64,000 nucleotides of DNA from Gammaproteobacteria bacterium (GTDB lineage Bacteria > Pseudomonadota > Gammaproteobacteria > SZUA-152), in assembly GCA_011321815.1 (NCBI GenBank), contig DROS01000066.1:1-64000 (forward strand), written 5' to 3'. The first letter of the stretch is position 1. The number at the start of each line of letters is the position of its first letter. The translations under genes and the position numbers were made by a program. Shown in pieces: positions 1 to 64,000 of the stretch. The notes below the pieces were generated by a model. It was not told the DNA's origin. It did no database searches and was given only the letters and a program-made list of their open reading frames with translations.

Positions 1-135
1 CTTAGGGAATCGTCGCGAGAGAAAACCATTTTGAGTCCATTTTTTTGATCGTTTGAGGCGAATATTGGACATATTCAACGAAAAGGATCGAGAAAATGGG
101 CCGAAATGGTTTTTTCGCAGTAGATTCACCCTAAG
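1..135. repeat. Dispersed repeat with inverted ends, copy 1
   Basis: The first 11 bases (CTTAGGGAATC) are the inverted complement, with a 2-base gap, of GATTCACCCTAAG at 123-135, so this stretch is a small element with terminal inverted repeats. A second, diverged copy lies at 18076-18213; they share blocks such as TTTTGAGTCCATT and GGCGAATAT in the same order. No coding frame is evident. The left edge is at the window boundary, so the true end is not certain. It looks like a non-autonomous MITE-like or REP-like element. It lies upstream of ileS, and positions 136-250 hold no other recognisable feature. Confidence 0.6.
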
Positions 136-250
136 TCCGACAGACGCCTAGCCGCTGACCACGGTGAGCAGGTAAAATGCCCCGCTTTGGTGGTTTCTTT
201 ACGGGGTCGCCCAGTCCAACCTTAATTTTATTTTTGAGAGATGTCCTAAC

Positions 251-3118
251 GTGAGTGAGTCGAACGACTACAAGTCTACCCTGAATCTGCCCCAAACCGA
301 TTTTCCCATGCGCGGTAATCTGGCCAAACGTGAGCCGGACATGCTGAAAAAATGGGAGGAGACGGGCCTGTACCAAAAGCTGCGCGAAGTGGGCAAGGGA
401 CGGAAGAAATTTATTCTGCACGATGGCCCGCCCTACGCCAATGGCGACATTCATATTGGCCACGCGGTGAACAAGGTGTTGAAGGACATCATCGTCAAAT
501 CCAAAACCCTCAGCGGTTTTGATGCGCCTTATGTGCCGGGTTGGGATTGCCATGGTCTGCCCATTGAACTCAATGTGGAAAAAAAGATTGGCAAAGCGGG
601 TGCAAAAGTGAATGCCGCTACTTTTCGTGAGGCCTGTCGCACGTATGCGCAAAAGCAGGTGGATGGCCAGCGTGAGGATTTCAAACGCCTGGGCATTTTT
701 GGCCAGTGGGATAATCCGTACCTGACCATGGATTTCCAGTTTGAGGCGGATATTATCCGCACCCTCGGCAAAATCATCGACGCAGGACATTTGCACAAGG
801 GCTCCAAGCCAGTGCACTGGTGTACGGAGTGCGGCTCGGCGCTGGCCGAAGCGGAAGTGGAATACAACGATAAAACCTCGTTGGCCATCGACGTGCGTTT
901 TGCACTGCTGGATGAGTTAGCACTGTTTGCGCGCGTACACCATGTAGAAGACAGTGACGGCAAAAAACATATTGGTGAAGGCCCTGTTTCTGTCGTCATC
1001 TGGACGACGACGCCATGGACACTGCCCGCCAACCAGGCGGTGGCGGTGAATCCGGATCTGGACTATGTGGTGGTGCAGACGGAGGGTGAGCATGGACCGG
1101 AACGCTTGATTCTCGCTGAAGCTTTGCTGAAAGATGCCATGGGACGCTGGGGACGTAACGACTACCGCGTCATCGCTTATTGCCGTGGTGATGAGCTTGA
1201 AGGTCTGAAGCTGGGGCATCCTTTTTACGCACGCGAGGTGCCGGTGATCCTTGGTGATCATGTCACCACTGAATCCGGTACCGGCTGCGTGCATACTGCA
1301 CCGGGCCATGGCCAGGAAGATTTTGTGGTGGGTATGAAATATCACTTGCCAGTGGAAAACCCCGTGGGGGGTAACGGTGTATTTTTGCCTGACACGGAAC
1401 TGTTTGCGGGTCAGCATGTGATGAAGGCCAATCCCCAAGTGGTCGAGGTACTGAAAGCCAAAGGTACGCTGGTGCATGAAGAAGCATTGCGCCACAGTTA
1501 CCCGCATTGCTGGCGGCATAAAACGCCGATCATCTTCCGCGCCACACCGCAATGGTTTATCAGCATGACCAAGAATGGTCTGCGTGATGCGGCGATGAAA
1601 GAAATTGAAAAAACAGACTGGATGCCTGACTGGGGCAAAGCGCGCATTGAAGGCATGGTCACCAATCGTCCCGACTGGTGTATCTCCCGCCAGCGTACCT
1701 GGGGTGTGCCGATTCCACTGTTTGTGCATCAGCAGAGCGGCAAGTTGCACCCCGATACCGCAACGCTGATTGAACAGGTTGCGTTGCGTGTTGAGGAAAA
1801 AGGCGTGGATGCCTGGTTCCAGTTAGACGCAAAAGAATTGCTGGGTGACGCGGCAGACGAATATGACAAAGTGGGCGATACGCTGGACGTGTGGTTTGAC
1901 TCCGGTGTCAGTCATGCCTGTGTACTGGATCGCCGTAGTGAACTGCAACGTCCGGCAGATCTGTATCTGGAAGGCTCGGATCAGCACCGTGGCTGGTTTC
2001 AGTCTTCGTTGCTGACGTCGGTGGCGACCACCGGCAAGGCGCCATATCGCGCGGTACTGACTCATGGTTTTACCATTGACACCAAGGGGCTGAAAATGTC
2101 CAAGTCCATGGGCAATGCGATTGCGCCGCAAAAGGTGGTCAATAATCTTGGCGCCGACATTTTGCGTCTGTGGATAGCCGGTGTGGATTACCGTAACGAG
2201 ATGACGGTTTCAGACGAAAATTTCAAGCGCACTGCCGATGCTTATCGCCGTATCCGTAACACGGTACGTTTCCTGTTGGCGAATCTGGCGGGTTTTGATC
2301 CGGCAAAACACGGTGTGGCCCCGGCGGAGATGTTATCGCTGGATCGTTGGGTTGTGGCTCATGCAGCCAAACTGCAATCAGAGGTTATCAGCGCTTACTG
2401 CCGTTATGACTTTCATCATGTTTACCAAAAAATGCATCATTTTTGTAATACCGACTTAGGTAGTTTTTACCTGGATGTGATTAAAGACCGCCAATACACC
2501 ACGCAGGCCGACAGTCTGGCGCGGCGCTCCTGTCAAACCGCCATGTATCATCTTATTGAAGGCATGGTGCGTTGGTTTGCACCGGTTTTGAGTTTTACCG
2601 CAGAAGAGCTCTGGCCACATATTCCGGGCAAGCGCAGCGAATCTGTTTTTCTGGAGCAGTGGTATACGTTTCCTGAAATTGCTGCTGACAGTATGGACAC
2701 GGGTTTTTGGCAGCAGGTGCTGGAAGTGCGTGAGGCCGTGAGTAAAGAGCTGGAAATTTTGCGTGTTGCCGGTGACATCGGTTCATCGTTGGCTGCGGAA
2801 GTGGATTTATATTGTGGAGGTGATATTTATGATCGCCTGATGAGCCTGGACGATGAACTGCGCTTTGTATTGATTACATCGTATGCGCGTGTTTATCGTG
2901 AACAGGAACGTGATGCGGAAAAAACCGGGGATGCTGCGCATGTCACACTTGAAAACGGCGACGAGCTTTATATTGCCGTGTCGCCTTCGGCGCATGCCAA
3001 ATGCACCCGTTGCTGGCATCATCGTGAAGATGTGGGTGCCAGCGATAAACATCCTGAGTTGTGTGGGCGTTGTATCAGTAACGTGGATGGTAATGGTGAA
3101 TATCGCCGGTTTGCCTGA
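251..3118 (+). CDS. ileS: Isoleucyl-tRNA synthetase
   Basis: Cytoplasmic class I aminoacyl-tRNA synthetase that charges tRNA-Ile and edits misactivated valine. The 955-residue length is normal for the bacterial enzyme. The HIGH signature is seen as [14 protein letters not shown] near residue 70 and the KMSKS loop as KMSKSMGNA near residue 615. The central editing domain holds [13 protein letters not shown]. The C-terminal zinc knuckle is intact (CTRCW...CGRC). The start is GTG at 251. It leads a same-strand run into lspA, fkpB and ispH, with only 9 bases to the lspA start, the classic gammaproteobacterial order. Confidence 0.98.
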
Positions 3119-3127
3119 GCATTGGAT

Positions 3128-3646
3128 ATGTCGAGTTCAAATAATATGTTGAAATGGTTGTGGTTGTCTGTACTGGTGGCGGCGTTGGATTTGGCAACAA
3201 AAGCTATTGCGTCACACTACTTGGTGTTATACCAGCCGGTGCCTGTGTTCCCCGGGTTTAACTGGACACTGGCACATAATAGTGGTGCAGCGTTTAGTTT
3301 TCTTTCTTCTGAATCCGGCTGGCAACGCTGGTTTTTCAGTGTGATTGCATTGGTGGTGAGTATTGGTATCACTATCTGGATCAAGCGCCTGAAGCCCACA
3401 GAAACCTGGCTGGCCGTGGCGTTGGCGTTGGTGCTGGGTGGGGCTGTGGGTAATTTGTGGGACCGCGTAACACTGGGTTATGTGGTGGATTTTATTGATG
3501 TGTATTACCAGCAATCGCATTGGCCGGCATTTAATCTGGCAGACTCGGCAATCAGTGTGGGAGCCGTATTGTTGATTATTGACAGTCTGCGCAGCAGGCA
3601 TGACGAAGACGGCAGGAAAAAACAGTCACGTAAAGGCGAGGTGTGA
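3128..3646 (+). CDS. lspA: Lipoprotein signal peptidase (signal peptidase II)
   Basis: Inner-membrane aspartyl protease that removes the signal peptide from diacylglyceryl-modified prolipoproteins. About 172 residues with four hydrophobic segments, as usual for LspA. Family motifs are present: NSGAAFSF, GNLWDRV, VVDFIDVY and FNLADSAIS. The two catalytic aspartates would be those in VVDFID and NLADS. I chose ATG 3128; ATG 3146 is an alternative, and a TTG at 3122 also keeps the frame. It lies just after ileS and ends two bases before the fkpB start, so the genes are probably co-transcribed. Confidence 0.96.
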   Translation: MSSSNNMLKWLWLSVLVAALDLATKAIASHYLVLYQPVPVFPGFNWTLAHNSGAAFSFLSSESGWQRWFFSVIALVVSIGITIWIKRLKPTETWLAVALALVLGGAVGNLWDRVTLGYVVDFIDVYYQQSHWPAFNLADSAISVGAVLLIIDSLRSRHDEDGRKKQSRKGEV

Positions 3647-3647
3647 T

Positions 3648-4112
3648 GTGACGGACGAAGTTGCCATTTATCACGGTAGTGAAGTATTGATGCACTTCAC
3701 TATTTTTTTGGAGGATGGCACCGTCGCCGAGACCACGGAGGGTGAAGAGCCACTGCATTTTGTTATGGGTGATGAAACCCTGGCGGAAGGCTTGGAGCTG
3801 GCCTTGTTTGGTCTAAAGGCAGGAGATAAGCAAAGTCTGAAAATCGGCCCGGAAACAGCTTACGGTTATCCCGAGCCCAATAATATTTATTCCATGGCGC
3901 GCACCGATTTTCCTGAGGATATGGAACTGGAACGGGGAATGATTGTGAGTTTTGCAATACCGGATGGTGAAGAATTCCCGGGTATGATTACCGAGGTAGA
4001 TAAAAAACAGGTGACAGTGGATTTTAATCACCCGTTGTCCGGACACGAAATTTTGTTTGAAGTGGAAATACTGAAAGTAACGGGTGGCGAAGAGCCGCCG
4101 GCGATGCAATAA
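3648..4112 (+). CDS. fkpB: FKBP-type peptidyl-prolyl cis-trans isomerase, SlpA/FkpB type
   Basis: Cytoplasmic prolyl isomerase and chaperone of the SlpA/FkpB branch, which has an inserted flap domain inside the FKBP fold. The 154 residues match the family. Recognisable segments are HFTIFLEDGTV near the N-terminus, LAEGLELALFGLKAGDKQ, and the flap followed by VDFNHPLSGHEILFEVEI, the usual FkpB ending. The frame is open further upstream inside lspA, but the GTG at 3648 has a good Shine-Dalgarno (AGGCGAGG at 3634-3641) and gives the expected N-terminus (MTDEVAIYHGSEV). It sits between lspA and ispH as in many gammaproteobacteria. Confidence 0.95.
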   Translation: MTDEVAIYHGSEVLMHFTIFLEDGTVAETTEGEEPLHFVMGDETLAEGLELALFGLKAGDKQSLKIGPETAYGYPEPNNIYSMARTDFPEDMELERGMIVSFAIPDGEEFPGMITEVDKKQVTVDFNHPLSGHEILFEVEILKVTGGEEPPAMQ

Positions 4113-4161
4113 CGATAACCGGTGGATGTATGAGTCTGCACGATATTAAAGAGACGTTGAA

Positions 4162-5106
4162 ATGCAAATTTTATTAGCGAATCCGCGTGGGTTTTGTGCT
4201 GGAGTAAATCGTGCCATTGAAATTGTGGAGCGTGCGCTGGATTTGTTTGGTGCGCCAATTTATGTGCGCCATGAAGTAGTACATAACCGTTTTGTGGTGG
4301 ATGGTTTACGTGACAAGGGTGCGATTTTTGTCGATGAGCTTGAAGATGTACCGGATAATTGCACGGTTATTTTCAGTGCCCACGGTGTTTCACAGGCAGT
4401 GCGAAAAGAAGCAGCAGAACGCGGGTTGAAAATTTTTGATGCGACTTGCCCTTTGGTCACCAAAGTGCATATGGAAGTGATGCGTCATGAAGACGCATCG
4501 AAAGAAGTGGTGTTGATTGGTCATGCCGGGCATCCTGAAGTCGAAGGTACTTTGGGGCAGTACGCAGGCCGGGGTATGTATCTGGTGGAGTCGCCTGAAG
4601 ATGTGGCACAGCTGGAGGTGAGCAATGCTGATGCGCTGGCTTATGTCACGCAAACAACGTTATCTGTGGACGATACCCGGCAGGTGATTGATGCTTTGCG
4701 CGCACGTTTCCCGAAAATCCATGGTCCCAGGAAAGATGATATTTGCTATGCCACACAAAACCGTCAGGATGCGGTAAAAGGGTTGGCGGCACGTTGTGAA
4801 CTGGTGCTGGTGGTAGGCTCCGCTAACAGCTCCAACTCCAACCGTCTCAGCGAACTGGCGCAGCGTCTGGGTGCGGCGGCTTATCTGATTGACGGGGCCG
4901 CACAGATACAGGAAGAATGGTTGTCTGCGCTGGATGAGAAAAGCATTATTGGGGTTACTGCGGGAGCCTCTGCGCCAGATGTACTGGTGCGTGAAGTCAT
5001 TGAACGTTTGCAGGTGCTGACGGGCGCAACGGTGCTGGAGTCTGAAGGGCAAGTGGAAAACGTGGTGTTTTCATTACCCAGGGCATTGTTGGCCAAAGAA
5101 GGATAG
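4162..5106 (+). CDS. ispH: 4-hydroxy-3-methylbut-2-enyl diphosphate reductase (LytB)
   Basis: Iron-sulfur enzyme of the last step of the MEP isoprenoid pathway; it reduces HMBPP to IPP and DMAPP. The 314 residues match the family. The three cluster cysteines are in GFCAGVNRA (residue 12), [11 protein letters not shown] (about 96) and [11 protein letters not shown] (about 196). The SSNSNRL segment that helps bind the diphosphate is present. It starts at ATG 4162, 50 bases after fkpB, in the same direction, so it likely ends the ileS-lspA-fkpB-ispH transcript. It faces the end of the minor-pilin block. Confidence 0.97.
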
Positions 5107-5176
5107 CCTGATCTCAAAATTGAGTGATGCAGAAATCGATAGTCTCGACCAGTGTCTGCTGGATCGTATTGACAGG

Positions 5177-5407
5177 TTAGTGGCGACGGCGTTGAAAATA
5201 TCCAGCAATGCCATGTTTTTCCCGTTCCATGCGCAGTGCTATCAGCGCATCGGCTGCGGCGGAATCGTTTCTGAGCCGGCTGTGACAACGGTATTTCCCC
5301 CAAAGGGAGTCGTGCAGAAGCCCTTTGATGTTGTTCCTTTGCGACCAGTCTTCCACCGCTGGCAACTCGATTAGACGTTGCCTGATTTGCGCCAGGGTGG
5401 GTGGCAT
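5177..5407 (-). CDS. Possible small hypothetical protein downstream of pilY1 set A
   Basis: A 76-codon frame in the 357-base gap between ispH and the first pilY1, in the same direction as the pilin genes. The product is hydrophilic and charged (for example LIELPAVEDWSQRN), with no signal peptide or membrane segment. I do not recognise it, and it does not look like PilY2 or PilE, which follow pilY1 in Pseudomonas. No clear ribosome binding site precedes ATG 5407. An opposing weak frame covers 5120-5374. It may be a chance frame or a remnant; the rest of 5107-5463 shows no gene. Confidence 0.25.
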   Translation of the reverse strand: MPPTLAQIRQRLIELPAVEDWSQRNNIKGLLHDSLWGKYRCHSRLRNDSAAADALIALRMEREKHGIAGYFQRRRH

Positions 5408-5463
5408 CACGGCATTTTTTACGTACCGAAATCTCGGTGACTGAATCGTTTGATTTTTCCAGG

Positions 5464-8463
5464 TTAATAAAGCTTGGTCCGCCAGTAAGTTTTTTCTATC
5501 TGGCTGGCATCGGGTATTTTTTCACATTTGGCGCCTACGCATTGGCCTATTCCGTTTTTGCGGAATATGGCAGTGGGGCCTGGCGGTATGCCGGGGCGTC
5601 TCAAGATGTTGGTCCGATCTTGCAGTGTCAGGGTTTCTGTGCCGGAATCACTTAGTTCGGTTTTGTTGCGTATGGGGGTGGCATCAAACAGGCTGACGCG
5701 GTAGAGGCGACCTATGCCTGGTTGTGGTCCGCATTCAGAAATAGTTACCTGTGCCGGGGGTGTGTAAGTGGTAAAAAAGATTTCTCCGTTGAGGGTCATG
5801 GAGGGGGCCAGCACTTTTTCGCCGCTGCCGTCGCCAAGGGTGATGTACCAGCCCCTGGCGCCGGCCAAAGCACTGATATCGCTGCTGCTGGCGACCAGGT
5901 TGTTGGTGGCGTCGAACAAGTTGCTATCGCTACCATCACTGCCATCGCTGATCGGTGTAATGGTTACATTGGGGGGAATGGGGCCTGTTACATAAGGGTC
6001 GCGGAGAGAGTAAAAGCGGTCATTGACGCGCTCACTGATGCCGTCAGCAGAGGTGGGCGGATTCAATGGGTGGGCCCGGTAACCGGAACCGATATTGATG
6101 GAAATATAAGGTGGTATACCATTGCGCTGGGTGAGAACCACGTCTGGTGGGTAATAAAAGCGGCGGTTGTCGGCTTCGGTATCACCACTGAGGCTGGCCA
6201 GTAATACGCCTGTACTGTTTGTGAGTGTGGGGTTGAGATCAATGCGAAAGATCTGTCCGCGCATGTCGCCTACATATAAACGATCAGTGTGGCCGTCGCG
6301 GTTACTGTCCAGCAGGCGTATATCAGAGGGAATACTGTGAGTCATTTTCCCCAGTTCCAGGTCTGCACCACTGCCTGTTGGCCCAGCCCACCACAGGCGT
6401 TCGCCGGTACCGGCATCTACGATAAAAATGGCGCGACCGATAGTGTCGTCATTGTCATCCAGGGAGTCTGCATTTAATGGATTATCATCTTGTGCGGTGT
6501 CGTAACCTCCGCCAAAAATCAGTACTTTTTTTGTTTCCGCACCATATTTGATGGAGGACAATGTGGGCTTGGACCAGCTTTGCCCCAGTTCTTCAAAGCC
6601 TGGCGTGCCACCGGGGCCGCCGCGGATGACCCACTTCAGCGTGGGCGCGGTGCGCGTGGTGACATCTAACGCATAGTAGTTGTTTCCACCGCGACGCATG
6701 CCGATGTAGACATAAACGTGATCTCCATCGGCTATTTCAATGGTGCTGTCCGGATCATTGCTTTCGTTGACCCAGACCGAGATGCCGCCATCCAAACCGT
6801 AAACCATGGAGCCGGTTTTGCTGGCCAGTTTTGGCAGGTTGGGTAGCAGTTCTTTGGGAATGAAGGCAAACAGTTCTTTGCCGGCAGTGCTTTCATTTTC
6901 AGGTGAGGCGTTAAGTGCATGCAGGAAGCCATCATTGGTTGTAAAAAACAGTGTCAGGTCGGCAGTTTCTGCATTTTCACCGCCGTAGGTGACCAGCACG
7001 GGCTGTGAATGCAGCGGGGAGCCGATTTTGGTGTTGCGGATGGTGCTGAGCACGCGGGTGAATTCGGCGTCGGTTTTTGTGTTGTCTGTTTCTCCATTGG
7101 CATCGGTGATGTTTATGTTCAGCATTCCGGCGGTCAAGTCGCTGCTGTCAGTGTTTTTCAATGCATTGTTGGTCGTGCTGATTCCGGGGGAATCGGGAAC
7201 CAGGCCCGTTTCATCTTCGTCATAGCCACCTGTGTAAGTGTACAGGTTTCGGTCTCCCGGGGCAGGCAAGCGGTCATTGGCGCCACCGGTGACGATGTTG
7301 ACGCCATCGGGTCTGTCAGACCAAAAACTGCGTGATGTGGTTTTGAAAAACCCGCGTTCGTCGACAGCGGCCTCACCATTGGCATCAACTAATTCGTAAT
7401 TATCATTAAGCTCATAGGGCTTGACATTACCGTTCCATTTGGGTGCGGCGGCAGGTTCAAACAGTGTGTAATACAGTCTGTTTATGTGCGAGACACCATT
7501 AAAGGTGTTGGCGGCCAGTGCTGGTGCGGAAAAGCTGTTGTTGCTGTTGGTGATAACGCTGAGAATAGAGGTGAAAGCATTTTTCAGCTCTTTTGCGTTA
7601 TCGGCAACGGTGTAGGTTCCTCCGCCTGCGGTGGCTGTCTGTTGTAACAGGGTGTTGTCTGTGGTGAAGCCAATGGTGTAGGTTTGCACAGTTTGTGTGC
7701 CGGGGATGCCGCCTTTTTTATCAGGGCTTTGATCCACAGTGTTCAGGTATCTGGCGATGTCGTCCAGGCAACGGCCGTCGTTGTTGCCGTCGTCAGGGAC
7801 GTCGCAGGCTTCGCCGTTGAGGAACTGTTCACTTACGTCGTCATCGGCTTGGTTATCACCATTGGGGCCACCATCGGTGAGCAGGATGACGTAGTTTTTC
7901 TGGCACTGGGAGTCGCTAATGGGGCTGATGTAATCACCGTTACTCTGGAGGACGTCGGGATGATTGGTGCCGGGGGCGGTGCCGCCATAGCCAACACTCA
8001 GCCCACCCCAAAAGCGTGCGGCTTCGTAGAGTGTTTCAGCTAATGGCGTGTTGCCATCAGCATCCAGTTTCCTGGATGCGTTGATGATCTTGTTCCGTGT
8101 GCTGTCGTTCAGTTCCTGCATGGGGGTAACAAAATAGCCGCCTCGGCCATTGCTGGCGAAACGCATCAGGGCGACATTCATGCCCTGGTAGAGAGGATCT
8201 TCCATCAGGCCACGAAATACATTTTGTACGATGGACAGGCGCGAAGGGCCCGTTACGGGTGAATTTTTGTCTTTCGCGTCTACGCTCCATGCCATACTGG
8301 TGGAGGTATCCAGGATAAACAGTACGTTGGGTTTCATTTGGCCCAGGCCGCCTGGGCCGACAAGTACTTCGGTGTCTTCGGCCAATACGGGGTGGCCAAC
8401 GGCTAATGCATATAGTGTGCTGGCGCATAGTGCGAAGAGGCGGCACTTGTTTATTGGTTTCAT
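5464..8463 (-). CDS. pilY1: Type IV pilus tip protein PilY1, set A
   Basis: Large secreted PilY1/PilC family protein that caps the pilus and takes part in adhesion, retraction control and surface sensing. I chose ATG 8463, which gives a clean signal peptide (cleavage after HPVLA) and has an AAAAGG upstream; an upstream ATG at 8520 has neither. The 999 residues contain an N-terminal von Willebrand A-like domain with metal-site motif DTSTS at 52-56 and LLTDGGPNGD later. A C-terminal PilC-type beta-propeller starts near residue 460 and has the calcium loop in LLDSNRDGHTDRLYVGD. The tail ends KTYWRTKLY. It is the most diverged of the three PilY1 proteins here. Confidence 0.93.
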   Translation of the reverse strand: MKPINKCRLFALCASTLYALAVGHPVLAEDTEVLVGPGGLGQMKPNVLFILDTSTSMAWSVDAKDKNSPVTGPSRLSIVQNVFRGLMEDPLYQGMNVALMRFASNGRGGYFVTPMQELNDSTRNKIINASRKLDADGNTPLAETLYEAARFWGGLSVGYGGTAPGTNHPDVLQSNGDYISPISDSQCQKNYVILLTDGGPNGDNQADDDVSEQFLNGEACDVPDDGNNDGRCLDDIARYLNTVDQSPDKKGGIPGTQTVQTYTIGFTTDNTLLQQTATAGGGTYTVADNAKELKNAFTSILSVITNSNNSFSAPALAANTFNGVSHINRLYYTLFEPAAAPKWNGNVKPYELNDNYELVDANGEAAVDERGFFKTTSRSFWSDRPDGVNIVTGGANDRLPAPGDRNLYTYTGGYDEDETGLVPDSPGISTTNNALKNTDSSDLTAGMLNINITDANGETDNTKTDAEFTRVLSTIRNTKIGSPLHSQPVLVTYGGENAETADLTLFFTTNDGFLHALNASPENESTAGKELFAFIPKELLPNLPKLASKTGSMVYGLDGGISVWVNESNDPDSTIEIADGDHVYVYIGMRRGGNNYYALDVTTRTAPTLKWVIRGGPGGTPGFEELGQSWSKPTLSSIKYGAETKKVLIFGGGYDTAQDDNPLNADSLDDNDDTIGRAIFIVDAGTGERLWWAGPTGSGADLELGKMTHSIPSDIRLLDSNRDGHTDRLYVGDMRGQIFRIDLNPTLTNSTGVLLASLSGDTEADNRRFYYPPDVVLTQRNGIPPYISINIGSGYRAHPLNPPTSADGISERVNDRFYSLRDPYVTGPIPPNVTITPISDGSDGSDSNLFDATNNLVASSSDISALAGARGWYITLGDGSGEKVLAPSMTLNGEIFFTTYTPPAQVTISECGPQPGIGRLYRVSLFDATPIRNKTELSDSGTETLTLQDRTNILRRPGIPPGPTAIFRKNGIGQCVGAKCEKIPDASQIEKTYWRTKLY

Positions 8464-8549
8464 TTTGTTTTGGCCTTTTGTGTATTTTGGCAGGAGGTCT
8501 TTTGTTGATGTGATTGTCATGGTTTTTCAACGATGGTGGACACCTGTGT

Positions 8550-9029
8550 TCAGGGGCGCCGCATGACGTTTAATACCCGATAGCCCTGGGTATTGACGTT
8601 TCGGATGGCGCCGACCTGGGCGGTGCCAACAATTTCGAAAGAGCGTGCTTCAAAGATACTGTCACTGCTGTTTTCCATGGCGGCGCCAGGAGCTTCGGGG
8701 TTGTATTTGTGTTGACTGGTGCTGGTGATGGCGGTGGTGATGCCATCAATGGTAACGGTGTGGTTGCGATTGACCGGAGAGTCGTTGTCTCGGTCATTTC
8801 CCACTGCTCCAAAGGGGTTGGCGCGTTCGGTGTAATAGGCTTCGCGTATTGATGATTCTGCTGTTTGGAAAGTGGCGGTGGCGATTTGTGAATTGGAGGC
8901 CATCTTTTCCTGCATAATCGAACCATCCAGGCTGCTGACACCAACAAGGGTAAGCACCAGCAGGATAAGCAGGCTTATTACCAGTACGGCGCCATGTTGT
9001 GGATTTTTTATGTTGTGTTCTGTGTGCAT
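8550..9029 (-). CDS. pilX: Minor pilin PilX, set A
   Basis: Type IV minor pilin of the PilX family, part of the priming/tip complex with PilV, PilW and PilY1. The 159 residues begin with a short leader ending in glycine (NPQHG), then the hydrophobic helix AVLVISLLILLVLTLVG. The usual glutamate at position 5 is absent, as is common in PilX/GspK-type minor pilins. The following QEKMASNSQIA segment is typical. AGGAC lies 8 bases before ATG 9029. It lies between pilW and pilY1 with small gaps, so it should be in the same operon. Confidence 0.9.
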   Translation of the reverse strand: MHTEHNIKNPQHGAVLVISLLILLVLTLVGVSSLDGSIMQEKMASNSQIATATFQTAESSIREAYYTERANPFGAVGNDRDNDSPVNRNHTVTIDGITTAITSTSQHKYNPEAPGAAMENSSDSIFEARSFEIVGTAQVGAIRNVNTQGYRVLNVMRRP

Positions 9030-9044
9030 GTTGTAGTCCTGTTT

Positions 9045-9803
9045 TTACAAATTGTTACGCAGGGAAACAGTGGTTGTAATCTCGCGGCGCAGGAGGCGGT
9101 CATTGGGGGTGAAGGGGGCGGCATCCAGCAGGGTATATGAGTTGGCGTCGATGGCGGAACGCACGGTCTCTTGACTGATAAAACGCATGCCGATGCGTAC
9201 ACTGACCACGTTACCCATGTCTGCAATCTGTTCTGCACGTACATAACGGTTGGCGGAAAGCGGGTCGTCATTGGTGTTTTCGCCGTAGAGAATTTGCAGG
9301 CTTTCCACGCCGTCCACCAGTGGCTGAGCAGTTGCATTGCCATTACCCCGGCACATCAATCGTTGATCTCTGATGAAGTAGTGGTTGATGGCAAACCGGT
9401 TACCGGCAGCAGGACCGGCGGCAACAACAGGGGTGGTTTGGCCGAGACAATCCTGGTCAGATTCGTAATTCAGGGTGATTGTGTCGGAGCCGGTAGTATT
9501 TAATTCGTTGCTGTCATCCCATGTGGTGGCTACGACAAACGGTGCAATGGGGGCTGATATGGGGTTGGCTGAGTTGTCATCTTCATAATAACCGGCCATG
9601 CGAATATCCCGGGCCAGCAGTTCCATGGCGCTACGAATATTTTCCTGCACAAAACCCATATTGCGTTGCAGTCTGTTGGATTCCTTGTTGGCCTGATTGA
9701 TTTGTAAAATGCCGGCCAGCATCACCAGGCCAATGGTGATGGCTATCATGATTTCCACTAAGGTGAAGCCGTGTTGTTTGTGCCTGATGTCCTCTTTTTT
9801 CAC
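9045..9803 (-). CDS. pilW: Minor pilin PilW, set A
   Basis: Type IV minor pilin of the PilW family, 252 residues. The prepilin leader KQHG is followed by FTLVEIMIAITIGLVMLAGI, with the expected glutamate 5 residues after cleavage. The QENIRSAMELLARDIRMAGYY block after the helix is characteristic of PilW. The start codon is GTG at 9803. Only 15 bases separate it from pilX, and pilV ends 16 bases upstream. The C-terminal domain is variable and would sit in the tip complex. Confidence 0.9.
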   Translation of the reverse strand: MKKEDIRHKQHGFTLVEIMIAITIGLVMLAGILQINQANKESNRLQRNMGFVQENIRSAMELLARDIRMAGYYEDDNSANPISAPIAPFVVATTWDDSNELNTTGSDTITLNYESDQDCLGQTTPVVAAGPAAGNRFAINHYFIRDQRLMCRGNGNATAQPLVDGVESLQILYGENTNDDPLSANRYVRAEQIADMGNVVSVRIGMRFISQETVRSAIDANSYTLLDAAPFTPNDRLLRREITTTVSLRNNL

Positions 9804-9819
9804 GTCGGGATACCTGGGT

Positions 9820-10428
9820 TCAGGGTACGATTGTCAGTGATATGGTTTGTGGCGTGAACGCGCCGTCTGTGGGACTGAGTTCATTCCAGCTTATGGTGAT
9901 GGTGTTCTGTGAGCCTGGTGTGCAGGGGAAAGCATCATCGGGATTATTGTCGTTACAGGTTACGCTGGCCATGCCGTTGGGTAACTGGTTGGCTACCCCT
10001 CCTTGTTGAACGCCAGGGGGCGCCATCCCGCAACCCCAGACCCAGGCATCGACAGCGGCCATTGTGGCCCCTGTTGTACAGGATGGAACAATTCCGTTAT
10101 TGCCGCTGGTGCTGCTACAAAATGGTACAGGTCGAACGCCTGCGCAGATGGTCTTTGATGCCGCAATGCCATGATATGCCCCGGCGGCTACCCCTAACGG
10201 GTTTGCACGCATGCGTTCTACGATGTCGCTGGCCAGCAAGGTCGCTTTACTGCGTGCCTCGGAACTCATGTTGGCGCGCAGGCCGCTGATTTGCAGTTCG
10301 GCCAGACCCAGCAGACCAATGGACAGGACCACGAGGGTGACCAGCACTTCGATGAGAGTGAAGCCGCTATCGTGCTGGCAGCAGGGCAGTGGTTTTCGGC
10401 TGGTGGTGTTGGGCAGGATTATGGGCAT
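9820..10428 (-). CDS. pilV: Minor pilin PilV, set A
   Basis: Type IV minor pilin of the PilV family, 202 residues. The leader ends in HDSG and the mature protein starts FTLIEVLVTLVVLSIGLLGL, then AELQISGLRANMSSEARSKAT and DIVERMRANPLG, the PilV signature block. The start at ATG 10428 overlaps the end of fimT by 10 bases, which suggests translational coupling. The leader, about 22 residues, is longer than usual. Cysteines in the C-terminal half could form disulfides. Confidence 0.9.
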   Translation of the reverse strand: MPIILPNTTSRKPLPCCQHDSGFTLIEVLVTLVVLSIGLLGLAELQISGLRANMSSEARSKATLLASDIVERMRANPLGVAAGAYHGIAASKTICAGVRPVPFCSSTSGNNGIVPSCTTGATMAAVDAWVWGCGMAPPGVQQGGVANQLPNGMASVTCNDNNPDDAFPCTPGSQNTITISWNELSPTDGAFTPQTISLTIVP

Positions 10429-11003
10429 GGAACAGGGTTTCCGCTGCCATTTTCGACAATGCCATCGTTATTGGTATCTTCGGCCTGACGCACTTGTCCA
10501 CCCATGGAAATAACCAACGCAACAGCGGCTGTATTGCCTCGTGAATCACAGTGGGTGATGGTGCCGCCAAAGCCATTGTTGATTTTACCTTGGGGCATAA
10601 AGGTAACCTGGTTTACCACCGGGCCGCTGCCAATCAGTGTGGCATTACCCTGCAAGGCGTGGTGGACACGTAGCAGCACTTCTGTACCAGGATTCAGGCC
10701 AGTGACGCCATCAATGTCATCGGGATTGGTAAACATCATCCAGCCCTGTGACCAGTCGCCCGAACCACCACCGGTAACGCAGTTGATGCCGTTGGGGCTT
10801 TTGCACAAGGTGACGGGCACCCGGCGCGAAATAGCGCTGTTGCGTGCCAGTTGCAAGGCAGTTGCCATTTCGTTAATGGCTATGGTCTGACGGTTATTCT
10901 GGATGTACGACTGGAAGCTTGGAACACCAACGGAAAGCACAATGGCGGCGATGGCCATAGTGACAACGACCTCGATCAGTGAAAAACCATTCCACCTGCT
11001 CAT
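10419..11003 (-). CDS. fimT: Minor pilin FimT/FimU (GspH domain), set A
   Basis: Type IV minor pilin of the FimT/FimU family with a GspH-type C-terminal domain, 194 residues. The leader MSRWNG is followed by FSLIEVVVTMAIAAIVLSVG with glutamate at +5. Then ALQLARNSAISRRVPVTLCKS, GDWSQGWMMFTNPD and NNGFGGTITHCDSRG match the family block pattern. It leads pilV by a 10-base overlap. A decayed copy of this gene lies at 18209-18460. The 214-base gap on its upstream side (11004-11217) carries no gene but resembles the spacer at 18461-18593. Confidence 0.9.
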   Translation of the reverse strand: MSRWNGFSLIEVVVTMAIAAIVLSVGVPSFQSYIQNNRQTIAINEMATALQLARNSAISRRVPVTLCKSPNGINCVTGGGSGDWSQGWMMFTNPDDIDGVTGLNPGTEVLLRVHHALQGNATLIGSGPVVNQVTFMPQGKINNGFGGTITHCDSRGNTAAVALVISMGGQVRQAEDTNNDGIVENGSGNPVPCP

Positions 11004-11217
11004 GAGCCCGATTATAACGACGCATGTTAATCAGAGTGAAGGACAGGATGACGAATGGTGGTTGCTGGCTGACGGGTGGGCTAACGAAAGCTACAGGGCA
11101 GATGATGAGTCTGTTGTTATCAGTAAGGCATAGGGGTTATCACTGATGCCAACAAGTGGTTATGCGCCGTTATTATTGTTTGGCATAACGAAAATTTGTT
11201 GTCTGGACGCTTTCTGT
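11004..11217. other. pilE-fimT intergenic spacer, duplicated at 18461-18593
   Basis: No gene is seen here. Positions 11035-11130 resemble 18490-18595: both contain GATGACGAATGGTG and then a similar run through GGCTGACGGG / GGCCGACAGG to ATCAGTA. It lies between pilE (upstream on the minus strand) and fimT, and the matching spacer also lies between a pilE and a fimT copy. It could hold a promoter or simply mark the duplication; no clear -35/-10 pair stands out. Confidence 0.5.
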
Positions 11218-11625
11218 TTACCAGCATTCTGTTACGTTCCATGTTCCGGATTCGGTTTTGGCGCCGGTCTGACTCAACGTAAGTGTGCCACATTGGGTAT
11301 CGCCAGTCTGACTTCCTTGCGGTACTGCCTGCAAGGTATAGCTCATGGGGGCAACGGCTGAGAGGGAAATGGCGTAGCGCTGGTTTTCCGTTATTTCCAC
11401 CGGGTTGAAGTCAGGGCAATTGGCATTGTTGTAGGCGTTGAATTCGGTGAAACAGCGTTCCAGTCGTTGTGCTGCGTTCAGCAGAGCTGCCTTACCCTCT
11501 GCCCGGCCGCTTTTGAGGACAGAGTTTTGATATGAGGGTAGGGCAATGGCTGCAAGAATGGCGACAATGGCCACCACGATAATGACTTCGATCAGGGTGA
11601 AACCGCGGGAGTGACGATATTTCAT
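11218..11625 (-). CDS. pilE: PilE-type pilin, end of set B
   Basis: Type IV pilin of the PilE type, about 135 residues. The leader MKYRHSRG gives a normal 8-residue prepilin leader, then FTLIEVIIVVAIVAILAAIA and LPSYQNSVLKSGRAEGK. Cysteine pairs sit in ERCFTEFNAYNNANC and near the C-terminus (DTQCGTL...ECW), as in minor pilin PilE with a disulfide-closed D-region. ATG 11652 is a possible earlier start, and neither has a strong ribosome binding site. It follows pilY1 of set B, as pilE follows pilY1 in Pseudomonas. Confidence 0.9.
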   Translation of the reverse strand: MKYRHSRGFTLIEVIIVVAIVAILAAIALPSYQNSVLKSGRAEGKAALLNAAQRLERCFTEFNAYNNANCPDFNPVEITENQRYAISLSAVAPMSYTLQAVPQGSQTGDTQCGTLTLSQTGAKTESGTWNVTECW

Positions 11626-11710
11626 GCCAGTGTTACTTTGTGGTATGTGCATTGGTGGGTCTATTTACGGTTATTTAGCGGTTGGAAAAAATTATTTTTG
11701 TTGTGGCGGC

Positions 11711-11739
11711 CCGGAAACCGGTGAAGCGCCGGTTTCCGG
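11711..11739 (-). terminator. Perfect 11-bp hairpin between pilY1 (B) and pilE (B)
   Basis: CCGGAAACCGG at 11711-11721 pairs perfectly with CCGGTTTCCGG at 11729-11739 around a 7-base loop. Read on the minus strand it follows the pilY1 stop (11759). The next minus-strand bases are A-rich, with a run of six T about 20 bases further on, so it is not a textbook intrinsic terminator. It could be a partial terminator, a processing site or a 3' stabiliser that sets pilE expression apart from pilY1. Confidence 0.5.
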
Positions 11740-11758
11740 AAAAGCCTGTTTGCGCTGA

Positions 11759-14700
11759 TTACTTCAATTGTTGCCATGACTGGCGGCCCGTGCTGGGGCC
11801 GGAGGTGCTTTCAGCAATGGTATCAATACCGCCGGATGACCCGGAGATATATTTAAACTCCCGGTCACCGTCATTGAGAATGCCAGGTGTGTTGGGGATT
11901 TCCTTGCCTTTTTTGCCGCTAATGGCCACAACGGTGTTATCCGAAAGTGTGATGAGGTCTGCGTTAGTGAAATCTCCATCATTGGTCAGGTCGAACGGCG
12001 TGTATGCCAAGCGGCTGCCGGACAAGGCGTCCAGCTCCATGAGCCAACCCTGGCCACCGGGAGAGCAGGCGGCCGTATCCGGAATAAGGGTGGTGAAAAT
12101 GATACGTCCTGCATTCAGAATCGGATCACTGACCACACGTTCGCCTTCTTTGAGGCCGCTGGGTGGAATGAGGTCAAGATACCAGCCTGATTCCGAGGTC
12201 AGCTTGTCATCACTGGTAACACGTACCTCGAACGGAGGAATGGTGCCATCCAGAGTGGTGGCGGCGCCTTCGTATATGATGGTTTGCCGCAGCAGCGCAT
12301 CGCGGTCAGCAATCGTGTTGCCACTGTCCCGTATTCCGTAAAAGGTCTGGAGGGACTGGTCACCGGTGTCTGCTGATTCCACATATTTGCCGGTGCCGAA
12401 ATACACCATGATTCCACTGCCTTGGGGGCCGCGCCCGACATCCATGCGGCTGGTGATGGGTTGAACGTCATTCGCCGGACAGGGAGTGGTAGTGGATGCA
12501 CAGGCTGTGAACAACGGTTCCGGTGCGTTGGTAGCGCCAAAGGCGATTTGCCAATTGCCCGGATTGCTGCTGCTAACGTCGAATTTCCAGACATTGCCAA
12601 ACAGGTCACCTGCGTAAATGGCATCAATATTGATGTCGCCATTACTGTCAATAGGCGTGACTGTGGCGAGGGCATTGGGCCGGTTCTGTCCTGTAGGGTC
12701 TTCGTCGCTACCCACCTCGGTTGATATTATTTTGTCGATAAGCTCGCCGGTTTCGAGGTTGACGATGAACAACACCGCATCTCCGGTGCTGCTGGCATTG
12801 CCGTCAGCTTTGGTGTTGTTATATCCGCTGCCAAACACGGCTGCCCAAACACCATTGGCCATCCTGACGATATTGGGCCGGCTGAAAGTGTAACCCAGGT
12901 CCGCATCGGTGAATTCCCAGAGCACGCTGGAGTCGTCGAAGTTGTCAGGGTTGGTGACGTCGAGAGCATAGATGCCCTGACCACCGGCATTGAGGCCACC
13001 GACCAGCACAGTTTTCCAACTGCCATTAATGAAGGCATCGCCCACTGTGGGGGTGCCATCCACATAGTAGGTATGGCTGTACTGAGGCGACGTCAAACGG
13101 CTCAGGTTGTTGTAAACCATGCTGGGAACATAAGCCAGCTTTTCAACGCCGGTGACGGCATCAAAACCGTGCAGCATACCGTCATTAGCCCCGGTGTAGA
13201 CCATCGGTGTACGGTTTGTATTACTGGATTGAAAGCTGGAATAAGCAGTGCTTTCCAGGGTGTCCGGATAGCGGAAAGCAGGGACGCCGACGTAGATTGG
13301 TGCAGAATTGACAATGTCGCCCAGTACGCTGACAGGACGGTTGCGGAATACACCACCTTTGCTGATTTCATTGCTGTCATTGCCGCGCAGATAGGCCAGA
13401 CGATCTTCACCCAAGGCGTCGGTAATGTCGGTAATATTGGTATTCAATGCTTTCTGTTGGGTGGTATTGAGATTTGACCACAGGAAATCAACACCAGAGG
13501 AACCATCATAGGTAATGATATTGCGGTTTGCTGCCGAGGGGATCAGGTCACCGGCATTCCAGAGTTCAGCACCGATGCTGCCGTCAGAATTGATGGGGAA
13601 AGATAGCAGTTTTCCCGCCCAAGTGGCGCTATTGAATTGCGCCTGATAGATCCTGGTGCTGGCACTGATTGAGCCTGTACTCAATGCGACAGCCGCTGCT
13701 GAGGATTTGCGGCCGGCGATATTGTTAAGTACGGCCTTGAAGGCAGAGTTGATGGCCAATGGTGTTTTGGCGTTGAGCATGGCTCCACGGCTGTTGACAG
13801 TGGCATGCCACAGGTCGTCAACGGAGGAAGGGCCGCGGGTAGTAAAATCGTTTGTTCCGGGCCATGCGGGTCGGTTTGTATACGGGTCAGCGGTTGCTGC
13901 CGTGTCGACTTCGAATACATTACCTCTTTGTGCCAGCACGATGCCAAAGGTCACCATGTGTGGATTGGAATTACAGTCCAGCCTTGGGTCAGGGTTGAGT
14001 CCATTGCAGGCCGGAGGCACCGGCACTTCTCCTTCGGCGAGATCCGGGCGGAGATTTTTCGTGTAATAGCTCATGCTGATGTCCGCGATTGTATTGGATG
14101 CTGTATCCGCATAGGGCGCTCCTTTATCCCCGTCGGCGTTTCCTACCCCTGCACCACTCCACTTTGCGGCATAACCGTCGGTGAACAGTGTGCCGAAATT
14201 CTGTTGGCAGGACTCTGTAATGGGTGCATTGGCATCGGTGCGCTCGAACTGTTTCCCGATATAGTTCAATGCCTGTTTGTTTGGTGTAACCCCTTCGCTG
14301 CCGTACTTGTAAAAGGTTTCGTAGAAGGTATTTCGGTCCACCGTATTGGAGAGGTCCCACATGGTAATATTCTTATTACCTTTTTCTGCCTCGTTGATGG
14401 TGACGCTGCCTACGCGCAAGTCACTGATATCTGCAAATGAACGCCCGATACCGGCGCGCATCGCGAGGTGACGCTTGCGGTAATAAGAGAACCAGTTGGC
14501 AAAATTCTGGATGGCAGCCTCATAAGCATCGCTGTCCGCGAAATTCTTCGGCTTGATTTCATAGCGTTTCAGGTTTTTTTCCCCCTTGGGAGTGTAGCCG
14601 TCTTTTACAACCGGCCCGGTATAGCCAAACCCGGCAGGCAGGGGCCTCTGTGCCGGTAAATAAAACGTCGCTGGAAAATATTCGATACCGTAGTCAGCGG

Positions 14701-15412
14701 AGTCCTTTTCGATTGTGATATCCTGGTCGGCAGTTTTCCAGTCATTATCTTCCTTCTCTGAGTAGACTGTTCCTTTGGGGATAACCATCTCTTCATACAG
14801 CCTGAATGTAAAATCCTCATCGTCGTTTTTTATCTTCTCGGTTAGATCGAATTTATAGTTACCTCGAATGGGGTCGGATGGCGCCTCGGTTTTATCAATC
14901 TTTCCGAATGTTTGTCCACCGTAATTCATCCACGGTTTATAGGTGACTGATGGATCAAAATAGGCTTTGTTGTATCTTGGGCTGCGTGTCCAGGCATATT
15001 GGGGAAAAGGTGGAATGGCCACATGGTCGTCATCGTCGCCTTTGACACGATTGCCTTGTCTGGTGCCGTTGGGAAACAGGTACACCGCTCTTTCCCAGTC
15101 ATTTCCCAACGATCCGCTTTTATTAAAATTGATGACACCGCCGCCGACCCGGTTATCATTCTGGTCACGTCCGGTGAAGCTGTGGTCATTTTTGTTCCAC
15201 CATAAGGCACCGTTATTGGTGGAGAACAGTACTTCAAAATCCATACTGATAGAATCATCCACCGCCATGATGAGATTGCTTTTAACGAGGCTGACATAGA
15301 GTGGCGCATCACTCAAATTAACCTGGGTGGCGGTGGCTACAGGTGTGTTGAGGCATAAGCCGAGAAAGGAGAACGTGGCGACCAGAAAATAGTTTCGTAT
15401 GGGCTGCATCAT
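11759..15412 (-). CDS. pilY1: Type IV pilus tip protein PilY1, set B
   Basis: PilY1/PilC family tip adhesin, 1217 residues, with an N-terminal signal peptide (cleavage likely after ATA near residue 29). The VWA-like region carries the metal-site motif DDSIS at residues 52-56 and FTDGYAAKW later. The C-terminal beta-propeller from about residue 690 has MVYTGANDGMLHGFDA, GGLNAGGQGIYALDVTNP and the calcium loop PIDSNGDINIDAIYAGD. It ends GRQSWQQLK, nearly the same tail as the set C protein. GAGAG precedes ATG 15412. The propeller is close to set C and distant from set A. Confidence 0.94.
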   Translation of the reverse strand: MMQPIRNYFLVATFSFLGLCLNTPVATATQVNLSDAPLYVSLVKSNLIMAVDDSISMDFEVLFSTNNGALWWNKNDHSFTGRDQNDNRVGGGVINFNKSGSLGNDWERAVYLFPNGTRQGNRVKGDDDDHVAIPPFPQYAWTRSPRYNKAYFDPSVTYKPWMNYGGQTFGKIDKTEAPSDPIRGNYKFDLTEKIKNDDEDFTFRLYEEMVIPKGTVYSEKEDNDWKTADQDITIEKDSADYGIEYFPATFYLPAQRPLPAGFGYTGPVVKDGYTPKGEKNLKRYEIKPKNFADSDAYEAAIQNFANWFSYYRKRHLAMRAGIGRSFADISDLRVGSVTINEAEKGNKNITMWDLSNTVDRNTFYETFYKYGSEGVTPNKQALNYIGKQFERTDANAPITESCQQNFGTLFTDGYAAKWSGAGVGNADGDKGAPYADTASNTIADISMSYYTKNLRPDLAEGEVPVPPACNGLNPDPRLDCNSNPHMVTFGIVLAQRGNVFEVDTAATADPYTNRPAWPGTNDFTTRGPSSVDDLWHATVNSRGAMLNAKTPLAINSAFKAVLNNIAGRKSSAAAVALSTGSISASTRIYQAQFNSATWAGKLLSFPINSDGSIGAELWNAGDLIPSAANRNIITYDGSSGVDFLWSNLNTTQQKALNTNITDITDALGEDRLAYLRGNDSNEISKGGVFRNRPVSVLGDIVNSAPIYVGVPAFRYPDTLESTAYSSFQSSNTNRTPMVYTGANDGMLHGFDAVTGVEKLAYVPSMVYNNLSRLTSPQYSHTYYVDGTPTVGDAFINGSWKTVLVGGLNAGGQGIYALDVTNPDNFDDSSVLWEFTDADLGYTFSRPNIVRMANGVWAAVFGSGYNNTKADGNASSTGDAVLFIVNLETGELIDKIISTEVGSDEDPTGQNRPNALATVTPIDSNGDINIDAIYAGDLFGNVWKFDVSSSNPGNWQIAFGATNAPEPLFTACASTTTPCPANDVQPITSRMDVGRGPQGSGIMVYFGTGKYVESADTGDQSLQTFYGIRDSGNTIADRDALLRQTIIYEGAATTLDGTIPPFEVRVTSDDKLTSESGWYLDLIPPSGLKEGERVVSDPILNAGRIIFTTLIPDTAACSPGGQGWLMELDALSGSRLAYTPFDLTNDGDFTNADLITLSDNTVVAISGKKGKEIPNTPGILNDGDREFKYISGSSGGIDTIAESTSGPSTGRQSWQQLK

Positions 15413-15464
15413 GATGGACTCTCAGTGTTTTTATTGGGGTGTTGAATTCGGGGCTTGAACGATG

Positions 15465-16019
15465 TCAGTTGGAGATAACCATGTAATGGCTTTGTAAAAT
15501 GATTTCGGCGGAGTCATTGCCTCCCGTACCACGGGCGGTCACGCGGTAGTAAAGGTTTTTCGGTACCGGAGCTATTCCCCTGGCAAGGCTGCCTGTTCTG
15601 TCTGCGGCTGTTCGTTCTTCCACAATGAAGCGAGGATCAGCGGACACGCCAGGGATTTCCTGGGCGTCTGTCTCACCATATTCACGGGCGTTGCTGTTCC
15701 ACCAGGCATTATTCTTTATCGTGACATTTCCAAACCCACCCAGCTCCATTACTTGGCAAGGCGGTGCATTGCAGTTGCTGACGGCATTGGGTACCGGGTT
15801 CTGTGCCTCGATCCAGGCTTCCCCGGCACGCAGGGCTGCCTCGGCGGACTGGAAAGCCAGATTTTGGTTGCGTACACCACCGGCCATCTTTTCTTCCAGG
15901 ATGGTGGTGGACATGGAGGTGACACCGACCAGGGTCAACACCAGTAGAATCATGAGGCTGACCATCAGGGCTGCGCCGGTCTGGCGTTGTGCTGCGGGTG
16001 TGTGGTTTTGTCTGTCCAT
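15465..16019 (-). CDS. pilX: Minor pilin PilX, set B
   Basis: PilX family minor pilin, 184 residues. The leader ends QRQTG, then AALMVSLMILLVLTLVGVTS without glutamate at +5, followed by ILEEKMAGGVRNQNLAFQSAE, the PilX block. The C-terminal region contains FIVEERTAADRTGSLARG and a YRVTARGTGG strand like the set C copy (LYRLTAAGVGG), showing common ancestry of B and C. It sits between pilW and pilY1 in the same direction. Confidence 0.9.
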   Translation of the reverse strand: MDRQNHTPAAQRQTGAALMVSLMILLVLTLVGVTSMSTTILEEKMAGGVRNQNLAFQSAEAALRAGEAWIEAQNPVPNAVSNCNAPPCQVMELGGFGNVTIKNNAWWNSNAREYGETDAQEIPGVSADPRFIVEERTAADRTGSLARGIAPVPKNLYYRVTARGTGGNDSAEIILQSHYMVISN

Positions 16020-16055
16020 GACGTTTTGTCCGTAGTGCTCCAGTGGATTGTTGTT

Positions 16056-16976
16056 TTAGGGGACGCGGTTACGCAATACAATGGTGGAGGAAAAGGTGCG
16101 GCGCAGGCGTCGGTCGACAGGGCCGGCTGTCGTGGCGACGTTGTCGCTGAGGCTGCGCAATACCAGGTTGATCCGTACGCTGACGACACTGTTCATATTG
16201 ACGGCGTCCGCAGCGCCATAAGAATTGGTTGCACCATCGCTATCGGTATCCTCCCCATAGAGGATTTGCAGATTTTCCACGCCTTCCACCAGCTCCATGG
16301 GTGCGCCGCCGTTTACGCTACGGAACAGGCCCGGCTGGCCGCTGTTGCCGTTGGCGATGGTGTAGGTCACGCTGCCAACGCGGTAGAGCATGGCATTTGT
16401 ACTGTAAGCGTCAGTGGGTCCGGTGGCATTGCCAGGGGTGCCAGCTCCGGTGTCGAAGGTAACCGTGCCCGAATCGGGATCGGCATTGGTGATTTGCAGC
16501 AGGTCGGCGCGTGTGCAGTCACCCACCAGGAAGAAATCATCCTGGGCCAGTCCGTTGTTGGCGATGGTGGTAATGGTGTTTCCCGCATAGGCATTGACAG
16601 GAAAGCCGTTACCGATAACCCCCTGGAGGGTGATGCTGTCAGCTGCGCTGCCCTCTGTGCCGGCGATGCCGCCAAGGGCAGGGTTGACACCGTTGCCAAG
16701 CGGGTTGTTGAGATTATTGGATATCTGAGTGATATTATTGCCCAGACAACCCCAAAAACCGGCCGCACGAATATCTGCTGTCATCATTTGTAAAGCGAAA
16801 CGGCCATTTTCCTGTAGTCGTGATTGGGCTTCATTGATCCGGTAGGAAGCCTTACTGCTGGCAAGGATCTGTATGACTCCGGCAAGCAGCAGCAGGCTGA
16901 TGGCCATGGCTACCAGAATCTCAATCAGAGTGAGGCCCTGCTGTTTGTTACGAGGCTGGTGTGTCAGCATGTTCAT
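16056..16976 (-). CDS. pilW: Minor pilin PilW, set B
   Basis: PilW family minor pilin, 306 residues. Leader ...NKQQG then LTLIEILVAMAISLLLLAGV with glutamate at +5; the residue after the cleavage glycine is leucine rather than the common phenylalanine. The NEAQSRLQENGRFALQMMTADIRAAGFWGC block is diagnostic of PilW. The ATG at 16976 overlaps the pilV stop in an ATGA arrangement, so translation is likely coupled. The closest relative in the window is the set C copy (24786-25757). Confidence 0.92.
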   Translation of the reverse strand: MNMLTHQPRNKQQGLTLIEILVAMAISLLLLAGVIQILASSKASYRINEAQSRLQENGRFALQMMTADIRAAGFWGCLGNNITQISNNLNNPLGNGVNPALGGIAGTEGSAADSITLQGVIGNGFPVNAYAGNTITTIANNGLAQDDFFLVGDCTRADLLQITNADPDSGTVTFDTGAGTPGNATGPTDAYSTNAMLYRVGSVTYTIANGNSGQPGLFRSVNGGAPMELVEGVENLQILYGEDTDSDGATNSYGAADAVNMNSVVSVRINLVLRSLSDNVATTAGPVDRRLRRTFSSTIVLRNRVP

Positions 16977-17467
16977 AGTTGGCTCGTCATGACAAAGTTG
17001 GTTGTGCCACCTGTATCCGGATCACCCCAGGTCACTGTGATGGTGAAAACGTTGTTGCCCGCAGGGTCCACAACGACGGTACCCTGACCGGCAGGGAGTT
17101 GGGTTGCAAGATCAATTTCCCACTGGGCAGCGTCAGTGGCTGTCATTTGCAGGGAAGTACAGCCGGCTGTAAAGCAATTGGGGTCTGTGTAATTGTTGAC
17201 CGATTCATCAGCGTTGATGTTGTTGTAATCACCATCGTTGACGCCGGTCATATTGGCGCGCATACGGTCGAGTATGTCATAAGCCAGATGAGTGGCCTGC
17301 GTACGCAGGTAGGCGCCATGGGTGTTTTGTATGCTGCTGGTCTGCATGGCTGCGAGTCCCAGCAGGCCAATGGACAATACCATCAGGGTGACCAAGACCT
17401 CTATCATACTGAAGCCACGGATATGATTTCGAAAGGAATTGTTGAGGTGTCTGATGTGGAATTTCAT
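16973..17467 (-). CDS. pilV: Minor pilin PilV, set B
   Basis: PilV family minor pilin, 164 residues. After a leader ending NHIRG the mature protein starts FSMIEVLVTLMVLSIGLLGL, then AAMQTSSIQNTHGAYLRTQA and DILDRMRANMTG, closely like the set C PilV. The 3' end overlaps pilW by 4 bases. It is preceded by fimT, 33 bases away. Start ATG 17467. Confidence 0.92.
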   Translation of the reverse strand: MKFHIRHLNNSFRNHIRGFSMIEVLVTLMVLSIGLLGLAAMQTSSIQNTHGAYLRTQATHLAYDILDRMRANMTGVNDGDYNNINADESVNNYTDPNCFTAGCTSLQMTATDAAQWEIDLATQLPAGQGTVVVDPAGNNVFTITVTWGDPDTGGTTNFVMTSQL

Positions 17468-17500
17468 GGAAAGATTACCCGTGTTTCAGGAAACTCAAAA

Positions 17501-18049
17501 TTAAGGGGTGCAGCTTGCCGGCGCATTGGCGTCGACCCGCGCTTGTCCGATGGCGAGAAGGACGATGTTTTTTCCTTTGTTCGCGTCTGCACTGCTGTCG
17601 CACAGGGACAGTGATCTTAATTGGGGTACAGTGGAAAAACCGGTGCCCAGAAAGGCAATGCTGTTGCCGATGTTGGCGTCACCACTGAGAGTGGTGTTTC
17701 CGCCCAGTGCCTCGTGAACCTTCAGGATGCCGTTGGCGCCGTCAGCAGCAGCGGTATAAAGATCGTCACCATTCATGTCGGTAAAGACAATCCAGCCCTG
17801 CTCCCAACCGCCTGCACCTGTGCAGGCATTGTAAGGCGATGCGCTTTTACAGACCACGATACGCTGGCCTCGGCTGGCGGCTTCTGCGCGCGCCAGACTG
17901 AGCGTCGAGACAAAATCGTTGGCCTGGGTGGTCAGACGGTCGCGCTGGATCATGGAGAAAAAACCGGGGACTGCGGTTGTCAGCAGGATGGCCGCGATGG
18001 ACAGGGTGACGATCAGCTCAACCAGAGAGAAACCGTATTGTTTGCTCAA
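17501..18049 (-). CDS. fimT: Minor pilin FimT/FimU (GspH domain), set B
   Basis: FimT/FimU family minor pilin with a GspH domain. The mature part starts FSLVELIVTLSIAAILLTTA after glycine, followed by FVSTLSLARAEAASRGQRIVVCKSA and GGWEQGWIVFTDMNGD. The start is uncertain. TTG 18049 gives a normal short leader (SKQYG) with GGAACG upstream. ATG 18127 extends the protein to 208 residues but gives an implausible 34-residue leader, has no ribosome binding site and lies inside the repeat at 18076-18213. A start altered by the repeat insertion is possible. Confidence 0.88.
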   Translation of the reverse strand: MSKQYGFSLVELIVTLSIAAILLTTAVPGFFSMIQRDRLTTQANDFVSTLSLARAEAASRGQRIVVCKSASPYNACTGAGGWEQGWIVFTDMNGDDLYTAAADGANGILKVHEALGGNTTLSGDANIGNSIAFLGTGFSTVPQLRSLSLCDSSADANKGKNIVLLAIGQARVDANAPASCTP

Positions 18050-18075
18050 TACCGCGTTCCAGGGCTCCGTTGAAT

Positions 18076-18213
18076 CTGGATAAACATCGTGAGAGAGAGT
18101 TGTTTTGAGTCCATTCTTTATGATCATTTGTGGCGAATATGTAAGTTATGTTTGATAAATAATGACCGGGAAAGCAGGGCAACGGCTAAACTGCCCAGTG
18201 GATTTATCCTAAA
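18076..18213. repeat. Dispersed repeat with inverted ends, copy 2
   Basis: Second copy of the element at 1-135. Shared blocks are ATCGTGAGAGA, TTTTGAGTCCATT, GATC-TTTG-GGCGAATAT and a right end GATTTATCCTAAA. The ends are imperfect inverted repeats (GGATAAAC near 18079, TTTATCC near 18203). It sits exactly between the 3' end of the decayed fimT (18209) and the start of the set B fimT, i.e. at the junction of pilin sets B and C. No coding frame of its own. Confidence 0.6.
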
Positions 18214-18460
18214 CCTGACAACCTCCCGCTTTTGGATTGTTTTGCGGGACACAGTGACCTGTGACGCCAAAACCATCATTGATTCTGTTTTGTTGGGGTA
18301 TGGGGGTAATCTGGTGTGCCACAGAGCTGCTACTGGTAAGCGTGGTGCGGTTACCTTGCCGTGTGCGGCGGGCGCACAGTGGCATTTCTGTGTCATCAAT
18401 GGGAATAGCCGCTATGACAATCATAGCTTTGTTTAGCGAGAATCCATTCTGCCAGTTCAT
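18209..18460 (-). pseudogene. fimT: Decayed fimT copy (internal deletion, lost 3' end)
   Basis: An 83-codon frame starting MNWQNGFSL, which matches the set A fimT start MSRWNGFSL, then a degraded helix (MIVIAAIP). It then jumps to a segment like the set A C-terminal domain: QGNRTTLTSSSSVAHQITP and NRINDGFGVTGHC against QGNATLIGSGPVVNQVTF and KINNGFGGTITHC. The middle (about 100 codons) is missing, the +5 glutamate has become lysine or alanine, and the last 45 codons are absent where the repeat at 18076-18213 begins. DNA similarity to 10550-10650 is also visible. This is a non-functional remnant. Confidence 0.75.
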
Positions 18461-18593
18461 GGGCCGGAGTATACCGGCTTTGTTTCTCAGGGCGAGAGGG
18501 TGAATGACGAATGGTGTTTACCGGCCGACAGGCGGCCTAACTAAAAATGGTGTGTTGGCCGATGAGCCGGTTTTATCATCAGTAGTACAGCTG

Positions 18594-19040
18594 TTACCAG
18601 CAGGTAGCAACAGTGCCGGTGCCGGAGATGCCTTGTCGCCCGGCTTGATCCAGTGTCAGGCTGCCACATTTTGTATCCCCTGTCTGATTGCCCGTGGGTG
18701 TGGCCGTGATGGTAAAACTTATCGGTGTGCTTGCAACGGCCAATGTGTATTTTCCCTCACCGGATGTGCCCGGGATGGCGGCGGCGCAGAGGGGGTCATC
18801 GTAGGCATTGGTGGTGGTAAAACAGCGTTCCATTGACTGGGCAGCGCTTAACAGTGAGGTTTTGCCATCTGATCTTCCGGCTTTTAACACTGAACCCTGG
18901 TAGGCAGGAAGCGCGATAGAGGCGAGAATGGCAATGATAGCCACAGTGATTATCAGCTCAACCAGGGTAAAGCCACGCATTGATACAAAGTGTGGCCGTG
19001 TTTGTGAATAGAAGTTATGTTGTGTGGGTTGGATAAACAT
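18594..19040 (-). CDS. pilE: PilE-type pilin, set C
   Basis: PilE-type pilin, 148 residues. The mature part begins FTLVELIITVAIIAILASIA after MRG, then LPAYQGSVLKAGRSDGK, very like the set B PilE. The cysteines in ERCFTTTNAYDDPLC and DTKCGSL...ATCW are in the same places. AAGGT lies 9 bases before ATG 19040, supporting this start despite a 22-residue leader; ATG 18980 has no ribosome binding site. It follows fimT in set C. Confidence 0.9.
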   Translation of the reverse strand: MFIQPTQHNFYSQTRPHFVSMRGFTLVELIITVAIIAILASIALPAYQGSVLKAGRSDGKTSLLSAAQSMERCFTTTNAYDDPLCAAAIPGTSGEGKYTLAVASTPISFTITATPTGNQTGDTKCGSLTLDQAGRQGISGTGTVATCW

Positions 19041-19121
19041 GTTTTTTTACCTTGTACTGGGCAATGGATACCGCCGTGGTTGGTTATTGATGGCTTTGAT
19101 GTCGTACATATGCATTCACAA

Positions 19122-19724
19122 TTACGGGCAGGAGCCGGCTGGCAGTGGACTGCCAATCAGTCTGGGGCGTCCGGTGGGACGAATCTGCACTTGGCGGGCA
19201 AAGGCCTCTCCCCGGTCATCGCAGATAAAAAAATCAGCATTAGCGGCGGCGGCATTGGCGCCATTGCCATTATAAGTAAACGTGTTGAGGGCACCGGCAG
19301 TGAGTATGGTGGCAGTGCCACCGATAGCTTGGCTTACCTTGATAAGAGTATCGGTCGCGGTGGCAAATTGATTTGGGTTGGTGTCGCCTGTTCCATTCAC
19401 GAAAACGATCCAACCCGATGTCCAGGCATTTCCATTACCAATGCAAGTGGGGGCCGCCGCATTGGGGTCGGCGCTGCTGCACAACACCACATCAGTGCCA
19501 CGTTTTACCGCTTCACTACGGGCAATGTTGATGTCGGTGACCAGATTGTTGGTTTGTGTGGCCAGCCGGTTGTTGGCAATGGTGGTTTGAAAGCTTGGTA
19601 CCGCCATCGTCAGCAAAATGGCGGCAATGGCCATGGTGATGATTAACTCAAGCAGTGTGAAACCGGCTTCTCCGCCGGGCGATGGTTGCCCGGTGGAATA
19701 ACAGACCATGGGTGTACTTGTCAT
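19122..19724 (-). CDS. fimT: Minor pilin FimT/FimU (GspH domain), set C
   Basis: FimT/FimU family minor pilin, 200 residues, GspH domain. After a leader ending GGEAG comes FTLLELIITMAIAAILLTMA, then NLVTDINIARSEAVKRGTDVV and NAWTSGWIVFVNGTGD. GGGAG 8 bases before ATG 19724 makes the start firm. Unlike sets A and B, where fimT precedes pilV, here it lies after pilY1 and before pilE, 15 bases from the pilY1 stop. Confidence 0.9.
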   Translation of the reverse strand: MTSTPMVCYSTGQPSPGGEAGFTLLELIITMAIAAILLTMAVPSFQTTIANNRLATQTNNLVTDINIARSEAVKRGTDVVLCSSADPNAAAPTCIGNGNAWTSGWIVFVNGTGDTNPNQFATATDTLIKVSQAIGGTATILTAGALNTFTYNGNGANAAAANADFFICDDRGEAFARQVQIRPTGRPRLIGSPLPAGSCP

Positions 19725-19739
19725 ATTCTTTGCTCCCGT

Positions 19740-22700
19740 TTATTTGATCTGACGCCAGGATTGACGACCGACGCTACGCCCAAAGGAGTTGCCGCGTGCA
19801 GCATCAGTGTCGCTGGTGGTATCCGTATAATTGATATTCGAGTTCCTGACGTTGTCATTCAGGATGGCGGGAGCCCCGGTGGGAGCGCCGCCTTCGATAC
19901 GGCGACCACTGCCCGATGTGTCGACATCGGCGGTGTTGGAGTCATTGTCATCGTCATAGGAGACCTGGTCGGAGTTATCAAAAATACCGTCACCATTGAG
20001 GTCGAAAGGTGATTCATCCAGGCGGCTGCCATCGAAGGCGTTCACTTGCATGAACCAGCCGGAGCCGCCTGGGTCGCATTCATCGCCACTGGGGACCAGG
20101 GTGACGAACAGTACGGTGCCACCCAACAGTATCGGGCGGTAAATGACGCGTTCGCCGGGGTCGGGCAGTTTCATATACCAGCCACGATCACCGCCGCTCA
20201 TGGTGTTGTTGGTGGTGACACGAATATCACAGGCACCTGCTGTGCCATCAAGATTGGTGCAAGAGGTGTTCACGAATGTTTCCACTACTTGTTCCAAGAG
20301 TGTGCTGGCAGGAGTACCCACGATGGCACTGCCTTCATCAATTACACCGTAGAAGGCCTGGCTTTGTGCACCCGTAGTGGTGTTATCTGTGCCTTCCAGG
20401 TATTTACCGGTACCAAAGTAAACCATCAGGTCTGCACCGTTGGATGCAAAGCCCACATCAGCTTTGGCGGTGATGGGTTGCCGGGTGCCGCCGGAATCCT
20501 TGGCCACGAACAGTGGCACGGGAGCGGTGGCTGTGCCATATGCAACCCCCCAGTTACCAGCGGTGGTATCGGTGAGGTCAAATTTCCACATATTGCCCAG
20601 CAGGTCGCCGGCATATACATAGTCGGTGATAAAATCACCATCTGTGTCCACAGGTGTCACGGTAGCCAGACCATTAGGGTTGGCTGCGGTGCCGGCTTTG
20701 GTGTTGATTTTGCGAATCACTGAGCCGTCCGCGATATCCACGATGTACAGCACTGCATCGCCACTGGTGCTGGCGTAGCCATCAGCCTCGGTATTGTTAT
20801 AGCCGTTGCCGAAGACGGCTGCCCATTTGCCGTTATGCAGGCGTACGATGCTGGGTTTGCTGTAGGTGTAGCCCAAGGCGTACTGCATGTCAGCATCGGT
20901 ATCAGTATCATTCTTGTCGGAAAATTCCCATAGTACTTTGGTCTTATCCATGCTCTCCGGGTTCGTGACGTCCAGGGCGTAAATTGCCTGGCCGCCACGG
21001 TTGAGACCACCTACCAGCACGGTTTTCCAACTGCCGCCGAAAAAAGCATCGGCTACGGTAGGGGAGCCGTCTACGTAAAACTTGTGGCTGTAAGTGGGTG
21101 AAGTCAGGGCGCTAAGGCGTGGGAAAACTTCGTTGGGAATGTAGGCAAGCAGTTCCTGGCCCATGCTGCTGCCACTGGTTTCGGCGTTGAAGCCGTGCAG
21201 CATGCCGTCATTGCCGCCGACGTAGACCATGGGCACACGCGGGCTGGTTACGAAGGTGTTGAAAAAGGCTGAGTAGGGAACGCTGTCTTCCGGTTCCGCA
21301 GAGCTGCCATTCCAGTTGTCCGGGTAGCGCGCCCGGGGGTTGCTTACATAAACCGGGCTGGAGTTGACCATGTCACCGAGGATATGGGTGTTGCCATTTT
21401 CGTCGACGCGGTTACGGAAGCCGGTAATGTTTGTGGCTCCGCGCAGAAAATCCACACGTTCATTACCGAAGCCGTCGTAGTTGCCGCTGGCGTTTTTGTC
21501 GAGCAGGCTCTTTTGGGTTGCGGTGATACCAGCCTTTGTGAAGTCCAGGCCACCACCTGGACCGGTATTACCGTTGTGAGTGAAGAATTTACGTGGGCTT
21601 GAACTGAGCTGAGCTTCTGCTGACCAGGTTGGGGTGCTGGCGATCTCACCAATGGCACCCGCAGTCGGGTCATTATTAATGGCATAGGACTTGAGGTCAC
21701 CGGTCCAGCTGCCAGTGTTGAAGGTGGAACGAATCAGATTGGTGTCCGAGTTGATTTGTCCGCTGGTAAGTGCTGCGGAACTGGCGGACACGCCACTGCG
21801 GGCGATGATTTCGTTGAAGGCGTTGGCTAGCTGGGTGCTAAGATCCAGCGCATTGGTTACCAGAAAATAATTGTCCGGGTCACCATTGCCGTCTGTGTCC
21901 CATTCGGAGGCAAGATCGGGCAGATTGTTGGCGTTGGCGCTGTCCTCCTGAAAACCACCCCACTTGGCGGCGTACCACAGCGGGTCTTTGAGGAATGTGG
22001 TGCCTGCGCCTGCGGCTCCTCCGGGGGTAAAGGTGCGCGAGGCCGTTAACGGCAAGGCCACTCCAGCAATATTGGGGGTATCCAGGAAATAGTCCGGGTC
22101 ACTGCCTGCGTTGGTGTCGGCGTCACGTATTTCCAGATAGGTGCCATTAGCCGTAGTGCCAGAGATGATATAACCCAGATGCTGGACAATACAGCCAGAG
22201 GCATAGGTGGCAGCCATGTTGATGGTCACTGTGCCGTTGCCATTGACCGTGTATTCGTATTCTGCAATGGCGTCCATGTCGTGGTCAGCGCCCTGTTCCA
22301 CATCCTCAAAATTGATGCGGAATTTACCGTAGGTGGGTGTGAGCGTTTCCACATAAAAATCCACTATGGTGTTGGTGGGTTGAAAACCACCTGCTGCCGG
22401 GGTAATACCCAGGCAACCGCCTACGGATTTGGCAAACGGTACGAGGGTGATGGTGCTGCCAGCTACGGGGATTTCGATATTAGGTAATGGCGAGGCCAGG
22501 GCCACCGAAAAAGTGTCGATTTTTTGGTCGCCGTCAGCTGAACTGATGTCGTTGATGGTGCCGTGGTAGGCAACACTGGCCGAGTAGTAGCTGCCCTGTT
22601 TGGTGGGTTCTTCCGGCGCCAGTCCGCGGACGTTACTCAAGGTCGTCACCATTTTGCTGGTGGGTGCACCATCGGAAACTGCGCCAACCTGACCAATGAA

Positions 22701-24176
22701 ATGGTTGCCAATGACGCCAGGTTCGTTGTTGGTGATGGTGTCGGCCAGAGCCGATACGTCCAGACCGCTGATATCACCAGAAAAACTGTCGAAAAAGCTG
22801 CCAGGCAATTGGTCTGAATCATAAGACGGATTGATGTCTGCAATCACAATCTGGAACGGCTTGGCGCAGGAGGAGAAACCGCTGCTGGCACCGTAGGGGT
22901 CGATCCAGTTTGGCAGTGGCAGGCCCAGTCTGGCGTCATCATTGCCGGAGTTGGAGATACTGAATGCCGGGGTGGGCGCTGATTTACCGGCAAAATAACG
23001 CATGCCTTCGTACATCATTTCAGCAACGGGGTTGCCCCAGTCGGTAATTTCACCTTCATTCATGGGGCGTGTGGTAATCCATGCGCCAGGCCAACCGGGT
23101 GCATAGTCTCCGCTGCCATAGCGGAAATTAGCAATTCTCAAGCGATCCATAGAGGCGATCACCCCAACGGTGGAAGTATAAGTGCCATCATTGGCATTGA
23201 TTTCGTCGGTAATGGAACCGACATTTTTACGTAATACACCACCGGAGGTGTTTTTCTCATAGGAGCCGGTGAGCAGACCGAAGTACATGCTGTCGTTTTC
23301 GCCATAACTTTGCAGCAGGCCGACAGGTTTGCTGTTGCCATTGGGGTAAGCCTGACAGTTGGCTTCCAGCAGACCCGAGACACAGACCCGGACGCGGACC
23401 ACATAATCGGCGAAACGGGAGGAGCCCTGCTCGCAGTTTGTGCTGCCGTTAATACAAGTGCTTCCTGCCACGGGGCGCTCTTTGGAAAGCCACTCCCAGA
23501 CACGGAAATCAGTGTCGTTCAATACCCGTAACACAGGAGGATTGTTTGTACTCGACAGGGTGGTATTGGCAAATAAATGACGGTGGCCAGCGACGGGCAG
23601 GTTCAGTGGTGAGTATTCACGAATATCAAAACCACTGGTGGCAATATCTGTGTACTCTTTACCCCAGCTATGGGCATCCTGCGGAATATAGGAGCGTTCC
23701 AGTACGGTTTCGGAGCCGGTATCGACGAAGCGGGTGCCACCGTAAAAGACTTTACGCAGGGCGTCGATGCGTGAAGTGGTGAGGTAGTTCAGGAAGTCGC
23801 CAGACCATTCACTGTTGCCGGAACATTTTTTATCCACAGTGGTGGAGCTGGGTTCAAAGCGGCTGTTGCCACTGTTGTAAATATAACAAATGTTGGAGCC
23901 GAAATAGCCATAGTAGTTAATGGTATCCGGTTTGTAATTTGTATCCAGTATACCGTCGCCATTGAGGTCGGAAGCATCATTGTAGGCTTCGTAATATAGC
24001 TTATGGTCACGACCCATGGTCATCAGTGTGAGCGGTGGTGCAGACTGAGTGGCAAACAAGGGATTGTCGGACAGGTTCAGCGGGGCGGCCTGGATTGTGC
24101 CGGCGATTAGCAGCAGACCTGTTGCCAGCATGTTGAAGGCGATAGTAACAGGGGGAAGTGTACGTAGCGTTTTCAT
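19740..24176 (-). CDS. pilY1: Type IV pilus tip protein PilY1, set C (no MIDAS)
   Basis: The largest PilY1/PilC protein here, about 1478 residues from ATG 24176, which has GAGGA 8 bases upstream and gives a signal peptide (cleavage after IQA). In place of the metal-site DxSxS of sets A and B, residues 52-56 read MTMGR, so the classic MIDAS is absent. A DLNGDGILD calcium-type loop follows at 70-78. The C-terminal propeller, from about residue 930, has MVYVGGNDGMLHGFNA, GGLNRGGQAIYALDVTNP and the loop PVDTDGDFITDYVYAGD. It ends GRQSWRQIK as in set B. Confidence 0.94.
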   Translation of the reverse strand: MKTLRTLPPVTIAFNMLATGLLLIAGTIQAAPLNLSDNPLFATQSAPPLTLMTMGRDHKLYYEAYNDASDLNGDGILDTNYKPDTINYYGYFGSNICYIYNSGNSRFEPSSTTVDKKCSGNSEWSGDFLNYLTTSRIDALRKVFYGGTRFVDTGSETVLERSYIPQDAHSWGKEYTDIATSGFDIREYSPLNLPVAGHRHLFANTTLSSTNNPPVLRVLNDTDFRVWEWLSKERPVAGSTCINGSTNCEQGSSRFADYVVRVRVCVSGLLEANCQAYPNGNSKPVGLLQSYGENDSMYFGLLTGSYEKNTSGGVLRKNVGSITDEINANDGTYTSTVGVIASMDRLRIANFRYGSGDYAPGWPGAWITTRPMNEGEITDWGNPVAEMMYEGMRYFAGKSAPTPAFSISNSGNDDARLGLPLPNWIDPYGASSGFSSCAKPFQIVIADINPSYDSDQLPGSFFDSFSGDISGLDVSALADTITNNEPGVIGNHFIGQVGAVSDGAPTSKMVTTLSNVRGLAPEEPTKQGSYYSASVAYHGTINDISSADGDQKIDTFSVALASPLPNIEIPVAGSTITLVPFAKSVGGCLGITPAAGGFQPTNTIVDFYVETLTPTYGKFRINFEDVEQGADHDMDAIAEYEYTVNGNGTVTINMAATYASGCIVQHLGYIISGTTANGTYLEIRDADTNAGSDPDYFLDTPNIAGVALPLTASRTFTPGGAAGAGTTFLKDPLWYAAKWGGFQEDSANANNLPDLASEWDTDGNGDPDNYFLVTNALDLSTQLANAFNEIIARSGVSASSAALTSGQINSDTNLIRSTFNTGSWTGDLKSYAINNDPTAGAIGEIASTPTWSAEAQLSSSPRKFFTHNGNTGPGGGLDFTKAGITATQKSLLDKNASGNYDGFGNERVDFLRGATNITGFRNRVDENGNTHILGDMVNSSPVYVSNPRARYPDNWNGSSAEPEDSVPYSAFFNTFVTSPRVPMVYVGGNDGMLHGFNAETSGSSMGQELLAYIPNEVFPRLSALTSPTYSHKFYVDGSPTVADAFFGGSWKTVLVGGLNRGGQAIYALDVTNPESMDKTKVLWEFSDKNDTDTDADMQYALGYTYSKPSIVRLHNGKWAAVFGNGYNNTEADGYASTSGDAVLYIVDIADGSVIRKINTKAGTAANPNGLATVTPVDTDGDFITDYVYAGDLLGNMWKFDLTDTTAGNWGVAYGTATAPVPLFVAKDSGGTRQPITAKADVGFASNGADLMVYFGTGKYLEGTDNTTTGAQSQAFYGVIDEGSAIVGTPASTLLEQVVETFVNTSCTNLDGTAGACDIRVTTNNTMSGGDRGWYMKLPDPGERVIYRPILLGGTVLFVTLVPSGDECDPGGSGWFMQVNAFDGSRLDESPFDLNGDGIFDNSDQVSYDDDNDSNTADVDTSGSGRRIEGGAPTGAPAILNDNVRNSNINYTDTTSDTDAARGNSFGRSVGRQSWRQIK

Positions 24177-24189
24177 AAACATGTCCTCG

Positions 24190-24753
24190 TTAATCAATCC
24201 TGGCGTACAGGGTTTCAATCATGGATTCAGCGGTGGTGGTGCCACCTACTCCCGCAGCAGTAAGTCGATACAAGGTGCGCACGGGTGGACTGTTTGTATC
24301 CGTAGGGTCGGCCAGGCTGTCTCGCTGGATGCTGTGTTCTTCCACGATAAAGCGTGGGGCGGAGGCGACGACTCCGCTAGGCATGTCGGTATAGGCGCGG
24401 CCGGTGGTTTCCCACCAGCTGAAGTCCTGGTCGCTCATGCCAATATAATCATTGAGGCCAACAAGGTTGCAGGGGGCGGTACAGCTGCTTCCATCCTGCG
24501 CTTTCAACGTATTTATTGACTGTTCTTTTATCCAGTCTTCACCACTGCGCACAGCGCTTTCCGCCGCCTGGAAGGCCAATTCCTTGTCACGTACATTGCT
24601 GGACATGCGTTCCTGCATGATGGTGGATTGCATGCCGGACAGTCCAAGCAGCGTGAGCACTACCAGCAGCATCAGACTGACTATGAGTGATGCGCCGGTC
24701 TGATATTTGCGCATGGCTGACAGTGCGAGTGTTGGGGTTGTGGATGGAGACAT
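24190..24753 (-). CDS. pilX: Minor pilin PilX, set C
   Basis: PilX family minor pilin. The mature part begins ASLIVSLMLLVVLTLLGLSG after KYQTG, without glutamate at +5, then MQERMSSNVRDKELAFQAAE. I prefer ATG 24753, which has AAGAGG 6 bases upstream. ATG 24786 overlaps the pilW stop (TAATG), so coupled translation from there is possible and would add 11 residues. It ends 13 bases before the pilY1 start. Confidence 0.9.
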   Translation of the reverse strand: MSPSTTPTLALSAMRKYQTGASLIVSLMLLVVLTLLGLSGMQSTIMQERMSSNVRDKELAFQAAESAVRSGEDWIKEQSINTLKAQDGSSCTAPCNLVGLNDYIGMSDQDFSWWETTGRAYTDMPSGVVASAPRFIVEEHSIQRDSLADPTDTNSPPVRTLYRLTAAGVGGTTTAESMIETLYARID

Positions 24754-24785
24754 ATACGGCCTCTTGTGGATGTCAATATGGTTCA

Positions 24786-25757
24786 TTACGGGTTCCGGTT
24801 ACGAATGCTGATGGTATTGCTGAAGGTTCGACGCAAACGACCGCTGGCGCCATTGTTGGAGGCTGCACTACCGCTGAAGGCTACATTGTCGGCCGTGCTG
24901 CGGGCAGTGAGAGTAATGCGCACGCTGCGTACCTGGTCCATATTGAGTCCGGCTGCGTCAGCGGATACATAGCGCATGTCACCGTTAATGGCATCAAGCA
25001 GTTCACCATATTGGATCTGCATGTCTTCGATGCCTTCCACCATTTCTACGGTACTGGCGCCCTCGGTGCGGAAGAGTGAGGGTTCGCCGCTATCCGGGTC
25101 AGCAGCGATGAAATACGTGGTCTGACGTGCCTGGAATACCATGGCATCGGTGTCGTAAGCACGACTCAGGCTGGATGTGCTGTTACCGGGGCTGACTGCG
25201 CCGCCAGCGTTATGCACGATGGTGCTGCTCGTGGCAGGGTTTGCGTTGGTGATCTGTATGATATCTCCCTGGTTGCAATCAGTGACCAGCATGATGTCGC
25301 CTTGTTGTAAGCCGGTGCCACTGGTCAAAAGAAGGGCGGCGGCTGTCGTGGGCATTGTTGCCGACAGGGAGATGCCGGTGCTCCGGGCGCCTTCTATGGT
25401 AATGCTGTCGGGGTCAGTGCCAACGCCATTCACACCGGAGATGCCACCGTTAACGAGCAGATCCACGTAGCCTGCGCCGGCACTGTCGAGGTTGTCTGTG
25501 ATGTTAATGTCCTGGCTGCGGCAACCCCAGAAGTCAGCCATACGCAGGTCTTCTGAGAGAATACGCATGGCTGTGCGTCCGTTTTCCTGAATGAGGGACA
25601 GTGATTCCTGCACTCGAAAGCTTTGTTTGTTGGCCTGAAAAATTTGCAGTACCCCGGCCATCAATATCAGGCTGATGACCATGGCTACCAGAATTTCGAT
25701 GAGGGTCAGGCCGGTTTGTCGAGGGTGTATTGAGTATATTTTTTTCATCAGGGTCAT
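24786..25757 (-). CDS. pilW: Minor pilin PilW, set C
   Basis: PilW family minor pilin, 323 residues. Leader ...HPRQTG then LTLIEILVAMVISLILMAGV and the PilW block LIQENGRTAMRILSEDLRMADFWGC. Later segments MVEGIEDMQIQYGE and VRSVRITLTARSTADNVAF match the set B copy (LVEGVENLQILYGE, VSVRINLVLRS). Start ATG 25757 or 25748. It is followed directly by pilX. Confidence 0.92.
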   Translation of the reverse strand: MTLMKKIYSIHPRQTGLTLIEILVAMVISLILMAGVLQIFQANKQSFRVQESLSLIQENGRTAMRILSEDLRMADFWGCRSQDINITDNLDSAGAGYVDLLVNGGISGVNGVGTDPDSITIEGARSTGISLSATMPTTAAALLLTSGTGLQQGDIMLVTDCNQGDIIQITNANPATSSTIVHNAGGAVSPGNSTSSLSRAYDTDAMVFQARQTTYFIAADPDSGEPSLFRTEGASTVEMVEGIEDMQIQYGELLDAINGDMRYVSADAAGLNMDQVRSVRITLTARSTADNVAFSGSAASNNGASGRLRRTFSNTISIRNRNP

Positions 25758-25781
25758 TTCGTGTTTGTGGAAACGGAGGTT

Positions 25782-26291
25782 TTATAAGCGGTTGTAAAGC
25801 ACTTGTCCGGTAACGGAAAAACAAGTCATGTCGTTGGCATCTGTCGGGTCACAATTTGTACCGGTGGCACCCGTGCGCTGGTCATCCCACATGATGGTTA
25901 CCGTGAATGGTGCGTTGGGGGCAGTGCCTGCGATAACGCCCCGGCCAGAAGGGAGTACGGTAGTCAGGCGGGTTGCCCATTCGTACACGTCATTGGCGGC
26001 CAATTGTGCCGGGGTGCAGCTGGTGCCGACGCAGGCTGGGTTGGTTGGCGTGGTTCCGGTGTCAACTGTGTCGTAGTCGCCATTTTCGATACCCATGGGG
26101 TTGGCGCGCATGCGATCCAGCATGTCGTAAGCAAGGAGTGTGGCCTGGGTGCGTTGGTAGGCATTGTTATTGTGCTTCAGACTGCTGGCCTGTAGACCGG
26201 CAAGTCCCAGCAAGCCAATGGCCAATACGACGAGAGTGACCAGTACTTCGGTCAGTGTGAAACCACGCATTGTTTGTCTGTTTTTTTCCAT
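25782..26291 (-). CDS. pilV: Minor pilin PilV, set C (first gene of the block)
   Basis: PilV family minor pilin, 169 residues. Leader MEKNRQTMRG then FTLTEVLVTLVVLAIGLLGL with glutamate at +5, followed by AGLQASSLKHNNNAYQRTQA and DMLDRMRANPMG. It is the first gene of the minus-strand pilin block, so its promoter should lie in 26292-26629. No fimT precedes it here, unlike sets A and B. Confidence 0.92.
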   Translation of the reverse strand: MEKNRQTMRGFTLTEVLVTLVVLAIGLLGLAGLQASSLKHNNNAYQRTQATLLAYDMLDRMRANPMGIENGDYDTVDTGTTPTNPACVGTSCTPAQLAANDVYEWATRLTTVLPSGRGVIAGTAPNAPFTVTIMWDDQRTGATGTNCDPTDANDMTCFSVTGQVLYNRL

Positions 26292-26629
26292 ACGCTGTTT
26301 GCTCGTGTGAGTGTTCTCAAAATGTTGTACAAATTTTAATCGCTGAAAGACCGTCTGGTAGCCGTTTTATCGACCGCTGATCCGGAATATGTAACCGCTG
26401 GTCAAAATTTAAGCAAACTGGAGGTTTGGTGCTGGGGAGGTGTGGGGATTTGTTCTTAACTTATTGAAAATAAAGATTTATTTTTTATATTTTTAAGGGT
26501 AATACAGGGTGGTGTTCGGGGGGATTCAGGAGGTGAGTCAGGGGTAAAAACAGGTTTGCCGGGATGGGCGGTCGATCTGGTCTGACCAACGGCGCACCCC
26601 GGGTGATTTTTTGTGAAGCAGTGCAGGGA
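26292..26629. other. Intergenic region upstream of the pilin block
   Basis: No gene of more than trivial length. It separates the pilin block from rsxE, which ends at 26630 on the same strand. It has an AT-rich patch at 26455-26500 and G-rich stretches around it. The promoter for the pilV-led operon is expected here. I looked for a sigma-54 GG-N10-GC pattern on the minus strand and found no convincing one. Confidence 0.4.
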
Positions 26630-27325
26630 TCAGGTGGAGGACTCGGCCGCCACTGATGCTGGTGTCGCTACCGTCTGTATTGTGCGTTGCGCACGTCGTT
26701 TGTCGATCACATTTTTACCGGCAATGAGCAGCCCCAGAACCAGAAAGGCGCCGGGAGGCAGAATGGCCAGCAGGAATCCCCGATAGTCGTCGATCAGGGT
26801 GATGGTGAGCCACTGAGCGCCTTCGCCGAACATCAGTTCGGCTTGAGTGAACAGGGTGCCATGGCCGAGAATTTCCCGGATTGCCCCCAGTAGCAGCAAG
26901 ACCGCAGTGAAACCGATTCCCATGGACAACCCATCCAGCAATGATCGCCATACATTGTTTTTGGCGGCAAAAGATTCCGCACGAGCGATAATCACGCAGT
27001 TGGTGACAATGAGAGGAATAAATATGCCCAACACTAAATACAGGTCGTAGAGAAAGGCCTGCATCAGCAGCTCTACGGCGGTGACGAATGAGGCAATGAC
27101 CAGCACGAAGCAGGGAATGCGCAACTCCGGGCGCACCAGGTTGCGGATCAGTGACACGGTGATGTTGGAACCAGCCATCACCAGCGTAGTCGCGACGCCC
27201 AGCCCCAGCGCATTGACCACTGTGCCGGAAACCGCCAGCAGCGGACAGAGGCCGAGCAATTGCACCAGCGCGGTGTTGTTGTGCCACAGGCCTTCTTTGA
27301 AAATGCTAGCGTTGTCACTATTCAT
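26630..27325 (-). CDS. rsxE: Rnf/Rsx electron transport complex subunit E
   Basis: Integral membrane subunit of the RnfABCDGE complex, which moves electrons between NADH and ferredoxin coupled to ion transport. In E. coli it is called Rsx and helps reduce SoxR. The 231 residues show six hydrophobic segments and the family blocks [34 protein letters not shown] and [17 protein letters not shown]. It overlaps the rsxG end by 8 bases. The usual next gene nth is absent; the pilin block follows instead. Confidence 0.96.
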
Positions 27326-27995
27326 GAGTGGCCTCTTCTTCGTGGGTGATTTCGGTATGTATTTCTGTCGGTGAGAGGGATGTTTTTTGGAACAACTGGT
27401 CCCGGTTTAGTGCGTAGAATTTTAGCGCCTTATGCACGGCCTTGACGATGGCTCTCGGGGTAATGGTGGCCCCGGTGAACTGATCGAACTGGCCGCCATC
27501 GCGGCGCACTGCCCATCCTTTGCTTCCCGGGTTACTGAGTGAGCGACCGTTAAAACCAAACACCCAGTCCGAGCGTTTTTCTTCGATGCCATCGCCCAGC
27601 CCTGGTGTTTCGCGGTGGCTGAGTACACGCACGCCCAGCACGGTGCCATCAAAAGTGATGCCCACCAGAATTTTGATTGGGCCGACGTAACCATCCGGGG
27701 CAATGGGGGTGATGGCCAGTGCCACCGGCTCACCGTTTTTGCGTGCACGGAATACCGGTACAGGGTTTTTTGTTCCCAGTCGTTGTGGATCAATGACGGT
27801 AATCATGTCATGGAAAATATCATTGTCGTGCAATTCCGGTTTAACCACTGCGTGCAGATTGCGTAACATGAATTGGCGCTCGGATTCGGCGATACGCTCT
27901 TCCGTGGCAGTGAAAACCAATGCAACCAGTCCTGTGCCTATCAGGGCGAACAGGCCCAGCAGGATGGCGCTGCGGCTCATGTATTGGCCCAGCAT
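27318..27995 (-). CDS. rsxG: Rnf/Rsx electron transport complex subunit G (FMN-binding)
   Basis: Rnf subunit with one N-terminal membrane helix (about residues 10-29) and a periplasmic FMN-binding domain. The covalent FMN attachment motif is TGAT at 174-177, the second threonine being the ligand. [17 protein letters not shown] is another family block. The start overlaps the last base of the rsxD frame, so the operon is tightly packed. Length is 225 residues, slightly longer than the usual about 206. Confidence 0.96.
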
Positions 27996-29065
27996 CAGTT
28001 TTGGCCCCTGCGTGGGTTTTCGTTGGTGTTGCCTTTTTTATAGCCAAAGACCCGTGGCTGAGTGTAATAATCAATGGTGGGTGCAGCCATGTTCATCAGC
28101 AATACCGCGAAGGCCACTCCATCAGGATAACTGCCCCAGGTGCGGATGACATAAATGAGTATGCCAATGCCAATGCCGTAAAAAATACGCCCCCGGGGAG
28201 TGGTGCTGGCACTGACTGGGTCGGTGGCAATGAAAAAGGCTGCCAGCAGGGTGGCTCCGCTAAACAGATGAAACATGGGCGATGCATAGGTGTCTGGGTC
28301 TAGCATAAAAAAGAAAAATGAAATCACAAACAGGCTGCCCATCACCGCCAGCGGAATATGCCAGGTGATGATACGTTTGTAGATCAACCATACGCCACCA
28401 AGCAGAACCCAGTTGCCCACCCATTCCCAGCCGACACCGCCAAAATCACCAAAAATGGCGTTGCCGCGCATAATTTCGCTGACGGTGAGATTCAGGCCCA
28501 GTTCGGTTTTTACCGTATCCAGTGGGGTGGCCATACTCAGTGCATCAATGTTGAGCGAATAGGGAAAGCTTCCGGTGAAAATAATGTTCAGTGTATCCAG
28601 AAAACCTATTTGCAGTTGGTTGACGATGTTGGGTGGTACCCACTGTGTCATTTCCAGGGGGAAGGAAATCAGCAGCATCACATAACCCACCATTGCCGGG
28701 TTGAAAGGGTTGTAGCCCAGCCCACCGTACAATTGCTTGGCGACAATAATGGCGAAAGCGGTTCCCATCACCGTAATCCACCAGGGTGAAAAGGGTGGAA
28801 GACAAAAAGCCAGCAACACCCCCGTGAGCACAGCGCTGCCATCGGCAAGAAAGGGGGCAATGGGACGTTGGCGAATACGCAGCATCAGTGCCTCGGCGCA
28901 CAATGCCGTGCCTACGGCGATCAAAATGTTGATGCACAGACCCCAGCCAAAAAACCAGGTGTAAGCAATAATTGCGGGTACCAGTGCCAAGCATACGCGC
29001 ACCATTATGCCGGTGATGTTGATGCCGGAATGGATGTGTGGTGATGATGGCGTATCGAGATTCAT
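27995..29065 (-). CDS. rsxD: Rnf/Rsx electron transport complex subunit D (FMN-binding)
   Basis: Integral membrane subunit of Rnf with about nine or ten helices, 356 residues. The covalent FMN site is SMAT at 177-180, with threonine 180 as ligand. Family blocks include GGLGYNPFNPAMVGYVMLL, TDPVSASTTPRGR and GSYPDGVAFAVLLMNMAAP. Its start overlaps the rsxC end by 4 bases. Confidence 0.97.
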   Translation of the reverse strand: MNLDTPSSPHIHSGINITGIMVRVCLALVPAIIAYTWFFGWGLCINILIAVGTALCAEALMLRIRQRPIAPFLADGSAVLTGVLLAFCLPPFSPWWITVMGTAFAIIVAKQLYGGLGYNPFNPAMVGYVMLLISFPLEMTQWVPPNIVNQLQIGFLDTLNIIFTGSFPYSLNIDALSMATPLDTVKTELGLNLTVSEIMRGNAIFGDFGGVGWEWVGNWVLLGGVWLIYKRIITWHIPLAVMGSLFVISFFFFMLDPDTYASPMFHLFSGATLLAAFFIATDPVSASTTPRGRIFYGIGIGILIYVIRTWGSYPDGVAFAVLLMNMAAPTIDYYTQPRVFGYKKGNTNENPRRGQN

Positions 29066-30753
29066 GGATTGTTGTCCTGCAAGAGATCCCGCTGGACATC
29101 CTGTTTGTTTGTGGGGCTGTTTTTTAATTCTGCGCGGCGGGCGTCTGCTTCGTTGATTTTTTGTTGTTGTTCTGCTGTTAGGCTTTGCGTGTTTTTGGGT
29201 TCGATTCCATTGCTCTCACGTTTTGTCTTGGCGCGATCCATTGCCGCCTGGATGGCCGCTTTTTTGGCTTCGTCTTCTTTGCTGGCGGCATTGCCGGCAG
29301 GTTTGAGTGCGGCACGTTTTTTCTTGTGACGTTCCTGTTTTTCGCGCTTGTCACGTTCCAGTCTTTGTTCACGAAACTGATGCCGTTCACGGGCGATATC
29401 CGCCAGGGTTTTTTCGTGTTGCTGAGCCCATATCTCTGTTTTGGCATAACGAAAATAATGTACCAGTGGAATCTGGCTGGGGCAGACATAATCGCAGCAG
29501 CCACACTCGATACAATCAAATAAATGATAGTCCTGCACCTTGTCAAAATCTTTGGCGCGTGCGTACCAGTATAGTTGTTGTGGCAGCAGATCAATCGGGC
29601 AGGCAATGGCACAGTTGCCACACCGGATGCAGGGCATGGCATGTTTGTCGCGTGAAGGCAGTGGAACATCACCGACGGTGGAATTGACCAGAATGCAGTT
29701 GGTGGTTTTGGTAACGGGTGCGGTGACATTATGCAGAGCTGTGCCCATCATTGGCCCACCCAGGATAACCCGGCTCAGGGTATTGCGGTTTCCGCCGCAT
29801 TCTTCAATGAGATCAATTACCGGCGTACCGATGAGCACTTCCAGGTTACGCGCATGGGCGACGCTGCCGGCAATGGTTACATAACGGGAAATAAGTGGCT
29901 CGGCAAGCTCAATGGCGCGGTAAACTGCATAGGCGGTACCCACATTGTGACAGACCACGCCGATATCCAGCGGTAATCCACCGGCCGGGACCTCTTTGCC
30001 GGTAAGCACCCGGATCAATTGTTTTTCACCGCCAGTGGGGTACACCGTCGGTACCTGGATGACCTCGATAAAGTCAGCACCGGTGTTGCGTACCTGTTCC
30101 TGCAAGACATGAAATGCAACAGCTTTGTTGTTTTCAATGCCGATAATGCAGCGTTTGGCTTGCAGGGCATAACGCATAATGCGCAGCCCGGCGATGACTT
30201 CCAGCGCGCGTTCGCGCAACAGCATTTCATCACAGGTAATGTAAGGTTCGCATTCAGCGCCATTGAGGATCAGTGTATCCACCACATGATCGTCGGGATT
30301 GAGTTTGATATGCGCGGGAAAGCCCGCGCCACCCATGCCGACGATGCCGGCATCGCGAATGTGCTCACGTATTTTTTCCGGTGGCAGCTCGTGGTAATTG
30401 GCAACAGGGTGTCTGTCTGTGCACCAGCGGTCTTCACCATCGGTGTCGATGATGATACAGGGTGCATTCAGATGCGAGGGGTGTGATACGGGGTGTTCGC
30501 TGATAGCTGCCACCGTGCCGGAGCTGGAGGCATGTACCGGAGCACTGATGGCGCTGCCAGGGCGGGCGATCAGCTGGCCTTTTGATACTTTGTCACCCGC
30601 AGTGACGATGGCTTCGGCTGGCGCCCCAATGTGCTGTTGCAATGGCAGTACCAATTGTTTGGGCATACGCGCGGCTTGCACGGGTTGCGACATGGCGTCT
30701 TTTTTGTGTTCCTTGAGATGAACACCGCCATGAAATTGAAACAGGCGTCGCAT
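29062..30753 (-). CDS. rsxC: Rnf/Rsx electron transport complex subunit C
   Basis: Peripheral NADH/FMN- and iron-sulfur-binding subunit. I chose ATG 30753, which overlaps the rsxB stop (ATGA) and starts [17 protein letters not shown], the standard N-terminus; the frame is open upstream but without a good start. The 563 residues contain GMGGAGFPAHIKLNP (nucleotide site), two ferredoxin motifs (CIRCGNCAIACP and CIECGCCDYVCP) and a short lysine/alanine-rich C-terminal tail. The tail is much shorter than the E. coli RsxC repeat region. Confidence 0.96.
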   Translation of the reverse strand: MRRLFQFHGGVHLKEHKKDAMSQPVQAARMPKQLVLPLQQHIGAPAEAIVTAGDKVSKGQLIARPGSAISAPVHASSSGTVAAISEHPVSHPSHLNAPCIIIDTDGEDRWCTDRHPVANYHELPPEKIREHIRDAGIVGMGGAGFPAHIKLNPDDHVVDTLILNGAECEPYITCDEMLLRERALEVIAGLRIMRYALQAKRCIIGIENNKAVAFHVLQEQVRNTGADFIEVIQVPTVYPTGGEKQLIRVLTGKEVPAGGLPLDIGVVCHNVGTAYAVYRAIELAEPLISRYVTIAGSVAHARNLEVLIGTPVIDLIEECGGNRNTLSRVILGGPMMGTALHNVTAPVTKTTNCILVNSTVGDVPLPSRDKHAMPCIRCGNCAIACPIDLLPQQLYWYARAKDFDKVQDYHLFDCIECGCCDYVCPSQIPLVHYFRYAKTEIWAQQHEKTLADIARERHQFREQRLERDKREKQERHKKKRAALKPAGNAASKEDEAKKAAIQAAMDRAKTKRESNGIEPKNTQSLTAEQQQKINEADARRAELKNSPTNKQDVQRDLLQDNNP

Positions 30754-31313
30754 CAGGCTGTTTTCTCCTGTTGGTCTGTTTCTTCCGGGAATGGCCATTT
30801 CCAGTTATTGATGTCGGTGCCAACGGGCACCATTTCGATACAATCCACCGGACAGGGGGGCAGGCACAGCTCGCAGCCGGTGCATTCGGAGGCGATTACC
30901 GTATGCATTTGTTTGGCCGCACCGAGTATGGCATCCACCGGGCAGGCCTGAATGCATAGCGTGCAACCGATGCAGATTTTTTCGTCGATAACGGCCACTG
31001 TTTTGACGTTCTCCTGGACCCCGTTTTCCGCATTCAGTGGTTTGGGGTCACGTCCCAGTAAATCCGCCAGTGCGATAATGGTGGTTTCTCCGCCGGGTGG
31101 ACATTGATTGATATCCGCCTCGCCATTGGCAATGGCTTGTGCATAGGGTCGGCAGCCGGGATAAGTGCATTGGCCACACTGCGTCTGTGGCAACAGCGCG
31201 TCGATTTTGTCCACCATGGGGTCGCTTTTGACCTTGAAGCGGATTGCGGCGTACCCCAACAACAGCCCGAACACGGCTGCCAGAATACTTAAAGCGATGA
31301 TGGCGGATAACAT
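30753..31313 (-). CDS. rsxB: Rnf/Rsx electron transport complex subunit B (ferredoxin-like)
   Basis: Membrane-anchored iron-sulfur subunit, 186 residues. An N-terminal helix (about residues 3-22) is followed by the Fe-S motif CGQCTYPGC...C, then two [4Fe-4S] ferredoxin motifs, [12 protein letters not shown] and [12 protein letters not shown]. Start ATG 31313, 10 bases after the rsxA stop. Overlap with rsxC is ATGA. Confidence 0.97.
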
Positions 31314-31323
31314 GGATTTGTAA

Positions 31324-31905
31324 TCAGCCCTTTACCAGGCCGGAAAAGCCCATGAAGGCCATGGACATCAGTCCGGCGGTAATCAGCGCAATGGATGCGC
31401 CGCGAAAGGCCTCGGGTACATCGGCCACGTTGATGCGTTCACGCATGGCAGCAAACAAAATCAACACCAGAGAAAAACCCACTGAAGCGCCAAAGCCATA
31501 AACGGCTGACTGCAAAAAACCATGCTGTTGCTGCACGTTTAACAGCGCTACACCCAGTACGGCACAGTTAGTGGTGATGAGCGGTAAAAAAATCCCCAGC
31601 ACCTGATACAGCAATGGACTGGTTTTGTGTACGACCATTTCGGTAAATTGCACCACCACAGCGATCACCAGAATAAAAGTGATGGTGCGCAGGTATTCCA
31701 GCCCTAGTGGCGCCAGCAGGTATTCGTTCACCAGATAGCTGGCAACCGAAGAAAGTGTCAGTACAAAGGTGGTGGCCAATGCCATGCCGGTGGCGGTTTC
31801 CAACTTGCGTGATACACCCATGAACGGGCACAGTCCGAGGAACTTGACCAGTACAAAATTGTTGACCAGCACGGTACTGATGAGGATGAGGGCATATTCG
31901 GTCAT
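31324..31905 (-). CDS. rsxA: Rnf/Rsx electron transport complex subunit A
   Basis: Integral membrane subunit, 193 residues and six helices, paralogous to RsxE. Family blocks [18 protein letters not shown] and [20 protein letters not shown] are intact. It is the first gene of the rsxABCDGE operon, so the promoter should lie in 31906-32239. Start ATG 31905. Confidence 0.97.
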
Positions 31906-32239
31906 GGTGGTGTTTATTAGTGCGGGAGCTTCCTGTTGGATGGGTGGTTAATTTGACCGTTGCGGCGAGCAAATTTACACCACCCCCCGTGCGGACCAAA
32001 AGACTGTTAGGTAATAACGATAGATAGCTGAAGTATATCGCTTTTTGAGAGCGCCATGCGAAACCCGAAAAAGGATAGCTCATACTCTGTTGGTTGCGGG
32101 CGATACCCTTGCGTGGCTATATCACCTTGCGATGCACCAGCCTATATCAAATACGGGTGCTGAAAGTACACGATAAGCCGTCTTTAATCTTTATCTGCAT
32201 CGTGTTTTGTTGGTGATTTCATTGTTTCGGTGAACGTTT
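31906..32239. other. Intergenic region between metG and rsxA
   Basis: No credible gene. Both neighbours run on the minus strand, so it carries the metG 3' end and the rsx promoter region. I saw no strong hairpin with a T-run and no clear -35/-10 pair. A homopolymeric CACCCCCC tract lies near 31980. Confidence 0.4.
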
Positions 32240-34291
32240 TTATTTCACCCGCATTCCTGGCTGTGCGCCTTCGCCCGGTTCCAGTATCCATAAATCTTTC
32301 CCGCCCGGTCCGGCGGCCAGCACCATACCTTCGGAGAGGCCAAAGCGCATCTTGCGCGGCGCGAGGTTGGCCACCATCACGGTGAGTTTGCCTTCCAGGT
32401 CTTCCGGTGCGTAGGCGCTTTTGATACCGGCGAAGACGTTGCGGGTCTCGTCACCCAGGTCCAGCGTCAGTTGCAGCAGTTTATCCGCCCCTTCAACGTG
32501 TTCGGCTTTGGCGATGCGCGCGATGCGCAGGTCGATTTTGGCAAAATCGTCGTATTGAATGGTGTCTGCAATGGGGTCCATGTTGGTGCTCTTTTGAGGT
32601 TTGCTGGCTGATTTGTTGGCAGCGCCGGCGGCCAGGGTCTTTTGTGCGTCGGCCAGCACCGCGTCGATTTTTTCCTGCTCGATGCGGGTCATCAGTGGTT
32701 TGAATTTTTTGATGAGGTGATTGGCCAACGGCTCGGTGCAGCTATTCCAGTCCAGTGCGCCGATGTTCAAAAATGCTTCGGCTTTTTTGGCCATTACCGG
32801 CAGTACCGGCTTGAGGTAGGTCATCAGTACACGGAACAGGTTGACACCCATGCTGTACACGGCTTGCGCTTGCCCGGCGGTGGCTTCATCCTTGGCCAGT
32901 ACCCACGGCTTTTGTTCATCAATGTATTGATTGGCAAGATCAGCCAGTGCCATGATTTCGCGCATGGCGTGGCTGAATTCACGACCTTCATATAATGTGG
33001 CAATGGTTTCGCCTGCATCCACAAAGTGCTGGTACAGGCCTGGTTCACTGCATTGGACAGATAGTTGTCCATGACATTTTTTGCTGATGAACCCGGCGCA
33101 ACGACTGGCGATGTTGACTACTTTGCCCACCAGATCGCTGTTCACGCGAGCGATGAAATCGTCAAAGTTGAGATCGAGGTCGTCGATGTGGCTGGTGAGT
33201 TTGGCGGCAAAATAATAACGCAGATATTCCGGGTCGAGGTGATCCAGATAATGGCGTGCGTTAATAAAGGTGCCACGGGATTTGGACATTTTCTGACCGT
33301 TTATGGTCAGAAAGCCGTGTGCGTAAATGGCGGTGGGTGTGCGCATATTCGCGCCTGCCAGCATTGCGGGCCAGAACAGGGCGTGGAAGCTGATGATGTC
33401 TTTGCCGATGAAGTGGTACAGTTCGGCGTCGCTTCCGGGCTTGAGGTATTCATCAAAATCGAGGTGATCACTGCGGTCGCAAAGATTTTTGAAGCTGGCG
33501 AAGTAACCCACAGGGGCATCCAGCCACACGTAAAAGTATTTGCCCGGCGCATCGGGAATCTCGAAGCCAAAGTAGGGCGCATCACGGCTGATGTCCCATT
33601 CGCGCAGCTCTTCGTTCAGCCATTCATCCAGTTTGTTGCTGACTTCGGGTTGCAGGTGCCCGGCGCGAGTCCACCCGGCCAGCATGTCCTGAAAATCGGC
33701 CAGCTTGAAAAACAGGTGCTCGGATTTTTTGCGAACGGGTGTGGCGCCGGATACCGCCGATACCGGGTTGAGCAAATCCGTGGGGTCGTAAGTGGCGCCG
33801 CAGGCCTCGCAATTATCGCCGTATTGATCGTCAGTGCCGCATTTGGGGCAGGTGCCGCGTACAAAACGATCAGGCAGGAACATCTCTTTTTCCGGGTCAT
33901 AAGCCTGCTCAATGGTACGGCTGACGATGTGGCCGTTTTCTTTGAGACGGCTGTAGATGGTCTCTGCCAGTTCGCGGTTTTCGTTGCTGTGGGTGCTGTG
34001 GTAATTGTCGAAGCCGATGCCGAAGGCGGCAAAGTCTGCACGATGCTCCTCGCCGATGCGCGCTACCAGCGCTTCCGGTGTGATGCCTTCATTTTGTGCG
34101 CGCAGCATAATCGGCGTGCCGTGGGCGTCGTCCGCACATACGTAAATGCACTGGTGACCGCGCATTTTCTGGAAGCGCACCCAGATATCGGTCTGGATAT
34201 ATTCCACCATGTGACCCATGTGGATACTGCCGTTGGCGTAGGGCAGGGCGCTGGTGACAAGGATTTTGCGGGACGCGGAGGTTGTGCTCAT
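32240..34291 (-). CDS. metG: Methionyl-tRNA synthetase
   Basis: Cytoplasmic class I synthetase charging tRNA-Met, 683 residues. Motifs are [19 protein letters not shown] (HIGH-type), the zinc knuckle [18 protein letters not shown], and [12 protein letters not shown]-terminal EMAP-II-like tRNA-binding and dimerisation domain begins after the linker [12 protein letters not shown] and contains [16 protein letters not shown]. Start ATG 34291. It is divergent from mrp across a 193-base gap. Confidence 0.98.
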
Positions 34292-34484
34292 GGGGGATTG
34301 TCTGCCTGTCTGGATGCTGGATGATTTGTTGCTTTTTGCAACTAATAGCCGGAAAACCTTGTGGTTACTGGCTTTTTATGCAAAAGGTAATATTACGATG
34401 CACTGATAAATTGTGTAAACTCGCGTTTCTATTTATTAAGTCCCTTATTTCTTTACAAAACAGTTGTGAACAGGAGCAGTGAAC

Positions 34485-35576
34485 ATGAGTAGCGTCACTC
34501 GTGAGCAGGTTGAGTCTGCGGTTAAACAATATATCGATCCCTGCTTGCAGCAGGATCTGGTGAGCGCGAAGTGTATCAAAAACGTTGCCATCGAGGGTGA
34601 TAAAGCCACCATTGATGTGCAGCTGGGTTTTCCCGCAAAAGGACACGAGGCGGCGTTGGTGGACAAGGTAAAAGAGCTGGTCGTCGCTATCGACGGTATC
34701 AGTGACGCGACGGTCAATGTCAGCACCAAGGTCGAGGCACATACGGTCCAAAAAGGTGTGAAGCCGATCAATGGCGTAAAAAATATCATTGCCATTGCCT
34801 CGGGCAAGGGCGGTGTGGGCAAATCCACCACGGCGGTGAATCTGGCGCTGGCCTTGCGGGCCGAGGGCGCAACAGTGGGCATTCTTGATGCTGATATCTA
34901 TGGTCCCAGCCAGCCGCGTATGTTGGGGGTGAGCGACAAACCGGAATCCAAAGACGGCAAATCCCTGGAGCCATTGATAGGGCATGGTGTGCAGTCCATG
35001 TCCATCGGTTATCTTATCGAGGAGGAAACACCGATGATCTGGCGCGGCCCCATGGTGACCCAGGCGCTGGAGCAGTTGCTCAATGACACCCGGTGGGATG
35101 ATGTGGATTATCTGATTATCGACCTGCCGCCGGGCACCGGTGACATCCAGCTTACCCTGGCGCAAAAAGTGCCGGTGAGTGGTGCGCTGATTGTCACCAC
35201 TCCGCAGGACATTGCCCTGCTGGATGCCCGCAAGGCGCTGAAGATGTTCGAGAAGGTGGACGTTGCTGTGTTGGGTGTGGTGGAAAACATGAGCATTCAC
35301 ATCTGTTCCGAGTGTGGTCACGAAGAGCATATCTTCGGTCAAGGCGGCGGGCAGAGTATGTCTGATGAGTATGATGTGGACTTCATCGGCGCGTTGCCGC
35401 TGGACAAGCAGATTCGTGAAGAGGTGGATGGCGGCAAGCCGACTGTGGTGGCGGACCCTGACGGACGCATTACGCAGATTTACCGCGAAATTGCCCGCCG
35501 TGTTGCGGCCAAGCTGTCTTTACGCGCCAAGGAGTTCAGCGCCAAGTTTCCGAATATTGTGATTCAAAATAATTAA
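34485..35576 (+). CDS. apbC: Iron-sulfur cluster carrier ATPase Mrp/ApbC
   Basis: P-loop NTPase of the Mrp/NBP35 family that holds and delivers Fe-S clusters to apoproteins. An N-terminal MIP18 (DUF59) domain spans about residues 5-90, then the deviant Walker A GKGGVGKSTT, DADIYGPSQPRML, and DYLIIDLPPGTGDIQLT. The cluster-binding CSECG motif near residue 270 is present. I chose ATG 34485, which has AGGAG 9 bases upstream; a GTG at 34479 is in frame. Standard pairing with metG in gammaproteobacteria. Confidence 0.96.
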   Translation: MSSVTREQVESAVKQYIDPCLQQDLVSAKCIKNVAIEGDKATIDVQLGFPAKGHEAALVDKVKELVVAIDGISDATVNVSTKVEAHTVQKGVKPINGVKNIIAIASGKGGVGKSTTAVNLALALRAEGATVGILDADIYGPSQPRMLGVSDKPESKDGKSLEPLIGHGVQSMSIGYLIEEETPMIWRGPMVTQALEQLLNDTRWDDVDYLIIDLPPGTGDIQLTLAQKVPVSGALIVTTPQDIALLDARKALKMFEKVDVAVLGVVENMSIHICSECGHEEHIFGQGGGQSMSDEYDVDFIGALPLDKQIREEVDGGKPTVVADPDGRITQIYREIARRVAAKLSLRAKEFSAKFPNIVIQNN

Positions 35577-35590
35577 AACCACGACGGTAA

Positions 35591-35703
35591 GGTGGGCACT
35601 GCCCACCAGCAAAGGTTGAATTGAACGTAACGGGTGGGCGATGCCCACCCGACAAAAATAACCGTTCCCTCATCCCCCCGGGGAGAGGGTCAGGGTGAGG
35701 GGG
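35591..35703. repeat. Intergenic palindromic repeats between mrp and dcd
   Basis: Two GC-rich dyads: GGTGGGCA/TGCCCACC at 35591-35607 and CGGGTGGGC/GCCCACCCG at 35631-35651. A third, related dyad (AGGGTGG/CCACCCT) lies after serC at 48561-48580. They are followed at 35665-35703 by a stretch with CCCCGGGGAGAGGG and TCAGGGTGAGGGG. Such GGTGGGCA-type dyads recur in intergenic DNA of many bacteria. They could act as terminators for mrp. The G-rich end supplies the dcd ribosome binding site. Confidence 0.55.
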
Positions 35704-35709
35704 AAACAC

Positions 35710-36276
35710 GTGGGCATCAAAGCAGATAAATGGATTCGTCGCATGGCGGAGCAGCAGGGCATGATCGAGCCCTTTGAACCGGGACAGGTGCGTGAGGCCC
35801 ATGGGGGGCGTATTATTTCCTACGGTACCTCCAGTTATGGTTATGATGTGCGTTGTTCCGACGAATTCAAGATATTCACCAACATCAACTCAGCTATTGT
35901 TGACCCCAAGGATTTTGCCGAAGAGAGTTTTGTGGATGTGAAGGCGGATGTTTGCATCATTCCGCCCAACTCTTTTGCGTTGGCGCGTACGGTGGAATAT
36001 TTTCGTATTCCGCGTGATACGTTGACTGTTTGTCTCGGAAAATCCACCTATGCCCGCTGTGGCATCATCGTTAATGTCACCCCGCTGGAGCCGGAGTGGG
36101 AGGGCCATGTGACTCTGGAGTTTTCCAACACCACCCCGTTGCCTGCAAAAATATATGCCAACGAAGGGGTGGCGCAGATGTTGTTTTTCACTGGTGATGA
36201 AGAGTGCGAAACCTCGTACAAGGATCGTGGTGGCAAGTATCAGGGACAGACGGGTGTAACGCTGCCGAAAACGTAA
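35710..36276 (+). CDS. dcd: dCTP deaminase
   Basis: Homotrimeric enzyme that deaminates dCTP to dUTP, the main source of dUMP for thymidylate in many Gram-negatives. The GTG at 35710 gives the family N-terminus [20 protein letters not shown], 188 residues, and has GAGGGGG just upstream. Motifs include [29 protein letters not shown] and the C-terminal [12 protein letters not shown]. An earlier in-frame GTG at 35695 lies inside the repeat and is unlikely to be used. Confidence 0.97.
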
Positions 36277-36303
36277 ATGTTATCCGTTTTTTTCAGTGCC
36301 GTT

Positions 36304-36642
36304 TTATTTCAGGTGGCACTGCCGGCACAATTCAGGGTCTTCCATGCGTAGTGCTGCGAAGGGTTGGTGTGGGTCATGGCAGGTGGCGCAACTCATTACC
36401 CCATCGTATAGCGGCAGGGTGTTGTCGGGCTCAGAGACGGGAATGTCTACTATATGCTCCCCGGCGGCGATGCGTTCGGCATGGCAGTCGACACAAAGGT
36501 CGGGTAAGGGGTTGATGAGATCGTTGGCGCCGGGTGTAGAGGTGGCGTGACAGTCGGTGCAGGTGTGGTCTGTGGCATTGGCGCTGGTGAATAAAGCGGC
36601 CAGCCAGATGGTCATCACAAGACTTTTTATCGTCATTTTCAT
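36304..36642 (-). CDS. Small periplasmic tetraheme c-type cytochrome
   Basis: A 112-residue protein with a signal peptide (cleavage near SANA, residue 23) and four CxxCH heme motifs at residues 28, 50, 85 and 106 (CTDCH, CVDCH, CATCH, CRQCH). The paired spacing resembles the doubled-CxxCH/NapC-partner and cytochrome c3-like small cytochromes, but I cannot place it in a named subfamily. The ATG overlaps the stop of the DUF3108 gene (ATGA), so it ends a three-gene operon. Likely role: electron transfer in the periplasm. Confidence 0.85.
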   Translation of the reverse strand: MKMTIKSLVMTIWLAALFTSANATDHTCTDCHATSTPGANDLINPLPDLCVDCHAERIAAGEHIVDIPVSEPDNTLPLYDGVMSCATCHDPHQPFAALRMEDPELCRQCHLK

Positions 36643-37397
36643 TGTACGTTCCTTACTTTGGCCGCTGACAGGCTTTTGCTGGCCGGGGTGATGCCTGAGA
36701 CTGACGTCAGTGTGGCTATTACCGGGCTGTCATCATTTTTTTGCTGTTCGATACGTACAGGTAAATAGCTTAATTGCCTGGCGCACCATAGTGTGGTTTT
36801 TCGGCTGCCTTTGATGTAGCGCAAACGTATCGTGTCGAAGACCCCCAGCTTTGTGCGAATGCGTTCCTTGCCCACGACTTCAATATCATAATATTTTAGC
36901 TTTCCTCCGTCGGCGACGGGATAGCGCAGTGTATTTTTATTGGTGGGCAGGTCCTGCATGATGCGCAGCTGATAAAGCAGCTTGTCCTGAGTGCCATGTT
37001 CCAGCGACATGGACCAGGGTTTTCCGTCAATGGTGTTGATCACCCGGTTTTTATCCCAGTCAAAATCCAGCTTCACGTTACGGTTTTTTTTGCTGCCACT
37101 GTTAAAAAAAGTGTAGTGCTCAGGCCGGGGCTGGCCGTGGAAAAATGTCCACAGGCTGCGCTCCACGACTTGTCCGTTGGTTAGCAGGCGGGCGATTCCT
37201 TTGGGGCGGGTGATGGATTCAAATTGATAGTACTCGCCATTGTGGCTGAGTACACGTTTGGTTTCGCCGATGGTCATGCCGGATGTTTTTACGGCATACA
37301 CGGCAGTGAATTGTTGTGGTAACGGTGCCGCATAGCCCGGGTTTATCAGGAGCAGCGTGACAGGCAGCGTGAGCAGGCGAAGAAGGTGGCTAATCAT
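36639..37397 (-). CDS. DUF3108 domain protein
   Basis: A 252-residue protein with a signal peptide (cleavage near PGYA, residue 23) and the DUF3108 pattern: FTAVYAVKTSGMTIGETKR, LLYQLRIMQDL and LGVFDTIRLRYIKGSRKTT. Function of the family is unknown; it is exported and probably beta-rich. A strong AGAGAGG precedes ATG 37397. The start overlaps the end of the membrane protein gene by 8 bases, and the end overlaps the tetraheme cytochrome start. Confidence 0.85.
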   Translation of the reverse strand: MISHLLRLLTLPVTLLLINPGYAAPLPQQFTAVYAVKTSGMTIGETKRVLSHNGEYYQFESITRPKGIARLLTNGQVVERSLWTFFHGQPRPEHYTFFNSGSKKNRNVKLDFDWDKNRVINTIDGKPWSMSLEHGTQDKLLYQLRIMQDLPTNKNTLRYPVADGGKLKYYDIEVVGKERIRTKLGVFDTIRLRYIKGSRKTTLWCARQLSYLPVRIEQQKNDDSPVIATLTSVSGITPASKSLSAAKVRNVQ

Positions 37398-38340
37398 GAT
37401 TGGCCTCTCTCTCTACAGATACAGGGGCAGGCAATGCGGGCAGCAACAAGCTTAACGCACCAGAAAGCAGGGTGCAGCCCAATACAAACAGATGCAGGTT
37501 TACTGCCGCTTGCAGGGCAGTTGCCGGGTCGATATCAAAGGGAGCCAGCCCGGCGACTACCCCGGCTTCGTATGTGCCCGCGCCAGCGACACCGTGGATG
37601 GGCAATACGCTGGTGAAATCACCCAGCGTGGCGCCAATCCATGCAGTGCCCAGCGGCATGTCGGAAAACAGGGTGAGAATCCAGGCAAATACCGCGAGCT
37701 TGATGGACCAGTTGAGCAGAGTCCACAACCAGGAACGCCAAAACAGGCGGGGTTGTTGTGGCAGGCTTTCCAGTATGCGCCGCAGGAAATGGCTTACCCG
37801 GCCATGGTGATGATCCAGGCGGGCCTGCCAGAAATTGGTGAGCCTGAAACCCAGCCAGGGCACAGTCATCCACAGTAGTCCCAACACCACCCCCAGGGTT
37901 TGACCGGCAAAGGGTTCGCTGATCACCAGCAGGGCAAAGGCAATAAGGGTGTGCAAATCCAGAAACCGGAACCACAGCAGACCGGGCACAGAGCGCACCA
38001 CGGGTACCGAGAAACAACGTGACATCAGTACCGGGAAGGCTAGCTCGCCAGAACGCATGGGCAGCAGGTTGTTCAGCAGATTGTGTTGCAGGGAGAGACG
38101 CAGACATACGCCAAACTGGCCACGGGTGTCGGCGATGAAGTAATCATAGACCCGTAGCGCGCGCAGGGCATAACTCAAAAATATCAGTATAATGCCAGCG
38201 GCCAGATATCCGGGGGCGAGACTTAACCAGGGGCGCAGCAGTGCTGACCAGCCAATCCAGGTTTCCACAGCCAGCACCAGCCCCAGCAGCAGTACTGCAC
38301 CGGCTACGTAGTGAAAGCCTGAGCGTTGCCGCTTTGGCAT
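37390..38340 (-). CDS. Flippase-like/LPG synthase-type membrane protein (UPF0104)
   Basis: Integral membrane protein of about 316 residues with seven or eight hydrophobic segments. Features of the UPF0104/YbhN (lysylphosphatidylglycerol synthase membrane domain) family are visible: SYALRALRVYDYF, NLLPMRSGELAFPVLM, and DFTSVLPIHGVAGAGTYEAGV. I chose ATG 38340 (MPKRQRSGFHY); the frame continues upstream to 38493 without a credible start. The family may move or modify lipids or glycans. The divergent neighbour is a lipid-linked-sugar-type glycosyltransferase, which fits a cell-envelope role. Confidence 0.78.
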   Translation of the reverse strand: MPKRQRSGFHYVAGAVLLLGLVLAVETWIGWSALLRPWLSLAPGYLAAGIILIFLSYALRALRVYDYFIADTRGQFGVCLRLSLQHNLLNNLLPMRSGELAFPVLMSRCFSVPVVRSVPGLLWFRFLDLHTLIAFALLVISEPFAGQTLGVVLGLLWMTVPWLGFRLTNFWQARLDHHHGRVSHFLRRILESLPQQPRLFWRSWLWTLLNWSIKLAVFAWILTLFSDMPLGTAWIGATLGDFTSVLPIHGVAGAGTYEAGVVAGLAPFDIDPATALQAAVNLHLFVLGCTLLSGALSLLLPALPAPVSVEREANHD

Positions 38341-38520
38341 TGCGTCATTAACCGAATTTTTTACAGGATGATTTGCCAAGTGCGATATGTCGTCTGCGAA
38401 CGAATGTCTCTTTATACCATCTATTCGTATCAAACAGGCTGTTGAATAGGCCAGATAACCGAACACGCCGACTGAGACAGTTTTTATCCGCAATTTGTTA
38501 CTTTTTTACAAAGAGACCCG

Positions 38521-40092
38521 ATGCCCGTAATTAGCCCCCAACCCGCCAGTCATTTTACCTTACGTCTGCTGGCGCTGTTCGCTGTCGCGGTAAGCTTTTA
38601 TCTGAATATTTATGCCGTGCCTTTGTTTGATCTTGACGAGGGCGCCTTCAGCGAAGCCACCCGCGAAATGTTCGAGCGCGGTGATTTTATTTCCACCTAT
38701 CTCGATGGCAAGCCGCGTTACGACAAACCTATTTTGATTTACTGGTTTCAGGCCGCCAGTGTGTTTATTTTTGGCATTAACGAATTTGCTTTCCGCCTGC
38801 CCTCAGCGATTGCCGCTACTCTATGGGTGTTAGCGGTGTTTGCCTTTGTGCGCCGGGTACGTGACGAGCGTACCGGTTTAATGGCAGCCATTATCACCGC
38901 CACGGCTTTTGAAGTATCAGTGATGGCCAAGGCAGCCACGGCAGATGCACTGCTCAACCTGTTTATTGCGGGCTCCCTGTTTTGTATCTACCTTTACTGG
39001 AAAGAACGCGAGCGCCGCTGGCTGTTGTCCACCTTTGCGCTCATCGGTCTGGGGTTTCTGACCAAAGGGCCGGTATCCGTACTGGTGCCAGTAGCGGTAA
39101 GCTTCCTGTTTTTTGCTGCCAGCAAGGAGCTGAAAACCTGGCTTAAGGTGGTATTCAACCCGTTGGGCATCGGTATTTTTCTTATTATCGCCATGCCCTG
39201 GTATGTGGTGCAGTATCTTAAAGAAGGTGATGCCTTTATCCAGGGGTTTTTCTTCAAACACAATATTGATCGCTTCAGCAGCCCCATGGAACAACACGGC
39301 GGTGGGGTTTTTTATTACATCCCCGTGGTATTGGTGGCAGTGTTGCCATTCACCACCGTGCTGATCAAGTCACTGTTGAACATCAAACAACTGTGGCGCG
39401 AGGAATTCACCCGCTTCGCCCTGCTGTGGTTTGCTTTTGTGCTGGTGTTCTTTTCTCTCTCCGGCACCAAGCTGCCGCATTATGTACTGTACGGGCTGAC
39501 CGGTACATTCATCATTATGGCGCTATGGCTGAACAAACTGGATGAATCCGGAGCGGGCACACTGAGTTCGCAACTGTGGCTGTTTATGCCACAACTCATC
39601 CTGTTTGTCTTTTTGTTGTTGCTGCCGGAAGTGATTGCTGGCGCATTGCCTGCCATCAAAGATATGTACATGCGTGAAATGCTGGATGAATACGAGTCCC
39701 AGTTCTCGCTAGCCTACCGACTGTTTTTTGTGGCGGCGATCATGTTTACCGTCTTCTGTATGGGCGAACGACGTTTCCTGCCATCGGAAAAATTACTGGC
39801 CAGTGGCGTGGTGGTTGCTTTTTCATTATCCATGTTTTTGTTACCTGTTATTGCTGGCCTGCACCAGGGACCGGTCAAAGAAGCCGCCACCATTGCCAAG
39901 CGCGACAACCTCACTGTAGTACGCTGGCGTCTCAACATGCCCAGTTTTAGTGTCTATACGCAACGTGTCACCGAAACACGCAAACCCCGGCCGGGTGAAA
40001 TTGTGCTGACCAAAAGTAAATATCTATCGCAATTGAATAACCCGGAAATTATTTATCGCAAAGGTGGTGTGGTGATGGCGCGAGTGGAGTAA
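38521..40092 (+). CDS. ArnT-like glycosyltransferase (family 39/GT-C)
   Basis: Integral membrane GT-C glycosyltransferase, 523 residues with about a dozen helices. The first periplasmic loop carries the acidic DLDEGAFSEATREM motif typical of the PMT/ArnT superfamily, followed by KPRYDKPILIYWFQ and RLPSAIAATLWVLAV. LGFLTKGPVSVLVP and SGTKLPHYVLYGL are further family blocks. It probably transfers a sugar from a polyprenyl carrier to a lipid or protein; the acceptor is unknown. It is divergent from the UPF0104 operon and ends 5 bases before the convergent cupin gene. Confidence 0.85.
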   Translation: MPVISPQPASHFTLRLLALFAVAVSFYLNIYAVPLFDLDEGAFSEATREMFERGDFISTYLDGKPRYDKPILIYWFQAASVFIFGINEFAFRLPSAIAATLWVLAVFAFVRRVRDERTGLMAAIITATAFEVSVMAKAATADALLNLFIAGSLFCIYLYWKERERRWLLSTFALIGLGFLTKGPVSVLVPVAVSFLFFAASKELKTWLKVVFNPLGIGIFLIIAMPWYVVQYLKEGDAFIQGFFFKHNIDRFSSPMEQHGGGVFYYIPVVLVAVLPFTTVLIKSLLNIKQLWREEFTRFALLWFAFVLVFFSLSGTKLPHYVLYGLTGTFIIMALWLNKLDESGAGTLSSQLWLFMPQLILFVFLLLLPEVIAGALPAIKDMYMREMLDEYESQFSLAYRLFFVAAIMFTVFCMGERRFLPSEKLLASGVVVAFSLSMFLLPVIAGLHQGPVKEAATIAKRDNLTVVRWRLNMPSFSVYTQRVTETRKPRPGEIVLTKSKYLSQLNNPEIIYRKGGVVMARVE

Positions 40093-40097
40093 TTTCT

Positions 40098-40604
40098 TTA
40101 GCTGGCATCTTTATCATCCGGCGGCAGAAAGATACGTTGAGGTTCTTTGATGTCTGTTATATCCACCAGGTCCCATTGGCCGCTGTTACGGTATAGCCGT
40201 TTGTTTTTTTCCGGGTAATCCGCCACGTCCTGCTCCAGTCGCTGCCCCATTACCAGACATTGCAGCATCTCATCCCCATCGTTGACGATATTGTGTGCCG
40301 CCGTGTTGCGTGGAAAGCCGAGAAAATCGCCCGGCCCTACAGTATGGTATTCACCATCAATGATGGCAGTGCCCCCGCCGGAGAGAATATAAACGCACTC
40401 TTCTTCGTAGAAATGCTTGTGGTACTCCGTTGTATCATGGCCGGGCTTCACACTGATAATGTGCACACCGAGCTGTGTCAGGCCCACCGCATCACCAAGG
40501 GATTTGTTAATGCGAATGGCATTGGAATTGAGAAAATGAATTCTTTTTTCGCCGGGCATTGCAGCAATGTCGGTGGCTTTCAACAGGAGTTTGTGTTTAT
40601 CCAT
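40098..40604 (-). CDS. Cupin domain protein
   Basis: A 168-residue cytoplasmic single-domain cupin. Motif 1 is seen as TEYHKHFYEEECVYILSGGG and motif 2 as GPGDFLGFPRNTAAHNIVND, with histidines and glutamate that usually bind a metal. The substrate cannot be told from sequence. It is convergent with the glycosyltransferase (5 bases between the stop codons). Start ATG 40604. Confidence 0.85.
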   Translation of the reverse strand: MDKHKLLLKATDIAAMPGEKRIHFLNSNAIRINKSLGDAVGLTQLGVHIISVKPGHDTTEYHKHFYEEECVYILSGGGTAIIDGEYHTVGPGDFLGFPRNTAAHNIVNDGDEMLQCLVMGQRLEQDVADYPEKNKRLYRNSGQWDLVDITDIKEPQRIFLPPDDKDAS

Positions 40605-41172
40605 TCCGGGTTTTCCTCTCGCTTAATACCAGTGATTATGGAAATTATAATGTGATAGAGAATATGACACTGCTCCATATTACTACCATCCGGTATATTC
40701 GTAATCTTAAATGCCGTTAGCCTGGTTTTGCCGCTGTCTTTGGAAATTGTCAATAAAGGCCGTGAATTCATGGCATGCTATACGAGGCATGGCGTTGGGT
40801 ATGTTGTGAGTAAGGTGCAACCCATAGGGGTGGCTGTTTTTTTTCCGCTTTGTGGGGTGTAAAAAATGGCTTCAGGGGATCTGGTGAACGTCAACAGATC
40901 TTGGTAATCACGCAGATTTTATGAGGTTTGGAGGCGAAGATAAGTACAGGGTATGCCGATATTTGTATATTTTATTGTCGATGGTGTGTGGCGCGCCGCA
41001 ATTATGTTGAAGAATCAGCGGTGGTGGCCCGTTACTGCGTCAGTGAATGTCTCTGTTGTCGAATGATGATGATGAGGATGGTGATGGTAAAAAATCTGAT
41101 CTTCCTGTCGGTGAACAGGGTGGGAGACATTGGTTGTTACAGCAGTAGAAAAATATCAAAAACGAGCCGTAA
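40605..41172. other. 568-bp intergenic region, no credible gene
   Basis: Separates the divergent cupin and GGDEF-EAL genes and should hold promoters for both. An 82-codon frame at 40928-41176 has a cysteine- and methionine-rich product without family features and is probably chance. There is a T8 tract near 40840 after a weak ACCC/GGGT dyad, and a purine-rich ATGATGATGATG-type tract at 41064-41090. Confidence 0.4.
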
Positions 41173-44148
41173 ATGAGTGTCGGAAATCGAATATCCCTCA
41201 AAACCAAAACCTATCTACTGGTACTGCTCAGTGCGGTGGTGGCTTTGGTCCTGTCTTTTGTATCCAACAACGGGCTGGATAGTCTTAGTATCGAAATGGA
41301 TGATCTGGTTTTTGCGACGAAAATCGAGCGGTATACCAATAAGCTTATACTGGAGGAGCAGAATTATCGTTTAAACACCAATGGCTCAGTGTATGACATT
41401 GAGGAGGCGAACCAGGCCTACGCAAATGCCATAAAATATGTGGAAAAAATTTACCAAACACTCGGTCAGGTGCACAATTTGGCTGAGGAGGCGTTATTAC
41501 CGGAGAATTTACAGAAAATCCGTTATTCAACGGATGAGTACAAAAAATTGTACCTGACCGGAGTTACGTTATTAATCGAATTGAACAAGCAGGCGGATGC
41601 GTTGGAAATTGAGGGCGAATACATCACGCGGCAAATACAGGAATATGTAGAAGCCAAGCGGCTGGAGATAAAACAAGACCTGAGTCAGAAAACCATCGAA
41701 AAAATCAATAACGGTTCGAATATCTGGCAATACACTTATGTCACCCGGTTGCATGAAAAAAAATACCGGCTAAGCCCGGATATGGCAGTGTACGCTGCAT
41801 TTAAGCAAGACTTCCGGTTTATGATGAGCGAATGGGATCGTTTAAGGGGGATGTCAAATCAACCTTTTGAATTCGAAAAGCTGGAAAAATTTAATCGCTC
41901 TGCCCGTTTGTATGAAGCCGTGATGCGCTCGTGGGTGGAAACCAACAAGCGATTTGTTTTAGACGTGCTGCCCAAAATGAAACAGTTGGGTGAAAATGTT
42001 ATTGCCAATGCCGTGCAGTCAGCTGAACGTTCGGTAAGCCATATGTCCGCAGAACGTAATCGTGTTGCAATGATTCTGTTAATGGTGAGTATAACAACAA
42101 TTGTTTTGGGGCTGTTGTTTGGTGCGGCGATTGCCAGGTCAATCACGTCTGTTGTTGCATCGTTTCAAAATGGGTTATTGAATTTCTTTCAATATCTTAA
42201 CCAGGAGCAAAAGACCGCGCGGCCCATTGTTGTACAGGGGCGGGATGAAATTGCTGTAATGGCTGGTGTGGTCAACGAAAACATTATTAAGATTCAGGAG
42301 GTGATGGATCGCAAGGCTGATTATCAACAGGCTTTGCTGGAGTGGTCAAAAGTGGATTATCAGGATCATGCGGTGACGCTTAGCAAGGCGACTGAATTGT
42401 CTGCAAAGGCATTGCATGTGGAGCGTGTCAGTATTTGGCTGTTTAGTGACGATAAAACAGTGTTGACCTGTGCAGATTTGTTTGAGAGGAGTTTATGCCG
42501 GCATACAAATGGCGCAGTATTGACCGCGGAAGAGTTTCCTGATTATTTTGAAATCATCAAGCGTGGTGAAATTCTGGCTGTGAGCCATGCCAGAGAGGAT
42601 ATTTGTACCCGTGCGTTTAATAAAAAATATTTTGAACCTTTAAATATTTATTCCACGTTGGACTTGCCTATTATCCAGGGCGATAAATTGATTGGTATTA
42701 TTTGTCATGAGAGCGTTGGAAAAATAAAATCATGGGAATTGGATGAGCGGGAGTTTGCCAGCTCAGTGGTAAACGCTATTTCATTATCGCTTGAAATCAA
42801 AAAACGTCACTTGGTTCAGGAGGAGCTGAAGGCTCAAAAAGAAATATTTCATTATCATGCGCATCATGATGCGCTCACCGGGTTGCCAAACCGTTTTCTG
42901 TTTGATGATCGTCTTTGTCAGGCAATTAAGCAGGCACAGCGCAGTGGTACAAAAATCGCGGTTTTGTTTCTTGATCTGGATCATTTCAAGCGAATCAATG
43001 ATTCAATGGGGCATAAGGTGGGTGATGAGCTGTTGGTGGAGGTAGCTCGTCGTTTGCGAAGCAAAATCCGCCAGACCGACACGCTGGCCCGGTTGGGTGG
43101 TGATGAATTTGCCATTGTGCTGGATCATGTGATTAATCTTGATGTGGTCGTGAGTGTGACGCGCGATCTGCTTCAGGTCATGGATGCGCCAATTGAGTTA
43201 TCAAACCAATCGTTCTTTGTGACCTTGAGTGTAGGAGTGGTTATTTGTCCGGATGATGGGGATGCGCCGGAGGAGTTGCTTAAGCATGCTGATACGGCGA
43301 TGTATCAGGCCAAGGAGGATGGTCGGAATACCTATCAGTTTTATGCTCATACGATGACGGAAAAGGCTTTTGAGCGAATCGCAATGGAAACCAGTTTTCG
43401 TAATGCGCTGAACAGGGAGGAGTTTGTTATCCATTATCAGCCGCAAGTGGATGCAAATACAGGCCGGTTTGTTGGTATGGAGGCTTTGATCCGCTGGATG
43501 CACCCTGATATGGGGCTGGTGCCTCCGTCTATGTTTTTGGGCTTTGCCAATGAAACGGGGTTGATCATTCCCATGGATCAGTGGGTGATGAAAACGGCCA
43601 TGTTGCAAGTGGCGCACTGGTATCAAAGTGGGTTGCAGCCAGGGGTGCTGGCACTGAATGTTTCGATGCGGCAGCTGCAAAAAGAGAATTTTGTCGAGAC
43701 AATACAGCTGTTGCTGCAAGAAACCCGTTGCCAGCCCCAATGGCTGGAGCTGGAGGTGACAGAAGAATACATAATGGAGGACACCAGCATGGTGATACAG
43801 ATGCTCAATGAGGTGAAGGATTTGGGCATCAGTTTGGCAATTGATGATTTTGGCACAGGTTATTCGTCCCTGTCGCAGCTTAAGCGCCTTCCTATTAACA
43901 AACTGAAGATTGATCGTTCTTTTGTGCGCGATCTGCCGCATGATGATGAAGATGTTGTGATCTCAAAAACAGTTATTGCATTGTGCCGGAACATGGGGTT
44001 GAGTGTGGTGGCGGAAGGTGTGGAAACCGAAGAACAAAAAGATTTCCTGTTGCAAAATGGTTGCCATTATATACAGGGGTATTATTATGCCAAGCCTATG
44101 TTGGCGGCGGATCTTGAAGAGCAACTAAGGGCGCAAACCCAGGCCTGA
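41173..44148 (+). CDS. Membrane GAF-GGDEF-EAL cyclic di-GMP signalling protein
   Basis: A 991-residue sensor. Helix 1 (about residues 12-31) and helix 2 (about 297-320) flank a helical periplasmic sensing region. Then a GAF domain (about 400-550), a GGDEF domain with intact LGGDEF at about 641 and an RxxD product-inhibition site (RQTD) five residues before it, and an EAL domain with EALIRW at about 770. The EAL catalytic set looks complete: LALNVS, LEVTEE, IDDFGTGYSSL, KIDRSFV and VAEGVE. Both synthesis and breakdown of cyclic di-GMP are possible. Confidence 0.95.
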   Translation: MSVGNRISLKTKTYLLVLLSAVVALVLSFVSNNGLDSLSIEMDDLVFATKIERYTNKLILEEQNYRLNTNGSVYDIEEANQAYANAIKYVEKIYQTLGQVHNLAEEALLPENLQKIRYSTDEYKKLYLTGVTLLIELNKQADALEIEGEYITRQIQEYVEAKRLEIKQDLSQKTIEKINNGSNIWQYTYVTRLHEKKYRLSPDMAVYAAFKQDFRFMMSEWDRLRGMSNQPFEFEKLEKFNRSARLYEAVMRSWVETNKRFVLDVLPKMKQLGENVIANAVQSAERSVSHMSAERNRVAMILLMVSITTIVLGLLFGAAIARSITSVVASFQNGLLNFFQYLNQEQKTARPIVVQGRDEIAVMAGVVNENIIKIQEVMDRKADYQQALLEWSKVDYQDHAVTLSKATELSAKALHVERVSIWLFSDDKTVLTCADLFERSLCRHTNGAVLTAEEFPDYFEIIKRGEILAVSHAREDICTRAFNKKYFEPLNIYSTLDLPIIQGDKLIGIICHESVGKIKSWELDEREFASSVVNAISLSLEIKKRHLVQEELKAQKEIFHYHAHHDALTGLPNRFLFDDRLCQAIKQAQRSGTKIAVLFLDLDHFKRINDSMGHKVGDELLVEVARRLRSKIRQTDTLARLGGDEFAIVLDHVINLDVVVSVTRDLLQVMDAPIELSNQSFFVTLSVGVVICPDDGDAPEELLKHADTAMYQAKEDGRNTYQFYAHTMTEKAFERIAMETSFRNALNREEFVIHYQPQVDANTGRFVGMEALIRWMHPDMGLVPPSMFLGFANETGLIIPMDQWVMKTAMLQVAHWYQSGLQPGVLALNVSMRQLQKENFVETIQLLLQETRCQPQWLELEVTEEYIMEDTSMVIQMLNEVKDLGISLAIDDFGTGYSSLSQLKRLPINKLKIDRSFVRDLPHDDEDVVISKTVIALCRNMGLSVVAEGVETEEQKDFLLQNGCHYIQGYYYAKPMLAADLEEQLRAQTQA

Positions 44149-44291
44149 GTCACTTGTGTTCAAAAGGGCTCTCCAGGGGTCAAAAAAGACGGCTGCGATG
44201 AAAAACGCCTGATTTTCTGCCAGCATTCCTTCTCAGTCTTTCCCAGAGTCGATTTTGGACGTTTCGTGCGCGTGCTGTAGGGTGGCGGGTG

Positions 44292-44300
44292 TGGTATGAT
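44292..44300 (+). promoter_or_regulatory. Extended -10 promoter candidate for gyrA
   Basis: TGGTATGAT at 44292-44300 matches an extended -10 element (TGnTATGAT). The -35 position (around 44272-44277, GTGCTG) is weak, which is common with extended -10 promoters. It lies about 100 bases before the gyrA start. AGCGCTCAAGCGCT just downstream at about 44317 forms a small dyad. No other element is evident in 44149-44403. Confidence 0.4.
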
Positions 44301-44403
44301 TCCGCGATTAAAAGAGCGCTCAAGCGCTGCTTATTCCCTGAAGCCGGAGCTTTGAAACCAGAGCCGAGACCATTTTTTCTTGAAGAGGTAGTGGCATACA
44401 CCT

Positions 44404-46980
44404 ATGACAGACAGCATCGAGTTCGCCAAAGAAACCCTCCCTGTCAATATTGAAGAGGAGATGAAGCAGTCTTACCTTGATTATGCCATGAGCGTCATCG
44501 TTGGCCGCGCCTTGCCGGATGTGCGTGATGGCCTCAAGCCTGTGCATCGTCGCGTGCTTTATGCCATGAGCGTGCTGGGCAATGACTGGAACAAGCCCTA
44601 CAAGAAATCCGCCCGTGTGGTGGGTGATGTCATCGGTAAATACCATCCTCATGGTGATACTGCGGTATACGACACCATCGTGCGTATGGCCCAGCCATTT
44701 TCGTTGCGCTACATGCTGGTGGACGGGCAGGGCAACTTCGGTTCGGTGGATGGGGATTCCGCCGCCGCCATGCGTTACACCGAAGTACGTATGGCCAAAA
44801 TTGCCCACGAGCTGCTGGCTGACCTGGATAAAGAGACGGTTGACTTTATCCCCAACTATGATGAATCCGAGCACGAACCCGCCGTATTTCCATCGCGCCT
44901 GCCCAATCTGCTGATCAACGGCAGCTCCGGTATTGCCGTGGGCATGGCCACCAATATCCCGCCGCACAACCTTAACGAGGTGGTGGATGCCGTGCTGGCG
45001 CTGATTGATGATCCCTCATTGGATATCAATGCGCTGATCGATATCGTGCCGGGCCCGGATTTTCCCACTGAAGGCATTATCAATGGCGTACGTGGTATTC
45101 GTGAGGCCTATCGCACTGGCCGTGGCCGCGTGCTGGTGCGGGCCCGCACGGAAATAGAAGAACACGGCAACGGTCGTCAGCGCATTGTGGTCACCGAGCT
45201 GCCATATCAGGTGAACAAGGCGCGTCTCATCGAAAAAATTGCGCATCTGGTACGTGATAAAAAGATCGAAGGCATCAGTGAGCTGCGTGATGAGTCGGAC
45301 AAGGACGGCATGCGTATGGTTATCGAACTCAAGCGTGGCGAAGTGCCCGAAGTGCTGATCAACAACCTTTATTCGCAGACGCAGATGCAGAATACCTTCG
45401 GCATCAACATGGTGGCGCTGGTGGATGGCCAGCCACGGTTGCTGAATCTCAAGCAGATATTGCAGGCCTTTATTGACCATCGCCGTGTGGTAGTGACCCG
45501 TCGCACTATTTTTGATCTGCGCAAGGCGCGTGAAAAAGCGCACATTCGTGAAGGCCTGGCTGTTGCGCTGACAAATATCGACCCGATTATTGCGTTGATC
45601 AAATCTGCACCGAACCCTGCTCAGGCCAAAATCAAACTGATGGATGCCGGCTGGGAGCCCGGTGTGGTATTGACGATGCTGGAGCGTTCCGGCGCCGAAT
45701 CTTCGCGCCCCGACAATCTGGGCCGGGAATTTGGTTTGGTGGATGGCAAATATCGTTTGTCTGAAGCACAGGCCCAGGCCATTCTGGAAATGCGCCTGCA
45801 TCGTTTGACCGGTCTTGAGCAGGACAAAATCCTTAACGAATATGAAGAGCTGCTTATCGTTATCGCCGACCTGCTGGATATCCTCGGCAGCGTTGAGCGC
45901 CTGATGCAGGTGATTCGTGAAGAGTTGCAGGAAATCAAAGAACAGTACGGTGACGAGCGGCGCACTGAAATTCGTGAATCTGAAGCGGACATCAATCTTG
46001 AAGATTTGATTACTGAAGAAGATGTGGTGGTGACACTGTCGCACGAGGGTTATGCCAAATGCCAGCCACTGACGGATTATCGCGCCCAGCGTCGCGGTGG
46101 TCGCGGCAAGTCAGCCACCAATATGAAAGACGAGGATTTTGTCGACAAGCTGTTTGTCGCCAGCACCCACGATACGATTCTGTGTTTCTCCAGTCAAGGC
46201 AAGATGTACTGGAAAAAAGTCTACGAGCTGCCACAAGCAGGGCGTGCAGCGCGTGGCAAGCCCATCGTTAACTTGTTACCGTTAGAAGAAGGTGAGCGTA
46301 TTAACGCCATCCTGCCCATTCGTGAATACGAAGAGGGTAAATTTATCTTCTTCGCCACAGCTAACGGTACGGTGAAAAAGACACCGCTGGTGGATTATTC
46401 CCGGCCGCGTGCCAGCGGCATTCGTGCCATTGATTTACGCGATGGTGATCAGCTGGTGGGTGTGGATATTACGGATGGTAGTCGTGATGTGATGCTGTTT
46501 ACCAGCGCGGGCAAAGCCATTCGTTTCAATGAATCCAATGTGCGCGCCATGGGTCGTACTGCCGGCGGTGTGCGTGGTGTGAAGCTGGCAGATAATGCCA
46601 GAGTGATTTCGCTGATTATCGCCGATGAAGGTTGTGTGCTGACGGTGACAGAAAATGGTTATGGTAAACGTACGGCCGTGGATCAGTATCCCAGCCATGG
46701 TCGAGGTGGACAGGGTGTTATCTCCATTCAGGGCGGTGAGCGTAATGGCGCCGTGGTGGGTGCGGTGCTGGTGTCGGATGATGATCAGATCATGCTGATT
46801 TCCGATGGAGGTACTTTGGTGCGTACCCGTGTGACAGAGATTTCAGTACTGGGGCGCAACACTCAGGGTGTAAGGCTTATTAAATTGTCCAATGGTGAGA
46901 AGCTGGTGGGTATCGAGCGTGTTGCCGAGACCGAGGACGATGATGGTGACGAGGCGGATGACGTGTCGTCAGAAGATTGA
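44404..46980 (+). CDS. gyrA: DNA gyrase subunit A
   Basis: Catalytic cleavage/religation subunit of DNA gyrase, 858 residues. The active-site tyrosine is Y125 ([10 protein letters not shown]). The quinolone-resistance region reads [10 protein letters not shown], with threonine 86 where E. coli has serine 83 and aspartate at 90 (E. coli 87); threonine here occurs naturally in several gammaproteobacteria. The C-terminal pinwheel has the GyrA box QRRGGRG. The tail is acidic. It begins the gyrA-(hcp)-serC-serA-pheA-hisC-tyrA-aroA series. Confidence 0.98.
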
Positions 46981-47034
46981 TTGTGGCGGATTGTTCTGGT
47001 TTTTGAGTATTGGTGCAGAAAATGGAGTTTATTC

Positions 47035-47445
47035 GTGGCGGTTTATCTGGACTATGAAGGTATTGACGGGAGTGTTACCGCAGAAGGGTACCCGGGACAT
47101 ATAGAAATACAGTCATTTGATTATAAGACCACACGGAAAATTTCTATGGAAGTGGGGCGTTTAGCGAATCGTGAATCTCTTCACCCTGAAATCAGCACAG
47201 TGTCACTGCTTAAATACTTTGACAAATCAAGTACAGGGCTTCTCAAAGAGTCGCTTGCGGGCTCGGTTGGTAAAACGGCCATTATCAAATTTGTGCGTAC
47301 CGGAGCAGATCAGGTGCAGGAATATATGGGTTGCACGTTGGAGGATTGCCTCGTAAGTCGTTATGCGATAACGGCCAGTATTTATGCCTGTGCCCGAATG
47401 ATGATGGGGATGCCCCTGGTTATTGGCAATAACAATATAAATTAG
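47035..47445 (+). CDS. Hcp-like (type VI secretion tube family) protein
   Basis: A 136-residue protein from GTG 47035, which has GGAG 7 bases upstream. It resembles Hcp: MAVYLDYEGIDGSVTAEG, GHIEIQSFDY, HPEISTVSLLKYFDKSSTGLL, KTAIIKFVRTG and CTLEDCLVSRYAITA follow the order of the Hcp beta-barrel strands. The last part (from about residue 115, YACARMMMGMPLV) does not show the usual ES-x-L-x-F-x-K ending, so the C-terminus may be altered or frameshifted. No other type VI genes are nearby. It lies between gyrA and serC, which are normally adjacent. Confidence 0.65.
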   Translation: MAVYLDYEGIDGSVTAEGYPGHIEIQSFDYKTTRKISMEVGRLANRESLHPEISTVSLLKYFDKSSTGLLKESLAGSVGKTAIIKFVRTGADQVQEYMGCTLEDCLVSRYAITASIYACARMMMGMPLVIGNNNIN

Positions 47446-47463
47446 AGATGAATAGGAGTTGTA

Positions 47464-48549
47464 ATGAGACGCGTGTTTAATTTTAGTGCGGGCCCTGCGG
47501 CGTTACCACAGGAAGTGTTGGAAAAGGCTCAGGCAGAAATTCTGGACTGGCATGATGCCGGTATGTCAGTGATGGAAATGAGCCATCGTGGCAAGGAGTT
47601 CATGTCTATTGCGGCACAGGCCGAGGCCGATTTGCGTGAAGTAATGGCCATTCCAGATAACTACAAGGTGTTATTTTTGCAGGGTGGCGCGTCCAGCCAG
47701 TTTGCCATGGTGCCGTTGAATCTGCTGCGTGGTAAAACATCGGCGGATTATTATCGCACGGGCTCCTGGTCGAAAAAGGCCATTGCCGAAGCCAAGCGTT
47801 ATTGCGATGTAAACATTGTTGCTGATACTGAAACCGGCGGAAAATTTACCACGGTGCCGGAAGAAGGCAGTGTGACATTTAATCCTGATGCAGCCTATGT
47901 GCATTACACGCCCAATGAAACGATCGAAGGCGTGGAATTTTCTTACGTGCCGGATACCGGTGATATACCCCTGGTTGCCGATATGTCATCAACCATTTTG
48001 TCGCGGCAAATTGATGTCTCCAGATTTGCCATTATCTACGCGGGTGCGCAAAAAAACATCGGCCCTGCCGGTCTCACCATTGTTATCGTGCGTGATGATT
48101 TGATTGGTAATGTAAAAGAAGGCGCACCAGCTATGTTTGATTATGCGGTGCATGCCAAAAATGATTCCATGTATAACACGCCGCCCACCTATGGCTGGTA
48201 TCTGGCTGGGTTGGTTTTTGCCTGGCTCAAGGAAAAGGGTGGTTTGGCGGCAATGGGTGAAATCAATCAGCGTAAGGCAGAAAAATTATACGCTGCGATT
48301 GATGCATCGGGTTTTTACGCGAATCCTGTCGCCAATCATTGTCGCTCCTGGATGAATGTGCCATTCACGCTGGCTAATGCTGATCTGGATGCCACGTTTC
48401 TTGCCGAAGCCAAAGAAGTGGGTTTGGTGACCTTAAAAGGGCACCGTTCAGTGGGTGGTATGCGCGCAAGTATTTATAACGCCATGTCTGAAGCGGGTGT
48501 GGATGCATTGATTGCGTTTATGGCGGATTTTGAAAAACGTCACGCTTAA
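47464..48549 (+). CDS. serC: Phosphoserine aminotransferase
   Basis: PLP enzyme converting 3-phosphohydroxypyruvate to phosphoserine, and also active in pyridoxal phosphate synthesis; 361 residues. The PLP lysine is in AGAQKNIGPAGLT (about residue 199). Start region MRRVFNFSAGPAALPQEVL and GHRSVGGMRASIYNA near the end are typical. AGGAG lies 7 bases before ATG 47464. The next gene, serA, supplies its substrate. Confidence 0.98.
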   Translation: MRRVFNFSAGPAALPQEVLEKAQAEILDWHDAGMSVMEMSHRGKEFMSIAAQAEADLREVMAIPDNYKVLFLQGGASSQFAMVPLNLLRGKTSADYYRTGSWSKKAIAEAKRYCDVNIVADTETGGKFTTVPEEGSVTFNPDAAYVHYTPNETIEGVEFSYVPDTGDIPLVADMSSTILSRQIDVSRFAIIYAGAQKNIGPAGLTIVIVRDDLIGNVKEGAPAMFDYAVHAKNDSMYNTPPTYGWYLAGLVFAWLKEKGGLAAMGEINQRKAEKLYAAIDASGFYANPVANHCRSWMNVPFTLANADLDATFLAEAKEVGLVTLKGHRSVGGMRASIYNAMSEAGVDALIAFMADFEKRHA

Positions 48550-48560
48550 AAAATTACCGT

Positions 48561-48580
48561 AGGGTGGCAGTGCCCACCCT
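48561..48580. repeat. GC-rich dyad after serC
   Basis: AGGGTGG at 48561-48567 and CCACCCT at 48574-48580 form a 7-bp stem with a 6-base loop. It belongs to the same GGTGGGCA-type family as the dyads at 35591-35651. It lies in the serC-serA gap and could modulate read-through; there is no T-run after it. Confidence 0.5.
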
Positions 48581-48615
48581 GCGCATTGCGGGAAAATGAA
48601 TTTAAGGACAGCAAT

Positions 48616-49779
48616 ATGTACAAAATTTTAACATTGAACAACATTTCCGTTGCCGGACTGGAGCGTCTGCCGCGTGAAAACTATGAAGTGGCTTCGGAGA
48701 TTCGACATCCTGATGCCATTCTGTTGCGTTCTTTCAAAATGCATGACATGGATATTCCATCGACGCTGAAAGCAGTAGGGCGTGCGGGTGCCGGTGTTAA
48801 CAATATTCCTGTGGAGAAGATGAGTGCTGCCGGCATTCCTGTGTTTAACGCACCGGGCGCCAATGCCAATGCAGTAAAAGAGCTGGTGGTGACGGGTATG
48901 TTATTGGCTTGTCGTAACATTTGTCAGGCTTGGGCGTTTGCGCGTGCACTGGAAGGTGATGATGCGGCAATCAACAAGCAGGTTGAGGCGGGCAAAAAAG
49001 ACTTTGGTGGTTTTGAGCTGCCTGGCCGTACCCTGGGTGTGGTTGGTTTGGGCGCCATTGGTCGTCAGGTGGCCAATGCGGCTGTTGCGCTGGGTATGAA
49101 AGTTGTTGGTTTTGATCCGGGCATTACTGTGGAGGGGGCCTGGGCCTTGTCGGCTAATGTGAAAAAGGCGGCTACGGTGGATGAGTTGTTATCACAGGTG
49201 GATTTCGTTACTTTCCATGTGCCGCTTATCGAAGCCACTAAACACATGATCAATGCGCAACGCCTGAAAAATATGAAGGACAACGTGGTGATTCTCAACT
49301 TTGCCCGTGGTGGCATTGTGGATGATGAGGCTGTGTCTGAGGCAATCAAAGCAGGCAAGGTCTATGCTTACGTGTGTGATTTTCCCTCCAACCTGCTAAA
49401 AAAACATGAACGGGTAATTACCTTGCCGCATTTGGGGGCGTCGACGGTGGAGGCGGAAGATAACTGCGCCATCATGGTGGCGGAGCAGGTGCGTGATTAT
49501 CTGGAGAATGGCAATATTACCAATTCGGTGAATTTTCCCGAAGTGAATATGCCGCGTACTGAAGGTGTACGCATTGCTGTTGTGAATTCCAATGTGCCCA
49601 ATATGGTAGGGCAGATTACCACGGCGCTGGCTGGTGGCGGTTTGAATATTATTGATATGCTTAACAAATCCTGTGGTGATTTGGCTTACACTCTGGTGGA
49701 TGTTGATAAGGATGCATCGGAGGCCGTGCTGGATGCTGTACGCGCCATTGATGGTGTATTGGCTGTACGGGCGATATAA
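48616..49779 (+). CDS. serA: D-3-phosphoglycerate dehydrogenase
   Basis: NAD-dependent first enzyme of serine synthesis, 387 residues (short form with one C-terminal ACT domain). NAD site LGVVGLGAIGRQVANAA, catalytic arginine in NFARGGIVDD and histidine in LPHLGASTVEAEDN are present. An ACT domain follows from about residue 320 (IAVVNSNVPNMVGQITTAL). AAGGA lies 7 bases before ATG 48616. It follows serC and so groups both serine steps, while serA in most gammaproteobacteria lies elsewhere. Confidence 0.95.
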   Translation: MYKILTLNNISVAGLERLPRENYEVASEIRHPDAILLRSFKMHDMDIPSTLKAVGRAGAGVNNIPVEKMSAAGIPVFNAPGANANAVKELVVTGMLLACRNICQAWAFARALEGDDAAINKQVEAGKKDFGGFELPGRTLGVVGLGAIGRQVANAAVALGMKVVGFDPGITVEGAWALSANVKKAATVDELLSQVDFVTFHVPLIEATKHMINAQRLKNMKDNVVILNFARGGIVDDEAVSEAIKAGKVYAYVCDFPSNLLKKHERVITLPHLGASTVEAEDNCAIMVAEQVRDYLENGNITNSVNFPEVNMPRTEGVRIAVVNSNVPNMVGQITTALAGGGLNIIDMLNKSCGDLAYTLVDVDKDASEAVLDAVRAIDGVLAVRAI

Positions 49780-49880
49780 CGGCGGTAGAGCGTAAAGTTA
49801 AAAAATAAAAGTCATGTTATTCATGTTACCGTTATTTTACTGTCACTCCGGTCTGAGCGGATGGCGGAAGAGAGTGTATT

Positions 49881-49957
49881 TAACCTGAATCCGTGTCTTC
49901 ATGGCGGCGCATAGCACAAGCTCTTGCTTCCACCCTGAAGATACGGACCCAGGTTTA
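49881..49957. repeat. Imperfect 24-bp inverted repeat upstream of pheA
   Basis: The arm at 49881-49904 (begins TAACCTGAATCCGTG) and the arm at 49933-49957 (ends GGACCCAGGTTTA) are inverted with about five mismatches, around a 28-base loop that itself contains CAAGCTCTTG. It lies in the 307-base gap 49780-50086 between serA and pheA. It may be a mobile palindromic unit or a terminator/attenuator for pheA. No leader peptide rich in phenylalanine is apparent. Confidence 0.45.
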
Positions 49958-50086
49958 AGTCTGACACAACCCGTTGAATCATAGAGAAGGCGATGCGGAA
50001 ACAGTTGCCGGGCAGGGTCGATTGGTGTGTCAGAGTAAGAACTTCCCCGAAAATAACCAGCAGTTGCATGTCACCTACTAAAACTT

Positions 50087-51166
50087 ATGACCACTAAACT
50101 TGACACAATCCGACAAAAAATTGATGTGCTGGATAAAAAGCTCCAGGACCTGATCAGTGAGCGTGCGCGCCTTGCACAGGAGGTGGCGCAGGTAAAACAG
50201 GCGCAGGGTGATAATGCGGTTTATTATCGCCCGGAACGCGAAGCCGCAGTGTTGCGTGAAGTGCTGGCGCGTAACGAAGGCCCGTTGTCCGGTGAGGATA
50301 TGGCGCGCTTGTTTCGTGAAATCATGTCCGCCTGCCTGGCATTGGAACAGCCGTTAAAAATAGCCTTTCTTGGGCCCGAAGGTACCTTCACCCAGGCTGC
50401 TGCACTGAAGCACTTCGGTCATTCGGTGCACACTGTTCCAATGACAGCTATTGACGAAGTCTTTCGTGAAGTGGAGTCTGGTGCGGTAAATTATGGCGTG
50501 GTGCCGGTGGAAAATTCCACCGAGGGTGTTATTAATCACACACTGGATATGTTCATGCAATCTTCGCTGATTATTTGTGGGGAGGTGGAGCTGCGCGTTC
50601 ATCACCATTTGTTGGGTAAAAATCAGGATCGCAGCAAATTGCAGCGCATCTATTCACACCAGCAATCACTGGCTCAATGCCGTGAATGGCTGGATGTGCA
50701 TTTGTCCGGTGTGGAACGGGTATCGGTCAGTTCCAATGCGAAAGCGGCGCAACGTGCGGCCAGTGAAAAACAGACAGCAGCCATCGCCAGTGATATTGCC
50801 GCTGATATTTATGGTCTCGAAATACTGGAAGCGAATATTGAAGATAACCCCGATAACACTACGCGCTTTCTGATTATTGGCCGCCAGATGGTTTCGCCCA
50901 GTGGTGATGATAAAACCTCTTTACTGGTTTCCACACCCAACAAACCAGGGGCGCTGCACCAATTGCTGAAGCCGTTTGCGGACAATGCTATTTCCATGAG
51001 TCGTATTGAGTCCCGGCCCTCCCGTTTGGCTAACTGGGAATATGTATTTTTTATTGATATCAGTGGCCATGTTGACGATGAAAAGGTCAAGCGGTGTTTG
51101 GATACATTATGCGAGAAAACCGCCATGCTTAAGGTGCTGGGTTCCTATCCCCGGGCGGTTTTATAA
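50087..51166 (+). CDS. pheA: Chorismate mutase/prephenate dehydratase (P-protein)
   Basis: Bifunctional enzyme of phenylalanine synthesis, 359 residues. An AroQ-type chorismate mutase spans about 1-90, a prephenate dehydratase domain about 92-270 (LGPEGTFTQAAALKHFG, PVENSTEGVINHTLD, DNTTRFLIIG), and a C-terminal ACT domain carries the phenylalanine-sensing ESRPSR motif. Start ATG 50087; the ribosome binding site is weak. It starts the pheA-hisC-tyrA-aroA series. Confidence 0.97.
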   Translation: MTTKLDTIRQKIDVLDKKLQDLISERARLAQEVAQVKQAQGDNAVYYRPEREAAVLREVLARNEGPLSGEDMARLFREIMSACLALEQPLKIAFLGPEGTFTQAAALKHFGHSVHTVPMTAIDEVFREVESGAVNYGVVPVENSTEGVINHTLDMFMQSSLIICGEVELRVHHHLLGKNQDRSKLQRIYSHQQSLAQCREWLDVHLSGVERVSVSSNAKAAQRAASEKQTAAIASDIAADIYGLEILEANIEDNPDNTTRFLIIGRQMVSPSGDDKTSLLVSTPNKPGALHQLLKPFADNAISMSRIESRPSRLANWEYVFFIDISGHVDDEKVKRCLDTLCEKTAMLKVLGSYPRAVL

Positions 51167-51191
51167 CTGGATTTAACAGGCCCACATCATT

Positions 51192-52328
51192 ATGAATCAA
51201 TTTGAAGCCCGGGCGACGTCGGGCGTTAAAAGTCTACATCCCTATCAACCAGGTAAACCCATTGACGAGTTACAGCGCGAGTATGGTGTGACCGATGTGG
51301 TGAAACTGGCCTCCAATGAAAATCCGTTGGGGCCAAGCCCAGTGGTGCTGGCAGCATTGCAAAACGAATTTGCTGATTTGGCGCGTTATCCTGATGGAAA
51401 CGGGTTTGAGTTAAAGCAGGCACTGGCTGCCAGGCACGGGGTTGATATGGCGCAAATTACCCTTGGTACAGGCTCCAGCGATCCGTTGGAATTCGTCGTG
51501 CGGGTGTTTGTGCAGCCAGGCGATGAGGTGATGTTTTCCCAACATGCCTTTGCCATGTATCCCATTATTACCCAGGCCGCCAGCGCCACTGCTGTTGTTA
51601 CACCGGCAAATGACTGGGGGCACGATCTGGATGCCATGCGTGCCGCAATCACTGATCGCACCCGGGTGATTTTTATTGCCAATCCGAACAACCCTACCGG
51701 CACCTGGCTGGGTGGTGAGGCGCTACAAGCGTTTATCGCTGATGTTCCCGAGCGGGTGATGGTGGTGGTGGATGAAGCTTATTTTGAGTTCGCCAGTGAC
51801 CCTGCGCTGGGTGCCGGAGATTATCCTGATGCTACGCAATGGCTGGATCGTTTTCCCAATCTGATGGTGACCCGTACTTTTTCCAAGGCTTACGGATTGG
51901 CGGGGTTGCGCGTGGGTTATTCATTGTCCCACCCGGATGTGGCCAACCTGCTTAATCGTATTCGTCCACCATTTAATGTTAACAGCCTCGCATTGGCGGC
52001 TGCCTGCGCAAGCCTGGATGATACCGATCATGTGCGCCGTGGGGTGATGCTCAATGCGGAACAAATGAATGTTGTGACCACGGCGGTGAAAAAAATGGGG
52101 CTGGACTTTATTCCCTCGGTGGGCAATTTTGTGTGCATCGACGTGGGAGAGGATGCGGCGGTTGTATATGATGCGCTGCTTTATGAAGGCGTGATCGTGC
52201 GCCCTGTGGCTAATTACGGTATGCCGCGACATCTGCGAGTGACGCTGGGGCGGGAGGAAGAAAATACACGCTTTCTGGCGGCGCTGGGACGGGCTTTGTG
52301 TTCGTCACACGAAATTTTAGAAAGATGA
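51192..52328 (+). CDS. hisC: Histidinol-phosphate/aromatic aminotransferase
   Basis: PLP aminotransferase, 378 residues, usually HisC2 in this context. It transaminates histidinol phosphate and may also act on phenylpyruvate or hydroxyphenylpyruvate. The PLP lysine is in FSKAYGLAGLRVGYS; KLASNENPLGPSP and FIANPNNPTGTW are family blocks. It sits between pheA and tyrA, consistent with an aromatic role, and its stop overlaps the tyrA start. Confidence 0.95.
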   Translation: MNQFEARATSGVKSLHPYQPGKPIDELQREYGVTDVVKLASNENPLGPSPVVLAALQNEFADLARYPDGNGFELKQALAARHGVDMAQITLGTGSSDPLEFVVRVFVQPGDEVMFSQHAFAMYPIITQAASATAVVTPANDWGHDLDAMRAAITDRTRVIFIANPNNPTGTWLGGEALQAFIADVPERVMVVVDEAYFEFASDPALGAGDYPDATQWLDRFPNLMVTRTFSKAYGLAGLRVGYSLSHPDVANLLNRIRPPFNVNSLALAAACASLDDTDHVRRGVMLNAEQMNVVTTAVKKMGLDFIPSVGNFVCIDVGEDAAVVYDALLYEGVIVRPVANYGMPRHLRVTLGREEENTRFLAALGRALCSSHEILER

Positions 52329-53197
52329 AAAAGGCTGTGATCAAGCGACTCACAATTATCGGCGTCGGACTCATCGGCGGCTCCCTGGCGAGGGCGCTAA
52401 AGCGTGCAGGCGTTGTGGGTGAAGTTGTGGGTGCGGGGCGCGACGCGCAACATCTGCAACAGGCGCTGGCGTTGGGCGTGGTGGATCGTACCGAAATGGA
52501 TTTGGCCGCAGCAGTGCAGGGTGCTGATATCGTAGTGGTAGCAACGCCGGTGGGTGTGGCCGAAACTGTCTTTCGTGCTATCGCTCCTGGTTTATCCCCT
52601 GATACCATTCTTACCGATGTGGGTTCCACCAAGGCCAGTGTGATTGCGGCAGCCCAGGCGGCCTTCGGTCAATTGCCGGAAAATTTTGTGCCCGGCCATC
52701 CCATTGCCGGTACGGAAAAAAGTGGTGTGGAAGCCTCGTTTGCTGAGCTGTTTGAAGGGCACCGTATCATTTTGACTCCCACAGAAAACAGTGCGCCGCA
52801 GGCGGTAACACGGGTGAGGACCATGTGGGAACAAACCGGTGCCGACGTGGTGGAGACCGGTGTGGAGCATCATGATGATGTGTTGGCGGCCACCAGTCAC
52901 CTGCCACACTTGCTGGCTTTTTCGCTGGTGGATACGCTGGCCAAACTTGACGCCAAACAGGAAGTTTTTGAATATGCAGCCGGTGGCTTTCGGGATTTCA
53001 CCCGTATTGCTTCCAGTGATCCGGAAATATGGCATGATATCTGTCTGCACAACAGCTCGGCACTGTTGAAAATGCTGGCGCGTTTCGAAGCCGATCTGGA
53101 TACGTTGCGCCAAGCCATTGCTGATAATAATAGCGATTATCTGTTGCAGGTATTTGCCCGCGCCAAGGCCGCACGCGACCAGTTTTGCAGGGATTGA
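52325..53197 (+). CDS. tyrA: Prephenate dehydrogenase
   Basis: NAD(P)-dependent monofunctional prephenate or arogenate dehydrogenase for tyrosine, 290 residues. The dinucleotide site is IIGVGLIGGSLARAL, followed by ATPVGVAETVF, VGSTK, GHPIAGTEKSGVEAS and the FRDFTRIASSDPEIW block. ATG 52325 overlaps the hisC TGA (ATGA). An upstream in-frame start at 52298 would add nine residues and is unlikely. Confidence 0.96.
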   Translation: MKKAVIKRLTIIGVGLIGGSLARALKRAGVVGEVVGAGRDAQHLQQALALGVVDRTEMDLAAAVQGADIVVVATPVGVAETVFRAIAPGLSPDTILTDVGSTKASVIAAAQAAFGQLPENFVPGHPIAGTEKSGVEASFAELFEGHRIILTPTENSAPQAVTRVRTMWEQTGADVVETGVEHHDDVLAATSHLPHLLAFSLVDTLAKLDAKQEVFEYAAGGFRDFTRIASSDPEIWHDICLHNSSALLKMLARFEADLDTLRQAIADNNSDYLLQVFARAKAARDQFCRD

Positions 53198-53305
53198 GGT
53201 TTTTGGAATGTGGTGCGTCTAACGCAAAGCGCGCGAAGCCGTCGAGAACGCAAAGTGTTTATTTGTTTTTCGCTGTGCTTCCGCGCCCCCTGCGTTTATT
53301 CCCCG

Positions 53306-53351
53306 AAGGTTAATTAAAGCCTCTAAGGTTAATTAAAGCCTCTATAGAGGC
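53306..53351. repeat. 19-bp tandem repeat and palindrome before aroA
   Basis: AAGGTTAATTAAAGCCTCT occurs twice in tandem (53306-53324 and 53325-53343). The second copy runs into a perfect 14-base palindrome, GCCTCTATAGAGGC (53338-53351). The right half contains AGAGG, a possible ribosome binding site for the in-frame ATG at 53355. The rest of 53198-53305 has imperfect AACGCAAAG repeats and no gene. Confidence 0.6.
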
Positions 53352-53387
53352 GAAATGAATACAGGATTTAATGTGGAAGAACAAAAC

Positions 53388-54701
53388 ATGATTTTTACTG
53401 TTGAGCCTGGCGGCATCCTGCAAGGTAATCTGCGCGTGCCCGGTGACAAATCCATCTCCCATCGCGCCATCATGCTGGGCTCATTGGCCGAAGGCGCCAC
53501 GGAAGTGACCGGGTTTCTTGAAGGTGAAGACGCATTGGCCACCTTGCAAGCCTTCCGCGATATGGGCGTCAACATCGAAGGCCCGGACAATGGCCGGGTG
53601 GTTATTCATGGTGTGGGTATGCGCGGATTACAAACGCCGGCAGGCCCGTTGAATATGGGTAATTCAGGGACTTCGATGCGCCTGTTATGTGGCCTGTTGT
53701 CGGGGCAGTTGTTTAACACCACTCTCACGGGTGATTGTTCACTTTCCACCCGGCCCATGCGCCGCGTCACCGAGCCATTGGCAGAAATGGGTGCAGTGAT
53801 TGGCACCACCGAGGCTGGCACCGCGCCGTTGAATGTTTGCGGCGATCAGCCGTTGCGTGGCATCCGCTTTGATATGCCTGTAGCCAGTGCGCAGGTTAAA
53901 TCCTGTCTGCTGTTGGCGGGACTGTATGCCAAGGGGCGTACCTGTGTGACCGAACCCGCGCCTACCCGCGATCACACCGAACGCATGTTGACAGGTTTTG
54001 GTTATCCGGTGGAAAGAGTGGGGGCCACAGCCTGTGTCGAAGGTGGTGGTAAGCTCATGGCGACACCTGTGGAAGTGCCCGCAGATATTTCATCCGCGGC
54101 CTTTTTTATGGTAGGAGCCAGCATCAGCGAAGGCTCGGATATTGTATTGCGGCATGTGGGGGTTAATCCTACTCGTATTGGCATTATCAACATCCTGCGC
54201 CGGATGGGTGCTGACATCACTCTCAGTAATGAGCGTGAAGTGGGTGGCGAGCCAGTAGCGGATATTCGTGTGCGTTCGGCGCCGTTAAAAGGCATCGCGA
54301 TTCCTGAAGATCAGGTACCACTGGCGATTGATGAGTTTCCGGTGCTGTTCGTTGCCGCTGCCTGTGCCGAAGGTGAAACCGTGTTGACGGACGCAAAAGA
54401 ATTACGGGTAAAAGAAAGCGACCGTATTCAGGTGATGGCCGATGGCCTGCAAACCCTGGGCGTGGACGCCCGTCCTACTGAAGACGGTATGATTATTCAG
54501 GGAGGTGGCGCCGGTTGTCGGCTGGGTAGCGGTCGCGTGGAAAGTCACGATGATCATCGCATTGCAATGGCATTTTCCATGGCTGCATTACGTGCCAGCG
54601 GTTCGGTGGTCATTAATAACTGCGCTAATGTAAATACCTCGTTTCCTGAATTCGTCACCCTGGCCAGGAATGCGGGGCTGCGTATTGAAAGCGCGTCTTA
54701 G
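53388..54701 (+). CDS. aroA: 5-enolpyruvylshikimate-3-phosphate synthase (EPSP synthase)
   Basis: Shikimate pathway enzyme joining PEP to shikimate-3-phosphate, 437 residues. It has the motif set of class II enzymes: GDKSISHR, MGNSGTSMRLL, SAQVKSCLLL, RDHTERML and NPTR, rather than the E. coli class I pattern. Active-site RVKESDRIQ and DDHRIAMAF are intact. I chose ATG 53388, with GGAAGA upstream; ATG 53355 (with AGAGG) would add eleven residues. cmk and rpsA, which often follow aroA, are absent. Confidence 0.95.
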   Translation: MIFTVEPGGILQGNLRVPGDKSISHRAIMLGSLAEGATEVTGFLEGEDALATLQAFRDMGVNIEGPDNGRVVIHGVGMRGLQTPAGPLNMGNSGTSMRLLCGLLSGQLFNTTLTGDCSLSTRPMRRVTEPLAEMGAVIGTTEAGTAPLNVCGDQPLRGIRFDMPVASAQVKSCLLLAGLYAKGRTCVTEPAPTRDHTERMLTGFGYPVERVGATACVEGGGKLMATPVEVPADISSAAFFMVGASISEGSDIVLRHVGVNPTRIGIINILRRMGADITLSNEREVGGEPVADIRVRSAPLKGIAIPEDQVPLAIDEFPVLFVAAACAEGETVLTDAKELRVKESDRIQVMADGLQTLGVDARPTEDGMIIQGGGAGCRLGSGRVESHDDHRIAMAFSMAALRASGSVVINNCANVNTSFPEFVTLARNAGLRIESAS

Positions 54702-54710
54702 GCTTCATGC

Positions 54711-54769
54711 ATTAACCCGTCAACAGCGCACAATAAACACGAAGTTTGCAAAACGGTTGGCGGGTTAAT
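54711..54769. terminator. Inverted repeat between convergent aroA and dsbA-like gene
   Basis: ATTAACCCGTCAAC at 54711-54724 is complementary, with one mismatch, to GTTGGCGGGTTAAT at 54756-54769, around a 31-base loop. Placed between two convergent genes it could end both transcripts, although neither side shows a strong T-run. Confidence 0.45.
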
Positions 54770-54786
54770 ACATATCAGGTTAATGC

Positions 54787-55437
54787 TCAGTAGTTAGCGC
54801 TAACCTCTGTATCCACCAGTGTTTGCAATTGCTTAAAGCCAAAACTTGGTAATGGTTTTCCGTTGACAAAGAAGCTGGGTGTTTTGTCTGCCCCCAGTAA
54901 CTTGCCATCGGCAAGGTCCTGCTGAATTATGTTCATAATTGCAGGGTCACTCATATCCTGTTTGATGCGCGCAGCATCAACACCTGCCCGGTCAATAAAA
55001 TTCCAGAAAACCTCCGGCTGCGCCACATGGTTGACGGTCCACTGCGACTGGGTGTCAAACATCAGTTCCAACACCTCCCAGAATTTATTCTGCTTTCTGG
55101 CGGCTTCCAGCATGGCGACCATTTGGTCTGAGCCTTTATGAAAAGGCAGATAACGCACCACCAGGTTCACCTTGCCGGGGTATTGTTGCATCAGTTGTTT
55201 TACAAACGGGTGAAACTGGGCGCAGGTACCACAGGCAGGGTCCAGAAATTCGACAATGGTTACTTTTGCGGTTGGGCTGCCCGCCTTGACCGAATAATCC
55301 TTAATCAGCGCAGTATTATTGTCTGCCGCGCGTTGTGCCTGTTGTTCTTCTTTTCCTGCGTCATGAAACAGGGTGGCGATGATAAAGACAAGCACCAGTA
55401 AAAATAAGGCAATCAAGGTAAAGTGGCTTTGTTTCAT
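54787..55437 (-). CDS. Membrane-anchored DsbA-family thioredoxin-fold protein
   Basis: A 216-residue protein with an N-terminal membrane helix (about residues 6-23) and a DsbA-like thioredoxin fold in the periplasm. The active site is CGTC at 69-72 in EFLDPACGTC, and the cis-proline is in KTPSFFVNG. The family includes BdbD-like oxidases and DsbA/DsbG-like proteins; the partner downstream of membrane electron flow is the DsbB-like gene, whose last 4 bases overlap this start. Oxidation of disulfides in exported proteins (for example pilins) is inferred. Confidence 0.88.
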   Translation of the reverse strand: MKQSHFTLIALFLLVLVFIIATLFHDAGKEEQQAQRAADNNTALIKDYSVKAGSPTAKVTIVEFLDPACGTCAQFHPFVKQLMQQYPGKVNLVVRYLPFHKGSDQMVAMLEAARKQNKFWEVLELMFDTQSQWTVNHVAQPEVFWNFIDRAGVDAARIKQDMSDPAIMNIIQQDLADGKLLGADKTPSFFVNGKPLPSFGFKQLQTLVDTEVSANY

Positions 55438-55916
55438 GTTGTGTTCCTGGGCTGATTAATATGGGATTCATTGTTGCGACTCAAAAGCACGTGCGCCTTG
55501 ATCAGCAGGACAATGATCGTGATAAAGGCGGCCAGTGACAGCAGCGGGATGGGTAATACGCCGAACAATACCATACTGTCATCGGCGCAGGATATCCCCT
55601 GGCGACAGGGTTGCAGATTCTCTGGGATAAGGCCGTAAAACAACAGGCTGTGATAAATTGTAAACAGAAGTCCAATACCCGCAATCGGCAACGCATATCT
55701 CACCACGCGAGCATCCAGTGGGTGCAGGCCCAGCAGCAAAATGATCGTCAACGGAAACATGAAAATGCGTTGATACCAGCATAGCTCACAGGGGATCAGA
55801 TCCATGATTTCACTGAAAAACAGACTGCCCAACGTGGATAGCATCGAAATCAGCCAGCAGATAAAAATCAACCACCAACTGGTGGCTTTTGCCTGATCCG
55901 TCACTTCTGTTTCCAT
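55434..55916 (-). CDS. DsbB/BdbC-type disulfide oxidoreductase
   Basis: Small integral membrane protein with four helices, 160 residues, that re-oxidises the DsbA-like partner using quinone. The first cysteine pair is CELC at 43-46 in IPCELCWYQRIFMFP, the second is C104/C110 (QPCRQGISC). The pattern is closer to the BdbC-like branch than to E. coli DsbB. Its stop overlaps the DsbA-like ATG (ATGA), so the two are translationally coupled. Confidence 0.9.
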   Translation of the reverse strand: METEVTDQAKATSWWLIFICWLISMLSTLGSLFFSEIMDLIPCELCWYQRIFMFPLTIILLLGLHPLDARVVRYALPIAGIGLLFTIYHSLLFYGLIPENLQPCRQGISCADDSMVLFGVLPIPLLSLAAFITIIVLLIKAHVLLSRNNESHINQPRNTT

Positions 55917-56076
55917 TCGGGCCTGTCAAACATGCGGAAGGGAAAGGGCAACAAAACATTCATGCTGTGTCCTTGGGAAAATACAAAAACCAGCGGAATT
56001 GTATTGTATGGCTGGTGAAAAATCATCAATGAAGTGCTGTCCAGATAATATCTGTTTGTCCGCCATTCTGGTGAAT

Positions 56077-56958
56077 TCAACGGCGGCGCTGGCCGTTGAG
56101 TCGCACCCAGTCGTCTTTAAATGTGGCTGGCTCCATGGAAAACCAGGGTGCATAACTGGCAGCAACCTGTTCGGCCTGCCCGGCCAGGATGCCAGATAAT
56201 ACGATATGGCCGCCAGGCATGACATGTGTGGCAAAACGTTCAGCAAAGTCCATTAGTGGCTGGGCAAGGATGTTGGCCAGCAACAAAGGGGTTTGCAGGC
56301 CGGGCAGGGCGTCAGGTAATACAGCATCAATATTTTCAGCAACATTGTTTTTTTGCGCATTGTCATGTGTGGCAATAAGTGCCTGCGGGTCATTGTCCAC
56401 AGCCCACACATGACCAGCCCCCAGCTTGGCGGCAGCCACGGCAAGAATGCCCGAGCCGCAACCGTAATCAATGACTTCATTGTGGTCTGCGCCATGTTCA
56501 TCCAGCCATTGCAAGCACAGTGCAGTGGTAGGATGGGTGCCGGTACCAAAGGCCAGTCCCGGGTCCAGCAAGATATTAATGGCTTGGGGTTGTGGCGCCA
56601 GGGTCCAGCTGGGCACAACCCACAAACGGTGACCAAAAGGCATGGGTTTGAAACTGTCCATCCATTCACGCTCCCAGTCCTTGTCTTCCAATGGCGAGAT
56701 TCGATAATCCGGCAGGTGATTGGGGGTGATGGCATTGCTGATTTGTGTCAGCAACGCATCCATGTCGGTAGCCGCATCGAACAAACCAATGACACGGGTG
56801 CGTGACCACAAGGGCGTTTCGCCCACAGGTGGTTCGTACAGCGGTTGATTTGCGCTATCAAGAAAAGTGACCGCACTGGCACCGGCTTCGCCGAGCAGCT
56901 CAGAAAGTTCTTCAGCATTTTCCGGTGTGGTTTCCAGTGTGAGTTGTAACCAAGGCAT
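56077..56958 (-). CDS. prmA: Ribosomal protein L11 methyltransferase
   Basis: Cytoplasmic SAM-dependent enzyme that trimethylates ribosomal protein L11; 293 residues. The N-terminal substrate domain (MPWLQLTLETTPENAEELS) is followed by DPGLAFGTGTHPTTALCLQWL and the SAM motif DYGCGSGILAVAAAKLGA. LLANILAQPLMDFAERF is the N-(I/P)-L-A-type catalytic region. Start ATG 56958. Confidence 0.97.
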   Translation of the reverse strand: MPWLQLTLETTPENAEELSELLGEAGASAVTFLDSANQPLYEPPVGETPLWSRTRVIGLFDAATDMDALLTQISNAITPNHLPDYRISPLEDKDWEREWMDSFKPMPFGHRLWVVPSWTLAPQPQAINILLDPGLAFGTGTHPTTALCLQWLDEHGADHNEVIDYGCGSGILAVAAAKLGAGHVWAVDNDPQALIATHDNAQKNNVAENIDAVLPDALPGLQTPLLLANILAQPLMDFAERFATHVMPGGHIVLSGILAGQAEQVAASYAPWFSMEPATFKDDWVRLNGQRRR

Positions 56959-57000
56959 CGCCCGTTCTCAGGTTGTTGTTCAAAAAATATTTGCTGTGCT

Positions 57001-57137
57001 ATGCCCGTAGCGATTGGGATTTAGGCCTCAGTGCACGCCCTGTTTCCGCCATGGCCACGTTGTTGCCCTTATTTCGCCTCGCCATCGAAAGAAAATATGA
57101 CGCATACTTAAATCGAAATCCCAAACACCACGGGTAT
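57001..57137. repeat. Palindrome-ended repeat, copy 1
   Basis: Imperfect inverted ends (ATGCCCGTAGCGATTGGGAT... and ...AATCCCAAACACCACGGGTAT) enclose a core shared with copy 2 at 57353-57476. Shared core blocks include CCATGGCC, CGTTGTTG, CCTTATTT, CCTCGCCAT and GAAAATATGACGCA. It has no protein frame and looks like a MITE-type unit. Copy 1 has decayed more than copy 2. Confidence 0.7.
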
Positions 57138-57352
57138 ATTTAGCGGAAGTATAGGCGCAATGCCTGAAAATTAATACTCAAAAATTTTTCCGTGAAGAGA
57201 ATATTATGAATGTCATTCATGGTGGCTGTGGAAGGCAATGCTTTTGTTTTTAATCATGGAACAATAAAAAAAGTATAGATAAATAATAAGGACGCATATT
57301 GTTGGAAATGTGTTGCATATTTATGCGTAAGGAAAATAAATATTATCAATAT

Positions 57353-57476
57353 ATACCCGTGGCGTTTGGGATTCAGGCCTGATTACACGCCATGGCCGCG
57401 TTGTTGTCCTTATTTCACCTCGCCATAAAGAAAATATGACGCACATTTGAACCTGAATCCCAAACGCCACGGGTAT
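57353..57476. repeat. Palindrome-ended repeat, copy 2 (perfect 25-bp arms)
   Basis: The 25 bases at 57353-57377 (ATACCCGTGGCGTTTGGGAT...) are the exact inverted complement of 57452-57476. The 124-base unit has the same core as copy 1, in the same orientation, 216 bases away. A perfect arm match suggests recent insertion or ongoing selection. No target duplication is clear from the flanks. Confidence 0.75.
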
Positions 57477-58131
57477 AGCCAGATTGCCATAATTTCATTC
57501 AGCGTTTATTCATTATCTATTCAGCCACCATTCAGTTTTTGTCCGCCTGTTTTTATATCCATATTTATTTTACTGCTTGTTGGTAGTGTTTTACGTATTA
57601 AAAGCTGTTGTTAACACTAACCTGCGTGTTTTTCTTAAACATAAATGTGGAGCATTAAATCACGAGAATTATAAAGTTAATTATAAATTAATATATTTAT
57701 AATGAAGGCGTAATTTTTATTATTTCAAGAAAAATAAATATTAAAATATTGAATTTAATTTTATAAGTTAAAAAATTACAGGTGTAATGTTTTGATAAAT
57801 AAGAATGTTGTATTTATGAGTAATGGTTTTACGCAGGGTCGGTGGGATTTTTGCGGATATAAAAACTTTTGTTCTTGATGCTAAGGTTTAATCTCGGTTG
57901 GTGGAGATCTGTATTTTTTAAATGAGTTTGTTGGTTTTTTAAAATTTAATTATTTGTCTTCAATAAAGAAACAACATTGATTGTTACAGATGGATCAGAA
58001 AATTGACTGATTATGAGTTTCATAAAGGCTTTTATTTTTTAGAGCGTAAGTTGGTATCAGTGAAATTTCAGTTATTCCACCGCCGTCGTAATATGAAATT
58101 GACTACTTAACTTCACAAGGACAATGATCCC
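57477..58131. other. AT-rich gene-free region upstream of the PKD protein gene
   Basis: About 650 bases of markedly AT-rich DNA (especially 57600-57790) with no credible open frame. It likely holds the regulatory region of the large secreted protein gene, which has AAGGA 10 bases before its ATG. I did not find a cyclic di-GMP riboswitch pattern. 56959-57000 and 57138-57352, beside the repeats, are also gene-free. Confidence 0.45.
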
Positions 58132-61100
58132 ATGTTAAAGAAATCGAGCGCTATGGTTTTTTCGCGGCACAAGAAACTGTACGGCATTACATCGCTTGTC
58201 GTCTTGGGCTGCTTTACTCAAAATGCAATCGCTGAAACAGCGTTTGAGCCACAGGTTGAATACGCAATTTCCGGGACTGATCCAATCAAGATTGTTTTGG
58301 GCGACTTCAATAATGACGGTATTGATGATATTGCAACGAGCCTGGCCGATGGCGCCACTGGTGGTAGCGTATCAATATTGTTTGGTACGAATGGCGGCGA
58401 ATTTGCCAATCATCTTCAAGTGCCAATAACTAACGGAAGTGGAGAGAGTTATGTTCCCGCCGGTTTAGTTGGCGGGGATTTTAATGGTGATGGGCGTCTG
58501 GATCTGGCCGTGACTGCGGGTGGCTCCAATCTTGCTGATGTACATGTGTACCTTAATACCGCTGCTGGTGATGTGAGCTTTTCATACTCGACAACACTCG
58601 TAAGTGGAGGGGTTCCCGCCGTAGCGGTGGTGGCTTCTGACCTTGATAATGACGGCAACGTGGATCTTGCTGTGGCCAATAACGTTGCTGCTACGGGTGT
58701 TGGTGTATCGATGTTTATGGGTAATGGTGACGGTACGTTTTCGGTTGCCCAGAACCTTGGGGCGACAGAGGGAGTGGAAGCGACCGGTATTCTCGCCATT
58801 GATGTCGATAGGGACAATGATATTGATCTGGTGACGCCAAGACTGGTTTTGCATAATGATGGAAATGCTGGCTTCGATGTCAGTAATCAGCTGGAGCGGC
58901 AAGGTACACCGTTGCATATCGTATCTGTTGACTTTAATCAGGATACCTGGCCAGACGTTGTCCTGAGTGGAGAGGGTGGGCTGGGTACTTATGAAAACCA
59001 GTCCGGGATTTTCAGTGCCGTGGACCGGGGTCTGGAAGACGGTATTTTGCGTGGGCACACTGCGGGTGATTTTAATCTTGATGGCAATGCTGATGTCGCT
59101 TTTGTCAGAGAAGATACAGATGAGTTGCGGATTTTCCTCGGTGATGGCACGGGTGTGCTGGCGCGGGACACACCGCTCATTTTTTCCGTGGGTAATGAAC
59201 CGCAAAATATAGTCAGTGGTGATTTTAATAACGATGGCATGCTGGATATCGCGGTGCCGAATCGCAATGCCGGGTCACCTACGGTTTCCGTGTTATTACA
59301 ACATGACCCGAATGCTCCGCCAAATGAATTACCTGTTGCAGACATCGGTGGCCCATATGACGGTACGGTTGATGTTGCCGTGCAGTTTGATGGCTCTGCC
59401 TCATCCGATCCCGACGGTACAATTGTATCTTATAATTGGGACTTCGGTGATGGCACAACTGGCACAGGCCCAACGCCGACAAATACCTATACCGAGGCTG
59501 GTACGTTTGATGTGACTCTGACGGTCACGGATGATGCCGGTGAAACAGACTCAGTCAGCACAACCGTGACGATTGTTGCCGCAGCCAACCAGCCGCCGGT
59601 TGCCGATCCGGGCGGTCCCTATAATGGTACGGTCGATGTTGCTGTGCAGTTTGACGGTTCCGCTTCATCCGATCCCGATGGCGCCATTGCTTCCTATAGC
59701 TGGGATTTCGGTGATGGTACGACTGGCACGGGCGCAACGCCGACCAAGGCCTACGCTGAAGCGGGCACATTTGATGTGACCCTGACAGTCACCGATGACG
59801 CCGGGGAAACAAATTCGGTCAGTACGACGGTGGAAATTATTGCCGCAGCCAACCAGCCGCCGGTTGCCGATCCGGGTGGTCCCTATAATGGTACGGTCGA
59901 TGTTGCTGTGCAGTTTGACGGTTCCGCTTCATCCGATCCCGATGGCGCCATTGCCGCCTATAGTTGGGATTTCGGTAATGGTACAACCGGCACAGGTCCA
60001 ACGCCGGCCACTACTTATACTGAGGCTGGCACATTTAATGTGACCCTGACGGTAACGGATGACGACGGCGAAACAAACTCGGTGAGCACAACCGTAACGA
60101 TTAGCGCCGCAGCCAACCAGCCGCCGGTTGCAAACCCCGGTGGTCCCTATAATGGTACTGTTGGCAGCGCCGTACAGTTTAATGGGACAGCTTCATCTGA
60201 CCCCGATGGCGCCATTGCCGCCTATAGTTGGGATTTCGGTAATGGTACAACCGGTACAGGTCCAACACCGGCCACTACTTATACTGAGGCTGGCACATTT
60301 AATGTGACCCTGACAGTAACGGATGACGACGGCGCGACAAACTCGGTGAGCACAACCGTAACGATTAGCGCCGCAGCCAACCAGCCGCCGGTTGCAAACC
60401 CCGGTGGTCCCTATAATGGTACTGTTGGCATCGCCGTACAGTTTAACGGGGCAGCTTCATCTGACCCCGATGGCACCATTGCCGCCTATAGCTGGGATTT
60501 CGGTAATGGTACAACCGGCACAGGTCCAACGCCGGCCACTACTTATACTGAGGCTGGCACATTTAATGTAACCCTGACGGTAACGGATGACGACGGTGCG
60601 ACAAACTCGGTGAGCACAACTGCGGTGATCGGTACTGTTGCCAATCAGCCGCCGGTTGCAAACCCGGGTGGCCCCTATAATGGTACTGTTGGCACTGCGG
60701 TACAGTTCGATGGTTCGGCCTCTTCCGATGTTGATGGCAGCATTGTTTCCTATAGCTGGGACTTTGGTAATGGCCTGATTGGTACGGGGGAAACACCGAC
60801 GGCAACCTATGCAGAGGCCGGCACATTTAATGTGACCCTGACGGTTATGGATAATCTCGGTGCAACAAATTCGGTGAGTACAACCGTGGAAATTGTTGCT
60901 GCGGATAACCAGTTGCCTGTTGCAAATCCGGGCGGTCCATACAAAGGTTTTGTTGACATTATTGTATTGTTCAACGGCTTTTTCTCATCGGACCCTGACG
61001 GGAAAATTGTTTCCTATAGCTGGGACTTTGGTGATGGTGGTGTAGGCGAAGGTGCAAGCCCGATTCATACCTACACTGAAGAAGGAACCTACGATGTTAC

Positions 61101-61278
61101 GTTGACAGTAACGGATGATGATGGTGGCACCAATACGGCCAGCACCACCATCAAGGTTGTCAATGGTGGCGGTGGTGCTTTTTCCTTTGGCTCCCTGGCT
61201 GGGTTTTCATTGCTGATGATGAAGCTTCTGACTCGTAAAAACAGTAACGAAGATTCTGATAGCGATGTCGATCATTAG
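58132..61278 (+). CDS. Large secreted FG-GAP/PKD-repeat protein with GlyGly-CTERM-like tail
   Basis: A 1048-residue exported protein. A signal peptide ends near NAIAE (residue 36). Residues about 45-390 hold seven FG-GAP/VCBS-type repeats, each with a calcium loop (GDFNNDGIDD, GDFNGDGRLD, SDLDNDGNVD, IDVDRDNDID, VDFNQDTWPD, GDFNLDGNAD, GDFNNDGMLD). Residues about 398-1010 are seven PKD domains (WDFGDG/WDFGNG and TFNVTLTVTDD). The end has NGGGGAFSF, a hydrophobic segment and a basic KLLTRK, like a GlyGly-CTERM sorting signal, then a 15-residue acidic tail. Probably adhesive or surface-associated; function unknown. Confidence 0.9.
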   Translation: MLKKSSAMVFSRHKKLYGITSLVVLGCFTQNAIAETAFEPQVEYAISGTDPIKIVLGDFNNDGIDDIATSLADGATGGSVSILFGTNGGEFANHLQVPITNGSGESYVPAGLVGGDFNGDGRLDLAVTAGGSNLADVHVYLNTAAGDVSFSYSTTLVSGGVPAVAVVASDLDNDGNVDLAVANNVAATGVGVSMFMGNGDGTFSVAQNLGATEGVEATGILAIDVDRDNDIDLVTPRLVLHNDGNAGFDVSNQLERQGTPLHIVSVDFNQDTWPDVVLSGEGGLGTYENQSGIFSAVDRGLEDGILRGHTAGDFNLDGNADVAFVREDTDELRIFLGDGTGVLARDTPLIFSVGNEPQNIVSGDFNNDGMLDIAVPNRNAGSPTVSVLLQHDPNAPPNELPVADIGGPYDGTVDVAVQFDGSASSDPDGTIVSYNWDFGDGTTGTGPTPTNTYTEAGTFDVTLTVTDDAGETDSVSTTVTIVAAANQPPVADPGGPYNGTVDVAVQFDGSASSDPDGAIASYSWDFGDGTTGTGATPTKAYAEAGTFDVTLTVTDDAGETNSVSTTVEIIAAANQPPVADPGGPYNGTVDVAVQFDGSASSDPDGAIAAYSWDFGNGTTGTGPTPATTYTEAGTFNVTLTVTDDDGETNSVSTTVTISAAANQPPVANPGGPYNGTVGSAVQFNGTASSDPDGAIAAYSWDFGNGTTGTGPTPATTYTEAGTFNVTLTVTDDDGATNSVSTTVTISAAANQPPVANPGGPYNGTVGIAVQFNGAASSDPDGTIAAYSWDFGNGTTGTGPTPATTYTEAGTFNVTLTVTDDDGATNSVSTTAVIGTVANQPPVANPGGPYNGTVGTAVQFDGSASSDVDGSIVSYSWDFGNGLIGTGETPTATYAEAGTFNVTLTVMDNLGATNSVSTTVEIVAADNQLPVANPGGPYKGFVDIIVLFNGFFSSDPDGKIVSYSWDFGDGGVGEGASPIHTYTEEGTYDVTLTVTDDDGGTNTASTTIKVVNGGGGAFSFGSLAGFSLLMMKLLTRKNSNEDSDSDVDH
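59323..61166 (+). repeat. Seven in-frame 264-bp tandem repeats (PKD domains)
   Basis: The repeat starts at 59323, 59587, 59851, 60115, 60379, 60643 and 60907, exactly 264 bases (88 codons) apart, with each unit starting at the AATGAA/AACCAG codons before PPVA. Units 3 to 5 are nearly identical in DNA, while the first and last are more diverged, a sign of recent amplification or gene conversion in the middle. The number of units may vary between strains. Confidence 0.9.
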
Positions 61279-61305
61279 TTAACAGTTATTCATGTTTCAA
61301 CCGTG

Positions 61306-61336
61306 GAAATGGTGCAGGTTTAACCTGCACCATTTC
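61306..61336 (+). terminator. Perfect 15-bp hairpin after the PKD protein gene
   Basis: GAAATGGTGCAGGTT at 61306-61320 and its exact inverted complement at 61322-61336 form a palindrome centred on one T. The stem ends in ATTTC with only three T, so it is a likely but atypical intrinsic terminator for the gene ending at 61278, 28 bases upstream. Confidence 0.7.
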
Positions 61337-61652
61337 TGGATTGAAGCGTGACCATCACTCAAAGCGCTGTTGTTTTTTTGTGACAGTGTTGATGTTTTCT
61401 ACAGTAAATACAGTTACGTATTGCCTGTGCCAGAGCGAAGATTCAGGCAATTAAGCAGTCGTACACAAACAAGAGGTTCTATAATATGAAAAATCCTGTT
61501 AAGTAAACTGATTTTGCGAAAATTATTTAGGGGAAAACCAGGCGCAAATTATTAGGTTTAAGCAAAGGAGCGTATCGTACATTTACAATCATTGAAAAAT
61601 GTAAACTAAAAAAATCCTCTTCATAAAAATGGTATTTGTAAAGGACATTGAT
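61337..61652. other. Intergenic region upstream of the tsdB-like gene
   Basis: No gene is evident. TATAAT at 61480-61485 could be a -10 box, but no good -35 lies 17 bases upstream. A tiny frame, ATG at 61486 with six codons (MKNPVK), follows AAGAGG and overlaps this box. The promoter of the tsdBA-SulP group should lie here. Confidence 0.35.
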
Positions 61653-62477
61653 ATGGAACCCGGTAGTAATATTAAACGTTCTTTAGTGACAGATTTAAGC
61701 AATATATCAGGATGGGTTATTGTCTCGGCCGTATTAATTGCTCTTTTTTTTATTGTCTTTCAGTTGGTATCCCCTTTTTCTTCCGTTGCTTCTCTGGAAG
61801 TACATCGCTTGGCTGGAAAACAACTGGCCTTGGGTGGTCGTGCCGATATTCCGGCTTGTGCTTCCTGTCATGGTCTTCAAGGTCAAGGGAATGAAAAAAC
61901 AGCAATTCCCAGACTGGCTGGATTGCATCCTGATTACATTAAAAAGCAATTGGAAGATTATGCGCGGAGCCCTTTGAAAACACGGGCCGCTGTTGAGCCC
62001 ATTGCGCGTGATTATATTAAAACGCCTCGAACTTATGGTGACTTGACCGTATTCACACCGGGTATCCGCCAACATTCCAGCATGAATAAACTGGCCAGAA
62101 TGCTAAGCGCTGAAGACCGGCATAATCTGGCGGTCTATTATAGCGAATTGACTTTTGTCGCCGCTCCGAAGGCATATGATTTTGAAACTCTTGAACGGGG
62201 TGAGGATCTGGCATTACGTGGAAAACCGGAATACGGGTTGCCTGCTTGTGATTCCTGTCACGGACCCCGAGGGCAAGGCTTTGGGGCAATTTTCCCACCT
62301 TTGGTGGGGCAGCCTGTTGCCTACATTATTGCCCAAATCAACCATTGGCAAACCGGAAAACGGGACAATGACCATTTGGCGCTAATGAGAAATGTCGCTG
62401 ATCAACTTACCGATGGCGATAAAGTTAATGTGGCTGCGTACTATGACAATTTGTCATATTCCGTTAATCGTGAGTAA
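61653..62477 (+). CDS. Diheme cytochrome c4-like protein (TsdB-like)
   Basis: A 274-residue protein with an N-terminal membrane helix (about 19-40) and two cytochrome c domains. Heme motifs are CASCH at 69-73 and CDSCH at 199-203. The distal methionines fit HSSMNKLARMLSAED and LALMRNVADQL, as in cytochrome c4. ATG 61653 has AAAGGAC upstream; ATG 61629 is in frame. Directly upstream of and overlapping (by one base) a TsdA-like gene, it is likely the electron acceptor TsdB. The membrane anchor is longer than the usual cleaved signal. Confidence 0.75.
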   Translation: MEPGSNIKRSLVTDLSNISGWVIVSAVLIALFFIVFQLVSPFSSVASLEVHRLAGKQLALGGRADIPACASCHGLQGQGNEKTAIPRLAGLHPDYIKKQLEDYARSPLKTRAAVEPIARDYIKTPRTYGDLTVFTPGIRQHSSMNKLARMLSAEDRHNLAVYYSELTFVAAPKAYDFETLERGEDLALRGKPEYGLPACDSCHGPRGQGFGAIFPPLVGQPVAYIIAQINHWQTGKRDNDHLALMRNVADQLTDGDKVNVAAYYDNLSYSVNRE

Positions 62478-63400
62478 TGCAAATGAAGTGGTTTTTTTTG
62501 CAATGGTTTTTGGTTTTCAGTTTTTATAGTGTGGGTATATTGCCTGCTGTAGCACAAGAGATTGGACAAAGCCTGGATAGTCTTGAGGTCAGGCCCAGTC
62601 TGGTGAATCCGCGACTCAGTTTACCTACCCAGTTAACCCAGGTGCATGTGATCAGTCCCGGCGAATATTTTGCACCACCGCTGGTGGCGGATATTCCTGA
62701 TGACAGGTTCGGCGATATGGTAAGAATGGGGCGTAATATTTTTGTCAATACAGGTGTCTATGCTGAACGTTATGCAGGTAACGGGTTAAATTGTTCCAGC
62801 TGTCATTTGCAGGAGGGCCGCAAACCTCACGGTATTCCTTTATGGGCCGCCTATGGAAGATACCCAATGTATCGCCACAAAACCCGCACAGTGGTCACGC
62901 TTGAAGAACGTATTCAGGATTGTTTTATATACAGCATGGATGGTATTGCACCGACGCTGGATGCGCCGGAGATGAAAGCATTGGTCACTTATACAAAATG
63001 GCTGTCAAAAGGTGCACCTGTGGGGGTGGATCTTCCGGGGCGTGGCCTCCCCAATGTAAGTCGTACACAGGACCTGGACCCTAAGCGCGGTAAAATTGTC
63101 TATGAAACCCACTGTGAACTTTGCCATGGGAAAGATGGTAAAGGGAAAAAACATATAAATGGTGAAGGTTACATGTTCCCGCCATTATGGGGGAGGGATT
63201 CTTATAATAAAGGTTCCGGGCTACAGCGTGTCAGAACACTGGCAAAATTCATCAAGGGTAATATGCCCTTGGGGGCCAGCTTCAGTCTGAGCAATCAGGA
63301 ATCACTGGATGTGGCAATTTACATTTGGCTGCAAGAGCGTCCCAGAAACCCAAAAATGAGCTGGGCGATGGATTTCTTTTTTCCAAACATAGTGCGTTAA
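62477..63400 (+). CDS. tsdA: Diheme cytochrome, thiosulfate dehydrogenase TsdA-like
   Basis: Periplasmic diheme enzyme of 307 residues with a signal peptide (cleavage after AVA, residue 26). Heme 1 is CSSCH at 106-110 in NGLNCSSCHLQEGR, and heme 2 is CELCH at 213-217 with the distal methionine in GNMPLG. The block LEERIQDCF...SMDG carries cysteine 149, 39 residues after the heme 1 histidine, where TsdA has its unusual axial cysteine ligand. It would join two thiosulfates to tetrathionate or the reverse. The ATG overlaps the TsdB-like stop (TAATG). Confidence 0.78.
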   Translation: MQMKWFFLQWFLVFSFYSVGILPAVAQEIGQSLDSLEVRPSLVNPRLSLPTQLTQVHVISPGEYFAPPLVADIPDDRFGDMVRMGRNIFVNTGVYAERYAGNGLNCSSCHLQEGRKPHGIPLWAAYGRYPMYRHKTRTVVTLEERIQDCFIYSMDGIAPTLDAPEMKALVTYTKWLSKGAPVGVDLPGRGLPNVSRTQDLDPKRGKIVYETHCELCHGKDGKGKKHINGEGYMFPPLWGRDSYNKGSGLQRVRTLAKFIKGNMPLGASFSLSNQESLDVAIYIWLQERPRNPKMSWAMDFFFPNIVR

Positions 63401-64000
63401 ATGATGATGGCTGCCAAATCAAAATGGATTTATGGATTGTTTCCTTTCTTGCGCTGGATGTTGATGCTCAACCGGGAAACGGTGAAGGCGGATATTATTG
63501 CAGGCATGACCGCCGGGGTGTTGATTTTGCCGCAAGCCATTGCGCTTGCAACATTAGCGGGTCTGCCACCTGAGTATGGGCTGTATACCTCGATATTTCC
63601 TGTTATGTTTGCTGCTTTGTTTGGTTCATCCTGGCATGCCATGTCTGGCCCCAACACGGCACTAAGCATACTTATCGCTTTCACAATTGCCCCATATGCC
63701 AGCATTGCCTCACCGGAGTGGATTCAGTATGCCATTACGCTGGCATTCATGGCGGGTGTTATCCAGGTTTCATTAGGTTTGTTACGCCTTGGCATTATAT
63801 TCAATTATTTTTCCCAAACCGTTACGGTCGCGCTGATCACCGGCGTTGGGGTCATTATTATTGTTTCCCAATTAGGCAACTTTATGGGGGTCTTGATGAA
63901 TATCGCTGAACCGATAGAAGATGCCATTCCCCAGGTTGTTTATGGTATGTCAAGGGCTAATGGGTTTGCTGTGTCTGTGGGTATTGTTACTGTAATTTCG
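63401..64000 (+). CDS. SulP family anion transporter (partial)
   Basis: First 200 codons of an integral membrane transporter, cut by the window end. The sequence FPFLRWML...VKADIIAGMTAGVLILPQAIA and LAGLPPEYGLYTSIFP, then FGSSWHAMSGPNTALSILI, is the SulP/SLC26 N-terminal pattern, with several helices. The ATG at 63401 follows the TsdA-like stop directly, so it is likely co-transcribed. The substrate could be sulfate or another anion; the neighbours suggest sulfur compounds. Confidence 0.9.
   Translation, partial: MMMAAKSKWIYGLFPFLRWMLMLNRETVKADIIAGMTAGVLILPQAIALATLAGLPPEYGLYTSIFPVMFAALFGSSWHAMSGPNTALSILIAFTIAPYASIASPEWIQYAITLAFMAGVIQVSLGLLRLGIIFNYFSQTVTVALITGVGVIIIVSQLGNFMGVLMNIAEPIEDAIPQVVYGMSRANGFAVSVGIVTVIS

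Follow-up and report, generated by a model that had tools for sequence, protein, structure and literature searches.

The window (the whole 64,000-nucleotide stretch of gammaproteobacterial DNA that was analysed) contains, on its forward strand, a gene for a secreted protein composed of FG-GAP and PKD repeats. The open reading frame begins with ATG, ends with TAG, and codes for 1,048 amino acids. The mature protein contains no cysteine and has a pI of about 4.05; its mass is only 102 kDa, so that the word "giant" in the preliminary description was an overstatement. The architecture proposed there, consisting of a signal peptide, seven FG-GAP repeats with calcium loops, seven PKD domains, and a tail with glycine-rich, hydrophobic, and basic parts, was recovered in full. 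The features of the locus are as follows:

58132..61278, + strand: gene of the FG-GAP/PKD secreted protein with a GlyGly-CTERM-like tail (open reading frame, Pfam, orthologues under purifying selection)
58132..58233, + strand: signal peptide, residues 1-34, MLKKSSAMVFSRHKKLYGITSLVVLGCFTQNAIA followed by ET (inspection, hydropathy, kept in orthologues)
58234..59325, + strand: head, seven FG-GAP repeats with calcium-type loops, predicted integrin-alpha-like beta-propeller (Pfam, loops, AlphaFold, Foldseek, VIA-align)
59326..61164, + strand: stalk, seven tandem PKD domains of 88 amino acids each (Pfam PKD_4, spacing, internal identity)
61165..61239, + strand: GlyGly-CTERM-like sorting signal GGGGAFSFGSLAGFSLLMMKLLTRK, with a glycine motif, a short hydrophobic helix, and basic residues (lineage-specific HMM, orthologous tails)
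61240..61275, + strand: acidic extension NSNEDSDSDVDH after the basic residues (acidic, histidine-containing end kept in three complete orthologues)
61307..61336, + strand: inverted repeat AAATGGTGCAGG-TTTAA-CCTGCACCATTT, 3' of the stop codon (sequence)

Inspection of the N-terminus revealed a basic n-region, a hydrophobic core, and a cleavage-like site between AIA and ET. Residues 16-34 form a hydropathy peak that is, together with the C-terminal helix, one of the two strongest in the protein, and no further internal transmembrane segment was seen by inspection or in the hydropathy profile. The inverted repeat downstream of the gene is a possible transcription stop or stem-loop, with no long T-run on its 3' side; scans for promoters and terminators gave no scores above those of shuffled sequences. 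Upstream of the gene, two copies of a 129-139-bp palindromic element are located at window positions 57000-57138 and 57351-57479. The element carries terminal inverted repeats of ca. 26 bp (TACCCGTGGCGTTTGGGATTCAGG). It has 68 matches in the genome, some of them paired as the two arms of a single copy, which amounts to dozens of related copies, complete or partial; the element looks like a MITE or a REP-type repeat.

In the head, Pfam FG-GAP_3 matched seven stretches (112 bits), and exactly seven DxDxDG-type loops were found, at residues 58, 116, 170, 224, 267, 313, and 364. Five of the loops have the full motif, while the fourth (DVDRDNDID) and the fifth (DFNQDTWPD) are degenerate. An AlphaFold2 model of the head, built from 13 sequences, was nearly all beta (mean pLDDT 86.8, pTM 0.88) and was aligned by VIA-align with integrin alpha propellers with Z scores of 31-32.5 over ca. 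335 residues (rmsd of ca. 3 Å). Foldseek matches of the head also include CRTAC1, the GlcNAc-binding Psathyrella lectin, and Bap1 of V. cholerae. A PDB sequence search with the FG-GAP/PKD protein returned weak matches to secreted esterases only. The head is thus predicted to be a seven-bladed propeller of the integrin alpha type, probably stabilised by calcium; the modelled fold fits a binding module, and the identity of the ligand is not given by the fold. The stalk that follows is highly regular: Pfam PKD_4 matched seven stretches (535 bits), the GGPY sequence that starts each unit occurs exactly seven times (residues 406, 494, 582, 670, 758, 846, and 934), with a spacing of exactly 88 amino acids, and units 3-5 are up to 91% identical at the DNA level.

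When the first 411 amino acids were used as a query, proteins with 82-84% identity were found in 4 of 11 congeneric genomes; the three orthologues with intact 3' ends keep all parts of the protein. The complete proteins contain 7, 7, 6, and 6 PKD units, two complete orthologues being one unit shorter, and such one-unit differences would fit expansion and loss of tandem repeats. The dN/dS ratio in the head and in the last PKD unit is ca. 0.1, indicating purifying selection. Where the contigs of congeners are long enough, the gene is preceded by prmA and DsbB/thioredoxin-like genes and followed by two cytochrome c genes and a SulP transporter gene. In a broader set of genomes, heads with more than 60% identity were present in three named MAGs only, the others being generic FG-GAP proteins (ca. 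26-39%); searched plasmids yielded just generic FG-GAP proteins (ca. 30-43%), and a search of the gene's own genome for paralogues revealed none.

An orthologue from another genus of the same family (genus g4; G014, L021/L065) has a head 63-65% identical to that of the window protein; its gene, too, has the cytochrome c and SulP genes as neighbours, with the arrangement flipped. In contrast to the window protein, it contains four Calx-beta domains instead of PKD domains, and ends with a CFI-box-CTERM (NF041770, 104.7 bits) instead of a GlyGly-CTERM signal; its genome also encodes a rhombosortase. Within the family, CFI-box-CTERM has a sporadic distribution, with 7 of 24 genomes positive and the window's genome negative; a literature search on it found no work. 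Exchange of sorting tails has a precedent: GlyGly-CTERM, LPXTG, and PEP-CTERM signals occur on one protein family (PMC3237569). The swap of stalk and tail on a conserved head provides a natural experiment on the possible role of CFI-box-CTERM as a surface anchor.

The genes downstream (window 61629-64000; L018 9291-13428) code for two cytochrome c proteins, one of them SoxA/TsdA-like, and a SulP-type transporter, to which the congeners add a small protein that looks DsrE-like. Together they may form a sulfur-oxidation module, associated in both genera with the surface protein. The SulP-type transporters of congeners (L018 11090-12988; L019 8636-10525) carry at their ends a long tandem repeat of HQD (HQDHQDHQD...), which is probably a low-complexity or metal-binding tail.

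The tail of the window protein reads VVNGGGGAFSFGSLAGFSLLMMKLLTRK followed by NSNEDSDSDVDH or, in a longer form, NGGGGAFSFGSLAGFSLLMMKLLTRK and then NSNEDSDSDVDH. Its hydrophobic segment is the top hydropathy peak of the protein, yet it is modest (1.44) and short, and contains one lysine. Directly before the helix lies a glycine motif, GGGGAF in the window protein and GGGAF in the three orthologues, with no cysteine. The complete orthologues have a much more canonical tail end, GGGAFGPFAGLALLMMMGLRARR; in full, their tails read GGGAFGPFAGLALLMM(M)MGLRARR, with an Asn/Asp/His-rich end that closes in -DH or -NH. The basic cluster after the helix is clear in the orthologues (LRARR) and weak in the window protein (TRK, and K within the helix). 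A GlyGly-CTERM layout such as that of the orthologous tails has been set out previously (PMC3237569).

The standard GlyGly-CTERM model, TIGR03501, gave no match to the window tail at any reported E-value, and scored the orthologous tails at 7.2-11.8 bits, below the curated cut-off of 15.5 bits. Run against the gene's own genome at E<=10, it produced three low-scoring matches, one of which was the GlyGly tail of an alginate-lyase-like protein and none of which was in the FG-GAP/PKD gene. TIGR03501 is known to miss true members, and its authors added low scorers through homologous alignments (PMC3237569); we therefore built a lineage profile from 19 GlyGly-CTERM tails found within this bacterial family, one of them in the window's own genome and 18 in others, with the FG-GAP/PKD gene family excluded. 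The window tail scored 15.7 bits and the orthologues 20-23 bits with this profile, compared to at most 10.0 bits for 500 shuffled versions of the window tail, which control for composition only, and 10.1 bits for the best unrelated tail not used in training, that of a PEP-CTERM protein. A search of the own genome with a similar profile of 20 family tails (A4) at E<=10 did not list the window gene, and the case therefore rests on the orthologues and on the targeted lineage-profile test. The resemblance to GlyGly-CTERM proteins suggested in the preliminary description was thus largely borne out: the glycine-rich/hydrophobic/basic layout is there, the orthologues are much more canonical, and the family-specific profile accepts both the window and the orthologous tails, while the standard model does not, and the basic cluster of the window protein is weak. 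A result below the TIGR03501 cut-off is a matter of formal label, not of biology.

An acidic tail after the basic cluster, singled out earlier as unusual, is real. An acidic, histidine-containing end of 12-14 residues is common to all four proteins, the window protein and its three complete orthologues; because it is conserved within the genus, it is not a sequencing error. As a result of this end, the net charge past the helix is -3 in the window protein and 0, +1, and -2 in the orthologues, versus uniformly positive values (+1 to +8) in 21 GlyGly-CTERM tails of the family used for comparison. Extensions of 8-31 residues past the helix occur in several other tails of the family, none of them net acidic; in GlyGly-CTERM proteins described in the literature, the helix is followed by zero to five residues (PMC3237569). 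The acidic end would leave with the cut helix, and any effect of it could therefore concern only insertion into the membrane, timing, or recognition, and could not extend to the mature protein.

The genome contains one rhombosortase (TIGR03902, 155 bits versus a cut-off of 84) with the motifs GLSG and AH, whose presence had been named beforehand as a check on the sorting hypothesis; a PDB sequence search with it gave no informative match. The gene is divergent from gspG-gspH-gspI-gspJ-gspK-gspL-gspM. GspG, H, I, J, K, and L scored above their cut-offs and a GspM-like protein below; the GspD secretin (610 bits) is encoded elsewhere, and we conclude that a type II secretion system is encoded in the genome. 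Of the 23 family genomes, 22 encode a rhombosortase; the one without it is an assembly of 80% completeness. The rhombosortase gene adjoins type II pseudopilin genes (gspG/gspH) in all seven family loci examined (L022 4747-11209; L024-L029), and in other gammaproteobacterial families a pilin-like gene was observed within ca. 1.5 kb of rhombosortase in 7 of 28 loci (L159, L169, L172, L173, L175, L178, L181). The searched text of the 2011 description of rhombosortase (PMC3237569) makes no mention of a pseudopilin gene neighbourhood. This recurrent adjacency supports coupling of cutting and export.

GlyGly-CTERM-like tails are also present on at least three further proteins of the genome: an alginate-lyase-like protein (SASGGGGGALGALFGSSLILLAFRRRRNAA), its paralogue (AGGGALNPFTGFVLMVGVILVWRRR), and a Ser/Asp/Gly-repeat protein (SGGGGKLSRLFLLLLIVILVMRKN). 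A protein of 1,210 amino acids that contains GGGGGGS may be a further candidate, although its tail is weaker. In the alginate-lyase-like paralogue (L150 1523-1846), the GlyGly tail is preceded by a long short-period repeat that is open in several frames on both strands, possibly a slippage-prone linker. Two proteins encoded near each other have PEP-CTERM-type ends (L004 916-1569, + strand, and 1987-2781, - strand), and an exosortase system may exist alongside rhombosortase in this genome.

Taken together, these data make it likely, in our judgement, that the window protein is a stalked protein exported by type II secretion, cut by rhombosortase, and anchored at the cell surface. The analysis itself establishes the parts of the protein, the genes for the cutting enzyme and for secretion, and conservation; cutting, C-terminal modification, export, display at the surface, and binding of a ligand are inferred steps. 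The Sec signal peptide would direct the protein to the periplasm, and the GlyGly-CTERM-type C-terminal helix would retain it in the inner membrane up to the moment when rhombosortase, whose gene adjoins gspG, makes its cut close to the glycine motif; the acidic end would stay cytosolic and be discarded with the cut helix. VesB of Vibrio cholerae is cut by rhombosortase at its GlyGly-CTERM, acquires a glycerophosphoethanolamine-containing moiety on the end so formed, and is brought to the surface by the type II system (PMC6219818). By analogy, the new C-terminus of the window protein would probably be joined to a phosphoethanolamine-containing moiety, and the type II system would then carry the protein to the outer face. 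GlyGly-CTERM works on unrelated passengers, and passage through the outer membrane needs a second secretion signal (PMC13393428). Anchored by its C-terminus, the protein would have its PKD stalk pointing outward, again by analogy, and its propeller on display, where it would most likely bind a glycan, matrix, or surface ligand. Anchored in this way, the window protein would probably be adhesive, and the adhesin role suggested earlier is plausible from the architecture.

Three other explanations of the tail have to be weighed. Were the signal decaying or lost, the window tail would have drifted into a poor rhombosortase substrate, and the protein would be released, degraded, or handled by GlpG. 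The window tail is indeed the most divergent of the four, with its lysine in the helix, weak basic cluster, and negative cytosolic charge, and tail dN (0.25-0.28) is higher than that of the head (0.09-0.10). We nevertheless consider decay unlikely: the glycine motif, the F..G..AG..LLMM core, and the acidic end are all kept, the window tail outscores all 500 of its shuffles in the lineage profile, and tail dS is 3.9 or saturated. Synonymous change in the tail far exceeds non-synonymous change, and the tail therefore looks constrained.

It is less probable still that the helix is an ordinary, uncut membrane anchor that tethers the protein to the inner membrane, facing the periplasm. A hydrophobic segment with charged residues would do as a tail anchor, and the lack of any score with the standard CTERM model agrees with this, but the near-universal rhombosortase in the family, the other GlyGly-CTERM proteins in the genome, and the conserved glycine motif point to cleavage, and a seven-PKD stalk with a propeller is typical of extracellular proteins. 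Action of another sorting system, either exosortase/PEP-CTERM or a myxosortase-like enzyme, appears highly improbable. PEP-CTERM-like proteins are encoded in the genome (L004), and two orthologous tails score 14.7-14.8 bits with the MYXO-CTERM model (cut-off 20), above their GlyGly-CTERM scores. However, the tail has no PEP motif, and the PEP-CTERM assignment was rejected; MYXO-CTERM, which always comes with cysteine (PMC3237569), was likewise rejected, as the invariant cysteine is absent from the mature window protein and from the orthologous tails. The enzyme that is present is rhombosortase.

Sorting by rhombosortase leaves room for a more elaborate, two-part proposal. The window protein and its orthologues would represent a distinct GlyGly-CTERM variant, in which the acidic cytosolic end alters charge-based membrane retention or the timing of the rhombosortase cut, making surface display regulated; and, judging from the exchange of stalk and tail on the same head, CFI-box-CTERM would be an equivalent surface-sorting signal with an enzyme of its own. 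We regard this combination as doubtful. If surface anchoring by rhombosortase is true, a stalked, integrin-headed protein uses a pathway whose predicted substrates are mostly hydrolases (PMC13393428). Moreover, the sorting tail is missed by the standard model, and lists of substrates drawn up for such genomes are probably incomplete.

Several known systems resemble parts of the window protein. The integrin alpha propeller, the Psathyrella velutina lectin, and Bap1 of V. cholerae have the same fold as the one predicted for the head; their identity to it is 10-20%, and a shared fold by itself does not define a function. In a sister genus, three FG-GAP proteins (L060, L061, L062) combine, like the window protein, calcium-loop FG-GAP repeats with a GlyGly-CTERM tail, and are 36-39% identical to the window head over part of its length. 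Two of the three tails score above the TIGR03501 cut-off, at 15.9 bits. These proteins differ in having eleven FG-GAP_3 stretches and a Big_9 domain with no PKD stalk, and a canonical GGGGGSASFVGLLAGLLFLGWRRR tail. With the known GlyGly-CTERM substrates (VesB; Haft and Varghese 2011, PMC3237569; PMC6219818; PMC13393428), the window protein shares a signal peptide, a glycine motif with a single C-terminal helix, and basic residues, here in a weak cluster. As with those substrates, rhombosortase and type II secretion are encoded in the same genome, together with several unrelated substrates. The window protein differs from them in a tail that stays under the TIGR03501 cut-off and in its conserved acidic end of 12-14 residues, and its passenger is a propeller-stalk protein, whereas theirs is a hydrolase. 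The parts of the window protein are already known, while the conserved acidic end of its tail is unusual. The protein is best read, from its sequence, as a divergent GlyGly-CTERM protein, that is, one of a known kind with a divergent, acidic-ended signal.
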